Origin: Rhizobium leguminosarum
GTDB taxonomy: Bacteria; Pseudomonadota; Alphaproteobacteria; Rhizobiales; Rhizobiaceae
NCBI RefSeq assembly: GCF_004123835.1
Contig: NZ_MZMU01000003.1
Coordinates: 248,001-312,000 of the forward strand
Reading direction: 5' to 3'
Length of the DNA: 64,000 nt
In this document: piece by piece, positions 1-64,000 of the stretch
How positions within the stretch are numbered: the first letter of the stretch is position 1
How the letters are laid out: every line of letters begins with the position of its first letter
Notes under the pieces: generated by a model
Databases searched by the model: none
The model's input: the letters and a program-made list of their open reading frames with translations, nothing else
Told to the model about the DNA's origin: nothing
Position numbers and translations under genes: made by a program

Positions 1-1
1 T

Positions 2-1837
2 TTCGTCACGGCCGTGGTCATGGAATCGCGCGGCATCTATGCCGCCAAGACGATCAAGGATACGCCGAACTTCGCCAAGGGCCTGATGGCCGGCCTCGAC
101 GAGATCGACAAGGTCATCTCGGGCTGGGCGCCGCTCGTTCCCGAGAGCCAGAAGGCCGATTTTGCCAAGCTCGTCGCCCGTGCCGCGGAATTCCGCACCT
201 TCCGCACGGAGACCGCCCGCCTCGGCACGGAAGTCGGCCCCGAGGCCGCCGGTCAACAGGGCAACAACGACGCCAACCGCGCCAACCGCAAGGCGTTCCA
301 GGCGGAAATCGACGCCGTCGTCGCCACCGACAAGGCGGCGCTGGAGACCGTCAATGCCGAGATCGAGAGCTTCCGCTCCTGGGTGCTGATGCTCGTGCTC
401 AGCATCACCGGCATCGGTATCGCGGTCGGCATCGGCATGGGCTTCTATATCGGCACCAGCCATCTGAGCCGCCCGATCAAGCGCGTCACCCATGCGATCA
501 AGGAAGTCGCCGACGGCAATTTCGACGCGGAGGTCCCCTTTGCCGGCCGTCCGGATGAAATCGGCGAGATGGCCGCAGCGGTTGCGGTCTTCAAGGCGAA
601 CGGCCTCGCCGTCCAGCGCCTGAATGCCCAGGAGGCGGCGATGCGCGCCAAGAGCGACGACCTGCAGTCGAGCATGTCCGTCGTCGTGGCGGCGGCTGCG
701 GCCGGCGATTTCGGCCACCGCATCAGCAAGGACTACGAGGACGACAACCTCAACCAGTTCGCCGGCAACATCAACATGCTGTTGTCGAGCGTCGATGCCG
801 GCATCGGCGAGACCCGCCGCGTCATCGCAAGCCTTGCCGAAGGCGACCTCACCCAGACGATGAGTGGCAACTTCCAGGGTGCCTTCGCCGAGCTGCAGCG
901 GAACGTCAACAATACCTTCGTCACCCTGCAGGCGACGATGCGCGAAGTGCGCGAGACGACGGAGGCGATGAACGGCAACACCGCCGAGCTGCGCAATGCC
1001 AGCGACGACCTGTCGAAGCGCACCGAGCAGCAGGCAGCCGCCCTCGAAGAGACCTCGGCAGCACTTGATGAGATCACCGCCGTCGTCCAGAATTCCACCG
1101 AGCGGGCGCATGAAGCCACCATCATGGTGTCCGAAGCCAAGGAGAATGCCGGCCGCTCCGGCGTCGTCGTGCGCAACGCCGTCGAGGCCATGGGCCGCAT
1201 CGAGCAGGCCTCGCGCGAAATCAGCCAGATCATCAACGTCATCGACGAGATCGCCTTCCAGACCAACTTGCTTGCGCTGAATGCCGGCGTCGAGGCGGCC
1301 CGCGCCGGCGATGCCGGAAAGGGCTTCGCGGTAGTCGCGCAGGAAGTGCGGGAATTGGCTCAGCGTTCGGCAACGGCTGCCAAGGATATCAAGGCGCTGA
1401 TCACCAAGTCGGGCAACGAGGTGCAGGTCGGCGTCAAGCTCGTCCAGGCGACCGGCGAGGCGCTGGCCGAAATCGGCACCCGTGTCATCGCCATCAACGA
1501 CCATATCCATTCGATCGCCACCGCAGCGACCGAACAGTCGACCGGTCTCAAGGAGGTCAATACCGCCGTCAACCAGATGGACCAGGTGACACAGCAGAAT
1601 GCTGCGATGGTGGAAGAGACCTCCGCCGCCACGCACAGGCTTTCGGCCGAAGCCGGAGGGCTGGTGCGCCTCATTGCCCGCTTCAAGCTGTCGGATGATG
1701 CGCCGGCACCTGTGGCGCTCGTCCGCAACGAGCCGCAAAGGCCGGTCGCCTCGCCCGCCCGCCGGGCGATCGCCAAGGTCGCCCGCGCATTCGGCGGCAA
1801 TGCGGCCGCAGCCGAGCAGAGCTGGGAAGAGTTCTGA
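2..1837 (+). CDS. methyl-accepting chemotaxis protein, 5' end outside the window
   Basis: Chemoreceptor that relays ligand sensing to the CheA/CheW array at the inner membrane. The reading frame is open from base 2, so the true start and the first membrane segment lie upstream. What is visible: the end of a periplasmic helical region, a transmembrane helix at about nt 379-460, a HAMP domain (nt 470-640), a second HAMP-like stretch (nt 800-960) and the signalling hairpin whose tip contains [20 protein letters not shown]. The protein ends in WEEF, like the C-terminal CheR/CheB-docking tails of other rhizobial receptors. The ligand cannot be inferred. A terminator hairpin follows directly. Confidence 0.93.
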
Positions 1838-1861
1838 TCCTTCCTATCACACGCCATTCTA

Positions 1862-1890
1862 ACGCCGCCTCCGGGCGGCGTTTCTTTGTT
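1862..1890 (+). terminator. rho-independent terminator of the chemoreceptor gene
   Basis: Hairpin with arms GCCGCC / GGCGGC followed by a T-rich run, 25 bases after the stop codon. The same 26-base string recurs exactly at 2101-2126. Confidence 0.75.
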
Positions 1891-2126
1891 AGAAGGCCCC
1901 GCCCTCTACTCGGCGTTATCCTTGGCCCAGGAGATTGCCGACACCAGCCCCTCGCATCCGGCTGCCGCCACCTTCTCCCCGTAAACGGGGCGAAGGGGGA
2001 TATGCCGCGACCTCTCCGTCCCTCGCCCACTTCTCGCAGGGCACGTCCCCTCGCCCGTTTACGGGGAGAGGGTTAGGGTGAGGGGCAGCCATCGGCGCGA
2101 GCCGCCTCCGGGCGGCGTTTCTTTGT
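1864..2126. repeat. RIME-type palindromic element bracketed by a 26-bp direct repeat
   Basis: The gap between the chemoreceptor and the kinase holds no gene. Bases 1948-2090 are a rhizobial intergenic mosaic element: CACCTTCTCCCCG and GTTTACGGGGAGAGGG arms with the usual CATCCGGCTGCC edge. It is bracketed by identical 26-base copies of the terminator (1864-1889 and 2101-2126), as if the element had entered with a duplication of the terminator. Confidence 0.75.
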
Positions 2127-2231
2127 GACGACATGACGCTGCTCGCAAAGATTTGAAAGCGGAGCATCTTGGTCTAATATAGAGCTCAACGGTAAGGGCG
2201 GCTGAAGTGCTGCCGATCGGGCGAGACGAGA

Positions 2232-3752
2232 ATGCCGATAAGAGACCAGGGCGACAATCCTTCGGCGGAAAACCCGGCGGCCGGCGAGGCTGCAAGGGCG
2301 CCGTGCCCGTCTGCCCGCATGTTCGGCGGCCTCTCCGGCAAGCTGCTCTGGCTCACCGTCTTCTTTATCATGCTCGCCGAAATCCTGATCTTCTTTCCCT
2401 CGGTCGCCAGCATGCGGTTGCGCTGGCTGCAGGACAGGCTGAACACCGCCGCTGCCGCCGCGATCGTCATCGATGGGCTGCAGCCCGTCGAGCTGCCGCG
2501 CGCGCTGCAGAAGGAGACGCTGGAGGCGACGGGCACCAAGGCGATCGTGCTGCGCAAGGACGGCACCTCGCGGCTGCTGGCGACGACCGATATGCCGGCC
2601 TCCGTCGATGAAGCCTATGATCTCACTGACGTGCCGCCGGTGACGGCGATACGCGATGCGCTCGACACATTGATCTTCGGCGGCAGCAGGATAATCCGTG
2701 TCTATGGCCCCGTCGGCGAAACCAACACCGGCGTCGAGGTGGTGATGAAGGACAGGCAGTTGCGCACGGCGATGTTCGCCTATTCCCGCAACGTCCTCTT
2801 GCTCTCGGTGCTGATCTCGCTGTTCACGGCGACGCTGATCTTCTTTGCGATCAACCGCATCCTCATCGGCCCGATCCGTCGGTTGACCGGCAGCATGCAA
2901 CAATTCTCCGCCGATCCTGACAACCCGGCCCACATCTATATCGGCGACGGCGGCCGCGACGAACTGGCGGTCGCCGGCCGCAACCTCACCTCGATGCAGA
3001 TGGAACTGCAGAAGACGCTGAAGCAGCAGAAGAACCTTGCCGCTCTCGGCCTCGCCGTCTCCAAGATCAATCACGACATGCGCAATATCCTGGCGTCGGC
3101 GCAGCTGATGTCGGACCGGCTGGTCGATGTCGATGATCCGATGGTCAAGAGCTTCGCCCCGAAGCTGCTGCGTACCATCGACCGCGCCGTCGGTTACACC
3201 ACCGAGGTGTTGTCCTACGGCAAGGCGAGTGAATCGGCACCACGCCGTCGCCATATCCGCCTGTTGGAACTGACCCAGGACGTCAGGGACATGCTGGCGA
3301 TTGATCCGCAAAGCGGCATCGAATTCGCAGAGCAGATCGGCGCCGAGCTTGAGGTCGATGCCGATGGCGAGCAGCTTTTCCGCGTCATCCACAATCTCTG
3401 CCGCAACGCGCTGCAGGCGCTGACGTCGCCGGGTGAGGGCGGCCCGGGCTCCATCCGGCGCATCACCGTTTCCGCCCAGCGCGTCGGCAGCGTTGTCAGC
3501 ATCACGGTGGATGATACCGGCCCCGGCATGCCGCTGAAGGCCCGCCAGAACCTCTTTGCCGCCTTCCGCGGCTCCGCCCGCTCCGGCGGCACCGGCCTCG
3601 GCCTCACCATCGCCCGCGAGCTGGTGCTCGCCCATGGCGGCACGATCGCGCTGGTGGAAAAACCGACGGTCGGCACGCAGTTCCGCATCGAGATCCCCGA
3701 TCGCCCGGTTTCGCTGGAGGATTACCGCAGCCGGACGCATATTGAAAAGTGA
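2232..3752 (+). CDS. membrane sensor histidine kinase
   Basis: 506 residues. Autophosphorylating sensor of a two-component system at the inner membrane. Membrane helices lie at about residues 36-58 and 187-209 with a roughly 125-residue periplasmic part between them, then a HAMP domain, the phospho-acceptor segment (SKINHDMRNILASAQ, His near 281), and an ATPase domain with N box (CRNALQAL), G1 (DDTGPGMP) and G2 (GTGLGLTIARELVLAHGG). The start is chosen at the ATG after a GAGACGAGA ribosome site. No response regulator is next to it in the window, so it is an orphan here and its partner and signal are unknown. Confidence 0.9.
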   Translation: MPIRDQGDNPSAENPAAGEAARAPCPSARMFGGLSGKLLWLTVFFIMLAEILIFFPSVASMRLRWLQDRLNTAAAAAIVIDGLQPVELPRALQKETLEATGTKAIVLRKDGTSRLLATTDMPASVDEAYDLTDVPPVTAIRDALDTLIFGGSRIIRVYGPVGETNTGVEVVMKDRQLRTAMFAYSRNVLLLSVLISLFTATLIFFAINRILIGPIRRLTGSMQQFSADPDNPAHIYIGDGGRDELAVAGRNLTSMQMELQKTLKQQKNLAALGLAVSKINHDMRNILASAQLMSDRLVDVDDPMVKSFAPKLLRTIDRAVGYTTEVLSYGKASESAPRRRHIRLLELTQDVRDMLAIDPQSGIEFAEQIGAELEVDADGEQLFRVIHNLCRNALQALTSPGEGGPGSIRRITVSAQRVGSVVSITVDDTGPGMPLKARQNLFAAFRGSARSGGTGLGLTIARELVLAHGGTIALVEKPTVGTQFRIEIPDRPVSLEDYRSRTHIEK

Positions 3753-3837
3753 CGCGATTTTTTCAGAAATGCTCTTGCATTGTCCTGAAGGACGTTTTAG
3801 AGGATCGCCACGCAAGCGGCACCGCCGCATTTTGCAC

Positions 3838-3914
3838 GCACCCGTAGCTCAGCTGGATAGAGCACCAGACTACGAATCTGGGGGTCAGGAGTTCGAATCT
3901 CTTCGGGTGCGCCA
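3838..3914 (+). tRNA. tRNA-Arg (anticodon ACG)
   Basis: 77 bases with encoded CCA. The acceptor arms GCACCCG and CGGGTGC pair; the anticodon stem CCAGA/TCTGG closes loop CTACGAA with anticodon ACG at 3872-3874; the T loop GTTCGAATC is normal. Its 3' end is repeated at 6706-6724, which marks this tRNA as a likely integration site. Confidence 0.97.
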
Positions 3915-3915
3915 T
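3897..3915 (+). repeat. attL-like repeat: 3' end of tRNA-Arg
   Basis: The 19-base string ATCTCTTCGGGTGCGCCAT, 18 bases of the tRNA plus one, matches 6706-6724 with one difference (G at 3907, A at 6716). The position at the tRNA 3' end, the direct orientation and the recombinase remnant between the copies fit an attachment-site pair. Confidence 0.65.
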
Positions 3916-4009
3916 TTTCCATACAAAAACGGGCACTCCTGCCGCAGCCGCTCGTCTCATGACGAGACGCTCCAGAACGTCCCGCCTTCCGTGGATGCGG
4001 ATTTCATCA

Positions 4010-4195
4010 TCATCGACCCTTGCGTTGCCTTCCCCCCATGAGGCGGGCGAACGCGTCGATCTTTTCCTCAGTCATGCGCGTGTCGGGGCGCAACTCGGCG
4101 AACGCTCGCTCCAGCGCGGCCTTCGCGTGATCGCGCTCGTCCTTCAGCGAAGCGATGCGGCCCCGACAGCCGCCTTCATAAAAAGCATCTTACAG
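4010..4195 (-). pseudogene. C-terminal remnant of a large serine recombinase
   Basis: The minus strand reads as an open fragment with GRIASLKDERDHAKAALERA, then RPDTRMTEEKIDAFARLM, and a stop at 4010. This resembles the helical C-terminal region of resolvase/invertase-type large serine recombinases (charged LK.ERD..K.AL.RA followed by T.E.I..FA.LM). The catalytic N-terminal domain is absent, so it cannot be active. The remaining bases 3915-4432 contain no other gene; an imperfect repeat at 4201-4248 matches 6632-6676. The family call comes from memory of the motif pattern. Confidence 0.55.
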
Positions 4196-4200
4196 AGTGA

Positions 4201-4248
4201 CGATCGCTTGCGCGAAGAAAAGCGGGCTCTGGAATATACCACCAAAGC
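4201..4248 (+). repeat. imperfect direct repeat, left copy
   Basis: CGATCGCTTGCGCGAAGAAA... through ...ACCACCAAAGC is about 80% identical to 6632-6676. The two copies flank the cyclase gene inside the putative island. Confidence 0.6.
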
Positions 4249-4432
4249 AAGGGCTGCCCTGTATTGCCGTCGCCCTCATCAGTCGCCAATTGGCGGACCG
4301 TCTCGATATTCACGCATTTATGAGCTGTATTGATTACCGCTTCCCGAATTGCAGGACTAGTCTGAATGATCGCTGCACACTAATTGTTAGCAGTGCCGGC
4401 CCTGTGCCAAGCCACTCCGTTGGGAGGCTGAA

Positions 4433-6304
4433 ATGCAACGCAAGCTCGCGGCAATCATGGCCGCTGATATCGTCGGCTATAGCCGGCTGATGGCCGAGGA
4501 CGAGTCTTCCACCTATGCAGAGCTGCGCACCGTTTTTGACCACCTGATCGACCCCACTGTCGCCCGCCATGGCGGAACCACCTTCAAAACGACGGGTGAC
4601 GGCTTCCTTGCGATGTTCCCGAGCGTCAACGAGGCCGTTGATGCGGCACTTGCCATCCAGCAAGGTTTTGACGACGGGCCTTTCAAGCTGCGTATCGGCA
4701 TCAACCTCGGTGATGTCATCGAGGATAATGGCGATGTCTATGGGGATGGGGTGAACGTCGCGGCCCGGCTTGAGGCCATGACCGAGCCCGGCCAGATATT
4801 CGTCAGCGGCGCTGTGGTGATGGCCGCCGAGCGCAACCGCGGCGATCTGTTCGCCCGAGTCGGCCGCAGGCGCGCCAAGAATATTCCCGAGCTGCTTGAA
4901 GTGTACCGCGTAAGGCGCGCGGGCTCTCCCTGGTCGATCTGGCGGCAGGTGCCACATATTCTGCGCGGCAGCGCGGCGCGCTGGTCTTATGGCGTTGCTG
5001 CCATCGCTCTCATTCTCATCGGCACCCAGATTTCACCTCTTCCGCTGGCAGCGATGGTGAGCGGCATCCCGGCTGCACTCTCTCTAGACCAGACGCGTGG
5101 AGACCCCAGACCCTCGATTGCCGTCATGCCGTTCGCAACCATGAGCGGCAGCGGTAACCAGCCTTACTTTGCGGACGGACTGACCGAGGACGTGACCACG
5201 GCGCTCGCTCGTAATCCCGAGCTTCAGGTCATCGCCCGCGATTCCACCTATGCCGTGCGCGGTCAGGAGACGGATGTACGTAAGCTCGCGGCAAAGCTTG
5301 GCGTTGATTACGTGGTTGAAGGCAGCGCGCGCCGGGAAGGCGACCAGCTCCGCGTTTCGGCGCAGCTCATTGATGTAGGCACGGGCGCGCACTTATGGTC
5401 GCGCAGCTTCGACAAGAAGGTTGCTGACGTTTTCACCGTCCAGAGCGAGCTCACCACGGAAATCGTCGCGCAACTCGCGCCCTATATCGGCCGAAGCGAA
5501 GCGGCAGCGGCGGCGCTGCGGCCGACGGATAGTCTGCAGGCCTATGATCTCGTCTTGCAGGCCCGCGACCGTTACCGGCACGGCGCCACTGACCATAACG
5601 CTATTCTCGATGCCCGTGGCCTGTATCAGCGCGCCCTGGAAATGGACCCGGCTTATGCCGCAGCCCGCGCAGGTCTTGCGTTGACCTACATCGGCGAAGT
5701 GGCGCAAAGGCCCGGCGGTCAGGCCGCCGCGCCCGAGCTGGATTTGGGTCTCAGTGAGGCGCGGCAGGCCGTGCGGCTCGATCCCAATCTCGGTTTTGGA
5801 TATCAGGTAATCAGTTTCGGACTTGCGCTGCAGGCGGACTATTCGGGCGGACTTCAGGCGGCGCAGCGTGCGGTCGAACTGAACCCCAACGATCCCGACA
5901 GTATGATTGCGCTGGCCAAAGCGCAGGTCCGGTTCGGAGACTATCCGGACGCTGTCGCCAATGCGGAGCGGGCGCGCCGACTGCACCCCATGGCACCGGA
6001 ATACTATGCCTACGTGCATGGTCAGGCGCTTTATGCCGATGGCCGCCGCGAAGAGGCGGCCACGGTCATCAGCGAGTGTCTTGTCAGAGCGCCCCGCGAT
6101 GCGAATTGCCTTCTCATCCAAGCCGCGTTGCAGGGTGGAAGCGGAGAGCTTGAAAAGGCGCAGGCTACCATGGCGAGCCTTGTCGAAGCCCATCCGGCAT
6201 TCTCGCTGGAAGCGGAAAGGGCTTATCGCCGGTTCGGCGACGAGCCCTTGATGGAAGAGTTCCTGCAGGACCTGGCGAGAGCCAAAGCCCCGGAGACGGC
6301 TTGA
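4433..6304 (+). CDS. class III adenylate cyclase with TolB-like and TPR regions
   Basis: 623 residues; makes cAMP from ATP. Residues 1-165 are the class III catalytic domain: metal-binding Asp in AADIVGYSRL and in KTTGDGFLAMF, the purine-selecting Lys of FKTTGDG with an Asp in NGDVYGDGVN, and the transition-state Asn/Arg in GVNVAARLE, so an active adenylyl type is likely. A single membrane helix lies at about 185-205. Residues 220-350 match the TolB/FlgO-like amino domain often found in these proteins (IAVMPFATMSG...YFADGLTEDV...VVEGSARR). The rest is TPR repeats ending at 620. It is the only intact gene between the tRNA-Arg repeats, so probably horizontally acquired. The signal sensed is unknown. 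Confidence 0.9.
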   Translation: MQRKLAAIMAADIVGYSRLMAEDESSTYAELRTVFDHLIDPTVARHGGTTFKTTGDGFLAMFPSVNEAVDAALAIQQGFDDGPFKLRIGINLGDVIEDNGDVYGDGVNVAARLEAMTEPGQIFVSGAVVMAAERNRGDLFARVGRRRAKNIPELLEVYRVRRAGSPWSIWRQVPHILRGSAARWSYGVAAIALILIGTQISPLPLAAMVSGIPAALSLDQTRGDPRPSIAVMPFATMSGSGNQPYFADGLTEDVTTALARNPELQVIARDSTYAVRGQETDVRKLAAKLGVDYVVEGSARREGDQLRVSAQLIDVGTGAHLWSRSFDKKVADVFTVQSELTTEIVAQLAPYIGRSEAAAAALRPTDSLQAYDLVLQARDRYRHGATDHNAILDARGLYQRALEMDPAYAAARAGLALTYIGEVAQRPGGQAAAPELDLGLSEARQAVRLDPNLGFGYQVISFGLALQADYSGGLQAAQRAVELNPNDPDSMIALAKAQVRFGDYPDAVANAERARRLHPMAPEYYAYVHGQALYADGRREEAATVISECLVRAPRDANCLLIQAALQGGSGELEKAQATMASLVEAHPAFSLEAERAYRRFGDEPLMEEFLQDLARAKAPETA

Positions 6305-6631
6305 CGTTCCTGTCAGCGTCGCGGTTTTAGAACGACCCGTCCGTGGACTTGGACAGCTCTGCATAGGCATGCAGCTCAGTGAGGCGCTGCTCCAGAACAG
6401 CCACCACCGCTGATATGGCGTCACCGCCCGCCATGAACTGCTTCGGCCGGTTCTCCAGGCCGGCGAGCTGCCGAGAACCGCACTGCCGATGCGCCGTTAT
6501 TCCTCCCGTCGCCAGTCTTCACCGGCTTTCCATCTGCCTCTTGAGGCTCTCCGATTCACCCCGTCACGGCGCACTCTGGCGGGCCGGACACGACACGAGC
6601 CCCGAGCCGATCTCTCTTGGCCTGTGCAGGT

Positions 6632-6676
6632 AACGATCCCTTGCGCAAGAAGAGGCTCAGGAACACACCACCAAAG
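6632..6676 (+). repeat. imperfect direct repeat, right copy
   Basis: CGATCCCTTGCGCAAGAAGA... to ...ACCACCAAAGC, the partner of 4201-4248, with several substitutions and small gaps. Confidence 0.6.
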
Positions 6677-6705
6677 CCGATGTTCCCATAGGAGTGCTTA
6701 TTTTC

Positions 6706-6724
6706 ATCTCTTCGGATGCGCCAT
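6706..6724 (+). repeat. attR-like copy of the tRNA-Arg 3' end
   Basis: ATCTCTTCGGATGCGCCAT differs from the tRNA end at 3897-3915 by one base. No tRNA body precedes it, as expected for the distal junction of an integrated element. Confidence 0.65.
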
Positions 6725-6936
6725 CTCTATTTTTCATCGAAAGTCTGCCACATCCTGTTGAACCGCGGGAAGAAATCCGCCGTTCCAGGTGCTTCGCCGA
6801 AGCTTGCCTTCGTTCGGGCCATTCAGGTGGAAGTTTCATTAACAACAGCGCAAGCAGGCTGCTCAATTGATTGATTTGGTTTTTCGGCTTTGCAGTAATT
6901 TGCTTAAGGATATATCAAAGCCCGCGGAAAATGCGT

Positions 6937-6959
6937 AAACACCGGTATTGCCGGTGTTT
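6937..6959. repeat. perfect inverted repeat (9-bp arms)
   Basis: AAACACCGG-TATTG-CCGGTGTTT. A second hairpin, AAACCG...CGGTTT, follows at 6996-7016. There is no long T run, so this may be an operator or a weak terminator; it lies about 250 bases upstream of the regulator at 7205. Confidence 0.6.
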
Positions 6960-7204
6960 GGGAAGACGATCTTACATATAGAATTATTCTAAAGAAAACC
7001 GGCAAAAAGTCGGTTTGCGGAAAATCCATTCGTAACGGCGAGGATCTCAAGCATAACGCAACCTTGGGTCTCACACGCATATTGAATTTCGTGGGACATT
7101 GGGACAAAGTGCCCGCCGCATAACGAGTTCGCGACTTTATTATTGCAATGCGCGCATTTCACTTTTCATGTGAACACCCGGGTACGTGGTGACGTAAAGG
7201 CAAA

Positions 7205-9136
7205 ATGACTTTTGTTCTGAACACATTTGGCAGGCTGCAGCTCGTTGACGGGCAGGGGAGCCTCGTCGCGTTTCCCGAGAAAGGTTTGCTGCTTCTCGTC
7301 TATTTGTTGACGACCGGCCAAGGTTCGGCGGATCGAACGACCTTGGCTCGTTTTCTGTGGGGCGATGCCGATAGGGACGTCGCGCTGTCGACTTTGCGTA
7401 AGCTGATTTCGAGAATCAAGGCCCGTCAGACAGAGCTCGGAATAAACATTCTCTCATCTCAGGGGAACACGGTCTCTCTCGACCGAGAGTCCTTGTCTTC
7501 CGACCTTCTGCTATCCGAGACCGACGAAGCCGTCGCCTCGTTCTCCCTGCTTAAGCATCTTGTGAAGCTGCTGAACCAGCCCTTTCTGGGGCCGGTTCAC
7601 TGCCACAGTCGCGAGTTTCAACATTGGCTTGCCGAGCGCGAAAAAGGCCATATCGACCTTCTCGCAAGTACATTGAAAACGGTATCTCGACGAGCGCAGT
7701 CGCGAACGGAATCCGAACTCCTGCGACAGGCCGCCATTATCCTGTTTCGGACGGAACCGAAGGATCCCGATACGCTGCAGTTGCTGATAGAGATATTCAA
7801 GGCGGAGGAAGAAGTTGAATCCCTTCGAAACCATTTCGAACAGCGGCAAATTTCGATTTCGCGAGGGATCGCTGTACGCACCGCATCCGACGGTGGTGAC
7901 ACAAAACCCGTTCTCCCGGCCCTAGCGCCTTCAAGGGAAAAACACGCAACAGCTGTTTCCCTTGAGCCCCAGGACCTCAGCATTGCAATTCCTCGCCTGG
8001 TGCTGCTTCCACCCAGAAATCAATCCATTCATCCCCAAGCCGGTTTTTTAGCCGCGTCTTTGGTGGAGGATATCACGATTGGATTTTGTGCTTTCAACAG
8101 CCTGCAGGTTATAGCCCCATATTCGGCGGTGCAAATTGGCCACCACATGGAGACCCAGAAGGCCTTCTTTGAGCGACATCACGTCAATTACATTCTCGAC
8201 ACTCGGATCAGCAATGCGGGCGATGACGTCACCCTGTTTGCCCAACTGATCTTTTTTGACCAGAATCAAATTGTCTGGGCAGAGAGATTCAGCCTTGATC
8301 ATAGGGATCTTGTCAAAGACAGGAGGGCTGTCTCTCGACGGATTGCTCTTTCCATATCCAGCGAGATCGAGCGCCATGAGGCGTTACGCGAGGATCTGAA
8401 CCCGGCAGCTTACCATCGCTATCTCGTTGGCAGGCGGCATCTGGCGCGGCTGACGCTTCCGAATCTACGGCGTGCGCGCAAGGAGATGAAAGCCGCGCTC
8501 GGCATCAGCCCCGATTTCGCACCGGCGCTGAGTTCGATGGCACGAACTTACTCCAAGGAATGGTTGCTAACCGCGCGAGGTGATATCGATCTGTTGAAAA
8601 CGGCAGAGACTTTGGCAAAGCAGGCCACCGAAACGCGTCTGGATTTTGCCGATGGATATCGCGAGTTCGGCGTGGCGAAATTGTTGCAGGGTGCATTTGA
8701 CGAAAGCGCCGAGGCAATGGAAGTGGCAGAGAGCCTTGCCCCGCACTATGCGGATGTCATTGCCGACTACGCGGACACTTTGGTTCATTGTTCGCTCCCT
8801 GCCATCGCCCTGCGAAAGATCGAGCGGGCAATCGAGTTGAACCCGCTCAGCCCCGACACCTATTTCTGGACCGCTGCCGGAGCAAATTATGCCCTTGGCG
8901 AATTCGAAGCTTCGCTGGATTACATTGGGCAAATGGCCGATGCCAGTTTGGCCGATAGGCTAGCGGCCGCAAGCTGGGCCATGTTGGGCCATCAGGACAG
9001 GGCGCGGATCTTCGTCAGGAGGTTTCGCGAAGTCAATCCGGACTTCGACGTGGACAAATGGCTGTCCGCGGTTCCGAGTAAGGAGCAATGGCATAAGGAT
9101 CTTTACCGAGAAGGCCTGAAGAAAGCTGGATTTTAA
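7205..9136 (+). CDS. winged-helix transcriptional regulator with BTAD-, TolB-like and TPR regions
   Basis: 643 residues, cytoplasmic. Residues 1-100 look like the winged-helix head of SARP/DnrI-like regulators (TFGRLQLVDGQG at the start, then DVALSTLRKLISRIKARQ as recognition helix). Residues 100-210 are helical, BTAD-like. Residues 255-390 match a TolB-like domain (IPRLVLLPPRNQS, then FLAASLVEDITIGF, then NYILDTRISNAGDD). The remainder is TPR repeats. The start follows AAAGGCAAA. The next gene begins 28 bases downstream with a good ribosome site, suggesting that regulator and 72-residue protein form a unit. The target is unknown. GC is lower than in the surrounding backbone. Confidence 0.8.
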   Translation: MTFVLNTFGRLQLVDGQGSLVAFPEKGLLLLVYLLTTGQGSADRTTLARFLWGDADRDVALSTLRKLISRIKARQTELGINILSSQGNTVSLDRESLSSDLLLSETDEAVASFSLLKHLVKLLNQPFLGPVHCHSREFQHWLAEREKGHIDLLASTLKTVSRRAQSRTESELLRQAAIILFRTEPKDPDTLQLLIEIFKAEEEVESLRNHFEQRQISISRGIAVRTASDGGDTKPVLPALAPSREKHATAVSLEPQDLSIAIPRLVLLPPRNQSIHPQAGFLAASLVEDITIGFCAFNSLQVIAPYSAVQIGHHMETQKAFFERHHVNYILDTRISNAGDDVTLFAQLIFFDQNQIVWAERFSLDHRDLVKDRRAVSRRIALSISSEIERHEALREDLNPAAYHRYLVGRRHLARLTLPNLRRARKEMKAALGISPDFAPALSSMARTYSKEWLLTARGDIDLLKTAETLAKQATETRLDFADGYREFGVAKLLQGAFDESAEAMEVAESLAPHYADVIADYADTLVHCSLPAIALRKIERAIELNPLSPDTYFWTAAGANYALGEFEASLDYIGQMADASLADRLAAASWAMLGHQDRARIFVRRFREVNPDFDVDKWLSAVPSKEQWHKDLYREGLKKAGF

Positions 9137-9164
9137 ACACCAATCATTAGAAGAGGGAAAAAGC

Positions 9165-9383
9165 ATGGCTAGAGTTGTTGTTATTAGTGTTGCAGGCGAC
9201 GATGCTCTCTGGGTCGCTGATCTGGGCGCCGGCACGGTGGTGCCTCTTCCGTCTCCCAAGTCGGGTGAGCTGAAAGCGGTAACCGACCTTCGAGCAACCG
9301 GGGCAATCGTGACAAAGGGGGTCAATCTGGCCGTGGTTGTCAAGTCTGCGGACGCGGCATTGTCGGGCCATTATGATGGCTGA
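9165..9383 (+). CDS. 72-residue protein of unknown function
   Basis: Begins MARVVVISVAGDDALWVADL and ends SGHYDG. No signal peptide, no cysteines, no membrane helix; rich in Val/Ala with a regular beta-like pattern. The start is supported by GAGGGAAAAAGC just before the ATG. It sits 28 bases after the regulator and is followed by a long hairpin (9406-9450), so it is probably the last gene of that transcript. I do not recognise the family. It could be a small effector, a peptide precursor or a regulator partner. Confidence 0.65.
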   Translation: MARVVVISVAGDDALWVADLGAGTVVPLPSPKSGELKAVTDLRATGAIVTKGVNLAVVVKSADAALSGHYDG

Positions 9384-9405
9384 TCGCGTATAATCTCTGC
9401 ACCAT

Positions 9406-9450
9406 CACGCTGGATGGCGGGCTGAGATGACCGGCTCGCCTTCCAGCGTG
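9406..9450. repeat. long hairpin after the 72-residue gene
   Basis: Arms CACGCTGGA-T-GGCGGGC and GCTCGCC-T-TCCAGCGTG give a stem of about 16 bp with one mismatch and one G-T pair. There is no T run. It could stop transcription or stabilise the 3' ends of the convergent transcripts from 9165 (+) and 9724 (-). Confidence 0.6.
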
Positions 9451-9478
9451 CCCAATAGGCCCGCCACGGGTCGTGGCC

Positions 9479-9724
9479 TCATTCCTTGATCGGGATTCCG
9501 GCTTCGATCGCAGCGTCGACGAACGCCTGCCGCGCCTCTTCCCGGTTTCGTTTGCCCGACATGACGTCGGCGCAAACAGCACAGGCTCTATCCAGGGCAG
9601 GACCCTCTTCGGTCGGCCAGTCTTCGACCAGCGCCCATGTCGCGGCCTGGGTCGTCTGGATCACCACCCACTGATCCGGCCCTTCAAGGGCGAGCGTTAC
9701 CGGCTTCTTCCAAATGGTTTGCAT
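9479..9724 (-). CDS. DUF982 family protein
   Basis: 81 residues. It reads WKKPVTLALEGPDQWVVIQT, then AATWALVEDWPTEEGPALDRA, then ADVMSGKRNREEARQAFVDAA, which is the pattern of DUF982, a small cytoplasmic family expanded in rhizobia with no established function. The ATG at 9724 is preferred over an upstream one because the family starts a few residues before W-KKPV. Confidence 0.8.
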   Translation of the reverse strand: MQTIWKKPVTLALEGPDQWVVIQTTQAATWALVEDWPTEEGPALDRACAVCADVMSGKRNREEARQAFVDAAIEAGIPIKE

Positions 9725-9900
9725 GGCCTCAGGATCTCCGCTGCGTGCTCTCTGCCGTTGCAGCCTGCACACATAGGGCGATTCATCCGGCGTGGCGAGG
9801 CGCAGTATGAACGAGATGCCTTTCTCGATCAGCGAACTGCTGGGATGTGCTTTTCGAAAATGGTTTCGTGCCGCCGTTTTGCGCGCTCATGCGACGCCTC

Positions 9901-10422
9901 TTAGAATTCCTGCACGAATTCACACGCCAGCAAGGTTTTGCCTGGCAGGGCGTTGCCTTGGCGGGCAACGATGGAGACCTTTCCAGGCCCGGCCATTCCG
10001 GGTTCCGGCTGCAGATCTGCCGGCAGCTCGCGCGAATAGCCCTTGGTGGATGTGCCGAGCAGGTCCGAGGTCTCCCGCTTCAAACCGTATTTCGCGGCCA
10101 GATCGTCAGCGCGTTCGCCTTCGATCAAGACGCCAACAGCGTTGCTTGCAAAGAAAATCTCGTTCGATTTGAAACCGTCGCGGCCTATCTGGTTTGGGAG
10201 TTTGTAGATCGCCGCGCCCAAGGATGACGTGTCCGGCTTGGCCAGAGCTTCCACGACATCATAGATCTTCATTGCCGATGTCATCGTGTAGGGTGGTTTG
10301 CAAAGGGCTGCGTCAAAGAACTTGTCATTGGCCGAATCGGCCAGAACCTGCCCGGCCTGAAATGCCGCAAAAGCGACGCACGCAGAGAAGGCGGCGTGGC
10401 GAATAAATTTGGCGTTGTGCAT
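9901..10422 (-). CDS. secreted protein of unknown function
   Basis: 173 residues. It starts with a signal peptide (basic MHNAKFIRHAAF, hydrophobic core, cleavage near QVLA-DS). The mature part has two Cys (ALCKPPYT near the start and LLACEFVQEF at the end) that could form a disulfide, and no domain I recognise. An upstream in-frame ATG at 10626 is rejected because it would bury the signal peptide. Single gene, convergent with nothing close. Confidence 0.7.
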   Translation of the reverse strand: MHNAKFIRHAAFSACVAFAAFQAGQVLADSANDKFFDAALCKPPYTMTSAMKIYDVVEALAKPDTSSLGAAIYKLPNQIGRDGFKSNEIFFASNAVGVLIEGERADDLAAKYGLKRETSDLLGTSTKGYSRELPADLQPEPGMAGPGKVSIVARQGNALPGKTLLACEFVQEF

Positions 10423-10625
10423 GAAACAATCCCGAGAAAGTGGCTGTAGCGGATTCGTGTGTTGCGAGTTCGAATGCCTAGAGGATTCGAAGTAGTTATA
10501 CCACCCCAAGTTTAATCTCTCAGCTCCACTCTTCTCTTCCGTTTGGCCGTGCTGGTGAGTAGGATGAGTGGCATCGAGCGCGGAGACAGAGATATCGCAG
10601 CGCCGATCCAGAGGCAGGAGAGCCA

Positions 10626-10808
10626 ATGATCGCAGCCTTTATCGATGAAATCATCATGTTTTGCGCCGGCCTGTGGATGGCGTCCGTCGGCTTTGGTTAT
10701 CTGCCGTTTCCCGGCAATCCGGCCAATCGGCCGCCGGTGGTTCGTCACTTCAAGTGGATGGGACCCTTGCTGCTCGCCATCGCCATCGTTCTGGCCGCGG
10801 CCCCCTAG
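10626..10808 (+). CDS. small membrane protein
   Basis: 60 residues with two hydrophobic segments (FIDEIIMFCAGLWMASVGFG and PLLLAIAIVLAAAP) joined by a short polar loop. AGGAGAGCCA precedes the ATG. It lies 29 bases upstream of a zinc-ribbon gene, so the two are probably co-transcribed. Function unknown. Confidence 0.6.
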   Translation: MIAAFIDEIIMFCAGLWMASVGFGYLPFPGNPANRPPVVRHFKWMGPLLLAIAIVLAAAP

Positions 10809-10837
10809 AAGGCGCGTGCTCACGCTGGGGTGAAGCA

Positions 10838-11131
10838 ATGAACAATATCTTGGTCTGCACCTCGTGTGGATTGGACAAAGCAGAATCGATCGTCTACCGC
10901 GGTTCGTACATTCTTCGTTGCGCCGCCTGCGGCGAAACGATTGTCGCAACATCCTTCGCGATGCATGACTTGGAGCATGAGTGTTCGGCCTTTGTCGATC
11001 CTGGTCCCGGAAAACAACCTCCGCCAGAGACGCTCGTCGCGCGTGGACCCTTCCGGCAGATCGCAACGGCAATCAGTGCTGCGGCGAGTGACAGAACGCT
11101 GATACGTCTGATCCCTGAAGCGAAGGATTGA
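10838..11131 (+). CDS. small zinc-ribbon protein
   Basis: 97 residues. CTSC near the N-terminus and CAAC about 20 residues later form a likely zinc ribbon; a downstream His/Cys pair (LEHEC) may add ligands. The start at 10838 follows GGGGTGAAGC. The C-terminal half is unremarkable. No family recognised; possibly nucleic-acid or protein binding. Confidence 0.6.
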   Translation: MNNILVCTSCGLDKAESIVYRGSYILRCAACGETIVATSFAMHDLEHECSAFVDPGPGKQPPPETLVARGPFRQIATAISAAASDRTLIRLIPEAKD

Positions 11132-11157
11132 AGTCCGCCTTTATACAGCTGGCGCCC

Positions 11158-12651
11158 TCATGGCCGTAACCGGACGAGAATCTTGGCCCCGGGAACCCTC
11201 AATTGTTCCGCCAGCGTTTCCAAATCTTTCCTATCCGTTCCCGCCAGAACGATGCGACCATCCATGATCGGCTCCCTCATCCAGGGTTCCATGACGACTT
11301 TGTCGTTGATCAGCATCTGCGTTTGTCGTCCCAATACCGCCTGCGTGAAATCGCGGAATGTGGCGGCGCTTTCCGGGGTGAGCACGATATTCAGGCCATT
11401 GTCGTAGGACACGGGGGACAGGCTTACCTCCGCACTCTTCACCTCAAGCGAGACAGGCGCGATCGCCTTGGCTTCGTCATCGTCTGCAGCAACGGCAGCT
11501 TCTTGCGATGCCGTTGGTGGAGCAGGCGGTGTCGAAAGCTCATCCAGGATGCTCGGCCCGGCCTGGGCTGATGGCAGCGGCTCGATATGCAAATCGGGCC
11601 TCTGCAAGTCTTTTGCCGTCAGCACGGCGGGAAGCTGCAAGCTGGCCGGCATATCCTCGCGTTGGATGTGGGTGTATGTGCGCAACGTCGTCCCTCCTGC
11701 CTCAACGGTGACGATCTCCGACGCTTCGAGCGTCGAACCATCGTTCAGGGACACCACGAGCTCGACGCTTCGGTTCTTGCTGGCGCGTTTGACGGAAGCC
11801 AGCTGATCGGCGGTGAGGTTCTTTGCCCGCTCGGCAAAGCCGCTCATCAAATTTGCGATCGCCGGCTGCTGCGACTGGCTGAACGCTGCGGCGTCGGCTT
11901 CTTCCGACAGCGAAAGGGTTGCTGTGCGTGCGGTTGCGTCGGTGGATTCCAGGGTCCAGGTCGACGTCACCGGGACACTGACGCCGCCATAATCTTCGTC
12001 TCGCAAGGTCGCCGAAGCCTGACCAATCTCCATGGTCTCTGCCTGATAGGACTGCCCTGTGGCAAGCAGTTGCGCCTCCGGCACCAACGCGGCAACGATT
12101 TGGAGAGGGTTTGCCTCGATGTTGTTGATGATGTCATCGAGACCGCTTTCCCGCGCCGTGGAGGCGCCAGCTGCGGGGACCCCACCCGGTCCATTGGCCG
12201 CCATCGCCCGCATGTGCGCCACGATCTGGTCGACACCGGTGATATCGCGCGGGTTGCCGTTCAGGTCGGTTTCGAGTTCGAGCGTCGCGGTGCCATAGGC
12301 CGTGAGGGAATTCCGATAGAGCAGGTTCATCTGATAGCTATCCGCAAGGCCCGCAATGCCTTCCGGCAAATCGGCATTGAGGGACCAGCGGACCCGCATG
12401 CCGTCTTCATCCTGCGACAGGACGGTCATAGCCTGGCGAAACGCGCCGCGCGCCGTCACCGGCGGGGCGCCCGGCTTGTCGAACCAGAACGACATATCGG
12501 TCGCGGTCGCTTTTTGAACGCGGTAGCTCCGCTCGACGCCCATCGCTGGCGCGTAGCCCGGGATCTCGATGCCGCCGGCGGACCATGCCGGATGGGAGAG
12601 TATGAGGCAAGCGCAAAACCAGACAAATCTCTTCCAGCGCAGTGATGTCAT
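11158..12651 (-). CDS. secreted protein with C-terminal SecD-like head domain
   Basis: 497 residues. N-terminal signal peptide (MTSLRWKRF, hydrophobic core, cleavage near PAWSA-GG). The middle is a beta-rich region of unknown family. Residues 390-420 are an Ala/Pro/acidic linker. The last 80 residues read LNIVLTPESAATFRDFTQAV, then GRQTQMLINDKVVMEPWMRE, then GRIVLAG and LAEQLRVPGA. This is the pattern of the periplasmic P1 head subdomain of SecD. None of the SecD membrane helices are present, so it is not a translocase; it may bind periplasmic client proteins. A start seven codons upstream (12672) is possible. Confidence 0.72.
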   Translation of the reverse strand: MTSLRWKRFVWFCACLILSHPAWSAGGIEIPGYAPAMGVERSYRVQKATATDMSFWFDKPGAPPVTARGAFRQAMTVLSQDEDGMRVRWSLNADLPEGIAGLADSYQMNLLYRNSLTAYGTATLELETDLNGNPRDITGVDQIVAHMRAMAANGPGGVPAAGASTARESGLDDIINNIEANPLQIVAALVPEAQLLATGQSYQAETMEIGQASATLRDEDYGGVSVPVTSTWTLESTDATARTATLSLSEEADAAAFSQSQQPAIANLMSGFAERAKNLTADQLASVKRASKNRSVELVVSLNDGSTLEASEIVTVEAGGTTLRTYTHIQREDMPASLQLPAVLTAKDLQRPDLHIEPLPSAQAGPSILDELSTPPAPPTASQEAAVAADDDEAKAIAPVSLEVKSAEVSLSPVSYDNGLNIVLTPESAATFRDFTQAVLGRQTQMLINDKVVMEPWMREPIMDGRIVLAGTDRKDLETLAEQLRVPGAKILVRLRP

Positions 12652-13567
12652 GCGGGCAGGGCCTCTGAACATTGAAGGTTGTAGGGCGCCGTCCGGCCGC
12701 CGGCCGCGAGCTTATTGGCTGATGAAGAGAATGGGTAGTGCCGACGCTACGATAATCGTTCTGCGCGAAACTGCTTCAGGTTTTCAAGATTGAGATCGGG
12801 AGATCAAGGTTAAGCACTTCTCATCGGCCGCTCCAATCTCTGCCCCAAGACAGCGAAGCGAAAAACTATTGAGCGGTCGGGTGGTCTCTTAAATAGTCTT
12901 CCCTTTCTTCCTTCCCGACCAAAGATGAGTAATAGCCGCTGCAAACCAGATATGAGCACTCATCCGGGTTGCCCGTTTGCCATCCCGGCTGGCAGAGTAC
13001 GACGTGATGGAATTTGGCGTTGCAAAGTCCGTGGTTTGCTAGGAGCCGCGGATCGTTTCCGAAATACGCGCTTATGGCTTTCTCGCGAGTCCATGCAGGA
13101 ACGACTTTCCAACCGCGTCGCCGCCCTCATCGGTCACGTTGGCTATCGCACAGAACGACCAATTGGATATGACGATCGGCTGATCGCAGGAAAAAGCCTG
13201 GACGGCGCTTGCCAGTAAGATCGAAAACAATGCCGGCAATCGCCGGACGCTAACGACCACGCTCTTCTCCCCCATACCGCTTATTCGCATCGCGCTTCTA
13301 CCCCCGAGATTCATTGCAGGGATCCTAGCAGAAGGGGCTGGATGATAGAAGATCATAACTAAGAATATTTTCCTAGTTCATGGATCGTTCTTGCGCTAGG
13401 TTTGCCGCTATTGCAACCACGGACTGTTAGATGTTGAGCAAATTTTTTCTCCGAGATGAGGCGATGGTGTGGGCGAGCTCTGGCCGTCACGCGCTGCATG
13501 AACGGAGTTCCCGCAACAGGCTCCGGAGGGCGGGCGGATACCGATCGACAACACGGGCGAGGGGCTG
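12652..13567. other. 900-bp gap with at most one small gene
   Basis: Apart from a weak minus-strand small secreted ORF at 13072-13314 I see no coding signature: codon patterns are irregular and open frames overlap on both strands. An AT-richer stretch near 13360-13400 may carry a promoter. Confidence 0.5.
13072..13314 (-). CDS. possible small secreted protein
   Basis: 80 residues. Basic N-terminus, hydrophobic core RLPALFSILLASAVQAFS, then a 30-residue mature part with two Cys (SCDQP and SFCAI). AGGATCCCTGCA precedes the chosen ATG. There is no family match and the N-terminal region before the core is long. It could be a chance frame. Confidence 0.35.
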   Translation of the reverse strand: MNLGGRSAMRISGMGEKSVVVSVRRLPALFSILLASAVQAFSCDQPIVISNWSFCAIANVTDEGGDAVGKSFLHGLARKP

Positions 13568-14167
13568 ATGGCGGAATTCAATGCGCGTGACAAAAGCCGA
13601 ACCAGTGCCGGAAAGACGCGGTCTATGGTGCGCAAGCATACCGCTCCGCCGGGCGCGGCGGATAACGGCAGTCTTCGCTGGCAATGGTTCACCATTCAGC
13701 TGCTGGAATCTGCGGCCTTCACCACATTGAGTGCGAATGCCTGCCGCGCCTTCTTCCGCATCGTCATCGAGCACACGTCGCACGCTGCCTTGGAAAACGG
13801 CAAGCTGATCGTGACCCACCCTCAGTTCGTGTCCTACGGCGTGACCGGCGAATATGTGGCCGATGCGATCGATGAGCTCGAATATAAGGGGCTGATAAAA
13901 GTTCGCCGCGGCCGGGCGGGCAGCGGCGTCGCGCATCCCAACCGGTTCACGCTGACCTTTGTCGGTGACCATGAGGGTGCGCCACCGACGGATGAGTGGA
14001 AACGGTGCACGGCGGAAAGATGCCGGAAATGGTCCGAGACCGACCGCAAGCTTGCCGCCGACAAACGCGGGCGCGTCGGCAGGAAGAAAAAGTCCCACTT
14101 CGGAATCCCGAAATCCCCCCGCTTCGGGATTCCGAAATCCGCCGCGCTTCGTGAGCTGAGCAGGTGA
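13568..14167 (+). CDS. winged-helix-like protein with palindromes in its coding sequence
   Basis: 199 residues. Residues 30-140 read as a helix-turn-helix fold typical of phage or plasmid replication-type and rhizobial orphan proteins (WFTIQLLESAAFTTLSANACR, then VADAIDELEYKGLIKVRRGR). The C-terminus is basic (GRVGRKKKSHFGIPKS) and repeats FGIPKS because the DNA carries palindrome TTCGGGATTCCGAA twice there. A third copy lies 34 bases after the stop. GAGGGGCTG precedes the ATG. Likely DNA binding, perhaps to its own palindromes. Confidence 0.65.
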   Translation: MAEFNARDKSRTSAGKTRSMVRKHTAPPGAADNGSLRWQWFTIQLLESAAFTTLSANACRAFFRIVIEHTSHAALENGKLIVTHPQFVSYGVTGEYVADAIDELEYKGLIKVRRGRAGSGVAHPNRFTLTFVGDHEGAPPTDEWKRCTAERCRKWSETDRKLAADKRGRVGRKKKSHFGIPKSPRFGIPKSAALRELSR

Positions 14168-14215
14168 AGAAACGGGCAATGATTTCAATGCCGCAACCAA
14201 TTTCGGGATTCCGAA
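14099..14215. repeat. three 14-bp palindromes TTCGGGATTCCGAA
   Basis: Copies at 14099-14112 (reverse-complement form), 14123-14136 and 14202-14215. The first two are 24 bases apart, the third 79 further. Arms TTCGG/CCGAA. The first two lie inside the 3' end of the 13568 gene. Candidate protein-binding sites. Confidence 0.8.
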
Positions 14216-14243
14216 GTGCTATATAGATCTTGGTGGGGTGTCC

Positions 14244-14942
14244 CTAACGAAGGCACTTTGCCACGATCAGGAACTCCGTCTCCCGCCCCCCGATCTTCCC
14301 AGCCGAAGTCGTGCGAAGCAGAAGGCCGAAAGCTTCATAGAGCCAATAAAGTGGGGGAATTCGGTCCTTCAGCGCGTGCACCTGCGTCGATACATACTCG
14401 CCGACGAAGACGACATCCATGCCGAGTTCCTTCAATGTCCCCGCAATTTCCGAATGGGATGCCTCCGCGGCGTGCTCGACGCGAAAGGGGGCATAGCCCG
14501 GCTTTCCGGCGTTTTTCTGCCTGAGGACGTAGCGATAGAACAAGACGTGGGTCCACCAGGGCGTGAGATCGGTGAAAATCCCCTTGGCTGAGTTCAGGAT
14601 CGGACCCTTGACGAACACCAGACCACCGGGAGACAGGGTATCATGGGCTCTCAACAAGGCAGAGCGCGGGCTTTCCAAATGCTCGAGGACGTCCCAGAAG
14701 ACGCAGGCATCGAAGTGACGATCTCCATAGTCGATGGTTTGAGCATCGCCGAGGATCCGCTCAGCGGCGTCCTTGTTCTTCTCGAGCTGCTCCTTGGAGA
14801 TATCGATGACGGTATATCTCGCTCCTTTCAAGGGGATATGCGTGCGAGAGCCGCCTCCGACCTCAAGAATATTTGTGTCTGTCTTGTTGGAAAAAGCTGA
14901 TTGTGCGTGCGACAGCGCGTCGTTTACCCACGGCGAAGCCAT
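14244..14942 (-). CDS. class I SAM-dependent methyltransferase
   Basis: 232 residues. Motif I ILEVGGGSR, acidic end of strand 2 in YTVIDIS, motif II region FDACVFWDVLEHLESPRSAL, and the LSPGGLVFVKGP strand are all present, giving the methyltransferase-11/23 fold. The substrate is not readable; relatives methylate sugars, polyketides or small molecules. Monocistronic, with an AT-rich upstream region (14960-15015) likely to hold its promoter. Confidence 0.8.
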   Translation of the reverse strand: MASPWVNDALSHAQSAFSNKTDTNILEVGGGSRTHIPLKGARYTVIDISKEQLEKNKDAAERILGDAQTIDYGDRHFDACVFWDVLEHLESPRSALLRAHDTLSPGGLVFVKGPILNSAKGIFTDLTPWWTHVLFYRYVLRQKNAGKPGYAPFRVEHAAEASHSEIAGTLKELGMDVVFVGEYVSTQVHALKDRIPPLYWLYEAFGLLLRTTSAGKIGGRETEFLIVAKCLR

Positions 14943-15142
14943 AATCTTTCCCTCCCGAAAGATTAGTGTTTACGACCATAAGTAAGCATTAATATAAGAT
15001 TTTAGCAATATTTTAAACATGCCTAGTCAGGTGGTGCCGTTCGGTCGGAATTGGCAGGCAAGCCGTCAGCCTAGTTTCGCGCAACCTTCCTGATGTATCC
15101 GCAGGTCTGATGATCTTTAAGGCGCTTCGGCCGGAGGAATGC

Positions 15143-15463
15143 ATGGCGGTGGGAATTCTTCGGGCTCTGGCTGTCCTGGCGATGATGACGGCCCTTGGCG
15201 GCTGCATCGACCATGCCAATGATCCCGTCCTCCTGGCGGTCGGCGTGCCGGTCAATCCGCCGGTCGTTGCGCATGGTCTTTGCATGACCGACGGCAACGC
15301 CATGTATGACGAGGCGAGGAAGCAGTATCAGCTGCGCGCCCAGCTGACCGGCTATGCCGGGGCCGATGAGTTGGAAGCCGAAACCACGGCGCGCGCCGCC
15401 GCCCATCGCCAATATGTCGCTTGCCTCTCCGGCCAGGGTTACCGGACATTATACGCGAATTGA
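15143..15463 (+). CDS. small lipoprotein
   Basis: 106 residues. Signal peptide with lipobox (ALAVLAMMTALGGC), so the mature N-terminus is a lipidated Cys. GGAGGAATGC before the ATG at 15143 decides the start over an upstream ATG. The mature part has an Ala/Glu-rich helix and two more Cys (GLCMTDG and VACLSGQGYR), likely disulfide-bonded. Function unknown. Confidence 0.7.
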   Translation: MAVGILRALAVLAMMTALGGCIDHANDPVLLAVGVPVNPPVVAHGLCMTDGNAMYDEARKQYQLRAQLTGYAGADELEAETTARAAAHRQYVACLSGQGYRTLYAN

Positions 15464-15652
15464 GAACAGAGAATTCACGTTTCGTCACTAGCGCCGTTCG
15501 AGCCCTTTCCTGATCGCGACTTTTCACGTTTTTCGGCGATTTAGTCACGCCGGATCGCCTGCAATCACGAGTTTTGGAATTGTGTGTGAGCCATGGAACT
15601 CCGCTCGTCTGAAAGGCATTTTCCCGAGATAAATCCATAAGGAGGGTTTATC

Positions 15653-16024
15653 ATGAAGATGTTCAGACTTGCCCCATCCACCGCCGCGCTCGGCGCCCTT
15701 CTCGCCCTCACGTCGATCATCCCCGCGCAGGCAGCACCCGTTCAGACGGCTCGGCCGCCTGCGGTCTCGGACGTAAAAGTGGTGCAATATAAATCACATG
15801 CCGGGTCCTGGCATGGCTATCAGGGCTTTCGCACCGAGCGCCCCGGCACCCGCCGCCATTCCGATGGCTACTGGTATCCGCTTGCCGCCTTCGGCGTTGA
15901 GGCCGGCACCACGGGCTCTATCGTCCGCCCGCCGGTGAACAGGCCGGCAGCTCCGGAAATGTGCAACCCTACGTTCTCCGGATCGATCGGTCCCGGCAGC
16001 ATGCCCTGCGATAACGGCTATTGA
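15653..16024 (+). CDS. BA14K-like secreted protein
   Basis: 123 residues. Signal peptide cleaved near AQA-AP. The segment YQGFRTERPGTRRHSDGYWY followed by PLAAFG is the signature of the BA14K family (Brucella 14-kDa antigen; lectin-like activity is reported there). The usual C-terminal Cys-Arg-Ser-Tyr tail is replaced by CNPTFSGSIGPGSMPCDNGY. AAGGAGGG precedes the ATG. A terminator follows at 16036. Confidence 0.8.
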   Translation: MKMFRLAPSTAALGALLALTSIIPAQAAPVQTARPPAVSDVKVVQYKSHAGSWHGYQGFRTERPGTRRHSDGYWYPLAAFGVEAGTTGSIVRPPVNRPAAPEMCNPTFSGSIGPGSMPCDNGY

Positions 16025-16035
16025 GCCGGCAAATG

Positions 16036-16065
16036 AAAAAGGCGGCGATGAGCCGCCTTTTTCTT
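16036..16065 (+). terminator. rho-independent terminator
   Basis: AAAGGCGGC-GATGA-GCCGCCTTT followed by TTCTT, 12 bases after the BA14K-like gene. Confidence 0.9.
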
Positions 16066-16177
16066 GATCAGTCCGCCGCTCACATATCCGTGACCTCTGC
16101 TTTAGCCCCGTAGTATGTGACAGATCGCCTTCCTAACTCCGGGGCGTAAATTCCACGAATCCTCCCAAGGAGACGAT

Positions 16178-16483
16178 ATGACCACGACTTTCAAGAACGG
16201 CCTGATGGCCGCTGCCTTCGGCGCAATCCTCGGCCTCCAGTCCTTCTCGGCCACGGCAGCTCCCCTCCAGTCGAGCGCGACAGAGCAGGGCGCAGCCCAG
16301 CGTCCGGTTGCCCAGGAAGAAACCACGGTGCAGCACGACCGGCGCACGACCGGTTCGATCGGTGAGCGCAGCTCGGAAACCTCAGGTCCGATGACGCCTT
16401 ACATGATGAACCCGAAGAAGCCGCTCAAGATGGATTGCAAGCTCGGCTTCAACCCGGGGAGCGGCTCCAGCTGCAACTACTGA
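16178..16483 (+). CDS. small secreted protein, C-terminal paralogue of its neighbour
   Basis: 101 residues. Signal peptide cleaved near ATA-AP. Low-complexity Gln/Thr/Ser middle, then a C-terminal Cys pair CKLGFNPGSGSSCNY that resembles the end of the preceding BA14K-like protein in spacing and Gly/Ser content. AGGAGACGAT precedes the ATG. The BA14K sugar-binding-like core is missing. Function unknown. Confidence 0.7.
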   Translation: MTTTFKNGLMAAAFGAILGLQSFSATAAPLQSSATEQGAAQRPVAQEETTVQHDRRTTGSIGERSSETSGPMTPYMMNPKKPLKMDCKLGFNPGSGSSCNY

Positions 16484-16530
16484 CGAGACGCTCGGCGTTT
16501 TCGCGATCGTGAGCGGCCCGCAATGGGCTG

Positions 16531-16556
16531 AAGGGGCGGCCTCAGGGTCGCCCTTT
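16531..16556 (+). terminator. probable terminator
   Basis: Hairpin of AAGGGGCGGCC and GGGTCGCCCTTT with one wobble pair, 47 bases after the small secreted gene; the T run is short. Confidence 0.55.
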
Positions 16557-16776
16557 CGCATGCGGGGTGACTGGTTGCGCTGGGTCGATCGTTGACCGCC
16601 TGGAAAATGTTGCATCGAATGCAAAAATGCAATAAGTACAAAATCAAGCAACTGTTGGCAGTGGTGTTGCGAAAAGCCGCAGCGACCAGCGATTGACGTC
16701 TCTGCCTTGGAATTGCCATGCTCGCCGCGATGGTCGCATTTCATAATCAATCGAATTTCAGACAGGTGGGATAGTC

Positions 16777-17448
16777 ATGACTGCAAAGGCCGCATGCTCC
16801 GATTTCCTGCATTTTTTCCGCTCCTGGGTCAGCAACCCGCTTCGGGTCGCGGCTATCGCGCCGTCGGGGGATTCGCTTGCCAGAATTATGACCAGTGAAA
16901 TTGCCGCACTCGACGGGCCGATCATCGAGCTCGGCCCGGGAACCGGCGTCTTCACCCGGGCGCTGCTGGCGCGTGGGGTCAGTGAAGCGGATCTGACCCT
17001 GATCGAGTACGGTCCGGAATTCATCAATTCGCTGCAGGCGCGTTTTCCGACGGCCCGTGTGTTGCAGATGGATGCCGCCCATCTCGCCCATGCCGATATT
17101 TTCGAAGGCGAACCGGTCGGCGCAGTCGTCAGCGGCCTGCCGCTGCTCTCCATGTCGCCGCGCAAGATCGCCTCGATCCTTGCCGGCGCCTTCGCCTATA
17201 TGCGCCCGGGCGGCGCCGTCTATCAGTTCACCTATGGTCCGCGCTGCCCAGTGCCGCGGCCGATCCTCGACCGTCTCGGCCTGAAGGCGGTGCGCATCGG
17301 CGGCACGGTGCGCAACCTGCCGCCGGCCTCCGTCTACCGGATTTCGCGCCGCAAGCCGCTGGAGCTGTCGCGCGAGCGCTTCAGCTATCGTGAAAGCGCG
17401 GCCGGCATAGACGATGTCGCCGCCTTTTCCAGCGAAACCGGCGGCTGA
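16777..17448 (+). CDS. PmtA-like phospholipid N-methyltransferase
   Basis: 223 residues. The N-terminal FLHFFRSWVSNPLRVAAIAP followed by SGDSLAR and the SAM site IELGPGTGVFTRALL match the soluble rhizobial phosphatidylethanolamine N-methyltransferase (PmtA) family, related to the rRNA dimethylase fold. Such enzymes make phosphatidylcholine precursors at the inner membrane. Whether this is the main PmtA or a paralogue cannot be told. A TetR gene follows after 18 bases, so they probably form an operon. Confidence 0.75.
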   Translation: MTAKAACSDFLHFFRSWVSNPLRVAAIAPSGDSLARIMTSEIAALDGPIIELGPGTGVFTRALLARGVSEADLTLIEYGPEFINSLQARFPTARVLQMDAAHLAHADIFEGEPVGAVVSGLPLLSMSPRKIASILAGAFAYMRPGGAVYQFTYGPRCPVPRPILDRLGLKAVRIGGTVRNLPPASVYRISRRKPLELSRERFSYRESAAGIDDVAAFSSETGG

Positions 17449-17466
17449 GGATGATGCCGGACCGGA

Positions 17467-18102
17467 ATGGCTGAGAACAAGCGGACGGAAACGACGGGAG
17501 GCAGGCGGGAACGCAAGCGGCGGCAGACGCGCGAGCGCATCGAGCAGGCGGCGATGAGCCTCTTTCTGCAGCGCGGCTTCGAGGCCACGACGATCGAGGA
17601 CATCACCGAGGCGGCCGATGTTTCCAAGCGCAGTTTCTTCGATTATTTCCCCTCCAAGGAAGAAGTGGTTTTCGCCTGGCAGGATGCCTTCGCCGATCGC
17701 CTGATGGCGGCAATCGCCGCAAGGCCGGCGGACGAATCCTCCGTCACCGCGGTCGAGGCGGCGATCACCGCAACCGTCATCGCGGCCGTCGACGAGCCTG
17801 GTCTGGCGCTTGGGGACTTCATCCATCGCACGCCGGCGCTGAAGGCCCGCGACCAGCTGAAATACGCCAAACTCGAACAGAAGCTCGCCGAGGCGCTGCT
17901 TCTGCGCAAGGGAGGTGATCCGCTTGAGCGGCCCCGCATGCGCGTCCTTGCGGCAACCGTCATCGGTGCGCTGCGCGTCGGGGCTGAGCTCTGGCAGCAG
18001 CGCCCGCCAAGTGCTTCGCCGCAGGATTTCGCCCGGGAGATTTTCACCGACCTCTGGAAGATGCTGGCGGAATTCGGCGACGAGGCAAAGACCAGGCGTT
18101 GA
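17467..18102 (+). CDS. TetR/AcrR family regulator
   Basis: 211 residues. A basic N-terminus precedes the helix-turn-helix (RERIEQAAMSLFLQRGFEAT, then IEDITEAADVSKRSFFDYFP), typical of TetR repressors. The ligand domain is not assignable. It lies 18 bases after the PmtA-like gene and 300 bases before the aldo/keto reductase, either of which may be its target. Confidence 0.88.
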   Translation: MAENKRTETTGGRRERKRRQTRERIEQAAMSLFLQRGFEATTIEDITEAADVSKRSFFDYFPSKEEVVFAWQDAFADRLMAAIAARPADESSVTAVEAAITATVIAAVDEPGLALGDFIHRTPALKARDQLKYAKLEQKLAEALLLRKGGDPLERPRMRVLAATVIGALRVGAELWQQRPPSASPQDFAREIFTDLWKMLAEFGDEAKTRR

Positions 18103-18407
18103 CGCGGGGCCGCCTGCGCCTCCGTGTGCACTTCCGACGAGATCAGCTCGATGTCGATGTTTCCGCTCATCCCTGCCATCAGGCCCTGTTATCGGAACCG
18201 GGCCGTCCTATATCTGCAAGCGTCGCAGCGGCCGCATTCTGATGATCCCCGCGATAGGCGGATCATCACCATGCCGGGCATCGCTTGCGATCAGGGCAGA
18301 CATTCGCGCTCGAAGGCATCTCCGAGAGCCTCGGCATCCGTGCCGCGGCTGTTGGACCCGCCTCCGACCGCCCATTTCAATGATTGATTGATAAGAGAGG
18401 AAAGACC
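18103..18407. other. gap with no feature seen
   Basis: No convincing gene, hairpin or repeat; it should hold the promoter of the aldo/keto reductase gene. Confidence 0.5.
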
Positions 18408-19289
18408 ATGTCCAGTTACAACGCAGCCAAATCAGGCACCTTCAAGATCGGCGGCGATATCGAGATCAATCGTCTCGGTTTCGGCGCCATGCGCGTCACC
18501 GGCAAGGGCATCTGGGGCGAGCCTTCCGATCATGCCGAATCCATCCGCACGCTGAAGCGCCTGCCGGAACTCGGCGTCAACTTCATCGATACGGCCGATT
18601 CCTACGGCCCCGATGTCTCCGAATGGCTGATCAAGGAAGCCCTGCATCCCTATGGCGGCAAGTCTGTCATCGCCACCAAGGGCGGCCTGACCCGCCACGG
18701 TCCCGATATCTGGCTGCCCGTCGGCCGCCCGGAATATCTGATCCAGCAGGCGCATAAGAGCCTGCGCAATCTCGGCGTCGAGCAGATCGATCTCTGGCAG
18801 CTGCATCGGATCGATCAGAAGGTGCCGGCCAAGGAACAGTTCGATGCGATCAAATCGTTGCTCGATACCGGGCTCATCCGCCATGCGGGTCTGAGCGAAG
18901 TATCGGTTGCCGATATCGAGGCCGCCTCGAAGCATTTCAAGGTCGCGACCGTCCAGAACCGCTACAATCTCGTCGACCGCACCAGCGAGGACGTGCTCGA
19001 TTACTGCGCCAAGCACAATATCGGCTTCATCCCGTGGTATCCGCTGGCCGCCGGTGACCTCGCCAAGCCCGGCTCGCTGCTCGATACCATCGCCAAAAAG
19101 CACAATGCAGCACCCAGCCAGATCGCGCTCGCCTGGGTGCTGAAGCGCAGCCCGGTCATGCTGCCGATCCCCGGCACCTCCAAGGTCAAGCATCTCGAGG
19201 AAAACGTCGCCGCCGTCGACATCACCCTCTCGAACGAGGAATTCTCCGCCCTCGACGCCGAAGGCCGGAAGCTCTTCAAGGCTGCTTGA
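18408..19289 (+). CDS. aldo/keto reductase
   Basis: 293 residues, NADPH-dependent carbonyl reductase with a TIM barrel. The catalytic tetrad is complete: Asp and Tyr in [10 protein letters not shown], Lys in ATKGG, His in WQLHRID. The C-terminal cofactor stretch ([15 protein letters not shown]) is normal. The start at 18408 follows GAGAGGAAAGACC. The substrate is unknown. A TetR gene lies upstream in the same direction. Confidence 0.9.
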
Positions 19290-19316
19290 CGAGGCGGGGA
19301 ATGAAAAGGTTGCGGC

Positions 19317-19370
19317 ATATCCTCTTCTCCCCTCGGGGAGAAGGTGCCGGCAGGCGGATGAGGGGCAAGC
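19317..19370. repeat. RIME-type element
   Basis: CTTCTCCCCTCGGGGAGAAG followed by GTGCCGGCAGGCGGATGAGG, 28 bases after the aldo/keto reductase gene. Confidence 0.8.
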
Positions 19371-19539
19371 CTATCGGCGATCCCCGAGGCCGCAATTTTC
19401 GGCATAATTTTGACCAGCTGGTCAAACCTGCTACAAAATGAGGCGGCGACCTGTTATTTTGAGGGCAAGCCTTGCGCCCAGTGCATTGCTGCATTGCGGT
19501 ATTTTCGCTATTCCGAATCAAAAGAATTGGCTATTACTA

Positions 19540-19660
19540 TCTTCGTAAGCAGCGCACTCCTCCTCCCAGCGCTCTTACATCGGACTGGCAACACTCCTCC
19601 TCCCAGTTGTCAGTCAGGATCAAGAGCCCGGCGCACCTCCTCCCGCGTCGGGCTTTTTTC
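19540..19660 (+). ncRNA. nfeR1: alpha-r14 / NfeR1-like small RNA with three anti-Shine-Dalgarno loops
   Basis: Three successive hairpins each expose a CU-rich loop: 19551-19573 (AGCGC...GCGCT, loop ACTCCTCCTCCCA), 19584-19615 (ACTGGCAAC...GTTGTCAGT, same loop) and 19624-19653 (AGCCCGGCGC...GCGTCGGGCT, loop ACCTCCTCCC), the last followed by TTTTTT as a terminator. This matches the alpha-r14 family described in Sinorhizobium (NfeR1), which base-pairs to ribosome binding sites of ABC transporter and other mRNAs. I cannot place the transcription start; the left boundary is approximate. Confidence 0.8.
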
Positions 19661-19838
19661 TTTCCCCCCAAGTCGAAATCGATCAATTGCCGATCCGGGC
19701 AACGCCGGTCCTGCGGTTTTCACGAGGGATTGCGCAAAACAAAAGGCTTCCACCTCCCGCGGTTTGACTCGGCAAGCCTCGTCGGACTATTTGAACGGGC
19801 GCCGCCTGTCCGGTGTGTGAACCGATTGGAGTTTGGTC

Positions 19839-21116
19839 ATGATCGGCAAAAGAGGCGGCTTGCCCGCGGCTCTGACAGGTCTTCTGATTGCAACGATGGC
19901 GCTCGCCGGCTGCGGCGGCAGGCCGGTCGGTGTCATGCAGGCGGCCGGCACCGCGGCCCCCGGCACGTCGAAGGTCGATCTGCTGGTCGCTACGACGCGC
20001 GCTGCCGATGACAATCCTGCCGTGCTTTTCTCCGGCGAACGCGGCACCGGGCTCGCCGTCAATGCCGTCGACGTCTCGATCCCGCCGGAAGCCAATCGCA
20101 AGGTCGGCCAGGTGCAATGGCCAAGCCGCCTGCCGGCCGATCCGTTGCGCAATTTCGTCACCGTTTCGGTCGATCCGCTGGAGGGCGAGCGGGCCGGCGA
20201 GACCTGGCTGAAGACCCATATGCCGAAGAGCCGCCGCGTGCTCGTCTTCGTGCACGGCTTCAACAACCGTTATGAGGATGCCGTCTACCGCTTCGCGCAG
20301 ATCGTCCACGATTCGCATGCCGACGTCGCCCCCGTCGTCTTCACCTGGCCGTCGCGCGGCAGCATCTTCGATTATAATTACGACAAGGAAAGCACCAACT
20401 ATTCCCGCGACGCGCTGGAGGAGCTGCTGACCCGCACCGCCGCCAATCCCGCTGTCAGCGACATCACCATCATGGCGCATTCGATGGGCACGTGGCTGAC
20501 GGTCGAAGCGCTCAGGCAGATGGCGATCCGCAACGGCCACGTCGCACCGAAGATCAACAATGTCATCCTTGCCTCGCCGGATCTCGATGTCGATGTCTTC
20601 GGCCGCCAGTTCGCAAGCCTCGGCAAGGAACGACCGCACTTCACCATCTTCGTCTCGCAGGACGATCGCGCTTTGGCGCTGTCGCGGCGCATCTCCGGCA
20701 ATGTCGACCGGCTCGGTCAGATTGATCCCTCCGCCGAACCTTACCGCAGCAAGCTCGAGGCGGCCGGCATCACCGTGCTCGACCTCACCAAGCTCAAGGG
20801 CGGCGACCGGCTGAACCACGGCAAGTTCGCCGAAAGCCCCGAGGTGGTGAAGCTGATCGGCGACCGGTTGATTGCCGGCCAGACGATCACCGATTCCAAT
20901 GTCGGTCTCGGCGAGGCCGTCGGCGCCGTGGCGATGGGCGCTGCCCAGACCGCCGGAAGTGCGGTCAGCGTTGCCGTCAGCACGCCGATTGCGATCTTCG
21001 ATCCGCGCACCCGGCGCAACTACGACGCCCAGCTGAAGCGCCTCGGCCAGTCGATGAACAACACCGTCGGCTCGGTCGGCGACAGCGTCGGTGCCGGCCT
21101 GCCGGAAAGCCAGTAA
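19839..21116 (+). CDS. DUF900 alpha/beta-hydrolase lipoprotein
   Basis: 425 residues. Lipoprotein signal peptide (LLIATMALAGC). The DUF900 hydrolase core spans residues 50-320: oxyanion region VLVFVHGFNNRYEDAVYRF, FTWPSRG, and nucleophile elbow ITIMAHSMGTWL with Ser in the GxSxG-like AHSMG. The C-terminus is an Ala/Gly/Val-rich tail. Likely an envelope-anchored esterase or lipase of unknown substrate. GGAG lies 11 bases before the ATG at 19839. Confidence 0.85.
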   Translation: MIGKRGGLPAALTGLLIATMALAGCGGRPVGVMQAAGTAAPGTSKVDLLVATTRAADDNPAVLFSGERGTGLAVNAVDVSIPPEANRKVGQVQWPSRLPADPLRNFVTVSVDPLEGERAGETWLKTHMPKSRRVLVFVHGFNNRYEDAVYRFAQIVHDSHADVAPVVFTWPSRGSIFDYNYDKESTNYSRDALEELLTRTAANPAVSDITIMAHSMGTWLTVEALRQMAIRNGHVAPKINNVILASPDLDVDVFGRQFASLGKERPHFTIFVSQDDRALALSRRISGNVDRLGQIDPSAEPYRSKLEAAGITVLDLTKLKGGDRLNHGKFAESPEVVKLIGDRLIAGQTITDSNVGLGEAVGAVAMGAAQTAGSAVSVAVSTPIAIFDPRTRRNYDAQLKRLGQSMNNTVGSVGDSVGAGLPESQ

Positions 21117-21298
21117 AAATTCCACAGAGCAATTCCAGCAAAAGTGCACAGCGGTTTTGCGTTTCGGAATTGCGAAAAACAAAGAGATAGGGAATTTCCG
21201 TGATTCGGAGAAAACGGAAATTCTCTAGGCATCGCATCTTGATGTGATATATCAGATTCATGACGGCAATTCTGTCTGCCGTGCGATGGGTTGATGGC

Positions 21299-22549
21299 AT
21301 GGCGGATGAGATGAAGAAGAGGGTGGCTGTCGTCGGCGCGGGCGTGATCGGCGCCTCGATCGCCTTCGAGCTGCAGCGGCGCGGCCTTGAGGTGACGCTG
21401 ATCGACAAGGGCGAGCCGGGCCGCGGCACCTCTTTCGGCAATATGGCAAGCATTGCGCTGGATTTTGCCGCCGGTTCCGGCCCTTCGACCTGGAAGAAAA
21501 TCCCCGGCTGGCTGCTCGATCCCGAAGGCCCGGTCTGGCTGCGTCCCTCCTATGCCGCCAGGATGCTGCCCTGGTTCCTGCGCTTCCTCGCCGCCGGCCG
21601 GCCCTCGCGTCTCCGAGAGATCGAGGATGCCGGCATGAGCCTGTCGAACCGCGCGCTCGGCGATTTCAGAGAGATGCTCGAGGCGATCGGCGCACCCGAC
21701 TTGATGACCGAGGAAGGATGTCTGGCGATCTACGAGACCGAGGCGGAATTTGCCGCCGATCGCGGCCATCTCGCCATGATGCAGCGCTACGGTCTCGACT
21801 TTGAAGTTTTGAGCAACGGCGCCATCCAATATTACGAACCTACCTTGTCACCGGCGATCGCCAAAGCCGTGCTGCTTCCCGACAACAAGTCGATCCGCGA
21901 TCCCTACAAGCTGGTGGTGAAACTCACCGATGCCGCAAAGGCTGCGGGCGCGACTTTCGTCTCCGGCGCGGTCAGGAATATCGAGCGCCGGGGCGATGGC
22001 ACCGCCGTCCTTCTCCTTGAGGATGGCAGGCGGATCGAGGCGGGGTCGGTCGTACTCGCCGCCGGCGTCCACACCCGCTTCCTTGCCGAAAAGCTCGGTG
22101 AGCCGATCCCGCTCGAAACCGAGCGCGGCTATCACACGCAGATCATGAAGCCCGGCATCGCGATGCGCTATTCGGTGATCTGGCCGCATCGCGCCTTCAT
22201 GGTGACGCCGACGGCGGGCGGCATCCGGGTCGGCGGCAATGTCGAGCTCGCCGGTCTCGATGCCGCGCCGGATTTCCGCCGTCCGCGGGTGCTGGTGCGC
22301 CATGCCCAGCGTGCGCTGCCGGGCCTGAAGGTCGAGGAGACGACGGAATGGATGGGTCATCGTCCGGCGCTGCCCGATACGATCCCGATCATTTCGCCGT
22401 CGTCGAAGATGCCGGGTGTTTTCTATGCGACCGGCCACGGCCATCTCGGCCTGACCTTTTCGGCAACGACAGCGCTGGTGATCGCCGATATGGTGACCGG
22501 GCTCAAACCATCCGTCGATATGACTCCGTTCCGCATAGACCGATATTAG
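21299..22549 (+). CDS. FAD-dependent D-amino acid dehydrogenase-type oxidoreductase
   Basis: 416 residues. FAD-binding Rossmann motif VAVVGAGVIGASIAFELQRR at the N-terminus, and the DadA-like C-terminal GHGHLGLTFSATTA. Proteins of this type oxidise D-amino acids (for example cis-4-hydroxy-D-proline) and pass electrons to the respiratory chain. Genes for an SDR and a proline-racemase family enzyme follow at 9 and 15 bases, so this is one operon, probably for hydroxyproline or D-proline breakdown. Starts at 21260 or 21311 are also possible. Confidence 0.85.
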   Translation: MADEMKKRVAVVGAGVIGASIAFELQRRGLEVTLIDKGEPGRGTSFGNMASIALDFAAGSGPSTWKKIPGWLLDPEGPVWLRPSYAARMLPWFLRFLAAGRPSRLREIEDAGMSLSNRALGDFREMLEAIGAPDLMTEEGCLAIYETEAEFAADRGHLAMMQRYGLDFEVLSNGAIQYYEPTLSPAIAKAVLLPDNKSIRDPYKLVVKLTDAAKAAGATFVSGAVRNIERRGDGTAVLLLEDGRRIEAGSVVLAAGVHTRFLAEKLGEPIPLETERGYHTQIMKPGIAMRYSVIWPHRAFMVTPTAGGIRVGGNVELAGLDAAPDFRRPRVLVRHAQRALPGLKVEETTEWMGHRPALPDTIPIISPSSKMPGVFYATGHGHLGLTFSATTALVIADMVTGLKPSVDMTPFRIDRY

Positions 22550-22558
22550 GAGGCCCCG

Positions 22559-23269
22559 ATGTCCGAAACCACCAAACCCGTTGCGCTGATCACCGGCGGC
22601 GGCCGCGGCATGGGCGAGGCGATCGCCCGCGAGCTTTCCGCGCAGGGCTATCAGTTGGCGTTGATGTCGCCGTCGGAAAGCTGTGAGAAGCTGGCTGCCG
22701 AACTTAGCGGCGTCGCCTCACGCGGCGTGGCCGAAAAGGCCGAGGATCTCAAGGCGATCTTCGACCTGACGATGAAGACCTATGGCCGCATCGACGCCGT
22801 GGTCAACCTGAGCGGCCATCCGCCGAAGGGCGACCTGCTCGATATTTCAGACGAGAACTGGACGCTCGGTTCCGACATGATGATCCTGTCGCTGGTGCGC
22901 ATGGCCCGCCTGGTGACGCCGGTCATGCTGAAACAGGGCAAGGGCGCCTTCGTCAACATCACCACCTTCGCCGCCTACGAGCCGACGCTGGTCTTCCCGG
23001 TTTCCTGCACCTACCGCGCCGCTGCCGGCGCTTTCACCAAGCTTTATTCCGATCGTTATGCGGCCGACAATATCCGCATGAACTGCATCCTGCCGGGTTA
23101 TATCGATAGCCTCAACCACAAGCCCGGGACCGCCGAGACGGTCCCGATGAAGCGCATCGGCCATGTGGAGGAGATCGCCAAGACCGCGGCCTTCCTGCTG
23201 TCCGATGGCGCGGGTTATATCACCGGCCAGAATATCCGCGTCGATGGCGGCGTCACCCGTCACGTCTGA
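22559..23269 (+). CDS. SDR-family protein lacking the catalytic Lys
   Basis: 236 residues. The NAD(P) site ALITGGGRGMGEAIARELSA and the C-terminal DGAGYITGQNIRVDGG are normal for short-chain dehydrogenases. The active site is altered: Tyr near residue 152 is kept but the YxxxK Lys is Ala (YRAAAGAF), the Ser position reads Thr (NITTF) and NNAG reads NLSG. It may have little or a different activity, or be structural. It sits between the oxidoreductase and racemase genes of the same operon. Confidence 0.82.
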   Translation: MSETTKPVALITGGGRGMGEAIARELSAQGYQLALMSPSESCEKLAAELSGVASRGVAEKAEDLKAIFDLTMKTYGRIDAVVNLSGHPPKGDLLDISDENWTLGSDMMILSLVRMARLVTPVMLKQGKGAFVNITTFAAYEPTLVFPVSCTYRAAAGAFTKLYSDRYAADNIRMNCILPGYIDSLNHKPGTAETVPMKRIGHVEEIAKTAAFLLSDGAGYITGQNIRVDGGVTRHV

Positions 23270-23284
23270 TCTGGAGTTTTCGAT

Positions 23285-24322
23285 ATGAGATGGAAGCGCA
23301 CCATCCAGCTGCTGGATGTCCACGCCGAAGGTGAGATCGGCCGCGTCGCGATCGGCGGCGTGCCGAAGATCCCGGGCGATACCATTGCCGCCCAGCTGCA
23401 CTGGCTGAACACCGATCCGAAGGGTGACGAGCTCCGCCGCTTCCTTTGCCTGGAACCTCGCGGCGCGCCCATCGGCTCGGTCAACCTGCTGCTGCCGGCA
23501 CGGCACCCGGAGGCGGACGCCGCCTTCATCATCCTGCAGCCCGACCAGGCGCATGCGAGTTCCGGCTCGAACTCGATCTGCGTCACCACGGCGCTGCTCG
23601 AATCCGGCATTGTCGAGATGAAAGAACCGGAGACGATCGTCACCCTCGAAACCGCCGCCGGCCTCGTCAAGGCGACGGCGACCTGCCGCGACGGGCGCTG
23701 CGAGAAGGTCAAGCTGACCATGGTGCCCTCCTTCGTGCATGAACTCGATGTCGGGATCGACACGCCGCATTGGGGAAGGATCAAGGCCGATATCTGTTAT
23801 GGCGGCATCTTCTATGCGCTGGTCGATGTCGGCCAGATCGGTCTGACGATCGAGAAGGCCAATGCCGCCGGCCTCGTCCAGGCCGGCATGATCCTCAAGG
23901 AGCTGATCAACCGCGACATCAAGGTCGTCCATCCCGAGATCCCGGCGATCTCGGGCGTCGCCTATGTCATGTTCCGCGATACCGAAGCCGACGGCACGGT
24001 GCGCACCTGCACCACCATGTGGCCGGGCCGAGCCGACCGCTCGCCCTGCGGCACCGGCAACTCCGCCAATCTCGCCACGCTTTATGCCCGCGGCAAGGCC
24101 AAGGTCGGCGACACCTTCACCTCGAAATCGATCATCGGCTCCGAATTCGAGGTCGGGCTGCAGGCGGTGACCGAGGTGGCCGGCCGCCCTGCGGTCATCC
24201 CCACCATCACCGGCCGCGGCTTCACCTTCGGCCTGACCCAGGTGGCGCTCGACCCTTTCGATCCGCATCCGGGTGGTTTTGCGCTGACAGATGTCTGGGG
24301 GCCGGCCGCCGGCGAGATTTGA
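23285..24322 (+). CDS. proline racemase family enzyme with a Ser-Cys pair
   Basis: 345 residues. The fold is that of proline racemase / 4-hydroxyproline epimerase / trans-3-hydroxyproline dehydratase. The first catalytic position reads SSGSNSICVTT (Ser replacing Cys) and the second is DRSPCGTGNSA with Cys kept. Ser-Cys members are reported as hydroxyproline epimerases or dehydratases rather than classical racemases. With the upstream D-amino acid dehydrogenase this suggests hydroxyproline use. The last 162 bases are duplicated at 28327-28488. Confidence 0.85.
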   Translation: MRWKRTIQLLDVHAEGEIGRVAIGGVPKIPGDTIAAQLHWLNTDPKGDELRRFLCLEPRGAPIGSVNLLLPARHPEADAAFIILQPDQAHASSGSNSICVTTALLESGIVEMKEPETIVTLETAAGLVKATATCRDGRCEKVKLTMVPSFVHELDVGIDTPHWGRIKADICYGGIFYALVDVGQIGLTIEKANAAGLVQAGMILKELINRDIKVVHPEIPAISGVAYVMFRDTEADGTVRTCTTMWPGRADRSPCGTGNSANLATLYARGKAKVGDTFTSKSIIGSEFEVGLQAVTEVAGRPAVIPTITGRGFTFGLTQVALDPFDPHPGGFALTDVWGPAAGEI

Positions 24323-24817
24323 CTGCGAGGAGCATGTTGCCGGAAGTGTGAAGCGGTTTCCCGACGGTTGGCGCCTATGGCTGCCCCTCACCCTTCCTCC
24401 GATCCCGCGGAGAAGAGGGAGCCAGGTCGCGGCATCCTCTAACGCGCCTCATCCTGAGGTGCGATCCGCAGGATCGCCTCGAAGGACACGTCGCAACGCC
24501 GCTCCTTGCATAGATCCGACGCCGGAATGCCCGCCTCGTCCTTCGAGGCCCCTGCGGGGCACCTCAGGATGAGGCTCTCTTGAATGCCGGTGCTCCAGCG
24601 ACCGTCACCGCTTCACGGGCCGTGCCCGCGGAAAAGAAGCCTGCCCAGACGAGCGCCTCGTTGTTGTCGCGATAGTGGCGCAGCGCCTCGGCATAGAGCG
24701 CCTCCTTCATGCTCTTTCAGGCGGGCAGTTGGGTGCTGCAACCCATCGTGACGGAACCATCTCCTGTCGCCGCGGTTTGATAGGCATCTTCAAGCTCTCT
24801 GTCCTACGGAGCATGCG
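24323..24817. repeat. gap: degenerate RIME, 145-bp palindromic repeat and TetR fragment
   Basis: Bases 24379-24440 are a degenerate RIME-like stretch. 24447-24590 is a dispersed palindrome starting CCTCATCCTGAGGTGC, with the arm ACCTCAGGATGAGG near its right end, closely matching 28613-28757 and related to 47466-47614. 24605-24708 is a TetR gene fragment. No intact gene. Confidence 0.8.
24605..24708 (-). pseudogene. fragment of the TetR gene at 28842-29492
   Basis: 104 bases nearly identical (four differences) to 29207-29310, encoding the region EALYAEALRHYRDNNEALVW plus GFFSAGTAREAV. The join to the repeat on its left shares GCGAC with the source sequence, suggesting a deletion at short homology. 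Similarity stops abruptly at 24708. Confidence 0.85.
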
Positions 24818-25387
24818 ATGGCTATATTTTCCGCCAGTGATCGAGACGCGGCCGCCTATCCGATACAATCGCTCTTTGTCCCGTTTCCCTTCGTCTGCTT
24901 CACGCTCGCACTAGCGACCGACATTGCCTTCTGGCAGAGCGGCAACGTGATGTGGCAGAACTTCTCCGCACGGCTGCTGTTTGCCAGACTAGTGTTCGGC
25001 GCGCTTGCGATCCTGGCCGGATTGGTGGATCTGATGCGTCCCCGCACCCGCCCGATCCGACCTCCCTTCCTGTCTTCCCTCCTCTACCTGACCATACTGG
25101 CGCTCGCCCTTGCCAACAGCCTTGTACATGCCGGCGACGGGTGGGCGGCTGTGGTTCCCTACGGACTGGCGCTTTCGGCTGTCATCTTTCTATTGTGCTG
25201 GTGGCCGCAGCCGTTTCCGCCCGCAAATATGCCGGACTGGCCAGCATCGGAACGGAAAGGGCGGGTTCGACTGCTCAACCGGCGGCCTGGGCAGACGAAC
25301 GACCGGCGGCCCAGAAACCCCTTGCCGGACAACCGGACAAGTCCCAACCTGCGCAAATGCAAAATCGCCCCTGCAGCCGGTCCGTAA
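24818..25387 (+). CDS. DUF2231-type membrane protein
   Basis: 189 residues. The N-terminal 125 match the DUF2231 pattern (YPIQSLFVPFPFVCFTLALA, TDIAFWQSGNVMWQNFSARL, then FGALAILAGLVDLM), with four hydrophobic segments. The hydrophilic C-terminal 55 residues are Pro/Arg-rich and unlike the family, so a frameshift near 25230 is possible. Function unknown. First gene of the inserted block 24709-28171. Confidence 0.7.
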   Translation: MAIFSASDRDAAAYPIQSLFVPFPFVCFTLALATDIAFWQSGNVMWQNFSARLLFARLVFGALAILAGLVDLMRPRTRPIRPPFLSSLLYLTILALALANSLVHAGDGWAAVVPYGLALSAVIFLLCWWPQPFPPANMPDWPASERKGRVRLLNRRPGQTNDRRPRNPLPDNRTSPNLRKCKIAPAAGP

Positions 25388-25473
25388 ATATTTCATGGTG
25401 CCAAAACCGAGAGAGGAATGACATCTGGTAGACCTCACGCCGGTGGCGGTGGTGCCCAGCGAAAAAGGCAGAC

Positions 25474-26541
25474 ATGTCTATCCAACGTACGAGCTTTTAT
25501 GTCATGTTAGCGCTGGTGACGATCGCGTTCATCTGGCTGCTTATCCCCTATTATGCTGCTGTCTTTTGGGCAGTGATCCTCGCGATCATCTTCTTTCCAG
25601 TGCACATGCGACTGGCGCGTTTGCTGGGAGGCCGCCGAGGCATCGCTGCCCTGCTGACGGTGCTGATGTGCATCGGTCTCGTCATCGTGCCGGCATTGAT
25701 TATCCTTGGCTCTCTTATCCAGGAAGGAACCAGCCTCTACCAACGGATAAGCAACAACGAAATCGACCTCAATGACTATCTGGTCCGGATTCAGAATGCG
25801 TTGCCCGGCTTCGTCGACAACTGGCTGAACTCATTGAAGCTTGGCGGCTTTGCGGAACTTCGCGCTAACATCTCCTCAGGCGCAGTACAGGCAAGCCGGT
25901 CGGTCGCCGGCAGCCTGCTGAGTTTTGGCCAAAACACGCTGCAATTCTTCATCAGCTTCGGGATCATGCTTTATCTGCTTTTCTTCCTCTTCCGGGATGG
26001 CGCTGACCTCGGCCGCGCGATCCGAGATGCAATCCCGCTAAACGACGACTATACCCGGCAGTTTCGCGACAAGTTTTCCGCTGTCGTTCGGGCCACCGTC
26101 AAGGGAAATATCATCATTGCGATTCTTCAGGGCACGATCGGTGGCGTGACATTCTGGGCTCTGGGAGTCGAGGCCGCCCTGTTGTGGGGCGTCACCATGA
26201 CGTTCCTGTCGATGCTGCCTGCAATTGGAGCAGCACTCGTCTGGGTTCCGGTCGCCATCTGGCTAGTCCTCATGGGTGCCTGGTTGAAAGCAGCGATCCT
26301 GGTTCTCGTCGGCGTATTTGTCATAGGGCTAATCGACAACCTGCTGCGTCCGCCACTGGTGGGCCAGGGGACGCGGCTGCCCGACTACGTGGTGCTGATC
26401 TCGACGGTCGGCGGCATCTCGCTGTTCGGCATCAATGGTTTTGTCATTGGCCCGCTGATTGCCGCCTTGTTTATCGCTGCATGGTCGCTTTTCGCCGACC
26501 AACAGAACGCAGAGAGATCGAAGAGCGAAGATATTGAATAG
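25474..26541 (+). CDS. AI-2E family transporter (PerM-like)
   Basis: 355 residues. About eight membrane helices: paired helices at the N-terminus (FYVMLALVTIAFIWLLIPYY), a soluble helical stretch at 80-140, and the conserved C-terminal set with DNLLRPPLVGQG and GINGFVIGPLIAALF. Relatives are proposed to export AI-2 or act as antiporters; the substrate here is not known. Downstream of the DUF2231 gene by 86 bases. Confidence 0.88.
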   Translation: MSIQRTSFYVMLALVTIAFIWLLIPYYAAVFWAVILAIIFFPVHMRLARLLGGRRGIAALLTVLMCIGLVIVPALIILGSLIQEGTSLYQRISNNEIDLNDYLVRIQNALPGFVDNWLNSLKLGGFAELRANISSGAVQASRSVAGSLLSFGQNTLQFFISFGIMLYLLFFLFRDGADLGRAIRDAIPLNDDYTRQFRDKFSAVVRATVKGNIIIAILQGTIGGVTFWALGVEAALLWGVTMTFLSMLPAIGAALVWVPVAIWLVLMGAWLKAAILVLVGVFVIGLIDNLLRPPLVGQGTRLPDYVVLISTVGGISLFGINGFVIGPLIAALFIAAWSLFADQQNAERSKSEDIE

Positions 26542-26717
26542 AATTTTTTATAGGCTTCCCGGCACTTAGCCAATGGAGGGGAGTCTGGCCTCCTTGATAT
26601 CGCAACTCACCCCTCTACCCTAAACAGGCATAGTTTTGGTCACCAATGGTGCTATCGAGTGTGCCTGAAGGGATGCAGATGATGCGATCACCCATCAATG
26701 GCACTTAGAGAGCGGCG

Positions 26718-27584
26718 ATGACGAAACTCAGCATCCGGCATAGCACGACCTACCGTTATCGTTATCCGATTGCGCTCGGACCCCACCGATTGACCCTTCG
26801 CCCTCGAGAGGGGCGCGAACTCCTGCTCGCCAGTCATGATGTCGTCTCGGCGCCAGATGCGAAAATAAGTTGGGCGACGGATGTGTTTGGGAACGCCGTC
26901 GCGACGGCTACTTTCGCGGAACCAACGGATTGCCTGAAAATCGACAGCAAAGCGGTGGTCGACCTGACGTCGGCAGCTTGGCCCGTTTTCGATATCGCAG
27001 CGTCCGCCATCACTTACCCCTTTTCCTATGATGGGCACGAATGGAAGGATCTTGGTGGCCTCCGAGAGGTCCAATACCTCGATCCCTCCAACCTGTTTCA
27101 GCAGTGGGTACGGGCGTTCGTTAGATCTGGCTCGACTGATACTCTGTCGCTCTTGAAGGACCTCAGCGGAGGCGTGTCGAACGAGATTGCCTATCAAAGC
27201 CGAGAGGCCGAGGGGACGCAATCACCACTGGAAACTCTTGCGGTTCGATCTGGCACTTGCCGCGATTTCGCGGTCCTTTTTGCTGAAGCCGCCCGGCTTC
27301 TGGGTTTCGGTGCACGGATCGTATCAGGATACCTTTTCAACCCAAATCAGATGCTTACCGGCTCGAGGGACAGCGGATCGACCCATGCATGGGTAGACGT
27401 GTTTCTCCCCGGCGCCGGATGGATTACCTTCGACCCGACAAATCGCAGCATGGGTAGTGCAAACCTCATCCCTGTGGCAGTGGTCCGTGATATTGCGCAA
27501 GCAGTGCCGATCTCCGGCGGCTTCATTGGCGCGGCCAATGCATTTGTGTCGATGGACGTCGCCGTCGAGGTTTCTGAGCTGTGA
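26718..27584 (+). CDS. transglutaminase-like cysteine protease family protein
   Basis: 288 residues, cytoplasmic by lack of a signal peptide. The N-terminal beta domain (IRHSTTYRYRYPIALGPHRL) and the catalytic core are both present: Cys near 181 in SGTCRDFAVLF, His near 222 in STHAWVDVFLPGAGW and Asp near 238 in FDPTN. These proteins may hydrolyse or cross-link amide bonds; substrates are unknown. Confidence 0.87.
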   Translation: MTKLSIRHSTTYRYRYPIALGPHRLTLRPREGRELLLASHDVVSAPDAKISWATDVFGNAVATATFAEPTDCLKIDSKAVVDLTSAAWPVFDIAASAITYPFSYDGHEWKDLGGLREVQYLDPSNLFQQWVRAFVRSGSTDTLSLLKDLSGGVSNEIAYQSREAEGTQSPLETLAVRSGTCRDFAVLFAEAARLLGFGARIVSGYLFNPNQMLTGSRDSGSTHAWVDVFLPGAGWITFDPTNRSMGSANLIPVAVVRDIAQAVPISGGFIGAANAFVSMDVAVEVSEL

Positions 27585-27706
27585 CGGCCCTGAGCGTCAG
27601 GGGAAAGGTCTACAGTGCGATCACGTTTAGTGAACTGAACGCGCCGGTTGCCTTCGCCAGATCCGGGACATTCGACCCTCGATCTATCTCATCGAAGGGG
27701 CCGCCC

Positions 27707-28009
27707 TTATACAAGCTCGTAAAAAAACTCGCAGATCAGTTCCGCGAGTTTTACTGCGTCGACATCGCTCATATGGGCGGCATTTTCGATTGCGGCAACC
27801 TCGATATCATCACGGTCGACCGCTAAAAGATCAAGTATTCTAGCAAACTTGATTTTGAGCTCAATGTCACTTTCGAACTCGTCAAGGGTGACCGCGAGAA
27901 TGCTGTCATTTGCCTCGATCAACCGGGTTTGAATGCTCTCGGAGGAGGTAGCGAGTGTCCGAACTGCCGAGAAAAAGTGCCCTCGTGCACTGGGATATTT
28001 TGCGTCCAT
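27707..28009 (-). CDS. small acidic protein of unknown function
   Basis: 100 residues, helical, rich in Asp/Glu/Ile/Leu (IELKIKFARILDLLAVDRDD, then VDAVKLAELICEFFYELV). It overlaps an opposite-strand open frame (27581-27826), but the regular codon pattern favours this strand. AT-richer than its neighbours. Not recognised. Confidence 0.5.
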   Translation of the reverse strand: MDAKYPSARGHFFSAVRTLATSSESIQTRLIEANDSILAVTLDEFESDIELKIKFARILDLLAVDRDDIEVAAIENAAHMSDVDAVKLAELICEFFYELV

Positions 28010-28171
28010 GTGGTTCCCTTTTCGCTTTTAGCGCAGGCCTTGGACGTGAGGCTCAACGCGGGTGTACGATCTTGGAGAAGTTTGGTCAACTGATGGCTTA
28101 TCACCATCAACTGATGCAGAAACAATCGTACAGATTTCGCGACGTAGATTAGTTCTGCTCTGTACTGTCGA

Positions 28172-28238
28172 CCGACAGCGCCGATCCGACAGCCGTGAAG
28201 CGCTCGGTCGACGAGACCGCACAGGCACTTGGCGGTCT
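28172..28238 (+). pseudogene. 67-base fragment of the SDR gene at 29592
   Basis: Matches 29779-29845 with about four differences (CCGACAGCGCCGATCC to GGCACTTGGCGGTCT). It marks the right edge of the inserted block. Confidence 0.85.
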
Positions 28239-28326
28239 AAAGCGTGTTGCGGCTTACCGGATTCAGGATTCCCTTGGCGGCTGAGTTGTGATTCATTTCT
28301 CCCCAGAAGGAGAAGTGTCAGGCCTC

Positions 28327-28488
28327 CAGGCGGTGACTGAGGTAGCCGGCCGCCCCGCCGTCATCCCCACCATCACCGGCCGCGGCTTCACCTTCGGCCT
28401 GACCCAGGTAGCGCTCGACCGTTTCGATCCGCATCCGAACGGTTTTGCGCTGACAGATGTCTGGGGGCCGTCGGCTGGGGAGATTTGA
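28327..28488 (+). pseudogene. duplicated 3' end of the racemase-family gene
   Basis: 162 bases about 95% identical to 24161-24322, ending at the same stop codon. The bases after it (28539-28766) repeat the region downstream of the intact gene. No promoter or start; a dead fragment. The rest of 28010-28841 holds only the SDR fragment and the repeat. Confidence 0.9.
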
Positions 28489-28612
28489 TCGTTCAGGGTA
28501 TAATGCTGGAAAGTGCGAGCGATTTCAGGACGGTTGGCGCCTGTGGCTGCCCCTCACCCTTCCTCCGATCCCGCGGAGAAGAGGGAGCCAGGTCGCGGCA
28601 TCCTCTAACGCG

Positions 28613-28757
28613 CCTCATCCTGAGGTGCGATCCGCAGGATCGCCTCGAAGGACACGTCGCAACGCCGCTCCTTGCATAGATCCGACGCCGGAATGCCCGC
28701 CTCGTCCTTCGAGGCCCCTGCGGGGGCACCTCAGGATGAGGCTCTCTTGAATGCCGG
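28613..28757. repeat. 145-bp dispersed palindromic repeat, second copy
   Basis: CCTCATCCTGAGGTGC...CACCTCAGGATGAGGC with tail TCTCTTGAATGCCGG; almost identical to 24447-24590. A degenerate RIME precedes it at 28545-28606. Confidence 0.88.
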
Positions 28758-28841
28758 CGCTCCAGCGACCCCACGAAGCTGCCGCGACCGACTGACCAAA
28801 GGTGACGGAGGAGCATCCGCGCAACGATATTCGAAACGCGA

Positions 28842-29492
28842 TCAGCCTTGCCTGCGCTCAGCACCCCCGGTTCGAGTGTCCCAACCCAGCATGGCCAGCT
28901 CGGCCACTGCCTCCAGTTCGCCGCGGGTCGCTTCGTCGCGGGCCAGGATCGACATGCCATTCTGAACGGTCTGCACGAAGCGGGCGAGCGCGTGGATGTC
29001 GGTCGAGACCGGAATTTCGCCTGCTGATATCGCGTGGTTCAGGCGCGCCTTCAGGCGGTCGAGCGTGACGGCGCGGGCGGCTCGTACGAGTTCGCCGAGT
29101 TCCGCGTGGCCCTCGCTGTCGACCGAAGACAGCGCCACCATACAGCCGCGGGGAATATCCGCGACACAGCCGGTCAAGGCAGCCGCCGAATCCATCAGAA
29201 GCGACATCACCGCTTCACGGGCCGTGCCCGCGGAAAAGAAGCCTGCCCAGACGAGCGCCTCATTGTTGTCGCGATAGTGACGCAACGCCTCGGCATAAAG
29301 CGCCTCCTTCGAACCGAATGCCGCGTAAAGGCTCGGCGATCCGATCCCCATCGCCTCGGTGAGGTCGGCGATCGAGGTCGCCTCGAAGCCCTTGATCCAG
29401 AACAGCCGGGTCGCCTGCGCCAAGGCTGCTTCCCGGTCGAACGCCCGCGGCCGCCCGCGACTGCGGGCAGGGGTTTCATTGACGTTCGACAT
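28842..29492 (-). CDS. TetR/AcrR family regulator
   Basis: 216 residues. The DNA-binding head contains EAALAQATRLFWIKGFEATS and IADLTEAMGIGSPSLYAAFG. The middle Cys-containing C-terminal domain (FQTGCVADIPRGCMV-like region, GCVADIPRGCMVALSSVD) is common in regulators of redox-linked SDR genes. It is divergent from the SDR gene at 29592. The start at 29492 is preferred since the ATG at 29510 lies inside the putative operator. A fragment of this gene lies at 24605-24708. Confidence 0.9.
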   Translation of the reverse strand: MSNVNETPARSRGRPRAFDREAALAQATRLFWIKGFEATSIADLTEAMGIGSPSLYAAFGSKEALYAEALRHYRDNNEALVWAGFFSAGTAREAVMSLLMDSAAALTGCVADIPRGCMVALSSVDSEGHAELGELVRAARAVTLDRLKARLNHAISAGEIPVSTDIHALARFVQTVQNGMSILARDEATRGELEAVAELAMLGWDTRTGGAERRQG

Positions 29493-29509
29493 CTCATCCG
29501 ATTTTTGCA

Positions 29510-29578
29510 TCGATCATTACATAAACCCATTGACACCGCATCGCAACGTGCCTAGCTATTTATGTGTCGATCACTACA
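29510..29578. promoter_or_regulatory. divergent promoter region with repeated TCGATCAYTACA sites
   Basis: Direct repeats TCGATCATTACA (29510-29521) and TCGATCACTACA (29567-29578) bracket a sigma70-like promoter for the SDR gene: TTGACA at 29530-29535, 17-base spacer, TAGCTA at 29553-29558. The placement suits autorepression by the TetR protein. Confidence 0.6.
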
Positions 29579-29591
29579 GAAAGAGAAGATC

Positions 29592-30332
29592 ATGACAGAA
29601 CTGGCTGGAAAGCGTGCCCTCGTCACAGGTGGCTCGCGTGGCATTGGCGCCGCCATTGCATTGGCGCTTGCCGACAAGGGCGCTGATGTCGCCATCACCT
29701 ATGAGCGTTCGGCCGATCGCGCCGCCGAAGTGGTGCGGGCGATCGAGGGCAAGGGCCGCAAGGCGCTTGCCATCCAGGCCGACAGCGCCGATCCGGCAGC
29801 CGTGAAGCGCTCGGTCGACGAGGCCGCCCAGGCACTTGGCGGTCTCGATATTCTCGTCAACAATGCCGCAATCGCGCTTTACGGTGCGATCGCCGACGTC
29901 AGCGTCGAGCAGATCGACGCGCTGCTTGACGTCAATGTGCGGTCGCCTCTGCTCGCTTCGCAGGCCGCCATTCCCTATCTGCAGGCGGGAAGCCGCGTCA
30001 TCACGATCGGCTCGGTCGGCGCCGAACGCATCGTCGGTGACACCGGCACGGTCTATTACATGACAAAATCCGCGCTCCACTCGTTTACCCGCGGCCTCGC
30101 GCGGGAACTCGGATCTCGCGATATCACCGTAAACCTGGTCCAGCCGGGTTCGACCGACACCGAAATGAATCCCGCCAATGGCGACTTCGCCGATTTCCAG
30201 CGTGCCCTGATTCCACTTGGCCGTTACGGCGAGCCGGAAGATGTGGCTGCTGCCGTCGCTTTCCTCGCAAGCCCCGCTGCAAGGCACATCACAGGAACCA
30301 TCCTCACGGTGGATGGCGGCTTGAACACCTGA
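29592..30332 (+). CDS. SDR family oxidoreductase
   Basis: 246 residues. NAD(P) site ALVTGGSRGIGAAIALALAD, NNAA, and an intact active site: Ser in TIGSVGAERIVGDTG, YYMTKSALHSF giving YxxxK. C-terminal TGTILTVDGGLNT is usual. Likely an NADPH-dependent carbonyl reductase controlled by the divergent TetR. GAGAAGATC precedes the ATG at 29592. A 67-base fragment of this gene lies at 28172-28238. Confidence 0.9.
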   Translation: MTELAGKRALVTGGSRGIGAAIALALADKGADVAITYERSADRAAEVVRAIEGKGRKALAIQADSADPAAVKRSVDEAAQALGGLDILVNNAAIALYGAIADVSVEQIDALLDVNVRSPLLASQAAIPYLQAGSRVITIGSVGAERIVGDTGTVYYMTKSALHSFTRGLARELGSRDITVNLVQPGSTDTEMNPANGDFADFQRALIPLGRYGEPEDVAAAVAFLASPAARHITGTILTVDGGLNT

Positions 30333-30482
30333 ATCGGGATCTGTTGCCTGCGACTGGCTAAAGACACGGGGGATCGCGACAGAGGTCGGTCCCCTCAAAT
30401 GCGAGCCGATCGCCTGTTAGTGTCTTGCCTGCGTCTTATGCCGGATACCGGCATAAGACGCATTGTTGAGCCGCAGGCTGTG

Positions 30483-31298
30483 TCAGACTGGCAGCTTCAT
30501 CTGCTTGCGCAGGCTCTTGTCGAATGCACTGGCGGGAACGAAGCGGCGCAGGAAGTGCAGTTGACGGGCGGCTTTGCTGGCGGGATAGCGCAGCTTCGGC
30601 GATTTCGCGGTGGCTGCCTTGACGACCGCTTCGCCAACCACTTCGGGCGCATCGCCTGCCTTGATCGCGCTGTTCCAGACAGCTTCCGTCGTCTTGCGGC
30701 CGCCGTCGTAGACACCAGTCATGCGGTCGGGCTGCGTCGAGTTATGGTCGAGAGCTGTGCGGGTAAATGCAGGTTCGACGAGCAGGACGCGGATCCCCAA
30801 CGTGCGGACTTCGTGATCGAGCGATTCGGAATAACCTTCGACAGCATGTTTCGTCGCAGTGTAGAGCGCGCTGAACGGGCTCGGAATGAAGCCGACGACC
30901 GAGCTGATGTTGATGATGCGGCCGTTGCGCTGGTTCCGCATGATCGGCAACACCTCGTTCGTAACACGAATGATCCCGAAGACATTCAGGTCGAAAAGTG
31001 CCTGAGCCTGTTCGATCGAGGACTCTTCCGCTCCGCCGATCAGTGCACCACCGGCATTGTTGACGAGGACGTCGATGCGGCCAGCCTGTTTGATCACCTC
31101 GGCGATCATGCCCGCGACCGATTGACTGTCCGTCACGTCGCAGGTCAACATCGTGATGCCATTGGCAGACCCGGCTGTCGCCTTGCGGCTGGTTCCAAAG
31201 ACGCCGTAGCCCGCGGTTACCAGAGCCTTTGCCGTGGCGCGGCCGATACCGGCCGCCGCACCTGTGACGACGGCGACGCCGCGGTTGTTGTTGCTCAT
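30483..31298 (-). CDS. SDR family oxidoreductase
   Basis: 271 residues. VAVVTGAAAGIGRATAKALV at the N-terminus, NNAGGAL, Ser in NISSVVGFIPSPFSA and YTATKHAVEGYSESL (YxxxK) are all normal. The C-terminal SLRKQMKLPV tail and substrate loop resemble those of oxidoreductases acting on larger ketones. It is followed on the same strand by no gene; a YCII gene lies 178 bases upstream. Confidence 0.9.
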   Translation of the reverse strand: MSNNNRGVAVVTGAAAGIGRATAKALVTAGYGVFGTSRKATAGSANGITMLTCDVTDSQSVAGMIAEVIKQAGRIDVLVNNAGGALIGGAEESSIEQAQALFDLNVFGIIRVTNEVLPIMRNQRNGRIINISSVVGFIPSPFSALYTATKHAVEGYSESLDHEVRTLGIRVLLVEPAFTRTALDHNSTQPDRMTGVYDGGRKTTEAVWNSAIKAGDAPEVVGEAVVKAATAKSPKLRYPASKAARQLHFLRRFVPASAFDKSLRKQMKLPV

Positions 31299-31476
31299 TT
31301 CAATTTTCCTTTGGTACCGCCAAGGGCGATGGGTTGTGGGATACTTTGGTCGTCGTTTTCAGGTCGGATGGCGTGATGAGACCATCCGTTCGAACCTGAG
31401 TTGTTGGGCATAGAGGTGACTTGTTCAGCAGGTGGGCGCTGGCGAAAGCCCTTTGGAAATCAGCGCCAATGCGGCG

Positions 31477-31773
31477 TCAGCCGCGCGCCTTTAGATGGAG
31501 CATCGGATGATGTTCATAATAGCCGGCGCCGTTTTTCACGATGGGATCTTCCGAGGTGATCGCCTGGATGTCTTGATCATCGGCAATCTGGTAGAGCGAG
31601 ACACCGTAGCCGCCGGCAGGATCCATCACTGGACCATGGGCGACGATCTTTCCCTCGTCGAGAAGCGCATCCAGAAAAACCCCGTGCTGCTTCAGCCATT
31701 CCTGCTCGTCGGCAGACATGGTCGCCAGAAAGTCTGTGCGCGGCGGCATGTATTTGCAGAGGTAGTATTTCAT
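31477..31773 (-). CDS. YCII-related domain protein
   Basis: 98 residues. MKYYLCKYMPPRTDF, HGVFLDALLDEGKIVAHGPV and GGYGVSLYQI follow the YciI/DGPF dimeric ferredoxin-like fold. A His near position 30-45 and Asp could form the proposed active site. Function is unknown. Divergent from the HxlR gene. Confidence 0.85.
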   Translation of the reverse strand: MKYYLCKYMPPRTDFLATMSADEQEWLKQHGVFLDALLDEGKIVAHGPVMDPAGGYGVSLYQIADDQDIQAITSEDPIVKNGAGYYEHHPMLHLKARG

Positions 31774-31880
31774 GATTTGGCTCCTGAGTTGCCGGAACGT
31801 CCTACGCTAGCGACGCCGCCCATCGACTGGCCCTGCCTGCATTCGGGTCGTCTTTTGCGGTGGAATATCGTCCCGCATTC

Positions 31881-31912
31881 AGTTACTATCAATTTACAAC
31901 TAAGTAACTATC
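31881..31912. promoter_or_regulatory. putative HxlR operator
   Basis: AGTTACTATC at 31881-31890 and AGTAACTATC at 31903-31912 form a direct repeat, and GTTAC/GTAAC an inverted one, just before the HxlR start and upstream of the divergent YCII gene. Confidence 0.5.
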
Positions 31913-31926
31913 AAAAAGATATCAAC

Positions 31927-32367
31927 GTGAAGAATCTTTCAAGCCAGCCCTGTCTGATTGCCCGCAGCCTCGCCTTGGTGGGTGATGCCTGGAGTATGCT
32001 GATCATGCGCGATGCTCATGCCGGGTCGACCCGCTTCGACGCGTTCCGCAAGAGTCTGGGCATAGCGCCGACCATGTTGACCAGTCGGCTGGCGGCTCTG
32101 ACAGAGGAGGGGCTCCTGGAGAAACGGCGTTATTCTGAGCGACCGCCACGGGATGAGTATGTCCTGACAGAAGCGGGTCAGGATTTCCTGCCGGTGCTGT
32201 TTGCTCTCGGCGCGTGGGGCCGGAAACACCGCGCCGGTGGCGATGTCACCCAATTTTTTGATGAAGAGACGGGAACCGAGATCGATCCGGTGACCATAGA
32301 CCGTGTAACCGGCGCACCGATCGGCAGCCGCCCCATTCGCATCGTTATGCCTAAATCCGGCGCGTAG
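31927..32367 (+). CDS. HxlR family transcriptional regulator
   Basis: 146 residues from a GTG start. PCLIARSLALVGDAWSMLIM followed by TRFDAFRKSLGIAPTMLTSR, then LEKRRYSERPPRDEYVLTEAG, is the full HxlR winged-helix pattern, with the conserved Cys near position 9 that senses electrophiles in some members. No in-frame ATG fits the family N-terminus. Likely controls the divergent YCII/SDR genes. Confidence 0.87.
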   Translation: MKNLSSQPCLIARSLALVGDAWSMLIMRDAHAGSTRFDAFRKSLGIAPTMLTSRLAALTEEGLLEKRRYSERPPRDEYVLTEAGQDFLPVLFALGAWGRKHRAGGDVTQFFDEETGTEIDPVTIDRVTGAPIGSRPIRIVMPKSGA

Positions 32368-32563
32368 GCCCTTTGAGGGGTGATTGCGCCGTCGCGCCGA
32401 TCAATGACACACCCAACCCGTTTGCCGACGGCGTCAGGTCCTATGCGCTCGACGCCGACAAGGCCAAGCGACTGTGGGCGAAAAGTGAGGAATTGATAAG
32501 CGTAACTTGAAGTCGGTAAGCCCGTGTCGGCTCTCATTCAGAGCCGACATACCGCGGCCCCCA

Positions 32564-34111
32564 TCAACCGCGTTGCAAAATTCTGGCGCTGACCTGGCCT
32601 GTGGCAAGCTTCTCGGCCGGCGCCGGCCGGCCAAGCAGATAACCTTGGCCGATGTCGCAACCCAGATCCTGAAGCCGCTGAAGCTGGCTCTCCTCTTCGA
32701 TACCCTCGGCGGTTATCGTCACGCCAAGTCCCACACCGAGAGCGATGATCGCTTTGATCACCTTGTCTTGCTTATCATTGGTCTCGAATGAGGAGACGAA
32801 ACTCCTGTCGATCTTGATCTTGTCGAACCGGTAGTTGGATAGTTGTGAGAGGCTGGAATAACCTGTTCCAAAGTCGTCGAGGGCAATCCTGACCCCCGCG
32901 TTCACAAGATCATCGAGGACGATTCGTGCCGTAACAGCGTCTTGGATGATGGCACTCTCCGTCACTTCCAGCTCGACCCTGTGCGCGGGCAGACCGACAT
33001 CGCCCAATATCTTGAGAATTCTGAGCCCCAGTAACCGATCGCTCAGTTGGATCGGAGAAAGGTTGAATGACAGGACGAGCTCATTTGGCCAGGAAAGTGC
33101 ATCGGTGCAGGCGTGGCGAAGCAGTTGGTCTGTCAATTCGACGATCAGACCGGCTTCCTCCGCCACAGGAATGAATTCGTTCGGTGGGATGAATTCGCCG
33201 GAGGCCGTCTTCCAGCGCGCCAGGGCCTCGAAGCCGATAATCCTATTCGTCTTCAGGTCCACGAGCGGTTGATAGTAGGGAACGATCTCGGCCTTCTTGA
33301 TGGCTGCTCTCAGATCAGCTTCCACTCGAATCCGCTTCGCCAACTCGTCCTGCATCGAAGACACGAAGGGCTTCACCAGATTGCGCCCCTGCTTTTTCGC
33401 CACATACATCGCACAGTCGGAATGTCGAATGACTTGACGGAGGTCATCGCCGTTCTCCGGGAAAAGCGCGAAGCCGACACTGGCGCCGAGGTCGACGGCG
33501 ACACCATTGAATGTGAACGGCTTGCCGATCACGGTCACTATGCGGTTCCCCAACGCGACAAGATCGGGATTTCCGGTGCGCCGCGCCAGAACAACGAATT
33601 CGTCTCCACCAAGGCGGAAAACGTGCTCACGGGGAAAGAGGGAAGAGAGCCGCTGAGCAACAGTCTTCAGCACCGCATCACCGTGATCGTGCCCCAGGAG
33701 GTCATTGACCTTCTTGAAGCCGTCGAGATCGATGCTGAACACGGCGTAGGTCTCCTGTGCCCTTTGATCGGCCATCGCCTGCGCGCATACGGAATCCAGA
33801 AACCTGCGGTTAGGCAGTTCGGTCAGCGTGTCGTGACAGGCAATCCAGTCTACGTTCTTTTCGGCCTGCAGCCTGCGATTAACCTCCCTCGAAAGATCTC
33901 GGATCCTCAGCGCGGAATAAATGAGCCCGAGAAACCCGGAGATATTAAGGGCAAGGAGCGCGTGGTCCAGCGGATAGTCATGATGCTTCTCGATGAACTC
34001 ATCCAGCCCCTCATGCCAGTCGAAGGACCACGATAGGCAGAAGAGAACCAGGAAGGTCGCGAGCCAGGCAACGATCTCCATCTGCGGTCTGGTTGGTTGG
34101 ATGCGAGGCAT
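32564..34111 (-). CDS. GGDEF-EAL cyclic-di-GMP protein
   Basis: 515 residues. Two membrane helices at the N-terminus (WLATFLVLFCLSWSF and LLALNISGFLGLIYSAL). GGDEF domain with RLGGDEFVVL intact, then EAL domain with FEALARW, LEVTES, LDDFGTGYSSL, KIDRSF and TAEGIEEE all present. Both synthesis and breakdown of c-di-GMP are therefore possible; in such hybrids the EAL part often dominates. Influences motility and biofilm in relatives. Confidence 0.92.
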   Translation of the reverse strand: MPRIQPTRPQMEIVAWLATFLVLFCLSWSFDWHEGLDEFIEKHHDYPLDHALLALNISGFLGLIYSALRIRDLSREVNRRLQAEKNVDWIACHDTLTELPNRRFLDSVCAQAMADQRAQETYAVFSIDLDGFKKVNDLLGHDHGDAVLKTVAQRLSSLFPREHVFRLGGDEFVVLARRTGNPDLVALGNRIVTVIGKPFTFNGVAVDLGASVGFALFPENGDDLRQVIRHSDCAMYVAKKQGRNLVKPFVSSMQDELAKRIRVEADLRAAIKKAEIVPYYQPLVDLKTNRIIGFEALARWKTASGEFIPPNEFIPVAEEAGLIVELTDQLLRHACTDALSWPNELVLSFNLSPIQLSDRLLGLRILKILGDVGLPAHRVELEVTESAIIQDAVTARIVLDDLVNAGVRIALDDFGTGYSSLSQLSNYRFDKIKIDRSFVSSFETNDKQDKVIKAIIALGVGLGVTITAEGIEEESQLQRLQDLGCDIGQGYLLGRPAPAEKLATGQVSARILQRG

Positions 34112-34688
34112 ATGAACAGGCTCCTGTTGTGTGAAGAGCCGTCATGGCCAGTTTGGTACGCTCGTATCACCGAATGCCGACGACGGATGGCGCAACTTCA
34201 CGGCATCGGCGGTCCCACGCCGTGATCGAAGACCGCCTCAATTCATTCGGGCGGAATTAAGAGGGCCGATATCGCAGTGGCTGATGAAGCCGCGCAGCAC
34301 CGACAAATCCCAAAGGTCATCTGTGCGCTTGATAGGTTAATGGTGGGTTGCCTTTACGAAGGCACGGGAGTTTCGCTGCGCACAATGGATATCTTTGCCG
34401 CAAATCGGATGAGGATTCGGTTTCATGGTGTCTACCGGTCGCCGCAATCTCCCGTTCTTTCGAACGGTTGAAGAATCCGCCGGGGGATCGGCATCGAACC
34501 GACCGCTGTCGGACCCAATCCAGATAACCATTGCCAACGCGTTTATAGCACTGCGCGTCTTTTCAGACGTGCAGGCGACGTTGCAGCACTTTGAGTAGGC
34601 AGGAGAGACGGAGGAAACTCCCTGGCTCTAGTACACGAAGGGATCGACCCCGGGCGCCGGATGGGTGCAGGGCGCATCCCGGAGCCGA
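34112..34688. other. gap with no gene; short match to the rbsD-like 3' end
   Basis: No coding signature seen. Bases 34627-34650 (CTCTAGTACACGAAGGGATC...) match 38385-38408, the end of the RbsD/FucU gene, in 22 of 24 positions and would encode the same VDPFVY-stop. Confidence 0.5.
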
Positions 34689-35351
34689 TCAATCCGCCAG
34701 CATCGTATCCGCCAGGCTGTAGCAGTGGCTCGCCTGATAGGCGTTCCGACCTCGGTTCATGTGCGTCACATTGAAAGTCCGAATGGCGCGCAAGATGCGG
34801 CGCTCCGCAAGGAATTTGCGGATCGAGGCCGAGCCCCGCACAGTGATGCCGAAAATGTCGTCGCCGCGCGGAAAAAAATAACCGACGTCTTCGGGCGTCG
34901 CGACGCAGTCCTCGAGAAAAGCCTCGTCCACATCGCCCTGCGCGGGTGAATGGTCCGTGGTGAAATGCGAAAGATGCACCAGGAATCGTGCACGCAGGCC
35001 CTCGCCGTCGGCGTAAAGCGTGAAAAGCTCCATCCAGCTCGCATTAACGCGGATGAGCGGCTTGTCGGAGGTCGAGGGCAGACATGAAACCGACCAGTAG
35101 TGACGCTCGGTCTTGCGCGGGATGGGGATGCAGGTTTGCCCGTATACCCCGAGAATTTCCAGAACGTCTTGCGCCTGCGGGCGACGAAGCAGCTTCTCGT
35201 ACCGGGCGACGTACTTGAACCGCTGTTCCAGGGACTCCAGGCGTTCTTCGGCGTCGATCAAGTCCGCCTCGCCTTCTATCCAATCGCGCTGCTGCTCAGG
35301 ATCCAGAAACTTGCGCAGACCAGTGATGCTGCGACGAGGAGTCGTGCTCAT
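34689..35351 (-). CDS. conserved-looking protein of unknown function
   Basis: 220 residues, cytoplasmic. An N-terminal charged coiled-coil-like stretch (EGEADLIDAEERLESLEQRF) is followed by a mixed alpha/beta region with VSCLPSTSDKPLIRVNASWM and GRNAYQASHCYSLADTML. The pattern loosely recalls a PAS-like or small-ligand domain but I do not recognise it. Start at 35351 or four codons upstream. Confidence 0.6.
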   Translation of the reverse strand: MSTTPRRSITGLRKFLDPEQQRDWIEGEADLIDAEERLESLEQRFKYVARYEKLLRRPQAQDVLEILGVYGQTCIPIPRKTERHYWSVSCLPSTSDKPLIRVNASWMELFTLYADGEGLRARFLVHLSHFTTDHSPAQGDVDEAFLEDCVATPEDVGYFFPRGDDIFGITVRGSASIRKFLAERRILRAIRTFNVTHMNRGRNAYQASHCYSLADTMLAD

Positions 35352-35688
35352 GTCAGGTGGCATGTGAGATCCGTGTCCTCATCGCTTCACCGGCCTAATC
35401 CCGCAGATGCCCATGCAGCCGCTCGACGTCCGCTCCTGGTGGTGAGGCGCCGTTCGCAGCACTTGGCTTAACGAGCGGTTTGCCGGCCCGGCGGACAGTA
35501 CGCCAACGCACCGGCCGCACCATAACATCTATCGAACGAGTGACGAAAGACTCACCTTCAGCCGGTCCGAAAGCCAAAGCCTACCGACGACCAAACCGCT
35601 GCGGACTTGACGAGCGGCAGGCCTCCTTATGGTAAGGCTTCAGGCTTCTTCGGCGCCGATCCTGAATGGGTTTTGCCAACCGGTCGTT
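35352..35688. other. gap with at most a weak 60-residue frame
   Basis: A minus-strand frame at 35395-35577 is basic and lacks a clear ribosome site; I do not call it. No repeats or hairpins stand out. Confidence 0.4.
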
Positions 35689-37221
35689 TTAAAATTCCGC
35701 CTCTCGCAGCAGCTCGTTCAGGCGGGTGGCCCATTCCTTGTTGCCATCCCTGAACGGACCAAGCGCATCGCCGGCGGATTCGGAAAGGTCGCTGGCAACC
35801 GCAGCAAAGCGGCGGGCCTGTTCACGATGTCCCGCGGCCATATGGCAGCACGCCTGAATGCGCAGAAGCGCCGGCCAGTCAGGCCGCGCCTTTAGCGCCG
35901 TACGTCCCGTTTCGAGTGCGCCCTCGACGTTGCCCGAAAAGAACAGTGCAAGCATCAGGAGGCTGAACCAAACCCCATTCTGCGGGTCATGGGGGTTGAG
36001 TTCGAGGCCGCGAGCCAGGGGCTGCCGCGCGCCGGCCGCATCCCCCAAAAAGAGACGGGCCATGCCGAAGACGAGATACCCCAAGGCGAAACTCGAACCG
36101 AGTTCGATGGACCGTTCCGCTGCGAGGATCGCCTGGTCAGCCCTGCCTGTGTAGGCCGACACAATCGCCAGCGCATAGTGCGAGTACGGGTTCCGCGCAT
36201 CGAGATAGATCGCTCGAAGGGCCGCATCCAATCCTTCCTTCCCGTCCGCGGCGGGGTTATCAGTCCAGCCGTAGCCAATGAGGCCCGCATTGACCCGCGC
36301 CCGCCAGATCTGCGCCTCTGGAAGCATGGGATCGAGCTCCGCAGCCTCGCGGAAGAATCGCCGTGCGACAAGGTGGGTGGGCTGCGTGACCTTGTGGAAA
36401 TTGAATGTACCTTGCCTTACAAGGTTCCAGGCAGTGATGTTGCCGGTGTGCGGAGCCATCTGAAGCCCATGACGCAACAGCAGCTCGGGCTCCACCGCCG
36501 CTGCGATCCGCTCGGCGATGGCGTCTTGCACTGCAAATACCTCGGCCACCTGAAGGTCGTAATGTTCGGACCAGACGGTGGCGCCTTTCACTGCGTCGGC
36601 GAGGTGCACCGATATCCGGATTTGATCGCGGGTATACCGGATAGCTCCATCCACCAGAAAATCGACGCCAAGTTCGCGCGCGATAGATTGCGGATCCCTC
36701 GAGCCATCCTTCCTTGTGAAACTCGCCCCACGTGAGGCGACGCGGAACCATCTGAACCGAACGAGCGACATGATCAGGTCGTCGGTGATACCGTCGGCCA
36801 GATACTGTCTTTCTGCATCACCGCCGAGATTTTCGAATGGCAGTACCGCAATCGCCGGCATCGAACCGGTCTGCGCGTGCCATCCGCTTTCGGCTGCGTC
36901 GGTCCGGCTCTCCACCGGACCGGAAAATCTGTATCCGACCCGCGGGACCGTGACGATCCATTCGCTGCCGTCTGATGCAGGGCCGAGCAGCTTGCGAAGG
37001 GCGGCAATCTGAACGGAAAGATTGCTTTCCTCAACGGCCAATCCCGGCCAAACCGCATCCATCAGGGCCGACTTGGAGACGACACCCCCCTGTGCCGAAA
37101 GCAGAGCGGCAAGCAGGGAAGCACCTCGGGCGCCGATAGCGACAGGCCTATTGTCGCGAAACAGGCATCCGTTCTCTGCAATGAACTCGAAGTGGCCGAA
37201 GGCAAGGTGCTGGGTGTTCAT
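35689..37221 (-). CDS. OmpR-type winged-helix regulator with TolB-like and TPR regions
   Basis: 510 residues. Residues 1-105 are an OmpR/PhoB-like DNA-binding domain (LSVQIAALRKLLGPASDGSE, then WIVTVPRVGYRF). No receiver domain. Residues 120-250 are TolB/FlgO-like (AIAVLPFENLGGDAERQYLA, then GITDDLIMSL, then FLVDGAIRY), and the rest TPR repeats. The same body with a cyclase head occurs at 4433 and with a SARP-like head at 7205. Divergent from the cupin gene by about 100 bases, which may be its target. Confidence 0.85.
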   Translation of the reverse strand: MNTQHLAFGHFEFIAENGCLFRDNRPVAIGARGASLLAALLSAQGGVVSKSALMDAVWPGLAVEESNLSVQIAALRKLLGPASDGSEWIVTVPRVGYRFSGPVESRTDAAESGWHAQTGSMPAIAVLPFENLGGDAERQYLADGITDDLIMSLVRFRWFRVASRGASFTRKDGSRDPQSIARELGVDFLVDGAIRYTRDQIRISVHLADAVKGATVWSEHYDLQVAEVFAVQDAIAERIAAAVEPELLLRHGLQMAPHTGNITAWNLVRQGTFNFHKVTQPTHLVARRFFREAAELDPMLPEAQIWRARVNAGLIGYGWTDNPAADGKEGLDAALRAIYLDARNPYSHYALAIVSAYTGRADQAILAAERSIELGSSFALGYLVFGMARLFLGDAAGARQPLARGLELNPHDPQNGVWFSLLMLALFFSGNVEGALETGRTALKARPDWPALLRIQACCHMAAGHREQARRFAAVASDLSESAGDALGPFRDGNKEWATRLNELLREAEF

Positions 37222-37339
37222 GGCCGGGAATGATACGCCGATTTCGCAACTTTTCGGAATTTTTCGGCCCCGCTTCAGGACTTGCGCCGGCTGAGCGCGC
37301 AGAGTCTGCTCCAGTGCAACGGCTGAAGTGGTGAGAGAG

Positions 37340-37774
37340 ATGAAGAACGAAGCAACGCAACCGAAAAATCCTCATGGATTAACCGCGAAAGTCGTACGCG
37401 GGAGCGGCAGCCATGTCGCCGAGCAAGGGTCGGTCTATCGCTCGGGCGTCTCGGCACAAAGCGTCGGATCAAGCATGCTGTGGCTGGGGATGATTTCGCT
37501 ACCGGCAGGCAGACGAACCAAGGCCCATCGCCATGAGGGACACGAGACGGCCCTTCTGATGACTGCGGGCCAAGAAATCGAGATCTGGTCGGGGTCGGAG
37601 CTCGAGCGGTGCGAATCGGTCCACGCCGGTGACTATCTGTTCATTCCGGCCGGCGTTCCCCACGTGGCCGTCAATCGCAGCACCGAAAGCGCCGAGTTCC
37701 TCGGTGCCCGCAACGACCCCGCAGCCAACGAGAGCGTCGTTCTGATGCCGGAGCTCGACAACATCGTACCTTAA
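37340..37774 (+). CDS. cupin domain protein
   Basis: 144 residues. One cupin barrel with metal-binding motif AHRHEGHETALLM (His, His, Glu) and second motif GDYLFIPAGVPHVAVN (His). Probably a small-molecule binding or isomerase-type enzyme; substrate unknown. A RidA-family pseudogene follows after 19 bases, so both may have served one catabolic step. ATG at 37328 is an alternative start. Confidence 0.82.
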   Translation: MKNEATQPKNPHGLTAKVVRGSGSHVAEQGSVYRSGVSAQSVGSSMLWLGMISLPAGRRTKAHRHEGHETALLMTAGQEIEIWSGSELERCESVHAGDYLFIPAGVPHVAVNRSTESAEFLGARNDPAANESVVLMPELDNIVP

Positions 37775-37793
37775 CCACACCGGGAGGTGCACC

Positions 37794-38273
37794 ATGGCCA
37801 TCATCGAACAACGTCTGGCCGAAATGGGTCTGGAATTGCCCGAACCTTTGAAAGTTCGCGAGGGGCTGCATATGCCCTTCGCCTGGGTTCGGGTGCGCGG
37901 CACCCGCGCTTACATCTCGGGTCACGTCGCGTGCAACCGCGACGGGACATTGGCGGCCCCCTTGGCAAGGTCGGAGCGGATGTTTCGGCAGAGCAGGGTT
38001 ACGCGTCAGCCCGGCTCGTTGCCCTGGCCCATCTCGCCAGTCTCAAACGTGCTCTCGGAGACCTTGATCGGGTCACGGCTTGGCTGCGCGTCTTCGCCAT
38101 GGTGAATGTCTCCGGGTTTCAATGAGACGCCGCTGGTCACAAACGGCTATTCCGATCTGATACTGGAGCTGTACGGCCCCAACGTGGGCGCCCACGCCCG
38201 CTCGTCCATCGGCATGGCCATCCCTTTAAATGCGCCCGTAAACTGTGAGGCGGAAGTCGAAATAGACGGGTGA
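37794..38273 (+). pseudogene. RidA-family gene broken by two compensating frameshifts
   Basis: Frame 0 gives MAIIEQRLAEMGLELPEPLK...YISGHVACNRDGTLAAPL; the family continues in another frame from about 37960 (GPLGKVGADVSAEQGYASAR, LVALAHLASLKRALGDLDRV) and returns to frame 0 at about 38110 (PGFNETPLVTNGYSDLILEL, then YGPNVGAHARSSIGMA, AEVEIDG, stop 38271-38273). The product would be a reactive-intermediate deaminase-like protein of about 160 residues. Either a recent pseudogene or two sequencing errors. Confidence 0.85.
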
Positions 38274-38280
38274 CCGCCGG

Positions 38281-38323
38281 AACAGGATGATTTTAGGCCA
38301 GTTTGCCCTAAAATCATCCTGTT
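38281..38323. terminator. bidirectional terminator-like perfect inverted repeat
   Basis: 17-bp arms AACAGGATGATTTTAGG / CCTAAAATCATCCTGTT around a 9-base loop, between the convergent RidA remnant and rbsD-like gene. Confidence 0.75.
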
Positions 38324-38340
38324 CTACGTCAGATCGTCAG

Positions 38341-38386
38341 AGCATGATGTCGTCCGATAACCGCTCACATTTTTCGGCATCATGCT
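38341..38386. repeat. AGCATGATG small palindromic element
   Basis: AGCATGATGTCG...CGGCATCATGCT with inner CCGATAACCGCTCACATTTT; a short palindrome common between rhizobial genes. It lies right after the rbsD-like stop on the minus strand and may act as its terminator. Confidence 0.7.
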
Positions 38387-38857
38387 CTAGTAAACGAAGG
38401 GATCAACCTCGGCGTGGGCGTCCGCGTCCTTCGGATAAATCACGCCCTTGCGCAGGATGATGTTGGCATAGAGCCTGGGCTCGCCGGTCTGGATCACCGC
38501 ATGGGCAGCCTTCACCCTTCCGTAGAAATCCTGGCCGACGAGCGGCACCACCTGCCGGTGCGGCTCGTGGCGGGCGCAGCAGTCGATCATCTCCTCATGC
38601 ACGGGATCGAGCTTGTCGCGCTCGGCCTTGACGGTCGAGCGGAAGATCGCTTCCGCCACGAAATCGTCGATCGGCAGCACGCTGAGCACGGCATTGAGGA
38701 CCGGGACGAGGCGGTGGCCGTCGAGCCGGATCAGCCGGCGGGCATGTTCGACGCCCGGATAATTGCCGTCGACGATGGCGATCTCGTCGCCGTGGCCCAT
38801 GGCGCGAAGCGTAAAAAGCAGCTCCGGGCTCAACAGCGGATCAAGTCCTTTCAGCAT
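38387..38857 (-). CDS. RbsD/FucU family sugar mutarotase
   Basis: 156 residues. MLKGLDPLLSPELLFTLRAM, GHGDEIAIVDGNYP and the C-terminal YANIILRKGVIYP are the RbsD/FucU fold; the His of the GHGDE segment is the catalytic residue in the family. It converts sugar anomers (fucose, ribose or fructose-type). Its start overlaps the end of frcR by 17 bases, so translation is probably coupled and the gene belongs to the fructose locus. Confidence 0.88.
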   Translation of the reverse strand: MLKGLDPLLSPELLFTLRAMGHGDEIAIVDGNYPGVEHARRLIRLDGHRLVPVLNAVLSVLPIDDFVAEAIFRSTVKAERDKLDPVHEEMIDCCARHEPHRQVVPLVGQDFYGRVKAAHAVIQTGEPRLYANIILRKGVIYPKDADAHAEVDPFVY

Positions 38858-40088
38858 GGTCTACCTCCTTGAAGAGTACGTTCTGGTCGGTGAGGTAACG
38901 CGCGAAGATCGGCAGGCTGGCGCCGCCGATGGCGCGCGCCTGGGCGCCGACAGCGCCCTCGATGATTTCGGGCATGACGACACCTTGCAGGTCGAGCTTG
39001 GCGGCTTCGTCGATGGTGGCCTGGACCACGCGGCTGCGCACCCAATCGGGAAAGCCGCCGTCGATGACGGCCGCGCTGAAATCGACGATCGAGGCGGCGG
39101 CGACGATCGCCTGCGCCAGCGCCTTGGCGCTGTCCTGGATCCAGGCTTCCATCGGCTCGCCGAAATCCACCCAGCCGTCGGCCGAATACCAGAGCGGCTC
39201 GGGATCGATGCCGCGCTCGCGTAACATGTTTTCGAGCACGAAGATCGAGGCGATTTCGAGCAGCTGCATCGTCTCGCCGTTCTTGCCGCGCACCGGCAGC
39301 GGCCCGATCGCGCCCGCCGTGCCGGTGCGGCCGGAAAAGATCGCCGAATTCAGGACGATGCCGCCGCCGATGAAGGAGCCGATGAAGAAATAAACGAAAT
39401 CCGGATAGGACGGCCCGACGCCGAAGACCAGTTCGGCCCCGCAGGCGCTGGTCGCATCGTTCTGCATGAAGACGGGATGGGAGACGCGGGAGGCGATGTC
39501 GGCCTGCAGGTCGATCTCGCGCCAGACCTCCATGGCGCCCGGCGGCGCCCCCACCTCTTCGGCCCAGTTCCAGAGCTCGAAAGGGGCGGCGATGCCGAGG
39601 CCGGCAATGCGGCCGCGCTGCTTGTCGTCGAGCCGCTCTTCGAGCTCCCGGATGCCCGAGGTGACGAAGGCGAGGATTTCATCCGGCAGCGGATAGGCAT
39701 AGGTCTTGTGCAGCTGCATGCGGATACGGCCGACGAAATCCATCAACACCAGATCGGCGCTGCGCCGGCCCATCTTCAGGCCGAAGGAATAGACGGCGTC
39801 GGGATTGAGATGCATCGGGATCGACGGCTGGCCGACACGGCCGCGCACCGGTTCCCCGCGCGACAGCAGCCCTTCCTTCTCCAGCACCCGCATGATGACG
39901 GAGACGGTCTGCGCCGACAGCCCGCTGCGGCGCGCGATATCGGCCTTCGACAGCGCGCCGTAGAGACGTACCAGCGACAGCACGAGCCGTTCGTTATAGG
40001 CTCGCACCCTGACCTGGTTCGCACCGCCGGCCGGATTCAGAATTGGTGGCGGGACCGGTATGTTTGCCGGTCCATCCAAGGACGACAT
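38841..40088 (-). CDS. frcR: ROK-family repressor of the fructose locus
   Basis: 415 residues. N-terminal winged helix (GALSKADIARRSGLSAQTVS, then LEKEGLLSRG), then a ROK sugar-binding domain (GLGIAAPFELW, GSFIGGGIVLNSAIFSGRTG). Lacks the full CxCGxxGC zinc motif. Divergent from frcBCAK by 226 bases, as in S. meliloti, where it is named FrcR. An inverted repeat at 40121-40148 is a likely operator. Confidence 0.9.
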   Translation of the reverse strand: MSSLDGPANIPVPPPILNPAGGANQVRVRAYNERLVLSLVRLYGALSKADIARRSGLSAQTVSVIMRVLEKEGLLSRGEPVRGRVGQPSIPMHLNPDAVYSFGLKMGRRSADLVLMDFVGRIRMQLHKTYAYPLPDEILAFVTSGIRELEERLDDKQRGRIAGLGIAAPFELWNWAEEVGAPPGAMEVWREIDLQADIASRVSHPVFMQNDATSACGAELVFGVGPSYPDFVYFFIGSFIGGGIVLNSAIFSGRTGTAGAIGPLPVRGKNGETMQLLEIASIFVLENMLRERGIDPEPLWYSADGWVDFGEPMEAWIQDSAKALAQAIVAAASIVDFSAAVIDGGFPDWVRSRVVQATIDEAAKLDLQGVVMPEIIEGAVGAQARAIGGASLPIFARYLTDQNVLFKEVDHAERT

Positions 40089-40120
40089 GGCCGCTCCTCC
40101 CGATTGTTGGCCTATGCCCT

Positions 40121-40148
40121 AATTCGATGGAGCATGCCACATCGAATT
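40121..40148. promoter_or_regulatory. putative FrcR operator and frcB promoter region
   Basis: Inverted repeat AATTCGATG (40121-40129) / CATCGAATT (40140-40148). TTGACA at 40172-40177 may be the -35 box of frcB. The site is between frcR and frcB, consistent with control of both. Confidence 0.6.
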
Positions 40149-40314
40149 AATAATTCAATTGGATTTATTTATTGACAAGGGGATTTCTTTTCGCTCTTAA
40201 TTGCCGTCGTCAAGGGCACGGGACCGCTGGAGGCATTGGCGATCCACGGCGAAGTGTCATATCTTAAATTCCGGCCCCGCACGGGCGGCGCCGGCAAACT
40301 CTGGGAGGAGTTCC

Positions 40315-41334
40315 ATGAAGAAATCTGTTCTCGCTTTCGGCGCGCTCGCGCTGGGTGTCACCTTTTCCGCTCCTGTGATGGCGGCTGACGTTGCTGCCTG
40401 CCTCATCACCAAGACCGACACCAACCCCTTCTTCGTCAAGATGAAGGAAGGTGCGACGGCCAAGGCCAAGGAACTCGGCGTTTCGCTGAAGTCCTATGCC
40501 GGCAAGATCGACGGTGACAGCGAAAGCCAGGTCGCAGCGATCGAAAGCTGCATTGCCGATGGCGCAAAGGGCATCCTGATTGCTGCTTCCGACACCAAGG
40601 GCATCGTGTCTTCGGTCAAGAAGGCGCGTGAAGCCGGCCTGCTGGTCATCGCTCTCGACACGCCGCTCGAGCCGGCCGATGCCGCCGACGCCACCTTCGC
40701 CACCGACAACCTGCTCGCCGGCAAGCTGATCGGCCAGTGGGCCAAGGAAACGATGGGCGACAAGGCCAAGGATGCCAAGGTCGGCTTCCTCGACCTGACC
40801 CCGTCGCAGCCGACGGTCGACGTTCTGCGCGACCAGGGCTTCATGATGGGCTTCGGCATCGATCCGAAGGACCCGAACAAGATCGGCGACGAGGACGACA
40901 AGCGCGTCGTCGGTCATGACGTGACCAACGGCAATGAAGAAGGCGGCCGCAAGGCTATGGAAAACCTTCTGCAGAAGGATCCGAGCATCAACGTCATCCA
41001 CACGATCAATGAACCGGCCGCTGTCGGCGCCTATCAGGCGCTGAAGGCCGTCGGCATGGAAAAGAACGTGCTGATCGTCTCGGTTGACGGCGGTTGCCCG
41101 GGCGTGAAGTCGGTCAAGGAAGGCGTCATCGGCGCCACTTCGCAGCAATATCCGCTGATGATGGCAGCCCTTGGCGTCGAGGCGATCAAGAAGTTCGCCG
41201 ACAGCGGTGAAAAGCCGAAGCCGACCGAAGGCAAGTCCTTCTTCGACACCGGCGTCTCGCTCGTCACCGACAAGCCGGTTTCCGGCGTCAAGTCGATCGA
41301 TACCAAGGAAGGCACGGACAAGTGCTGGGGCTGA
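40315..41334 (+). CDS. frcB: fructose ABC transporter, periplasmic binding protein
   Basis: 339 residues. Signal peptide cleaved near VMA-AD. The mature protein follows the ribose-binding fold: [74 protein letters not shown]. This is nearly the S. meliloti FrcB sequence as I recall it. GGAGGAGTTCC precedes the ATG. It delivers fructose (also mannose/ribose in S. meliloti) to FrcC/FrcA. Confidence 0.95.
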
Positions 41335-41358
41335 GCCCTGTCTGATTGACAGCAGACC

Positions 41359-41380
41359 GGCCGGGGCTTGATCCCCGGCC
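41359..41380 (+). terminator. intra-operon hairpin after frcB
   Basis: GGCCGGGG-CTTGAT-CCCCGGCC followed by GTTTTC. An 8-bp perfect GC stem between frcB and frcC, likely to raise FrcB level over FrcC/FrcA by partial termination or RNA stabilisation. Confidence 0.8.
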
Positions 41381-41490
41381 GTTTTCGACGGACGATGTGC
41401 CGTCGCCTCACGAACCGGCTAATCAAAGACCGGATGGATATCGGTGACGGCCCCCGCGCGAGTTCGGCGCGCGGATGCGGAGGAGGAACC

Positions 41491-42555
41491 ATGACCGGAA
41501 CACAGGAATTCGAACGTGTCCTCGACGAAAGCGACAAGAGCGTCGCCTCTTTCGAGCACCAGAATGTCTCGCTGATCAAGCGCGCGCAGCATTTTCTGCA
41601 CTCGACGCCGGCCGCCGTGCCGTTGATCGTGCTGGTGCTGGCAATCTTGATCTTCGGGATGACGATCGGCGGACGCTTCTTCTCGTCCTACACGCTGACG
41701 CTGATCCTGCAGCAGATCGCCGTCGTCGGCATTCTCGGCGCGGCCCAGACGCTGGTCATCCTGACGGCCGGCATCGATCTTTCGATCGGCGTCATCATGG
41801 TGATCTCGGCCGTCGTCATGGGCAATGTCGCCATCACCTACGGCATACCGACACCGATTGCGGTCGCAGCCGGCATGCTTGTCGGCGGCCTGTGCGGATT
41901 GCTGAACGGCTTCCTCGTCGCTTATATGAAATTGCCGCCCTTCATCGTCACACTCGGCACCTGGAATATCGTCATGGCGACGAATTTCATCTATTCGGCC
42001 AATGAGACGATCCGCGATGCCGACGTCGACGAACAGGCGCCGCTGCTTCATCTTTTCGCCATGAGCTTCAAAGCCGGCACCGCCGTGCTCACCCTCGGCG
42101 TCATCGCCATGGTGCTGCTCGTCCTGTTGCTCTGGTATGTCCTCAATCACACCGCCTGGGGCCGGCATGTCTATGCGGTCGGCGACGATCCCGAGGCGGC
42201 CAAGCTCTCCGGCATCCAGACCAAGAAGGTGCTGCTCACCGTCTATACCATATCGGGCGTCATCGCCGCCTTCGCCGCCTGGGTCTCGATCGGCCGTAAC
42301 GGCTCGATCTCGCCGTCCTCCGCCGTGACCGATTTTAACCTCCAGGCGATCACCGCGACGGTGATCGGCGGCATCTCGCTGTTCGGCGGCCGCGGCTCCA
42401 TTCTCGGCACGCTCTTCGGTGCCATGATCGTCGGCGTCGTCTCGATGGGCCTCAACATGCTCGGCGCCGACCCGCAATGGAAAGTCCTTTTGACAGGCGT
42501 GCTGATCATTGCCGCCGTCGCCATCGACCAGTGGATCAGAAAGGTTTCGGTGTAA
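41491..42555 (+). CDS. frcC: fructose ABC transporter, permease
   Basis: 354 residues, about 8-10 membrane helices (VPLIVLVLAILIFGMTIGG; TLVILTAGIDLSIGVIMVIS; QAITATVIGGISLFGGRGSI), the RbsC/AraH-type permease family. The hydrophilic N-terminus of about 40 residues is longer than average. GGAGGAGGAACC precedes the ATG at 41491. Part of frcBCAK. Confidence 0.93.
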   Translation: MTGTQEFERVLDESDKSVASFEHQNVSLIKRAQHFLHSTPAAVPLIVLVLAILIFGMTIGGRFFSSYTLTLILQQIAVVGILGAAQTLVILTAGIDLSIGVIMVISAVVMGNVAITYGIPTPIAVAAGMLVGGLCGLLNGFLVAYMKLPPFIVTLGTWNIVMATNFIYSANETIRDADVDEQAPLLHLFAMSFKAGTAVLTLGVIAMVLLVLLLWYVLNHTAWGRHVYAVGDDPEAAKLSGIQTKKVLLTVYTISGVIAAFAAWVSIGRNGSISPSSAVTDFNLQAITATVIGGISLFGGRGSILGTLFGAMIVGVVSMGLNMLGADPQWKVLLTGVLIIAAVAIDQWIRKVSV

Positions 42556-42557
42556 TC

Positions 42558-43340
42558 ATGGCTCGCGAACCCCTTCTCACCGCCCGCGGTCTCGTCAAGC
42601 GCTATGGACGCGTGACCGCGCTCGACAATGCCGATTTCGACCTCTATCCGGGTGAAATCCTCGCCGTCATTGGCGATAACGGCGCCGGCAAATCCTCGCT
42701 GATCAAGGCGATATCGGGCGCCGTCACCCCGGACGAGGGGGTGATCACGCTGGAAGGCCGGCAGGTGCAGTTCCGCTCGCCGATGGAAGCGCGCGATGCC
42801 GGCATCGAGACCGTCTATCAGAATCTCGCTTTGTCGCCGGCGCTGTCGATCGCCGACAACATGTTTCTCGGCCGCGAGATCCGCAAACCAGGCCTGCTCG
42901 GCTCGATGTTCCGCATGCTCGACCGGCCGGCCATGGAAAAGCTGGCGCGCAACAAGCTCACCGAACTCGGCCTGATGACCATCCAGAACATCAACCAGGC
43001 GGTGGAAACGCTCTCCGGCGGTCAGCGCCAGGGTGTCGCGGTCGCCCGCGCCGCTGCCTTCGGCTCGAAGGTCATCATCATGGACGAACCGACGGCAGCG
43101 CTTGGCGTCAAGGAAAGCCGCCGCGTGCTGGAACTGATCCTCGACGTGCGCGCCCGCGGCCTGCCGATCGTGCTGATCTCCCACAACATGCCGCATGTCT
43201 TCGAAGTGGCCGACCGGATCCACATTCACCGCCTCGGCCGGCGGCTGACGGTGATCGATCCCAAGGAATACACCATGTCCGACGCCGTCGCCTTCATGAC
43301 CGGCGCCAAGGCGGTGCCGACGGAGCCCGTCGCCGCATGA
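42558..43340 (+). CDS. frcA: fructose ABC transporter, ATPase
   Basis: 260 residues, one ABC domain: Walker A GDNGAGKSSLIKAI, Q loop ETVYQNLALS, signature LSGGQRQGVAVARA, Walker B VIIMDEPTAALG, switch His ISHNM. Unlike RbsA it has a single domain, so works as a dimer. It starts 2 bases after frcC and its stop overlaps frcK by 4 bases. Confidence 0.95.
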   Translation: MAREPLLTARGLVKRYGRVTALDNADFDLYPGEILAVIGDNGAGKSSLIKAISGAVTPDEGVITLEGRQVQFRSPMEARDAGIETVYQNLALSPALSIADNMFLGREIRKPGLLGSMFRMLDRPAMEKLARNKLTELGLMTIQNINQAVETLSGGQRQGVAVARAAAFGSKVIIMDEPTAALGVKESRRVLELILDVRARGLPIVLISHNMPHVFEVADRIHIHRLGRRLTVIDPKEYTMSDAVAFMTGAKAVPTEPVAA

Positions 43341-43969
43341 ATGCACGCATCGATGAAATCGCCGGCGCAGTTCTCGACCGCGCCGGCCATTCCAAACGTT
43401 TTCTGGTCGCCATTGCCGGACCGCCGGGTGCCGGCAAATCGACCATGGCCGACAATCTGGCGGAAGCGCTGAAGGCCAAGGGCGAAAGTGCCGAAGTCCT
43501 GCCGATGGATGGCTTCCACATGGACAACGCCATCCTGATCGAACGCGGCCTGCTGGCGCGCAAGGGGATCCCCGAGACCTTCGATGTCCGCGGTTTCCTC
43601 GATATCATCCGCGCCGTCAGGCTGGCCGATCAGGAGGTTCTGGTGCCGGTCTTCGACCGCTCGCGTGAACTCGCCATCGCGTCTGCCCGCCCTGTTTCCC
43701 CCGATCATCGCTTCATCATCGTCGAGGGCAATTACCTGCTCTTTTCGCTGGGCAAATGGGCCGAACTCGAAGGCGTCTTCGACTTTTCGATCATGCTGGC
43801 ACCGCCGATCGAGGTGCTGGAGGAGCGGCTCTGGGCGCGCTGGCGCGGTTACAGCCTGACCGAGGAGGCCGCCAGCGCCAAGGTCTACGGCAACGACCTG
43901 CCGAACGGCCGGCTGATCCTCGAAAACCGCCGCCCGGCCGATGTGACGCTGGAGATCGCCCTGGCGTGA
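43337..43969 (+). CDS. frcK: kinase-like P-loop protein of the frc operon
   Basis: 210 residues. Walker A AGPPGAGKSTMADNL, DGFHMDNAIL, and EGNYLLF match the uridine/pantothenate kinase-like family (nucleoside triphosphate hydrolases acting on small molecules). Named FrcK in S. meliloti; its true substrate is unsettled. Translationally coupled to frcA through an ATGA overlap. Confidence 0.9.
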   Translation: MNARIDEIAGAVLDRAGHSKRFLVAIAGPPGAGKSTMADNLAEALKAKGESAEVLPMDGFHMDNAILIERGLLARKGIPETFDVRGFLDIIRAVRLADQEVLVPVFDRSRELAIASARPVSPDHRFIIVEGNYLLFSLGKWAELEGVFDFSIMLAPPIEVLEERLWARWRGYSLTEEAASAKVYGNDLPNGRLILENRRPADVTLEIALA

Positions 43970-44091
43970 TGCCCGGTTTCGGGATCACGACATGCATGAA
44001 AAAAGACCGAAAGCCCGCCGCATGAATCAATTTCAATGCGATGCGCTTTAGTGTTATCGAGACGGCAGACGCATCGCTTCGGAGGCCTGCC

Positions 44092-45138
44092 ATGCAATCG
44101 ATCACCATCCGCCGTCCTGATGACTGGCACCTGCATCTGCGCGACGGCGCCATGCTGGAAGGCGTGATCACCGATACGAGCCGCACCTTCGCCCGCGCCA
44201 TCATCATGCCCAATCTCGTGCCGCCGGTCGTCACGTCAGCCGACGCCAAGGCCTATCGCGAGCGTATCCTCAAGGCCTTGCCGGAAGGCCATCGTTTCCA
44301 GCCGCTGATGACGCTTTATCTGACCGAACTTACCAGCCCCGATGACGTGGAGGAGGGGAAGAACAGCGGTCTCATCACCGCCGTCAAGCTTTATCCCGCC
44401 GGCGCCACGACCAATTCGCATGGCGGCGTGCGCGATATGGAAAAGGCGATGCCGGTGCTGGAGCGCATGGCAAAGATCGGCCTGCCGCTCTGTGTCCACG
44501 GCGAGGTGACGACGCCGGAGGTCGATATCTTCGACCGCGAGGCCGTCTTCATCGAGACCGTGCTCGATCCGTTGCGGCAGCGCCTGCCGGAGCTGAAGGT
44601 GACGATGGAGCATGTGACGACATCCGATGGCGTCGATTACATCAAGGCGGCCAAGGGTAACCTCGCCGGCTCGATCACCACCCACCATCTGATCATCAAC
44701 CGCAACGCCATCCTCGTCGGCGGCATCCGCCCGCATTATTATTGCCTGCCCGTCGCCAAGCGCGAAAACCACCGGCTGGCCCTGCGTGCGGCGGCCGTCA
44801 GCGGCGACCCGCGCTTCTTCCTCGGCACGGATTCTGCCCCGCATGTCGATCCGCTGAAGGAATGCGCCTGCGGCTGCGCCGGCATCTATACCTCGGTCAA
44901 TACGATGAGTTGCCTCGCCCATGTCTTCGAACAGGAGGGCGCGCTGGAGCGGCTCGAAGCCTTCGTGTCGCTGAACGGACCGGCCTGGTACGGGCTGCAG
45001 CCGAACGAGGAGCGCATCACCCTGTCAAGGCAGGCCGAGCCGGTCGTCTTTCCCGCGAGGATTGAAACCGGCGCCGGTCCCGTGACGGTGTTTGATCCGA
45101 TGTTTCCCCTGCATTGGCAGGTGGTGCAGCAGGCGTAA
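44092..45138 (+). CDS. pyrC: dihydroorotase (class II)
   Basis: 348 residues. Third step of pyrimidine synthesis: carbamoyl-aspartate to dihydroorotate. [13 protein letters not shown] gives the two zinc His, [13 protein letters not shown] the carboxylated Lys, CVHGEV and MEHVTT further ligands, and [10 protein letters not shown] the catalytic Asp. The length fits the class II (E. coli-type) enzyme. It stands alone after frcK; pyrE lies 5.7 kb on. Confidence 0.95.
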
Positions 45139-45316
45139 GCTTCCAGATTTCAATTTTAAATAGAATATTCATCTTAAACTTCTGCGCGACGTTAAACGCG
45201 TAACATTTTCATTGTGCGGTGCATCATTTGTTAACGGATGCATAAGACATTCCTCGTCGCGGAGCCCATGAAGCTGCCAACATCTGGCGCGGCAACAGCT
45301 GCGGAGACTGAAAAGC

Positions 45317-46495
45317 ATGACGCTTGACTATAACTCTCTCTTGCTGGCGCTCGGCGTCTCCGCGGCATGCTTGGCCGTGACGCTGATGGGGAGTTGGATT
45401 GTCCGTCGCTCGGAAACCGTGCTGTTGACCGCCACCGTCGGCCTTGTCCTCGTCGTCAGCGGCATTTTCGTCTATAGCGCCTATGTCAATACACCGGCGA
45501 AATGGCTCGGCGTCGCCAATTTCGTGCTGTTTCAAGCCGGTTTTGCCACCATCTGGGGGGCCGGCAAACAATTCCTCACCGGCCGGGTGTCTCTCCTCGC
45601 CATTGCGATCCGCGCGCTTGCGGCGATGGTCTTCTCCGTCGTGCCGATGCTGGCAGGCTATGACGGCCTGGCCTTCATCGCCGACAATCTCGCCATCGCC
45701 CTTTTGCTCTTTGCCACCGCCCGGCAATATTGGCTCGCCCGTGCCGAAGCACCGGCGCCGCTCCTCGGCATCACGGTGCTTTATACGTTGACGGCGATCT
45801 CCTTCTTTCTCTGCGCCGCCGTGCTGATATCAGACGGCAAGCTGGTGCTCGGCAAAGCCCCCAGCAACTGGGCCGAAGATCTGAGCCTTGCCGTCTGCAT
45901 CGCCGGCATGACCGGGATCGGTGCGCTGTCGCTGGCGCTTCATCAATGGCGGCTCGCTGCCCGCCATCGTCTCGATGCGATCACCGATCCGCTGACCGGC
46001 CTGCTCAACCGCCGGGCCCTCTTCGACCAATACGGCACGCGCCCGATGGGAACGACCACCGCCGTCATCGTCTTCGATATCGACCATTTCAAATCCGTCA
46101 ACGATCGCTTCGGTCATGCCGCCGGCGACCGGGTGCTCAATGTCTTCGCCGGCGAACTTTCGGCCCATTGCCGCAGCGGCGACACCGCTGCCCGGCTCGG
46201 CGGCGAGGAATTCGTACTGGTGCTGAAGGAGATCATGCCCGGCCGGGCGGAACTCACGGCCGAGCGCATCCGCCGGGCGTTCGAGGCACGCGAGATCCAT
46301 ATCGACGACGAGGTGCTGACATGCACGGTCAGCGTCGGCGTCGCCCCCGGCCGTTCGAAGAGCTTGGATTTCGACACCATGCTGAGTGCCGCCGACAAGG
46401 CGCTCTACGTCGCCAAGCGCGCCGGCCGCAACCGGGTCGAGCTTGCCAGCTACCTCAAGGCGGTTCCCGTCGAGGCAACGCGCACCGCGTCTTGA
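45317..46495 (+). CDS. membrane diguanylate cyclase
   Basis: 392 residues. Six or seven membrane helices fill residues 1-215 (no periplasmic sensor of size), then a GGDEF domain with DIDHFKSVNDRFGHAAGD and RLGGEEFVLV. The I-site RxxD is not obvious. Makes c-di-GMP from GTP. AT-rich upstream region, monocistronic. Confidence 0.9.
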   Translation: MTLDYNSLLLALGVSAACLAVTLMGSWIVRRSETVLLTATVGLVLVVSGIFVYSAYVNTPAKWLGVANFVLFQAGFATIWGAGKQFLTGRVSLLAIAIRALAAMVFSVVPMLAGYDGLAFIADNLAIALLLFATARQYWLARAEAPAPLLGITVLYTLTAISFFLCAAVLISDGKLVLGKAPSNWAEDLSLAVCIAGMTGIGALSLALHQWRLAARHRLDAITDPLTGLLNRRALFDQYGTRPMGTTTAVIVFDIDHFKSVNDRFGHAAGDRVLNVFAGELSAHCRSGDTAARLGGEEFVLVLKEIMPGRAELTAERIRRAFEAREIHIDDEVLTCTVSVGVAPGRSKSLDFDTMLSAADKALYVAKRAGRNRVELASYLKAVPVEATRTAS

Positions 46496-46685
46496 TTCCT
46501 GACCGACCCTCTCATATTATCGCCCTCGGCCGGATGCGGCCAGCCGCCCTGCGACGCTTCTGCGTTATGGTGAATGCATCCAGACAACATCCTTCACATC
46601 CCTTGCCGTTTGGCGATCGATGGCGAACGGGTCAGCAGACGCGGGCACTGATCTTCCTGTTTGCCGCCAACGGAAGGATGACATC

Positions 46686-47222
46686 ATGCGCGATTTTCGC
46701 GATGCCAAGCTCATGGCAAAGACATTGCGGCAGGCCCTTGCCGACCGCGACATCTCGCTCACCCACAGCGAGACGCTCGAAATCGTCGCCCGGCAGTTCG
46801 GGCTCGATCAATGGAATCTTCTCTCGGCAAGGATCGATGCGGCAGGGGCTAGCCCTTCTGCCATCGGCATCGAGCCGCCGATGCCGATCTTCCGCATCTT
46901 CTCGGTCGAAAAGGCCATGGAGTTCTATTGCGGTTTTCTCGGCTTCCATCTCGATTGGGAGCACCGTTTCGGCGAAAATTTTCCGCTCTATTGCCAGGTC
47001 TCGCGCGACGGCATGGCGCTGCACCTCAGCGAACATTCCGGCGACGCCAGCCCCGGCGCCAAGGCCTTCGTCCGCGTCGCCAATGTCCGGGCCTATCACG
47101 CCGAACTTGCCGGCAAGGACTACCGCTACATGAAGCCCGGCGTCGAGGAAGCGCCGTGGGGACTGGAGATGACCGTCACCGACCCCTTCAGCAACCGCAT
47201 CGCCTTTTGCGAGCAGACATAG
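46686..47222 (+). CDS. glyoxalase/bleomycin-resistance superfamily protein with helical N-terminus
   Basis: 178 residues. Residues 1-60 form a helical domain (MAKTLRQALADRDISLTHSE, then VARQFGLDQWNLLSA) found in glyoxalase-related proteins. Residues 65-178 are one VOC module (FRIFSVEKAMEFYCGFLGFH; ALHLSEHSGD; MTVTDPFSNRIAFCE). Metal ligands His/Glu look present. Substrate unknown. GGAAGGATGAC precedes the ATG. Confidence 0.85.
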   Translation: MRDFRDAKLMAKTLRQALADRDISLTHSETLEIVARQFGLDQWNLLSARIDAAGASPSAIGIEPPMPIFRIFSVEKAMEFYCGFLGFHLDWEHRFGENFPLYCQVSRDGMALHLSEHSGDASPGAKAFVRVANVRAYHAELAGKDYRYMKPGVEEAPWGLEMTVTDPFSNRIAFCEQT

Positions 47223-47682
47223 TCGGTGAACTTCTCTTTCGTCACGCTCCGGCTGAGGAGAGACGCAAGGCGCGGCCACATGTCTCTTCTCCCCGGCGGG
47301 GAGAAGGTGCCGGCAGGCGGTTGAGGGGGTGAGCGGCGAAGCCGCGAATGCTCGTAGCGCAAGCGAATGGCATGAATGGCATGCCGTGCCGCCCCCTCAT
47401 CCGACCCTTCGGGCCACCTTCTCCCCGCTGGGGAGAAGAGGGAAACGGCGGCACCCTCCAACGTACCTCATCCTGAGGTGCGCAGCCCGCAGGGCGAAGC
47501 CTCGAAGGACACGCCGCAACGCTGCTTCTCGCATAGATCCGACGCCGGAACGCCCGCCTCGTCCGTCGAGGCCCCTTGCGGGGCACCTCAGGATGAGGCT
47601 CTCTTGAATGCCGGAGCTCCGGGGCGCTGGCGTGGGACGGCGCCATGAGGTCCCGCGGGCATTCCCTGCCGAGAGGAGCAAA
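47223..47682. repeat. RIME pair and third copy of the 145-bp palindrome
   Basis: 47278-47455 holds two RIME units in opposite orientation (CTTCTCCCCGGCGGGGAGAA and CTTCTCCCCGCTGGGGAGAA). 47466-47614 is the palindrome also seen at 24447 and 28613, with a longer inner part. No gene. Confidence 0.85.
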
Positions 47683-47922
47683 ATGAAATACCTTCCAGTC
47701 TTAGTCCTAACGTTTCTGTCGATTTTTTTCGGATGGTTATTCTATGAAAGGTACTGGAAGTTCCGAGATTGCATATCGCAGGCCCTATCCAGCTGCCTCA
47801 CTCCCGAGGGTGACAACCTGACGCAAGGCGGTTTTCAGTGGGGCATTTTCGCAGGCTTGTTCTTGTTGCTCGCTGTGATCTTCGCCTGGCGCGCGTTCCG
47901 CGCCCGGGATGCTGGCAAATAG
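47683..47922 (+). CDS. small membrane protein
   Basis: 79 residues with two membrane helices (LPVLVLTFLSIFFGWLFYER and FQWGIFAGLFLLLAVIFAWR) and a loop with two Cys (RDCISQALSSCLTP) that could be periplasmic and disulfide-bonded. AGAGGAGCAAA precedes the ATG. Unknown function. Confidence 0.65.
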   Translation: MKYLPVLVLTFLSIFFGWLFYERYWKFRDCISQALSSCLTPEGDNLTQGGFQWGIFAGLFLLLAVIFAWRAFRARDAGK

Positions 47923-47969
47923 CCGTAGCGGCCCAACGTCGCCTTCCGCGCCACGCGTCGGATTCTCTC

Positions 47970-48599
47970 CTAGCCGGCGGAATGCGGGTCGATGCTATAG
48001 GGATAGACCGGATAATCGGCGCCGATGGCATCTCGAACGCCGTCAGACCAGGCGACGAAGGCGGGATAGGCTGCGAGAGAAAGGCCGCAATCCTCGGCCC
48101 GGTGGCTATAGGCGTAAACCGCGATATCGGCGATCGTCAGCTCCTGGCCGACAAGAAACCGGCTGTCTGTGAGGCCGCGATCGATGGCGGCGAGCGCACG
48201 GGCTGCGGCTTCGCGCTTGCCCGCAACCATGTTCTGGTTACGCTCCAGCCGTCCCGTCAACGTCCAGAAGCGCAGCGAGCCGATGACCGGCTCGACATGA
48301 TACTGTTCGAAGAACAGCCATTGCATGACCTTGGCGCGCTGATAGTGGTCTGACGGCAGGAAGCGCGTGCCCTCGGCGAGAAAAGTGAGGATCGCATTGG
48401 ATTCGGCGATCGGCCGACCATCATCGAGTTCGAGAGCCGGGATGGCGCCCACCGGATTGAGTTTCAGGAACGCCTCGGTGCGGCTCTCGCCCTCGAAGAT
48501 CGATACCATGCGACTGCGGTAGGGCATGTCGAGCAGGCCGAGCAAAACCCGGACCTTCCAGCCATTTTGCGACGGCAGATAATCGTGAAGCGTAAACAT
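47970..48599 (-). CDS. glutathione S-transferase
   Basis: 209 residues. Thioredoxin-like N-terminal domain (MFTLHDYLPSQNGWKVRVLL; NPVGAIPALELDDGRPIAES with the cis-Pro and the glutathione-binding ES) and an all-helical C-terminal domain (GQELTIADIAVYAYSH). The start at 48599 follows AAAGGACCGTC. Probably detoxification; class not clear. Confidence 0.9.
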   Translation of the reverse strand: MFTLHDYLPSQNGWKVRVLLGLLDMPYRSRMVSIFEGESRTEAFLKLNPVGAIPALELDDGRPIAESNAILTFLAEGTRFLPSDHYQRAKVMQWLFFEQYHVEPVIGSLRFWTLTGRLERNQNMVAGKREAAARALAAIDRGLTDSRFLVGQELTIADIAVYAYSHRAEDCGLSLAAYPAFVAWSDGVRDAIGADYPVYPYSIDPHSAG

Positions 48600-48696
48600 G
48601 ACGGTCCTTTCGCGGCAATTGCTCAACATTGCATGCCGGCTCGGAATCAACCACCCGATTCCTGAAAGGCGCGTCGGATCGTCGGGAAGCAATCAT

Positions 48697-49179
48697 TCAG
48701 ACGATCATCAGCGCCCGCACGAAGGCGGCCGAGGCCAGCAGCGAGGCGATCGTCCGCACATGGTTCCACCACGTCCAGTCCCTGACATAGCCGGTCCAGA
48801 GCTGAACCGCTTCCGGCCCGTTGCCGGCGACCTTCGCCAGCGCATCGTTCATCGGCACGTTGAAGATGATGGTCGAGACGAAGGAGGCGAAGATGTAGAG
48901 GGCTGCACCCGCCAGCATCAGCGCAGAGGCCCCACCGCGCCAGTCGATCAGGGCGAGCACGGCGATGACGATGCAGAGGATCGCCGTCGGCACGAAGAGG
49001 CCCATGAAGGGCGAGCGGACGATCGTCACGTTGATCGAGTTCATCGCCGCGATGCCTTGCTCCGCCGGGATGCGCGAGAAGGCGGTCATGATGAAGGTCG
49101 AGAAGGCGAAGAAGATGCCGGCGACGAGGCCGCTTCCGATCGCCGCCGCCACGAGGGAGAGGATCAGGATGCTCTGCAT
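48697..49179 (-). CDS. DUF1772 (anthrone oxygenase-like) membrane protein
   Basis: 160 residues, four membrane helices. GIFFAFSTFIMTAF, FVSTIIFNVPMNDAL and WTWWNHVRTIASLLA match DUF1772. The ATG at 49179 comes right after the stop of the NmrA gene (49182), so they are co-translated. Role unknown. Confidence 0.85.
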   Translation of the reverse strand: MQSILILSLVAAAIGSGLVAGIFFAFSTFIMTAFSRIPAEQGIAAMNSINVTIVRSPFMGLFVPTAILCIVIAVLALIDWRGGASALMLAGAALYIFASFVSTIIFNVPMNDALAKVAGNGPEAVQLWTGYVRDWTWWNHVRTIASLLASAAFVRALMIV

Positions 49180-49181
49180 GA

Positions 49182-50024
49182 TCAGGCGCTCCATAGTCCG
49201 GTTGCCGCGGTCCGGCGGGCATATTGGCTGAAATCGGTGGCGGGGCGGCCGAGAATTTCGGCGACACCGCCCATCACATTGGAATTGCGCCCATCGAGCA
49301 CCTGGCCGAAGAGCTCCTCCAGAAGATCGATCAGGCCCTGCGGCAGGCCGGCGGCGGCAAGCCCGCCGGTGAAATCCGCCATCGACACCTGCTCATATTC
49401 GATAGGACGCCCGGCGACCGCGGCGACCGCGGCGATCTCGGCGATCTCGGCGACCGCCTGCCGGAATGTCAGCGCCCGCGGGCCGGTCAACTCGTAAGTT
49501 TGGTTGCGGTGGCGCGGATCGGTCAAGGCGGCGACGGCGGCATCGGCGATGTCGTCGGCATCGATGAAAGGTTCGCCGATCTCGCCCGCCGGCAATTGCA
49601 GCCGGCCGCCAATGATCTGCTCGGCAAAGGCGCCCTCGCTGAAGTTCTGGCAGAACCAGGAGGCGCGCAGAATGGTGGTGTTTATGCCGGAGGCCGTCAG
49701 CGCCGCTTCGCTCCGCTGCGCGCCCTCTTCGCCGCGGCCGGAGAGCAGCACGATATGCTCAAGGCCGCATTCCACAGCGACCTTGGCGAGCGCTTCGATC
49801 GCTTCCGCCGCCCAGGCGACGGCAAGGTCCGGCTGGAAGGCGACATAGGCGCTCGATGCGCCCTCAAGCGCGCCGCGCCAGCTCGACCTGTCCTCCCAGT
49901 CGAAGGGCCGTGCGCTGGAGCGCGATGCCGCGCGAACGGTGAGGCCACGCTCTTCCAGACGCTTGATGATGCGGCCGCCGGTCTTTCCCGATCCACCGAC
50001 GAGGACGATTTCGGAAGTCTGCAT
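49182..50024 (-). CDS. NmrA-like atypical SDR
   Basis: 280 residues. IVLVGGSGKTGGRIIKRLEE is the NAD(P) loop (GxxGxxG) and the YxxxK motif is missing, as in NmrA/HSCARG-type redox-sensing or quinone reductase proteins. ADDIADAAVAALTDPRH and AIAEIAAVAAVAGRP-type helices follow. GGGAGGAGTTTGAC precedes the ATG. First gene of a two-gene unit, divergent from a TetR gene. Confidence 0.86.
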   Translation of the reverse strand: MQTSEIVLVGGSGKTGGRIIKRLEERGLTVRAASRSSARPFDWEDRSSWRGALEGASSAYVAFQPDLAVAWAAEAIEALAKVAVECGLEHIVLLSGRGEEGAQRSEAALTASGINTTILRASWFCQNFSEGAFAEQIIGGRLQLPAGEIGEPFIDADDIADAAVAALTDPRHRNQTYELTGPRALTFRQAVAEIAEIAAVAAVAGRPIEYEQVSMADFTGGLAAAGLPQGLIDLLEELFGQVLDGRNSNVMGGVAEILGRPATDFSQYARRTAATGLWSA

Positions 50025-50048
50025 GTCAAACTCCTCCCAAATTTTTAA

Positions 50049-50095
50049 AACAAGAGAAACTCTCTCGTTTGCCAAATGAGATAATCTCTCTTATT
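50049..50095. promoter_or_regulatory. two palindromic TetR-type operators
   Basis: AACAAGAGAAACTCTCTCGTT and AATGAGATAATCTCTCTTATT style sites lie side by side between the NmrA and TetR genes (AGAGA/TCTCT arms). They would cover both promoters. Confidence 0.6.
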
Positions 50096-50124
50096 TTGTT
50101 TGTCAACGTGGAAAAGGAGAGAGA

Positions 50125-50781
50125 ATGTCGGAACAGCCGGTCGCAACGCGCAGGCGCCAGCAGGAGTCTACCGGCCAGCTGCGCCGCATCCCCAGGCAGC
50201 AGCGCGGCCGCGAGCGCTTCGAAAAGATCCTCACTGTGGCCGCCGAGCTGATCGAAAGCCATGGCAGCGACGGCCTGAAGATGAGCGAGATCGTCGAAAA
50301 GGCCGGTCTCTCCTTCGGCGCCCTCTACCAATATTTCCCCGACAAGACCTCGATCATCCGGACATTGGTCGAGCGCTTCAACGAGCAGGGCAGGCGGTGC
50401 GTCGAAGAGGAACTGGCGAAGGTGACCGATGCTGCGGCCCTGCAGGGCGCGCTCGCCAATATCGCCGATGAATATTACGCCTTCTTCCGCCGCGAGCCCG
50501 TCATGCGCGACATCTGGCATGCGACCCATACCGACAAGCTGCTGCAGCAGGTCGATGCCGAGGACATGGAATTTCATGCCCAGGCATTTCTCGCCGTCCT
50601 TATCCGTCTATGGCCGGATCGCGACCGCAAGGAGCTGCTCGCAATCGCCCGGTTGACGATGCAGCTGCTTGCCGCCGCCGTGCGTTATGCCGTGTCGCTG
50701 GATGCGGAGGAGGGCGAGAGGGCGCTTGCCCTGTTCAAGAAAATGCAGATCGTTGATATCGGCCGCCTGCTGCAGCAATAG
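50125..50781 (+). CDS. TetR/AcrR family regulator
   Basis: 218 residues. Long basic N-terminus (RRQQESTGQLRRIPRQQRGR), then the helix-turn-helix VAAELIESHGSDGLKMSEIV and EKAGLSFGALYQYFPDK. C-terminal domain helical, ligand unknown. Divergent from the NmrA/DUF1772 unit with shared operators. Confidence 0.9.
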   Translation: MSEQPVATRRRQQESTGQLRRIPRQQRGRERFEKILTVAAELIESHGSDGLKMSEIVEKAGLSFGALYQYFPDKTSIIRTLVERFNEQGRRCVEEELAKVTDAAALQGALANIADEYYAFFRREPVMRDIWHATHTDKLLQQVDAEDMEFHAQAFLAVLIRLWPDRDRKELLAIARLTMQLLAAAVRYAVSLDAEEGERALALFKKMQIVDIGRLLQQ

Positions 50782-50853
50782 CCCCGCCTTTCGTCTGGAA
50801 ACGTCGGGCTCTTGCTGCTATTCCCGCAAGGATCCAAGCCGAAGGAGAGCCGC

Positions 50854-51543
50854 ATGATCCAGACCACATTTCCCGATCGCGCCGTGATGGCCGAATTGCT
50901 GGCCAAGATGCTCTGGGAGATCAAGGCGGTGCATTTCAATGCCGCTCACCCCTATAAACTCTCCTCCGGCATGGCGAGCCCGGTCTATATCGATTGCCGC
51001 AAGCTGCTCTCCTTCCCGCGCATCCGCTCGACGGTGATGGATTTCGCCGCCAGCACCCTGCTGCGCGATGCCGGTTTCGAGCAGTTCGATTGCATCGCCG
51101 GCGGCGAGACCGCCGGCATTCCCTTCGCCGCCCTGCTTGCCGATCGTCTCGGCCTGCCGATGATCTATGTCCGCAAGCAGCCGAAGGGCCATGGCCGCAA
51201 TGCCCAGATCGAAGGCAACATGCCGGAAGGGTCGCGCGTGCTGGTCATCGAAGACCTGACGACGGCAGGTGGCAGCATGTTCAAGTTCATCGATGCGGTC
51301 CGTGCCGCCGGCGGCATCGTCGATCACGGCATCGCCCTGTTCTTCTACGGCATATTCGGTGAGCAGCGCTTTGCCGATGGCAAGGTCAGGCTGCATCACA
51401 TCGCCACCTGGCGCAATGTTCTGGCCGTTGCCAGAGAACAGAAGCTCTTTGACGACAAGACGCTGTCGGAAGTCGAGGCCTTCCTCGATGCGCCGCTGGC
51501 CTGGTCGGTAAGGAATGGCGGGGTTAGTGAGCTTTCGCTCTAG
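50854..51543 (+). CDS. pyrE: orotate phosphoribosyltransferase
   Basis: 229 residues. Makes orotidine-5'-phosphate from orotate and PRPP. PRPP loop [16 protein letters not shown], flexible loop with [17 protein letters not shown], and [15 protein letters not shown] are intact. Starts at the ATG after GGAGAGCCGC. frk follows 61 bases on in the same direction. Confidence 0.95.
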
Positions 51544-51604
51544 ATAGTTGACAAAAGCTCGCTTAATCGGTTGATGAACACATAAGTGTTGTTGGAGGAA
51601 TACG

Positions 51605-52531
51605 ATGATTTTGTGCTGCGGCGAAGCCTTGATCGACATGCTGCCGAGGGACACGACGCTGGGCGAAAAGGGTTTTGCGCCCTATGCCGGCGGCGCGATC
51701 TTCAACACCGCGATCGCGCTCGGCCGCCTCGGCATCCCCACGGCCTTCTTCACCGGCATCGCCGATGACATGATGGGCGAAATCCTGCTCGAGACGCTGA
51801 AGGCGAGCAATGTCGATTACAGCCCCTGCGCCATCACGTCGCGTCCCTCGACCATCGCCTTCGTCAAGCTGGTGAACGGCCAGGCGACCTATGCCTTCTA
51901 CGACGAGGGCACGGCGGGCCGGATGATCACCACGGCCGACCTGCCTATTCTCGGCGACGATTGCGAAGCCTTACACTTCGGCGCGATCAGCCTGATCCCG
52001 AGCCCCTGCGGCGAAACTTACGAAGCGCTGCTCGACCGGGAAGCCGCACGCCGCGTCATCTCGCTCGATCCGAATATCCGTCCCGGTTTCATCAAGGACA
52101 AGCCGTCGCATATGGCCCGCATCAAGCGCATGGCCGCGAAAGCCGACATCGTCAAATTCTCCGACGAGGACCTCGAATGGTTCGGCCTGCAGGGCGACCA
52201 TGATGCGCTCGCCGCCCACTGGCTGAACCACGGCGCCAAGCTCGTCGTCATCACCAAGGGCGCGGAAGGCGCTTCCGGTTATACCAAGGATCGCAAGGTG
52301 ACGGTGCCGAGTGAGCGCGTCACCGTCGTCGACACGGTCGGCGCCGGCGATACCTTCGATGCTGGCATCCTGGCATCGCTGAAGATGGATAATCTGCTCA
52401 CCAAGGCACAGGTGGCCTCGCTCGATGAGCAGGCGCTGCGCAACGCCCTGGCGCTGGGTGCGAAGGCGGCGGCCGTCACCGTATCGCGTGCTGGCGCCAA
52501 TCCGCCTTGGGCGAAAGAGATTGGGCTTTAA
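51605..52531 (+). CDS. frk: fructokinase (PfkB family)
   Basis: 308 residues. ATP + fructose to fructose-6-phosphate. FAPYAGGAIFNTAIALGRLG near the N-terminus and TVGAGDTFDAGILASL with the catalytic Asp mark the PfkB fold. Linked to the fructose transporter operon and pgi, as in S. meliloti. GGAGGAATACG precedes the ATG. Confidence 0.93.
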   Translation: MILCCGEALIDMLPRDTTLGEKGFAPYAGGAIFNTAIALGRLGIPTAFFTGIADDMMGEILLETLKASNVDYSPCAITSRPSTIAFVKLVNGQATYAFYDEGTAGRMITTADLPILGDDCEALHFGAISLIPSPCGETYEALLDREAARRVISLDPNIRPGFIKDKPSHMARIKRMAAKADIVKFSDEDLEWFGLQGDHDALAAHWLNHGAKLVVITKGAEGASGYTKDRKVTVPSERVTVVDTVGAGDTFDAGILASLKMDNLLTKAQVASLDEQALRNALALGAKAAAVTVSRAGANPPWAKEIGL

Positions 52532-52603
52532 GCGAGCCAGCCTCTGCCCCTCGCGCTTGCCACTGGCGTCGCGAGACCCGTCAATGTGGGAAGGGTGTGC
52601 CGT

Positions 52604-52745
52604 GCGGCCCCCTCATCCGCCTGCCGGCACCTTCTCCCCGAGGGGAGAAGAGATATGCGGCAACGTCTCGATTCCCTCTTCTCCCCAGCGGGGAGAAGGT
52701 GCCCGTAGGGCGGATGAGGGGGCCGGCGAAGCCGGTCTTTCCAAC
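52604..52745. repeat. RIME pair
   Basis: CCCCTCATCCGCCTGCCGGC...CTTCTCCCCGAGGGGAGAAG and a second inverted unit CTTCTCCCCAGCGGGGAGAA. The 52532-52833 gap has no gene. Confidence 0.85.
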
Positions 52746-52833
52746 AATACCCATGCGAGCTTCGATCACGCCGGCATCGGCTTGACATCATGTTCTGACG
52801 CCACGCCAGCCCGGGATTTGCTCTTGCTCATGC

Positions 52834-53220
52834 CTACTCTTTCGCGCGGGTGCGCGCCTTGCTTTCCTTCTTGATCGGCCGACCGACCGGGCAGACCTCC
52901 TGCACGAAGCCATTAAGCGTGTTGACGAGATTGTTCTCGATCAAGGAATAGTGGACGAACTGGCCCTGTTTTTCTCGTCTGATCAGACCTGCAGCTTCGA
53001 GGATGGAAAGATGCTGCGAAACCGCTGGCTTGGACATGCTGAAGCGGTCAGCGATCTCGCCAGCGGTCAGACCCGATGCCGAGAGATAGGCGAGGATCTT
53101 CCGGCGCGGCGCACTGGAAAGCGCGTGGAATACCCGCTGGGCGGCGCTGACGGAGCGGCCTTCTACGGTGTCATCGAAAGTCTCTTCGTCCAAGTCCGGT
53201 CTCCGTGCCTTCGGCATCAT
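52834..53220 (-). CDS. ArsR-family (SdpR-type) regulator
   Basis: 128 residues. Winged helix RVFHALSSAPRRKILAYLSA, then TAGEIADRFSMSKPAVSQHL and LIRREKQGQFVHYSLIE; no Cys metal-binding pair in the helix, so not a simple metal sensor. Divergent from the desaturase gene with a palindrome between. Probably represses itself and the desaturase. Confidence 0.88.
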   Translation of the reverse strand: MMPKARRPDLDEETFDDTVEGRSVSAAQRVFHALSSAPRRKILAYLSASGLTAGEIADRFSMSKPAVSQHLSILEAAGLIRREKQGQFVHYSLIENNLVNTLNGFVQEVCPVGRPIKKESKARTRAKE

Positions 53221-53238
53221 CGCATCGATCCGTTAATC

Positions 53239-53266
53239 AATTAAGCAATTAATGCATTGCTTAATT
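53239..53266. promoter_or_regulatory. putative ArsR operator
   Basis: Perfect 11-bp arms AATTAAGCAAT / ATTGCTTAATT around TAATGC, directly upstream of the ArsR start and in the divergent promoter region. Confidence 0.65.
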
Positions 53267-53362
53267 CTTTCCGTTCGTGCAAAGTAATTAGATAATTCCT
53301 TAAATAATGAATTGGTAGGCGATGTTCAAGTAGAGAATGCGCCCGATGGGAAGGAGTTTGTC

Positions 53363-54325
53363 ATGAGCAGTATTTCCACTGGACGAATGATCGACAACGG
53401 GAGCGATCCGGTGAAGGGCAGAGTGGTCTGGATGCCCGCAAAGTCGATCTGGATCACCGCCATGACCTTGATTGCCATCATTGGTGGCCCGCTGACCTTC
53501 ACCTGGAGCGCCTTTGCCGTCTTTATCCTCCTGACCGCCATCACGATCTGCCTTGGTCATTCGGTCGGCATGCACCGGCTGCTGATCCATCGCTCATTCA
53601 GCACTCATATCTGGATAGAGCACTTTCTCGTCTATCTCGGTACGCTGGTCGGCATGGCCGGCCCCTTCGGCATGATCTACGCGCACGACATTCGCGACTG
53701 GGCGCAACGGCAGCGAGACTGCCATGACCTCTATGCCCATCGGCGGCCTTTCTTCATCGATGCCTTCTGGCAGATGCATTGCATCGTGGTGCTGGAGCAT
53801 CCGCCGCGTTTCGTCCTCGAGGAGCGCGAGCGGCGCGACCGCTTCTATCGTTTCCTGGAGGCGACATGGATGGCGCAGCAGGTTCCCTTGGGACTCGTGC
53901 TCTTCGCGCTTGGCGGGCTGCCGTGGGTGGTCTGGGGTATTGCCGTGCGGATATCGGTGTCGCTGACCGGACACTGGCTGGTCGGTCATTTCGCGCATCG
54001 AGACGGCCATCAGGGCTGGAGCGTCGATGATGTCGCGGTGCAGGGTTATAACCTCCCGCGTTTCGGGCTGGTGACCTTTGGCGAGAGCTTCCATGGCAAC
54101 CATCACGCCTTTCCGGATTCGGCGCGGCTCGGCATCGAGCCGGGGCAGCTGGATCTCGGTTGGTATTTCATCCGGCTGCTGGCAAGGCTCGGTCTGGCTT
54201 CGGCGATCAAGCTCCCACACATGATCGTCCCAAGGCGGGGGTTGAGACGCATCGACGCAACTGAAACGGCGGGTGACGGTCATCCGCCGCATCACGCAGC
54301 AGGTCACGCAGAATCTTGCCCGTGA
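53363..54325 (+). CDS. fatty acid (acyl-CoA) desaturase
   Basis: 320 residues, membrane di-iron enzyme. His boxes: GHSVGMHRLLIHRSF, HDIRDWAQRQRDCHD and ESFHGNHHAFPDS. Four membrane helices. Inserts a double bond into fatty acyl chains, likely under the divergent ArsR regulator. The C-terminal His/Pro-rich tail is unlike the family core. AAGGAGTTTGTC precedes the ATG. Confidence 0.88.
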   Translation: MSSISTGRMIDNGSDPVKGRVVWMPAKSIWITAMTLIAIIGGPLTFTWSAFAVFILLTAITICLGHSVGMHRLLIHRSFSTHIWIEHFLVYLGTLVGMAGPFGMIYAHDIRDWAQRQRDCHDLYAHRRPFFIDAFWQMHCIVVLEHPPRFVLEERERRDRFYRFLEATWMAQQVPLGLVLFALGGLPWVVWGIAVRISVSLTGHWLVGHFAHRDGHQGWSVDDVAVQGYNLPRFGLVTFGESFHGNHHAFPDSARLGIEPGQLDLGWYFIRLLARLGLASAIKLPHMIVPRRGLRRIDATETAGDGHPPHHAAGHAESCP

Positions 54326-54400
54326 ATGCCTCCTCCTTGCGGCAACGTCTCGATTCTCTCTTCTTCCCTCCGGTCCGAAGGACGGGTCGATGCCGATCGA

Positions 54401-55816
54401 TCAGGAGGCTATCCGGGAGTCACGCTCCGGTCGAAGCTCGGGAGGAAGCACCAGGTCCCGCAAAAAGTTCTCGCACCAAAGTGAGACGTCGTGGGTTAGC
54501 AGATGCTCCATCATCATGCTCCAGCGGTCGCGGCGCTCCTCCAGCGACATGGCAAGACCCCTGGCGAGGGCATTGGCAGTGCCTTCGACATCGTAAGGAT
54601 TGACCAGCAGCGCGCCCTTCAACTCTCGGGCCGCGCCGGCGAAGCGCGATAGCACCAATACGCCCGGGCGATCGGGATCTTGAGCGGCGACATATTCCTT
54701 GGCGACGAGGTTCATGCCGTCGCGCAACGGCGTGACCAGCCCGATCGTCGCCAGCCGGTAGAGGCCGGCAAGCACGTTGCGGCTGATCGATCGGTTGACA
54801 TAGCGGATCGGCACCCAGTCGACCGTTCCGATGGCACCGTTCACGCGGCCTGCCTGTTCGGCGACCATCTTCTGCATATGTTCGTATTCGGGAACTTCCG
54901 ATCGCGACTTCGGCGTGACCTGCAGATAGGTGACCTTGTTCTGGTAGCCAGGATTGCTGGTGAGGAAGCGTTCGAACGCTTCCAGCCGCTGAATGATGCC
55001 CTTCGAATAATCGAGGCGGTCGACCCCGATGATCATGTCCCGGCCTTCAATGCTGCGCCGGGTCTTCTGTACCATGATATTGTTTGCGGCCTTCTCGGCG
55101 AACTCGGCGAAACCCGCGGTCTCGATCCCGATCGGATAGGCACCGGCCTTGAATACCCGCCCATGGGAATCGAACAATCCATTTCCAAGGTCGTCGCCAA
55201 TTCCCTCCCGGCGCAGATAACCGGCAAAGTTCTGGAGATCGTAGTCGGTCTGGAAGCCGACGAGATCGTAATGCGAGAGCCCGCGCATGATTTCTTCATG
55301 AACGGGCATCGTGACCAGAATGTCGGCCGGCGGCCATGGAATGTGCAGGAAGAAGCCGATCCGGTTCTTCAGCCCCATCTGGCGCAGTTCAGCCGCCAGC
55401 GGAATGAGGTGGTAATCATGAACCCATATGGTGTCGTCCGGCTCGATCATCGGCGCCAGCCGGTGAGCTAAGAAGCGGTTGACGCGGAAATAGCCGGCCA
55501 TTTCCTTTCGGCCATATTCGGCGAGGTCCAGTCGATAATGGCAGATGGGCCAGAGAACGCGGTTCGCGAAGCCGCGATAATACTCCTCGACGTCGGTGTC
55601 GGTGAGATCGGTCAGTGCGTAGGTGATGTTGCCCTTCTGCAGCTGCGACAGCGGGCCAGGTTCCCTGTCCCCGCTCGATTCTCCCGACCATCCCATCCAA
55701 ATGCCGCCACGCTCCTGCAGGGCTGCCTGCAACGCGACGGCTAGGCCGCCGGCAGCGGCGCTCCCATCTTTGGCGGGCATGGGAACACGATTTGAAACGA
55801 CGATAAGACGGCTCAT
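54401..55816 (-). CDS. otsA: alpha,alpha-trehalose-phosphate synthase
   Basis: 471 residues. UDP-glucose + glucose-6-phosphate to trehalose-6-phosphate. IVVSNRVPMPAKDG, WVHDYHLIPLAAELRQMG, GVDRLDYSKGIIQRLEAFER, and TPLRDGMNLVAKEYVAAQ are the OtsA hallmarks. No otsB adjacent in the window. Supports osmotic and desiccation tolerance in rhizobia. Confidence 0.96.
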   Translation of the reverse strand: MSRLIVVSNRVPMPAKDGSAAAGGLAVALQAALQERGGIWMGWSGESSGDREPGPLSQLQKGNITYALTDLTDTDVEEYYRGFANRVLWPICHYRLDLAEYGRKEMAGYFRVNRFLAHRLAPMIEPDDTIWVHDYHLIPLAAELRQMGLKNRIGFFLHIPWPPADILVTMPVHEEIMRGLSHYDLVGFQTDYDLQNFAGYLRREGIGDDLGNGLFDSHGRVFKAGAYPIGIETAGFAEFAEKAANNIMVQKTRRSIEGRDMIIGVDRLDYSKGIIQRLEAFERFLTSNPGYQNKVTYLQVTPKSRSEVPEYEHMQKMVAEQAGRVNGAIGTVDWVPIRYVNRSISRNVLAGLYRLATIGLVTPLRDGMNLVAKEYVAAQDPDRPGVLVLSRFAGAARELKGALLVNPYDVEGTANALARGLAMSLEERRDRWSMMMEHLLTHDVSLWCENFLRDLVLPPELRPERDSRIAS

Positions 55817-56513
55817 GAGCTTCCTTTAAAGAAGATGGGACATGAAAACGCTGCGTGACGAGCGTCTTGAGACATCTCCTGAACTTGGCAGGGACCATGC
55901 AGTAAAGGCGCCGACATCGACAGAGCCGACCCGGACGCGAGCGGCCCGGTGCAGATGCCAACAAGAACAACGAACGGAGCATTTCCGCACAGATTTTGCT
56001 TGAATCTAGGGCGATTCCAACGAATTGAAAGAATTCATTCTACAATTTTTGATTAGAAGAACGTTCGATCCGGTTTCGTACCGCAGGCCTTTCTTCATCG
56101 ATGCCTTCTGGCAGATGCGGCCAGCACTCCGCGAGCCACGGGTCCGACCCATCCCTCAGACCCTAATAAAAGGGTGAAGGGATATCCCGCAGCCTCTCGA
56201 TTCCCTCTTCTCCCCAGCGGGGAGAAGGTGCCCGTAGGGCGGATGAGGGGGCCGGCGAAGCCGGTCTTTACAACGTCTATACGGGCTTCGACCGCGCTGG
56301 CATCGTCTCGACCGTGTTTAGGGCGCCGGCAGGATAGGATATGAGGTGAAGGATGTGCCGCGCGGCCCCCTCATCCGCCTGCCGGCACCTTCTCCCCGAG
56401 GGGAGAAGAGCACATGCCGCAACCTCTCCGTTCCTCACTCACCTCTCGCAGGGCACATCCCCTCTCCCCGTCAGAACGGGCAGAGGGTTATGGTGATTGG
56501 CAATCTCGAGCGC
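55817..56513. repeat. 700-bp gap: RIME copies and a desaturase gene fragment
   Basis: 56086-56118 is a 33-base exact copy of 53745-53777 inside the desaturase gene. RIME units lie at 56192-56268 and 56360-56495. The otsA promoter is probably at 55820-56040. No intact gene. Confidence 0.8.
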
Positions 56514-58139
<1,626 letters not shown>

Positions 58140-58221
58140 GGGAGGCTCCTTTGGAGGCGGAAAGGTTGCGGAAACTATTCGCTTTCTCACCCGCAAATCA
58201 AGTTCAGCCACCTGCCGAAAT

Positions 58222-58252
58222 AGAAAAAAGCCACCCGCGACAAGCGGATGGC
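58222..58252 (-). terminator. rho-independent terminator of fadD
   Basis: On the minus strand GCCATCCGC-TTGTC-GCGGGTGGC is followed by TTTTTT, 68 bases after the fadD stop. Confidence 0.8.
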
Positions 58253-58256
58253 CCTG

Positions 58257-58299
58257 AGAGCCTTTCCCGGTCAGCTTCAATCTGACCAGGAAAGGCTCT
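58257..58299. repeat. small palindrome between fadD and pgi
   Basis: AGAGCCTTTCC-CGGTCAG...CTGACC-AGGAAAGGCTCT; a short intergenic palindrome typical of rhizobial chromosomes. Confidence 0.7.
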
Positions 58300-58319
58300 A
58301 ATTCATCAGATCGTCAAAT

Positions 58320-60020
58320 TCAGCTGCGCAGGTCCTTGCGCAGGATCTTGCCGACCGGCGACTTCGGCAGCTCGGTGCGGAATTCGATGAAGCGCGGGCG
58401 TTTGTAGTTGGTGAGGTTGGCGATGCAATGGGCTTTCACCTCGGCTTCCGTCAGGTTCGGATCCTTCCTGACCACGAAGAGCTTCACCGCCTCGCCCGAA
58501 TGCCCATCCGGCACGCCTATGGCTGCGGCCTCGAGGATGCCGGCATGCATGGCGGCGACTTCCTCGATCTCGTTCGGATAGACGTTGAAGCCGGAGACAA
58601 GGATCATGTCCTTCTTGCGGTCGACGATCTTGGTATAGCCGCGTTCGTCCATGAAGCCCATGTCGCCCGAGCGGAAGTAGCCGTCGTCAGTCATCACCCG
58701 CGCCGTCTCTTCCGGTTTCTGCCAGTAGCCGGCCATCACCTGCGGCCCGCGGATGCAGATCTCGCCGACCTGGCCGAGCGGCAGCGAATTGCCCTCCTCG
58801 TCGCGGATATCGAGGTCGGTGGAGGGAAGCGGCAGGCCGATCGTGCCGGTGAACTCAGGCGAATCGAAGCGGTTGGCGGTGGCGACAGGCGATGTCTCGG
58901 AAAGGCCGTAGCCCTCTGTCACTGCCGTGCCTGTCATCTTCAGCCAGCGGTCGGCGACCGGGCGCTGAACGGCCATGCCGCCGCCGAGCGACATGATCAG
59001 CGAGGAGAAATCGAGCTTGGCGAAATCGGCATTGTTCATCAGCGCATTGAACAGCGTGTTGAGGCCGGGGAAGATATGCACCTTCGATTTTTCGAATTCC
59101 TTGACGAGACCGGGAATGTCGCGCGGATTGGCGATCAGGATATTGTGGGCGCCATGTGACATGCCCATCAGCGAATTCACCGTCAGCGCGAAGATGTGGT
59201 AGAGCGGCAGGGCGCAGAGGAAATTCAGCACCTCCGGCTCCTTCTTGCGCTCGAAGGCCGATCGCAGCCAGAGCGACAGCTGTAGCTTGTTGGCGAGCAG
59301 GTTTTCATGCGTCAGCACCGCGCCCTTGGCAACGCCCGTCGTGCCGCCGGTATATTGCAGGAAGGCGATATCGCCGCCTGTCAGCGTGACCGGCTGGAGC
59401 TTTTTTCCCGCACCCTCGCGCAGCACCTGCCCGAAGCTCTTGTGTTGAGGGATCGACCAGGAGGGAACGAGCTTCTTCACCTTGCGCACGACGAAATTGA
59501 CGATCAGCCCCTTCGGCCCCAGCATTTCTCCGAGCGAGGTGACGACGACATGGCGCAGATCGGTCTTGTTGAGGACCTGCTCCACCGTACGGGCAAAATT
59601 CTCCAGCACGAAGATCGCCTTGGCGCCGGAATCCTTCAACTGATGTTCGAGTTCGCGCGGCGTATAGAGCGGGTTGACGTTCACCACCACGAGGCCGGCG
59701 CGCAGGATGGCATAGGTTGCGATCGGGTTCTGCAGCACGTTCGGCATCATCACGGCGACGCGGTCACCCTTTTGAAGACCGGTGCTTTGCAGCCAGGCGG
59801 CGACCTTGCGCGTCTGGCTCTCCAACTCGCGGTAGCGCATCGCCTTGCCCATGCTGGAAAACACCGTCCGCTCGGCGTAACGGGCGCAGGATTTTTCCAG
59901 CAGTTCGGTAAGCGAGGCATATTCCAGCGGCGGGAGTTCCGCCGGAACGACATCGGGATAGCTGGCAAGCCAGGGTTTGTCGGGCTTTGCTCCGTTCGGA
60001 TGGACGGAAATGCTGTTCAT
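58320..60020 (-). CDS. fadD: long-chain fatty-acid-CoA ligase
   Basis: 566 residues. AMP-forming acyl-CoA synthetase: LQYTGGTTGVAKGAVLTHEN (P-loop), TEGYGLSETSPVA, DGYFRSGDMGFMDERGYTKI, DRKKDMILVSGFNVYPNEIE and the C-terminal Lys in KSPVGKILRKDLR. Membrane associated; activates fatty acids for degradation. In S. meliloti the fadD at this position also affects swarming. GGGAGAGAGGATAC precedes the ATG. Confidence 0.94.
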   Translation of the reverse strand: MNSISVHPNGAKPDKPWLASYPDVVPAELPPLEYASLTELLEKSCARYAERTVFSSMGKAMRYRELESQTRKVAAWLQSTGLQKGDRVAVMMPNVLQNPIATYAILRAGLVVVNVNPLYTPRELEHQLKDSGAKAIFVLENFARTVEQVLNKTDLRHVVVTSLGEMLGPKGLIVNFVVRKVKKLVPSWSIPQHKSFGQVLREGAGKKLQPVTLTGGDIAFLQYTGGTTGVAKGAVLTHENLLANKLQLSLWLRSAFERKKEPEVLNFLCALPLYHIFALTVNSLMGMSHGAHNILIANPRDIPGLVKEFEKSKVHIFPGLNTLFNALMNNADFAKLDFSSLIMSLGGGMAVQRPVADRWLKMTGTAVTEGYGLSETSPVATANRFDSPEFTGTIGLPLPSTDLDIRDEEGNSLPLGQVGEICIRGPQVMAGYWQKPEETARVMTDDGYFRSGDMGFMDERGYTKIVDRKKDMILVSGFNVYPNEIEEVAAMHAGILEAAAIGVPDGHSGEAVKLFVVRKDPNLTEAEVKAHCIANLTNYKRPRFIEFRTELPKSPVGKILRKDLRS

Positions 60021-60282
60021 CGTATCCTCTCTCCCTTGCGGCTGCCGCGCCGGCCGAGCCGGTAATCGGCTGGCCCGCAATTGACTGGAAGAGTCCTCCA
60101 TCTTCCAGTCCGGCAGCTTATGCCATTGCCTGAACGGTTCAAGCCGAATGAAGCTATACTAACCTTGACGTAAACGTCAACGTTCGCCCATCGCGAGATC
60201 GTGGGAAGGATGGGAACTTTGAGTCCGCCATCACGTTGATCTTGCATACCCATCATGAGGAAACACCAAAAGGAGGTGCACC

Positions 60283-60675
60283 ATGTTGAACCAGGATACT
60301 GACGCCACCCGCCGTGACCCGGATGTCAAGAGCACACAGTCGCTGATCGCCAGCGACCGCGTCGAAGGCACCCGTGTCTATGGGGCCGATGGCAAGCATA
60401 TCGGCTCGATCGAACGCTTGATCATCGGAAAGCTCGACGGCCGTGTTGCCTATGCCGTACTGAGCTTCGGCGGTTTCCTTGGCATCGGTCACGACCACTA
60501 TCCGCTTCCCTGGGAAAAGCTGAACTACGACACCCAGCTGGATGGCTATCGCATCGACCTGACCAAGGAGCAGATCGAAGGCGCCCCGAGCTATTCGGAC
60601 GATGACGACACCTGGTACAACGACAATGGCCGCCGGGTCTATGATTACTACGGCGTGCCGCCCTACTGGATGTAA
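60283..60675 (+). CDS. PRC-barrel domain protein
   Basis: 130 residues. LIASDRVEGTRVYGADGKHI, IERLIIGKLDGRVAYAVLSF and LPWEKLNYDTQLDGYRIDLT give one PRC-barrel domain; a Tyr/Asp-rich C-terminus ends YYGVPPYWM. Such proteins are often stress-related. AAAAGGAGGTGCACC is a near-ideal ribosome site. Confidence 0.85.
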   Translation: MLNQDTDATRRDPDVKSTQSLIASDRVEGTRVYGADGKHIGSIERLIIGKLDGRVAYAVLSFGGFLGIGHDHYPLPWEKLNYDTQLDGYRIDLTKEQIEGAPSYSDDDDTWYNDNGRRVYDYYGVPPYWM

Positions 60676-60698
60676 CGTCGTCCGATAGGCCGAGCTGG

Positions 60699-60726
60699 AA
60701 GGGCCCCGCAGATGCGGGGCCTTTTT
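60699..60726 (+). terminator. rho-independent terminator
   Basis: GGCCCCGCA-GA-TGCGGGGCC followed by TTTTTA, 23 bases after the PRC-barrel gene. Confidence 0.9.
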
Positions 60727-60832
60727 AGTGTTTGGCGACGGGCCTTGTCTTTCTACTGCATCCTCTGGCTTGTCCGCCTACCGGGGAGGCGAGGATGTGT
60801 TACAAGGCGTGCGAGGAACGGAGAGGCCACGG

Positions 60833-61075
60833 CATCTCCTCCTCTCCCCTCGGGGAGAAGGTGCCGGCAGGCGGATGAGGGGGCTGCACGGCACATCCTC
60901 CGGTAATCACCTATCCCACCAACGCCGACGGCAAGCGCGCGGTCGAGACGATCTGGTGGGATCGAACCCCGCAGGGACGTTGTTGGAAGACCGGCTTCGC
61001 CGGCCCCCTCATCCGCCCTACGGGCACCTTCTCCCCGCTGGGGAGAAGAGGGAGTCGAGACGTTGCGGCATATCC
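60833..61075. repeat. RIME units
   Basis: 60833-60890 (CTCCCCTCGGGGAGAAGGTG) and 60988-61075 (CTTCTCCCCGCTGGGGAGAA) in inverted orientation. The gap 60676-61119 has no gene. Confidence 0.85.
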
Positions 61076-61119
61076 CTTTGCACCGTTTATGGGTCCGAAA
61101 GGCAGCGCAGCGATACCAT

Positions 61120-63573
61120 TTACCGTCCGACAACAAGATCGTTGGCCGATCGCAGCACGGTGCCAATGGTAATGTCATCGGCCACGATCGCCTTTGCCGT
61201 CTTGACCACAAAGACATGGCTCTCTCCCGGCAGCAGCGTCACCAGCATCGAATCGACAACGGCATCCGGATCCAGCCGATCGGCCATCAGGCAGAGATCC
61301 TTGAGGAAATTTTGCGCCGTCACCTTGACCCCATACCCGCCCTCGATGCTGGTGACATCGACCGCAAGCCGCGGTGCCGGCAAGGCAAGCTCGATATCCT
61401 CGACGAAATAGTGGAAGGCGCGCCGGTCGAGCATCTGCACGACGATGAGCTCGTTCTTCGGTAAGTCGGGAGTGACGATATCCTCGGGCAGCGGAAATTC
61501 CTTTGCCTCGAAGCGGTCGCAGAGCAGGCGCCAGAATTCGAATTCGGCAAGCACGGTGCCGTCGAGCTTCATGCGTTTGCCGCTGATCTTCGCCCGCCAG
61601 AACAGGGTTCGTTCATTGACGGCGATGGCGGCAAGCCCGCCGCCGCGCGGCTGGATGGTCAGCAGGCGCGGATCATAGGCTGCCTTCAGCGCATACCAGA
61701 GCGGCTTGCGGCGTCCGGCCGAATCAAGCGCTGCCCATGAGGTCACCGGCCAACAATCGTTGAACTGCCAGACCACCGCACCCTTGCAGATATCGCGATG
61801 CGAGCGCATGTGCTCGACGCCGAAGCGGATGGCGCGCGCCTGGTTGAGCTGGGTCGCGAAGTGCCAGTCGTTCATTGTCCGCGGCTCTGGGAGATGGCCG
61901 GACAGGCCGCGGATCAGCTTGTCATTGCCCTCAGTCGCCTTCTGATGGTGGAAGACGCCGTTCGATTGCGGCGTCAGCGGCGCGTCGTGCACGCTTTCTT
62001 CGATCGTTGCCCAGGCCGAAGGCGCCTGCCAGCCGAATTCGGAGCAGAAGCGCGGGATATAGTTGCGGTAGACCTCGTAGCCGGCATCGTTCCACACGTC
62101 CCAGATATGTTTGCAGCCATGGCCGTCGGCATTGGGTTCGATCTCCATCGAGCCGGAATAGGGACTACCGGGATAATAGGGCCGGTCCGGATCAAGTTCG
62201 GCGCAGAGTTTCGGCAGCAGGTCGAGATAGTAGCCGAGCCCCCAGCTTTCGCCCGCCTTGATGATCGGCCGCCAGCCCCATTCGTCGAAACCCCAGATAT
62301 TCTCGTTATTGCCGTTCCAGAGGACCAGCGAAGCATGCGGCATCAGCCGCACGACATTGTCGCGCACCTCCGCCTCGACCTCGCTTCTGAGCGGCTCCTC
62401 CTCCGGATAGGCGGCGCAGGCAAAGAGGAAATCCTGCCAGACCAGCATGCCGGCGCGGTCGCAGGCCTCATAGAATTCGTCGGCCTCGAAAATGCCGCCG
62501 CCCCAGACGCGCAGCATGTGAATATTGGCGGCCTTTGCTTCCTCGATCCGCGCGGCGTAGCGCTCGGCCGTCACCCGCGGGGGGAAACAATCGTCCGGAA
62601 TCCAGTTCGCCCCGCAGATGAACAGCGGTACGTCGTTGATGACGAAGGTGAAGGCCGAGCCGTGGTCGTCGGCTGCGGTATCGAGCCGCAGCGAGCGGAA
62701 ACCGAGTTCGCGCTGATAACTGTCGAGCACATCGTCGCTGATCTCGTCGACCAGCCTCAGCGTCAGCGGATAGAGCGGCTGTGCGCCGAGATGGTGCGGC
62801 CACCAGAGCTGCGGCGAGGGCACGGCAAGCTCGAAGGCCACCGCTTCTTCGCCGGCGGCGATCGCCACTGTCTTGGTCACGCCGCCGATTTCGGCGACGA
62901 GCCTCAACGGCGTCTTGTCGCCCTGCCGCGCCAGCCTGGCATGCACTTTTACCAGCCCGTCGCCGCCGGCAAGTATTGCCGACACCCGTGTTTCGGCAAG
63001 CCGCGCCCGATCCCAGCTTTCCAGCCGCACGGGCTTCCAGACGCCCGCCGTCACCAGCGTCGGCCCCCAGTCCCAGCCGAAATTGCAGGCCATCTTGCGC
63101 ATCAGATTGCCCGGTCCCGGATAGTTGTTGGGACGGTAGCCATAATGTTTTTCCATCTCCGCGCCATAGGCGTAAGCCGAGCGGAAGGTGACCGTGAGTT
63201 CGTTCGCGCCGGACTTCAGCAGTGGGGAAACGTCGAAACGATAGGTGCGGTGCATGTTGAAGGTGCGGCCGATCTCTTCGCCGTTGAGAGAGATCACCGC
63301 GATCGTATCGAACCCGTCGAAGACCAGTTCCTGCACCCTGCCATCACCAGGCATCGCCTCGAAGCTGCAGCGATAGGTCCAGTCGGTCTTGCCGATCCAG
63401 TCATTGGTGATCTCATTGACGTCGATATAGGGATCGGGGATCAGCCGGTTGGCGAGAAGGTCGAGATGCACGCAGCCCGGCACCGTCGCGGGTATCGCAG
63501 CCGGCATGCTAAGCCTTGCTGTATCGTTACAGGAGAGTGTCCAGCCGGAGTTGAGCGCAGTCTTTTCGATCAT
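61120..63573 (-). CDS. beta-mannosidase (GH2)
   Basis: 817 residues. N-terminal sugar-binding jelly roll (PGDGRVQELVFDGFDTIAVI), immunoglobulin-like domain, then a TIM barrel with the acid/base Glu in VLWNGNNENIWGF and the nucleophile Glu in RFCSEFGWQ. Hydrolyses terminal beta-mannose. Cytoplasmic by lack of a signal peptide. AGGAGCCCGCC precedes the ATG at 63573. Confidence 0.92.
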   Translation of the reverse strand: MIEKTALNSGWTLSCNDTARLSMPAAIPATVPGCVHLDLLANRLIPDPYIDVNEITNDWIGKTDWTYRCSFEAMPGDGRVQELVFDGFDTIAVISLNGEEIGRTFNMHRTYRFDVSPLLKSGANELTVTFRSAYAYGAEMEKHYGYRPNNYPGPGNLMRKMACNFGWDWGPTLVTAGVWKPVRLESWDRARLAETRVSAILAGGDGLVKVHARLARQGDKTPLRLVAEIGGVTKTVAIAAGEEAVAFELAVPSPQLWWPHHLGAQPLYPLTLRLVDEISDDVLDSYQRELGFRSLRLDTAADDHGSAFTFVINDVPLFICGANWIPDDCFPPRVTAERYAARIEEAKAANIHMLRVWGGGIFEADEFYEACDRAGMLVWQDFLFACAAYPEEEPLRSEVEAEVRDNVVRLMPHASLVLWNGNNENIWGFDEWGWRPIIKAGESWGLGYYLDLLPKLCAELDPDRPYYPGSPYSGSMEIEPNADGHGCKHIWDVWNDAGYEVYRNYIPRFCSEFGWQAPSAWATIEESVHDAPLTPQSNGVFHHQKATEGNDKLIRGLSGHLPEPRTMNDWHFATQLNQARAIRFGVEHMRSHRDICKGAVVWQFNDCWPVTSWAALDSAGRRKPLWYALKAAYDPRLLTIQPRGGGLAAIAVNERTLFWRAKISGKRMKLDGTVLAEFEFWRLLCDRFEAKEFPLPEDIVTPDLPKNELIVVQMLDRRAFHYFVEDIELALPAPRLAVDVTSIEGGYGVKVTAQNFLKDLCLMADRLDPDAVVDSMLVTLLPGESHVFVVKTAKAIVADDITIGTVLRSANDLVVGR

Positions 63574-63654
63574 GGCGGGCTCCTGATGCATGCCGCTTGA
63601 AGCTGTGGGATTATCTGTGGTTTGGAACGGATCGGTGGTTCGGCGTCAGATGCC

Positions 63655-64000
63655 TCAGAGAAACCGGCCGTGGCGCTGCAGCACCTCGATCTTGTAGCCA
63701 TCGGGATCGCTGATGAAGAAGAACAGGCCGAAGAGCTTGCCGTCGCGGTTGAGCTCCACCAGTTCACCGGGCTTGAGCCCAAGCTTCGACAGCCGCTCTC
63801 GCTCGACCGCCACCTCCTCGACCGAGACGGCAAGATGGCCATAGGCATTGCCGAGGTCATAGGGCGCGGTCCGACCCTTGTTGACGGTCAGTTCCAGCTC
63901 GAAGCCGGTCTCGGCACTGCTCATATAGATCAATGTGAAGGTTTCGAAATCGACGCGGTCGGCGACCGAAAGGCCGAAGGCCCTCTCGTAGAATTCAACG
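63655..64000 (-). CDS. gloA: lactoylglutathione lyase (glyoxalase I), start outside window
   Basis: The last 114 residues are visible. VEFYERAFGLSVADRVDFET, ELELTVNKGRTAPYDLGNAY, GHLAVSVEEV and DPDGYKIEVLQRHGRF match glyoxalase I: metal ligands His (GHLAV) and Glu (KIEVLQ). Converts the methylglyoxal-glutathione adduct to lactoylglutathione. Confidence 0.88.
   Translation of the reverse strand, partial: VEFYERAFGLSVADRVDFETFTLIYMSSAETGFELELTVNKGRTAPYDLGNAYGHLAVSVEEVAVERERLSKLGLKPGELVELNRDGKLFGLFFFISDPDGYKIEVLQRHGRFL

Follow-up and report, generated by a model that had tools for sequence, protein, structure and literature searches.

Positions 3915 to 6724 of a 64,000-nucleotide window of Rhizobium leguminosarum DNA (bases 248001–312000 of contig NZ_MZMU01000003.1, in a genome of 6.95 Mb) were confirmed as an insertion at the 3' end of a tRNA-Arg(ACG) gene. 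The favored reading, to which we assign a probability of roughly 0.87, is that this insertion is the worn remnant of a large serine recombinase (LSR) element, in which a class III cyclase gene has been kept by selection. The sequence evidence consists of an empty site in relatives, both copies of the core, an attachment arm next to each core, a C-terminal stretch of 76 LSR residues, LSR relatives situated at tRNA genes and a 43-kb element with a like right end.

Insertion at tRNA-Arg(ACG)

The tRNA-Arg(ACG) gene, called by ARAGORN at positions 3838–3914 of the plus strand, is the integration target and its 3' end forms the attL core. The first copy of the core repeat, which comprises the end of the tRNA and one further base (3897–3915, plus strand), was identical at 18 of 19 positions to a second copy at 6706–6724 (plus strand), which is the attR core and the right end of the insertion. 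The recurrence of the tRNA end with one mismatch, noted in the original prediction from the letters of the window, was borne out, as was the insertion itself. When both strands of the window were searched with the 18 tRNA bases and up to four mismatches, the only other match was a single site at 21688 on the minus strand, with four mismatches.

Relatives were compared, as had been proposed with the original prediction. Positions 3200–7200 served as the query against 148 genomes of the genus, and 20 loci were then fetched and mapped. Two genomes, G034 and G011, showed a single clean junction in which the tRNA is joined directly to sequence corresponding to window position 6706/6725 onward, the overlap being the repeat. 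The next 495 bases after this junction were 87–90% identical to the window, and no trace of the interior of the unit was found in the fetched G034 and G011 loci. A clean junction was noted only in these two genomes among 60 loci compared, and in at least two of the 148 genomes among the matches listed; the remaining loci of the 60 have different sequence 3' of the tRNA and are uninformative on the junction. The outcome named beforehand as adverse to an insertion, namely that all relatives carry the cyclase gene, was not found, since this gene, at 96% or higher nucleotide identity, was carried by seven of the 148 genomes (at least seven, the window's own included, among the matches listed). The cyclase lies beside tRNA-Arg(ACG) in all seven. 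A 76% copy located elsewhere in another genome (G090, locus L052) has no tRNA-Arg flank and was excluded from the counts of tRNA flanks.

The right-end core has been kept in two of the seven Rhizobium carriers, the window and G001, and none was found after the cyclase in the other five. The segment beyond position 6724 is itself variable. The gene at 7205–9136, beyond the right end, was common only to G001, G034 and G011 among the 60 loci, and the segment beyond the junction is present in G001, where it is placed after the unit. Among plasmid records, none covered 80% of positions 3838–9500, the best coverage being 42%.

On a tree of the neighboring kinase, which adjoins the site and may travel with the unit, the seven carriers formed one side of one branch (support 60/95), so that one arrival followed by descent would be enough to explain their occurrence within Rhizobium. 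Repeated transfer among Rhizobium species is unsupported, as the carriers cluster on this tree. The same tree bears on whether the empty junctions of G034 and G011 are secondary, the ancestor having had the unit and lost it through precise excision while the carriers represent the older state. A recombinase that worked on attL and attR would be expected to excise the unit precisely, and carriers and empty relatives are close on the kinase tree. Against this, G037 and G031, which group with G034 and G011 (85/88), are also without the unit, so that the loss must either predate that group or recur, and secondary excision is considered unlikely. Even if it had occurred, the segment would have to be regarded as a mobile element.

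Cyclase gene and other contents of the unit

The one intact gene of the unit, as had been predicted, encodes a class III adenylate/guanylate cyclase of 623 amino acids with a TolB_N-like and TPR region (4433–6304, plus strand). Its match to PF00211 scored 41.4 bits as opposed to the curated cut-off of 21.9, and its alignment with the solved cyclase 3mr7 (1.2e-34) extended through the conserved ADIVGYSRLM, KTTGDGFLAMF and GDVYGDGVNVAARLE stretches, which we take to be catalytic. None of the seven Rhizobium carriers has an interrupted reading frame, mean dN/dS among them is 0.13, and the gene is under purifying selection. We infer from its family that the enzyme would synthesize cAMP, and any role that it may have is suggested on the same basis. 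Cyclase genes gave 27 Pfam matches in the window's genome.

The pair of imperfect 45-base repeats and the minus-strand gene fragment described in the original prediction are likewise present. The repeat copies, at 4197–4248 and 6630–6677 (both plus strand), were 81% identical over 52 aligned positions, with small gaps. They do not mark the ends of the element; the same segment precedes cyclase genes of G028 and of Mesorhizobium loci L101, L104 and L114. The G028 sequence that matches the right copy leads into a second cyclase gene, cycB, that is absent here; given this second gene and the position of the segment upstream of other cyclases, the right copy in the window is probably a relic of a lost second unit. 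Another segment upstream of the cyclase (4304–4345, plus strand), which aligns across Rhizobium, Mesorhizobium and Bradyrhizobium on inspection of the alignment by eye, is a possible promoter. The gene fragment, at approximately 6310–6500 on the minus strand, is common to Mesorhizobium YC-39 and G075 up to position 6469 and gave no match in a Pfam search.

Relatives of the cyclase were found at 29 loci, 27 of which were used after two weak cyanobacterial matches (L124 and L125) were dropped. A tRNA-Arg(ACG) gene was called in 12 of the 27, and the order kinase, tRNA-Arg(ACG), cyclase was also seen in Bradyrhizobium (L107, L109, L112 and L119) and Mesorhizobium (L101, L106, L114 and L120). These arrangements, together with the clustering of the Rhizobium carriers on the kinase tree, are what would be seen if the cyclase were an old vertical resident, already present when Rhizobium, Mesorhizobium and Bradyrhizobium shared an ancestor and since lost from the majority of Rhizobium, and if the repeats were incidental. 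We regard this as very unlikely, in that the junctions of G034 and G011 are both empty and clean and that mean dS among the Rhizobium carriers was lower for the cyclase (0.106) than for the kinase (0.187). Moreover, a class III cyclase was present within 10 kb in only one of 53 other tRNA-Arg(ACG) flanks, which comprised 13 of the 20 fetched loci and 40 more, each of up to 10 kb and not chosen for cyclases. Mean dS between the YC-39 cyclase and the seven Rhizobium copies was 0.18, as opposed to 0.91, a value near saturation, for the neighboring kinase, and the cyclase stands beside the same tRNA gene in both YC-39 and Rhizobium. The YC-39 copy speaks against vertical residence as well, and shows that the cyclase has passed between genera into the same tRNA gene, whether by this route or by a different one.

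Apparent remnant of a large serine recombinase

The reading of the insertion as an LSR remnant is based in part on two minus-strand pieces beside the tRNA. The C-terminal piece, at 3916–4017, was 77% identical to residues 508–542 of an LSR from G088, and the second piece, at 4037–4159, was 76% identical to residues 443–483 of this protein, whereas residues 484–507 and all those before 443 were not found in the window. The remnant retains, in total, 76 of 551 residues within 3916–4159, with an E value of 4e-24 for the match to the G088 protein. The latter, 551 residues in length, and a full-length LSR from G053 contain Resolvase, Recombinase and zinc-ribbon domains; the window keeps only part of the region that follows these domains, and a Pfam search of its two pieces gave no match. 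Both a C-terminal recombinase remnant and the loss of the integrase had been proposed originally, and both were supported. From these similarities, the lost integrase is identified as an apparent large serine recombinase and not one of the usual tyrosine type.

Proteins of this LSR family (E ≤1e-100) were present in 64 of 394 genomes of the family to which the window belongs, and 30 loci returned from those 64 genomes were examined, including one (L228) with an internal stop. The 3' end of the LSR gene meets the 3' end of an opposite-strand tRNA gene in 28 of the 30 loci, the tRNAs being tRNA-Arg(ACG or CCG), tRNA-Ser (four anticodons) and tRNA-Glu, while no adjoining tRNA was called in the other two (L241 and L250). 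With the frame fixed, translation of the LSR would end within the tRNA gene at 22 of the 30 loci, and in six, all at tRNA-Ser, the frame passes through the tRNA gene and beyond.

Larger elements were indicated at two loci. The LSR of G053 is situated at the same tRNA-Arg(ACG), and the next 14 kb contain VirB8, TrbL, VirB4-like, secretion-ATPase and coupling-protein genes, which, along with the LSR, point to an ICE-like element. The distance from the tRNA core to the right-end site of the G088 element is 43.2 kb, and a right-end candidate for G053, the core of which has diverged, lies approximately 65 kb away. The short core pattern alone did not locate right ends in G088 or G053, and a search of G053 with window positions 6706–13000 gave only partial matches, all on other contigs. 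No cyclase was found in either the G088 or the G053 element, so that cargo and machinery were not seen together.

Putative attachment arms

Sequences that resemble the arms of an attachment site were found on both sides of the unit. The left, attP-derived arm (3915–3945), which reads AGGAGTGCCCGTTTTT... on the minus strand toward the core, also stands beside intact recombinases at other loci. The right arm (6679–6705, plus strand) was compared with a 27-base consensus, close to AATGACATAGCGGTGCCCAGTTTC, that precedes tRNA-end copies in Rhizobium, Mesorhizobium and Bradyrhizobium loci; the sequence shared just ahead of many tRNA-end copies is close to CAATGACATAGCGGTGCCCAGTTTC. Agreement with this cross-genus consensus was 21 of 27 for both G088 and G001, 19 for the G053 candidate and 16 for the window, and agreement of at least 16 was reached by 24 of 127,946 window positions.

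In searches with the consensus, the right arm followed by ATC occurred at 20 sites in 16 of the 148 genomes of the genus, and the right arm followed by the core occurred in five of 397 genomes of the order, as opposed to none with the reversed-pattern control for the former or the control for the latter. By eye, the core that follows the right arm resembles the end of tRNA-Arg(ACG) or tRNA-Arg(CCG). Both searches missed the worn right arm of the window and the arm of G088.

In the window, the left arm matches the right arm in inverted orientation at 11 of 14 positions, and arms that are partly inverted repeats of each other are as would be expected if they were derived from attP. An equally good match was obtained in 4 of 500 shuffles for the window and, separately, for G209, which also matched at 11 of 14, and in none of 500 for G001 (13 of 14). 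Where the recombinase is full, the symmetry was not significant (10 of 14 for G088, with 54 of 500 shuffles as good, and 9 of 14 for G053, with 314 of 500).

A tyrosine integrase could, alternatively, have placed the element, the serine-recombinase remnant having come from an unrelated event. ORFs with DUF6538, presumably the N-terminal part of tyrosine integrases, occur at the same tRNA in G030 and G019, and G019 has its own second copy of the core. The Islander study further describes tyrosine integrases as the only ones known to target tRNA genes (PMC4383910). Against this, no tyrosine integrase was seen among the ORFs of the window unit, the remnant of the serine recombinase directly adjoins the tRNA, just as the intact LSRs of its relatives do, and the arm at the right-end core is like that of the G088 LSR element, which together leave this origin hardly credible.

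Stacked right-end scars

Right-end scars were found stacked at tRNA-Arg(ACG) and tRNA-Arg(CCG). Two or three scars in the same direction were present in 6 of 22 loci that had been found mostly by the arm, and in 3 of the 27 cyclase loci. A loose pattern placed a scar no more than 600 bases past the stop codon of the cyclase in 17 of these 27 loci, and in 16 the distance was about 65 bases or less. A stricter pattern gave 15 sites in the 27 loci. The 53 unselected tRNA-Arg(ACG) flanks contained three single scar sites, and reversed-sequence controls contained none. In Mesorhizobium YC-39 (L101), the tRNA is followed by three layers, and a class III cyclase is present in every one.

Around the right-arm scars, 12 cyclases were counted in 6 of the 22 loci as opposed to 1.4 expected. 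When L182, which resembles L180, was left out, the count was 9 as opposed to 1.3, and within 5 kb of a scar it was 7 as opposed to 0.8. Because the species are related to one another and a single genome supplied the background rate, this enrichment is a lead and not a proof. Enrichment of cyclases at tRNA-Arg(ACG) as such was rejected, one cyclase having been found in the 53 flanks as opposed to 2.0 expected.

These arrangements could reflect, in rhizobia and their relatives, a family of tRNA-targeting LSRs that move, in trans, att-flanked units without an integrase, many of which carry a single class III cyclase gene. Such units would accumulate at tRNA-Arg(ACG) and tRNA-Arg(CCG) and form a lengthening array of signaling genes in which every layer ends in the same right-end site. 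With each integration, the final codons of the recombinase would be rewritten from the tRNA antisense sequence. This general scheme is put forward tentatively and, as a whole, is rather unlikely.

Discussion

The history proposed for the window unit begins with an LSR that would have joined a circular element, with an attP site in which inverted arms surround a tRNA-3'-end core, to the tRNA gene, such that integration restored the tRNA. Later deletions would have taken most of the recombinase and, probably, the second cyclase unit. An att-flanked, CIME-like piece that lacks an integrase would have been left, its class III cyclase kept by selection, and this piece would be remobilized only if a related recombinase acted on its att sites. 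The suggestion, made originally, of an element that lost its integrase and kept a signaling gene is supported.

Cis-mobilizable elements (CIMEs) are att-flanked leftovers of ICEs. The window unit is like them in that att sites, attL and attR, are kept at both ends with no intact integrase or transfer genes in between, and unlike them in that its recombinase is of the serine type and mobilization by a related element is only proposed here. Its best reading is that of an integrase-less, att-flanked, CIME-like remnant, its arms and cores having been identified from the sequence only.

As in the islands described by Islander (PMC4383910), an intact tRNA gene stands at one end of the unit, a displaced 3' fragment at the other and an uninterrupted site is found in relatives, namely G034 and G011. 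An integrase gene, of which only 76 residues are left, is missing and the unit is, therefore, filed as an island remnant and not as an active island. It differs further from Islander islands in that its recombinase, of which the C-terminal end alone persists, is serine-type, and in that it measures 2.8 kb with one intact gene; according to that study, no serine recombinase is known to have a tRNA gene as its target. An actinobacterial survey describes tRNA-targeting serine recombinases as rare and gives Mycobacterium AICEs at tRNA-Leu and phage phiRSM1 at tRNA-Ser as examples (PMC3218068). The present unit shares with these the use of a tRNA gene as the target of a serine recombinase and differs in belonging to an alphaproteobacterial LSR family, found in 64 of 394 genomes, that uses several tRNAs and at 22 of 30 loci has its stop codon within the tRNA gene. 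In a Sinorhizobium survey, tyrosine integrases are reported at tRNA genes, one of them also similar to a serine recombinase (PMC11476347). The portions seen of a Mesorhizobium ICE/IME study leave the site of its serine-recombinase elements unstated, and its main text makes no mention of the word cyclase (PMC8627217). No paper describing this family of LSRs and cyclase units was found in our searches of open-licence PMC papers. The feature is accordingly filed as what is left of an element of a known but rare kind, the present variant being alphaproteobacterial, with several tRNA targets and cyclase-carrying units.

A widespread family of alphaproteobacterial LSRs that target tRNA genes and have readable arms would widen the set of tools for insertions that restore their target. 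The LSR family would also explain recombinases whose last residues come from a tRNA gene. For the organism itself, with its 27 Pfam matches to cyclases, the attachment arms would give a way to trace the gain of cyclase genes.

Stacked scars and possible other elements at tRNA-Arg genes

In the locus of Mesorhizobium sp. YC-39 (L101, 4425-13940 in its own coordinates), tRNA-Arg(ACG) was followed by three layers in succession, each of which held a different class III cyclase, and the layers were divided by right-end scars (i.e., copies of the tRNA end preceded by the right arm) at 7569, 10277 and 13886. Stacked scars were also noted at tRNA-Arg(CCG) in L172, L185 and other loci, including three in a row in L185. 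In Bradyrhizobium yuanmingense, a 2.6-kb unit (L107, 7246-9905) contained tRNA-Arg(ACG), a gene of the 6-pyruvoyl tetrahydropterin synthase family (PF01242), the cyclase and a right-end scar.

DUF6538 ORFs, presumably of the tyrosine-integrase N-terminal type, occurred directly after the same tRNA-Arg(ACG) in R. laguerreae FB206 (L042, 1984-2451) and in genome G019 (L053, 1869-2492), the latter with its own second core copy at L053 4643. In these two genomes, the site seems to serve an element of a different kind. Second tRNA copies near the cyclase, partial or near-complete with 31-82 matching bases, were noted in L103, L106, L111, L115 and L118 and would be what other islands at the site leave behind.

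In R. johnstonii 3841, the conserved segment upstream of the cyclase gene was followed by a pair of transposase-like ORFs, which we take to be IS5-like (L044, 2249-3000); their position ahead of the gene would part it from its likely promoter.

Segments near and beyond the right end of the window insertion

The minus-strand gene fragment at 6310-6500 of the window was partly common to YC-39 and Rhizobium sp. WYCCWR10014; a Pfam search of this fragment gave no match. Past the right end, the protein encoded at 7205-9136 (643 residues) matches TPR weakly, and its middle looks, by eye, like the TolB_N-TPR stretch of the cyclases. Among the 60 loci compared, the segment at approximately 6725-9470 was common only to R. 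johnstonii 3841 and the two relatives with an empty site (G034 and G011), and may therefore represent an earlier-formed layer within the same stack.
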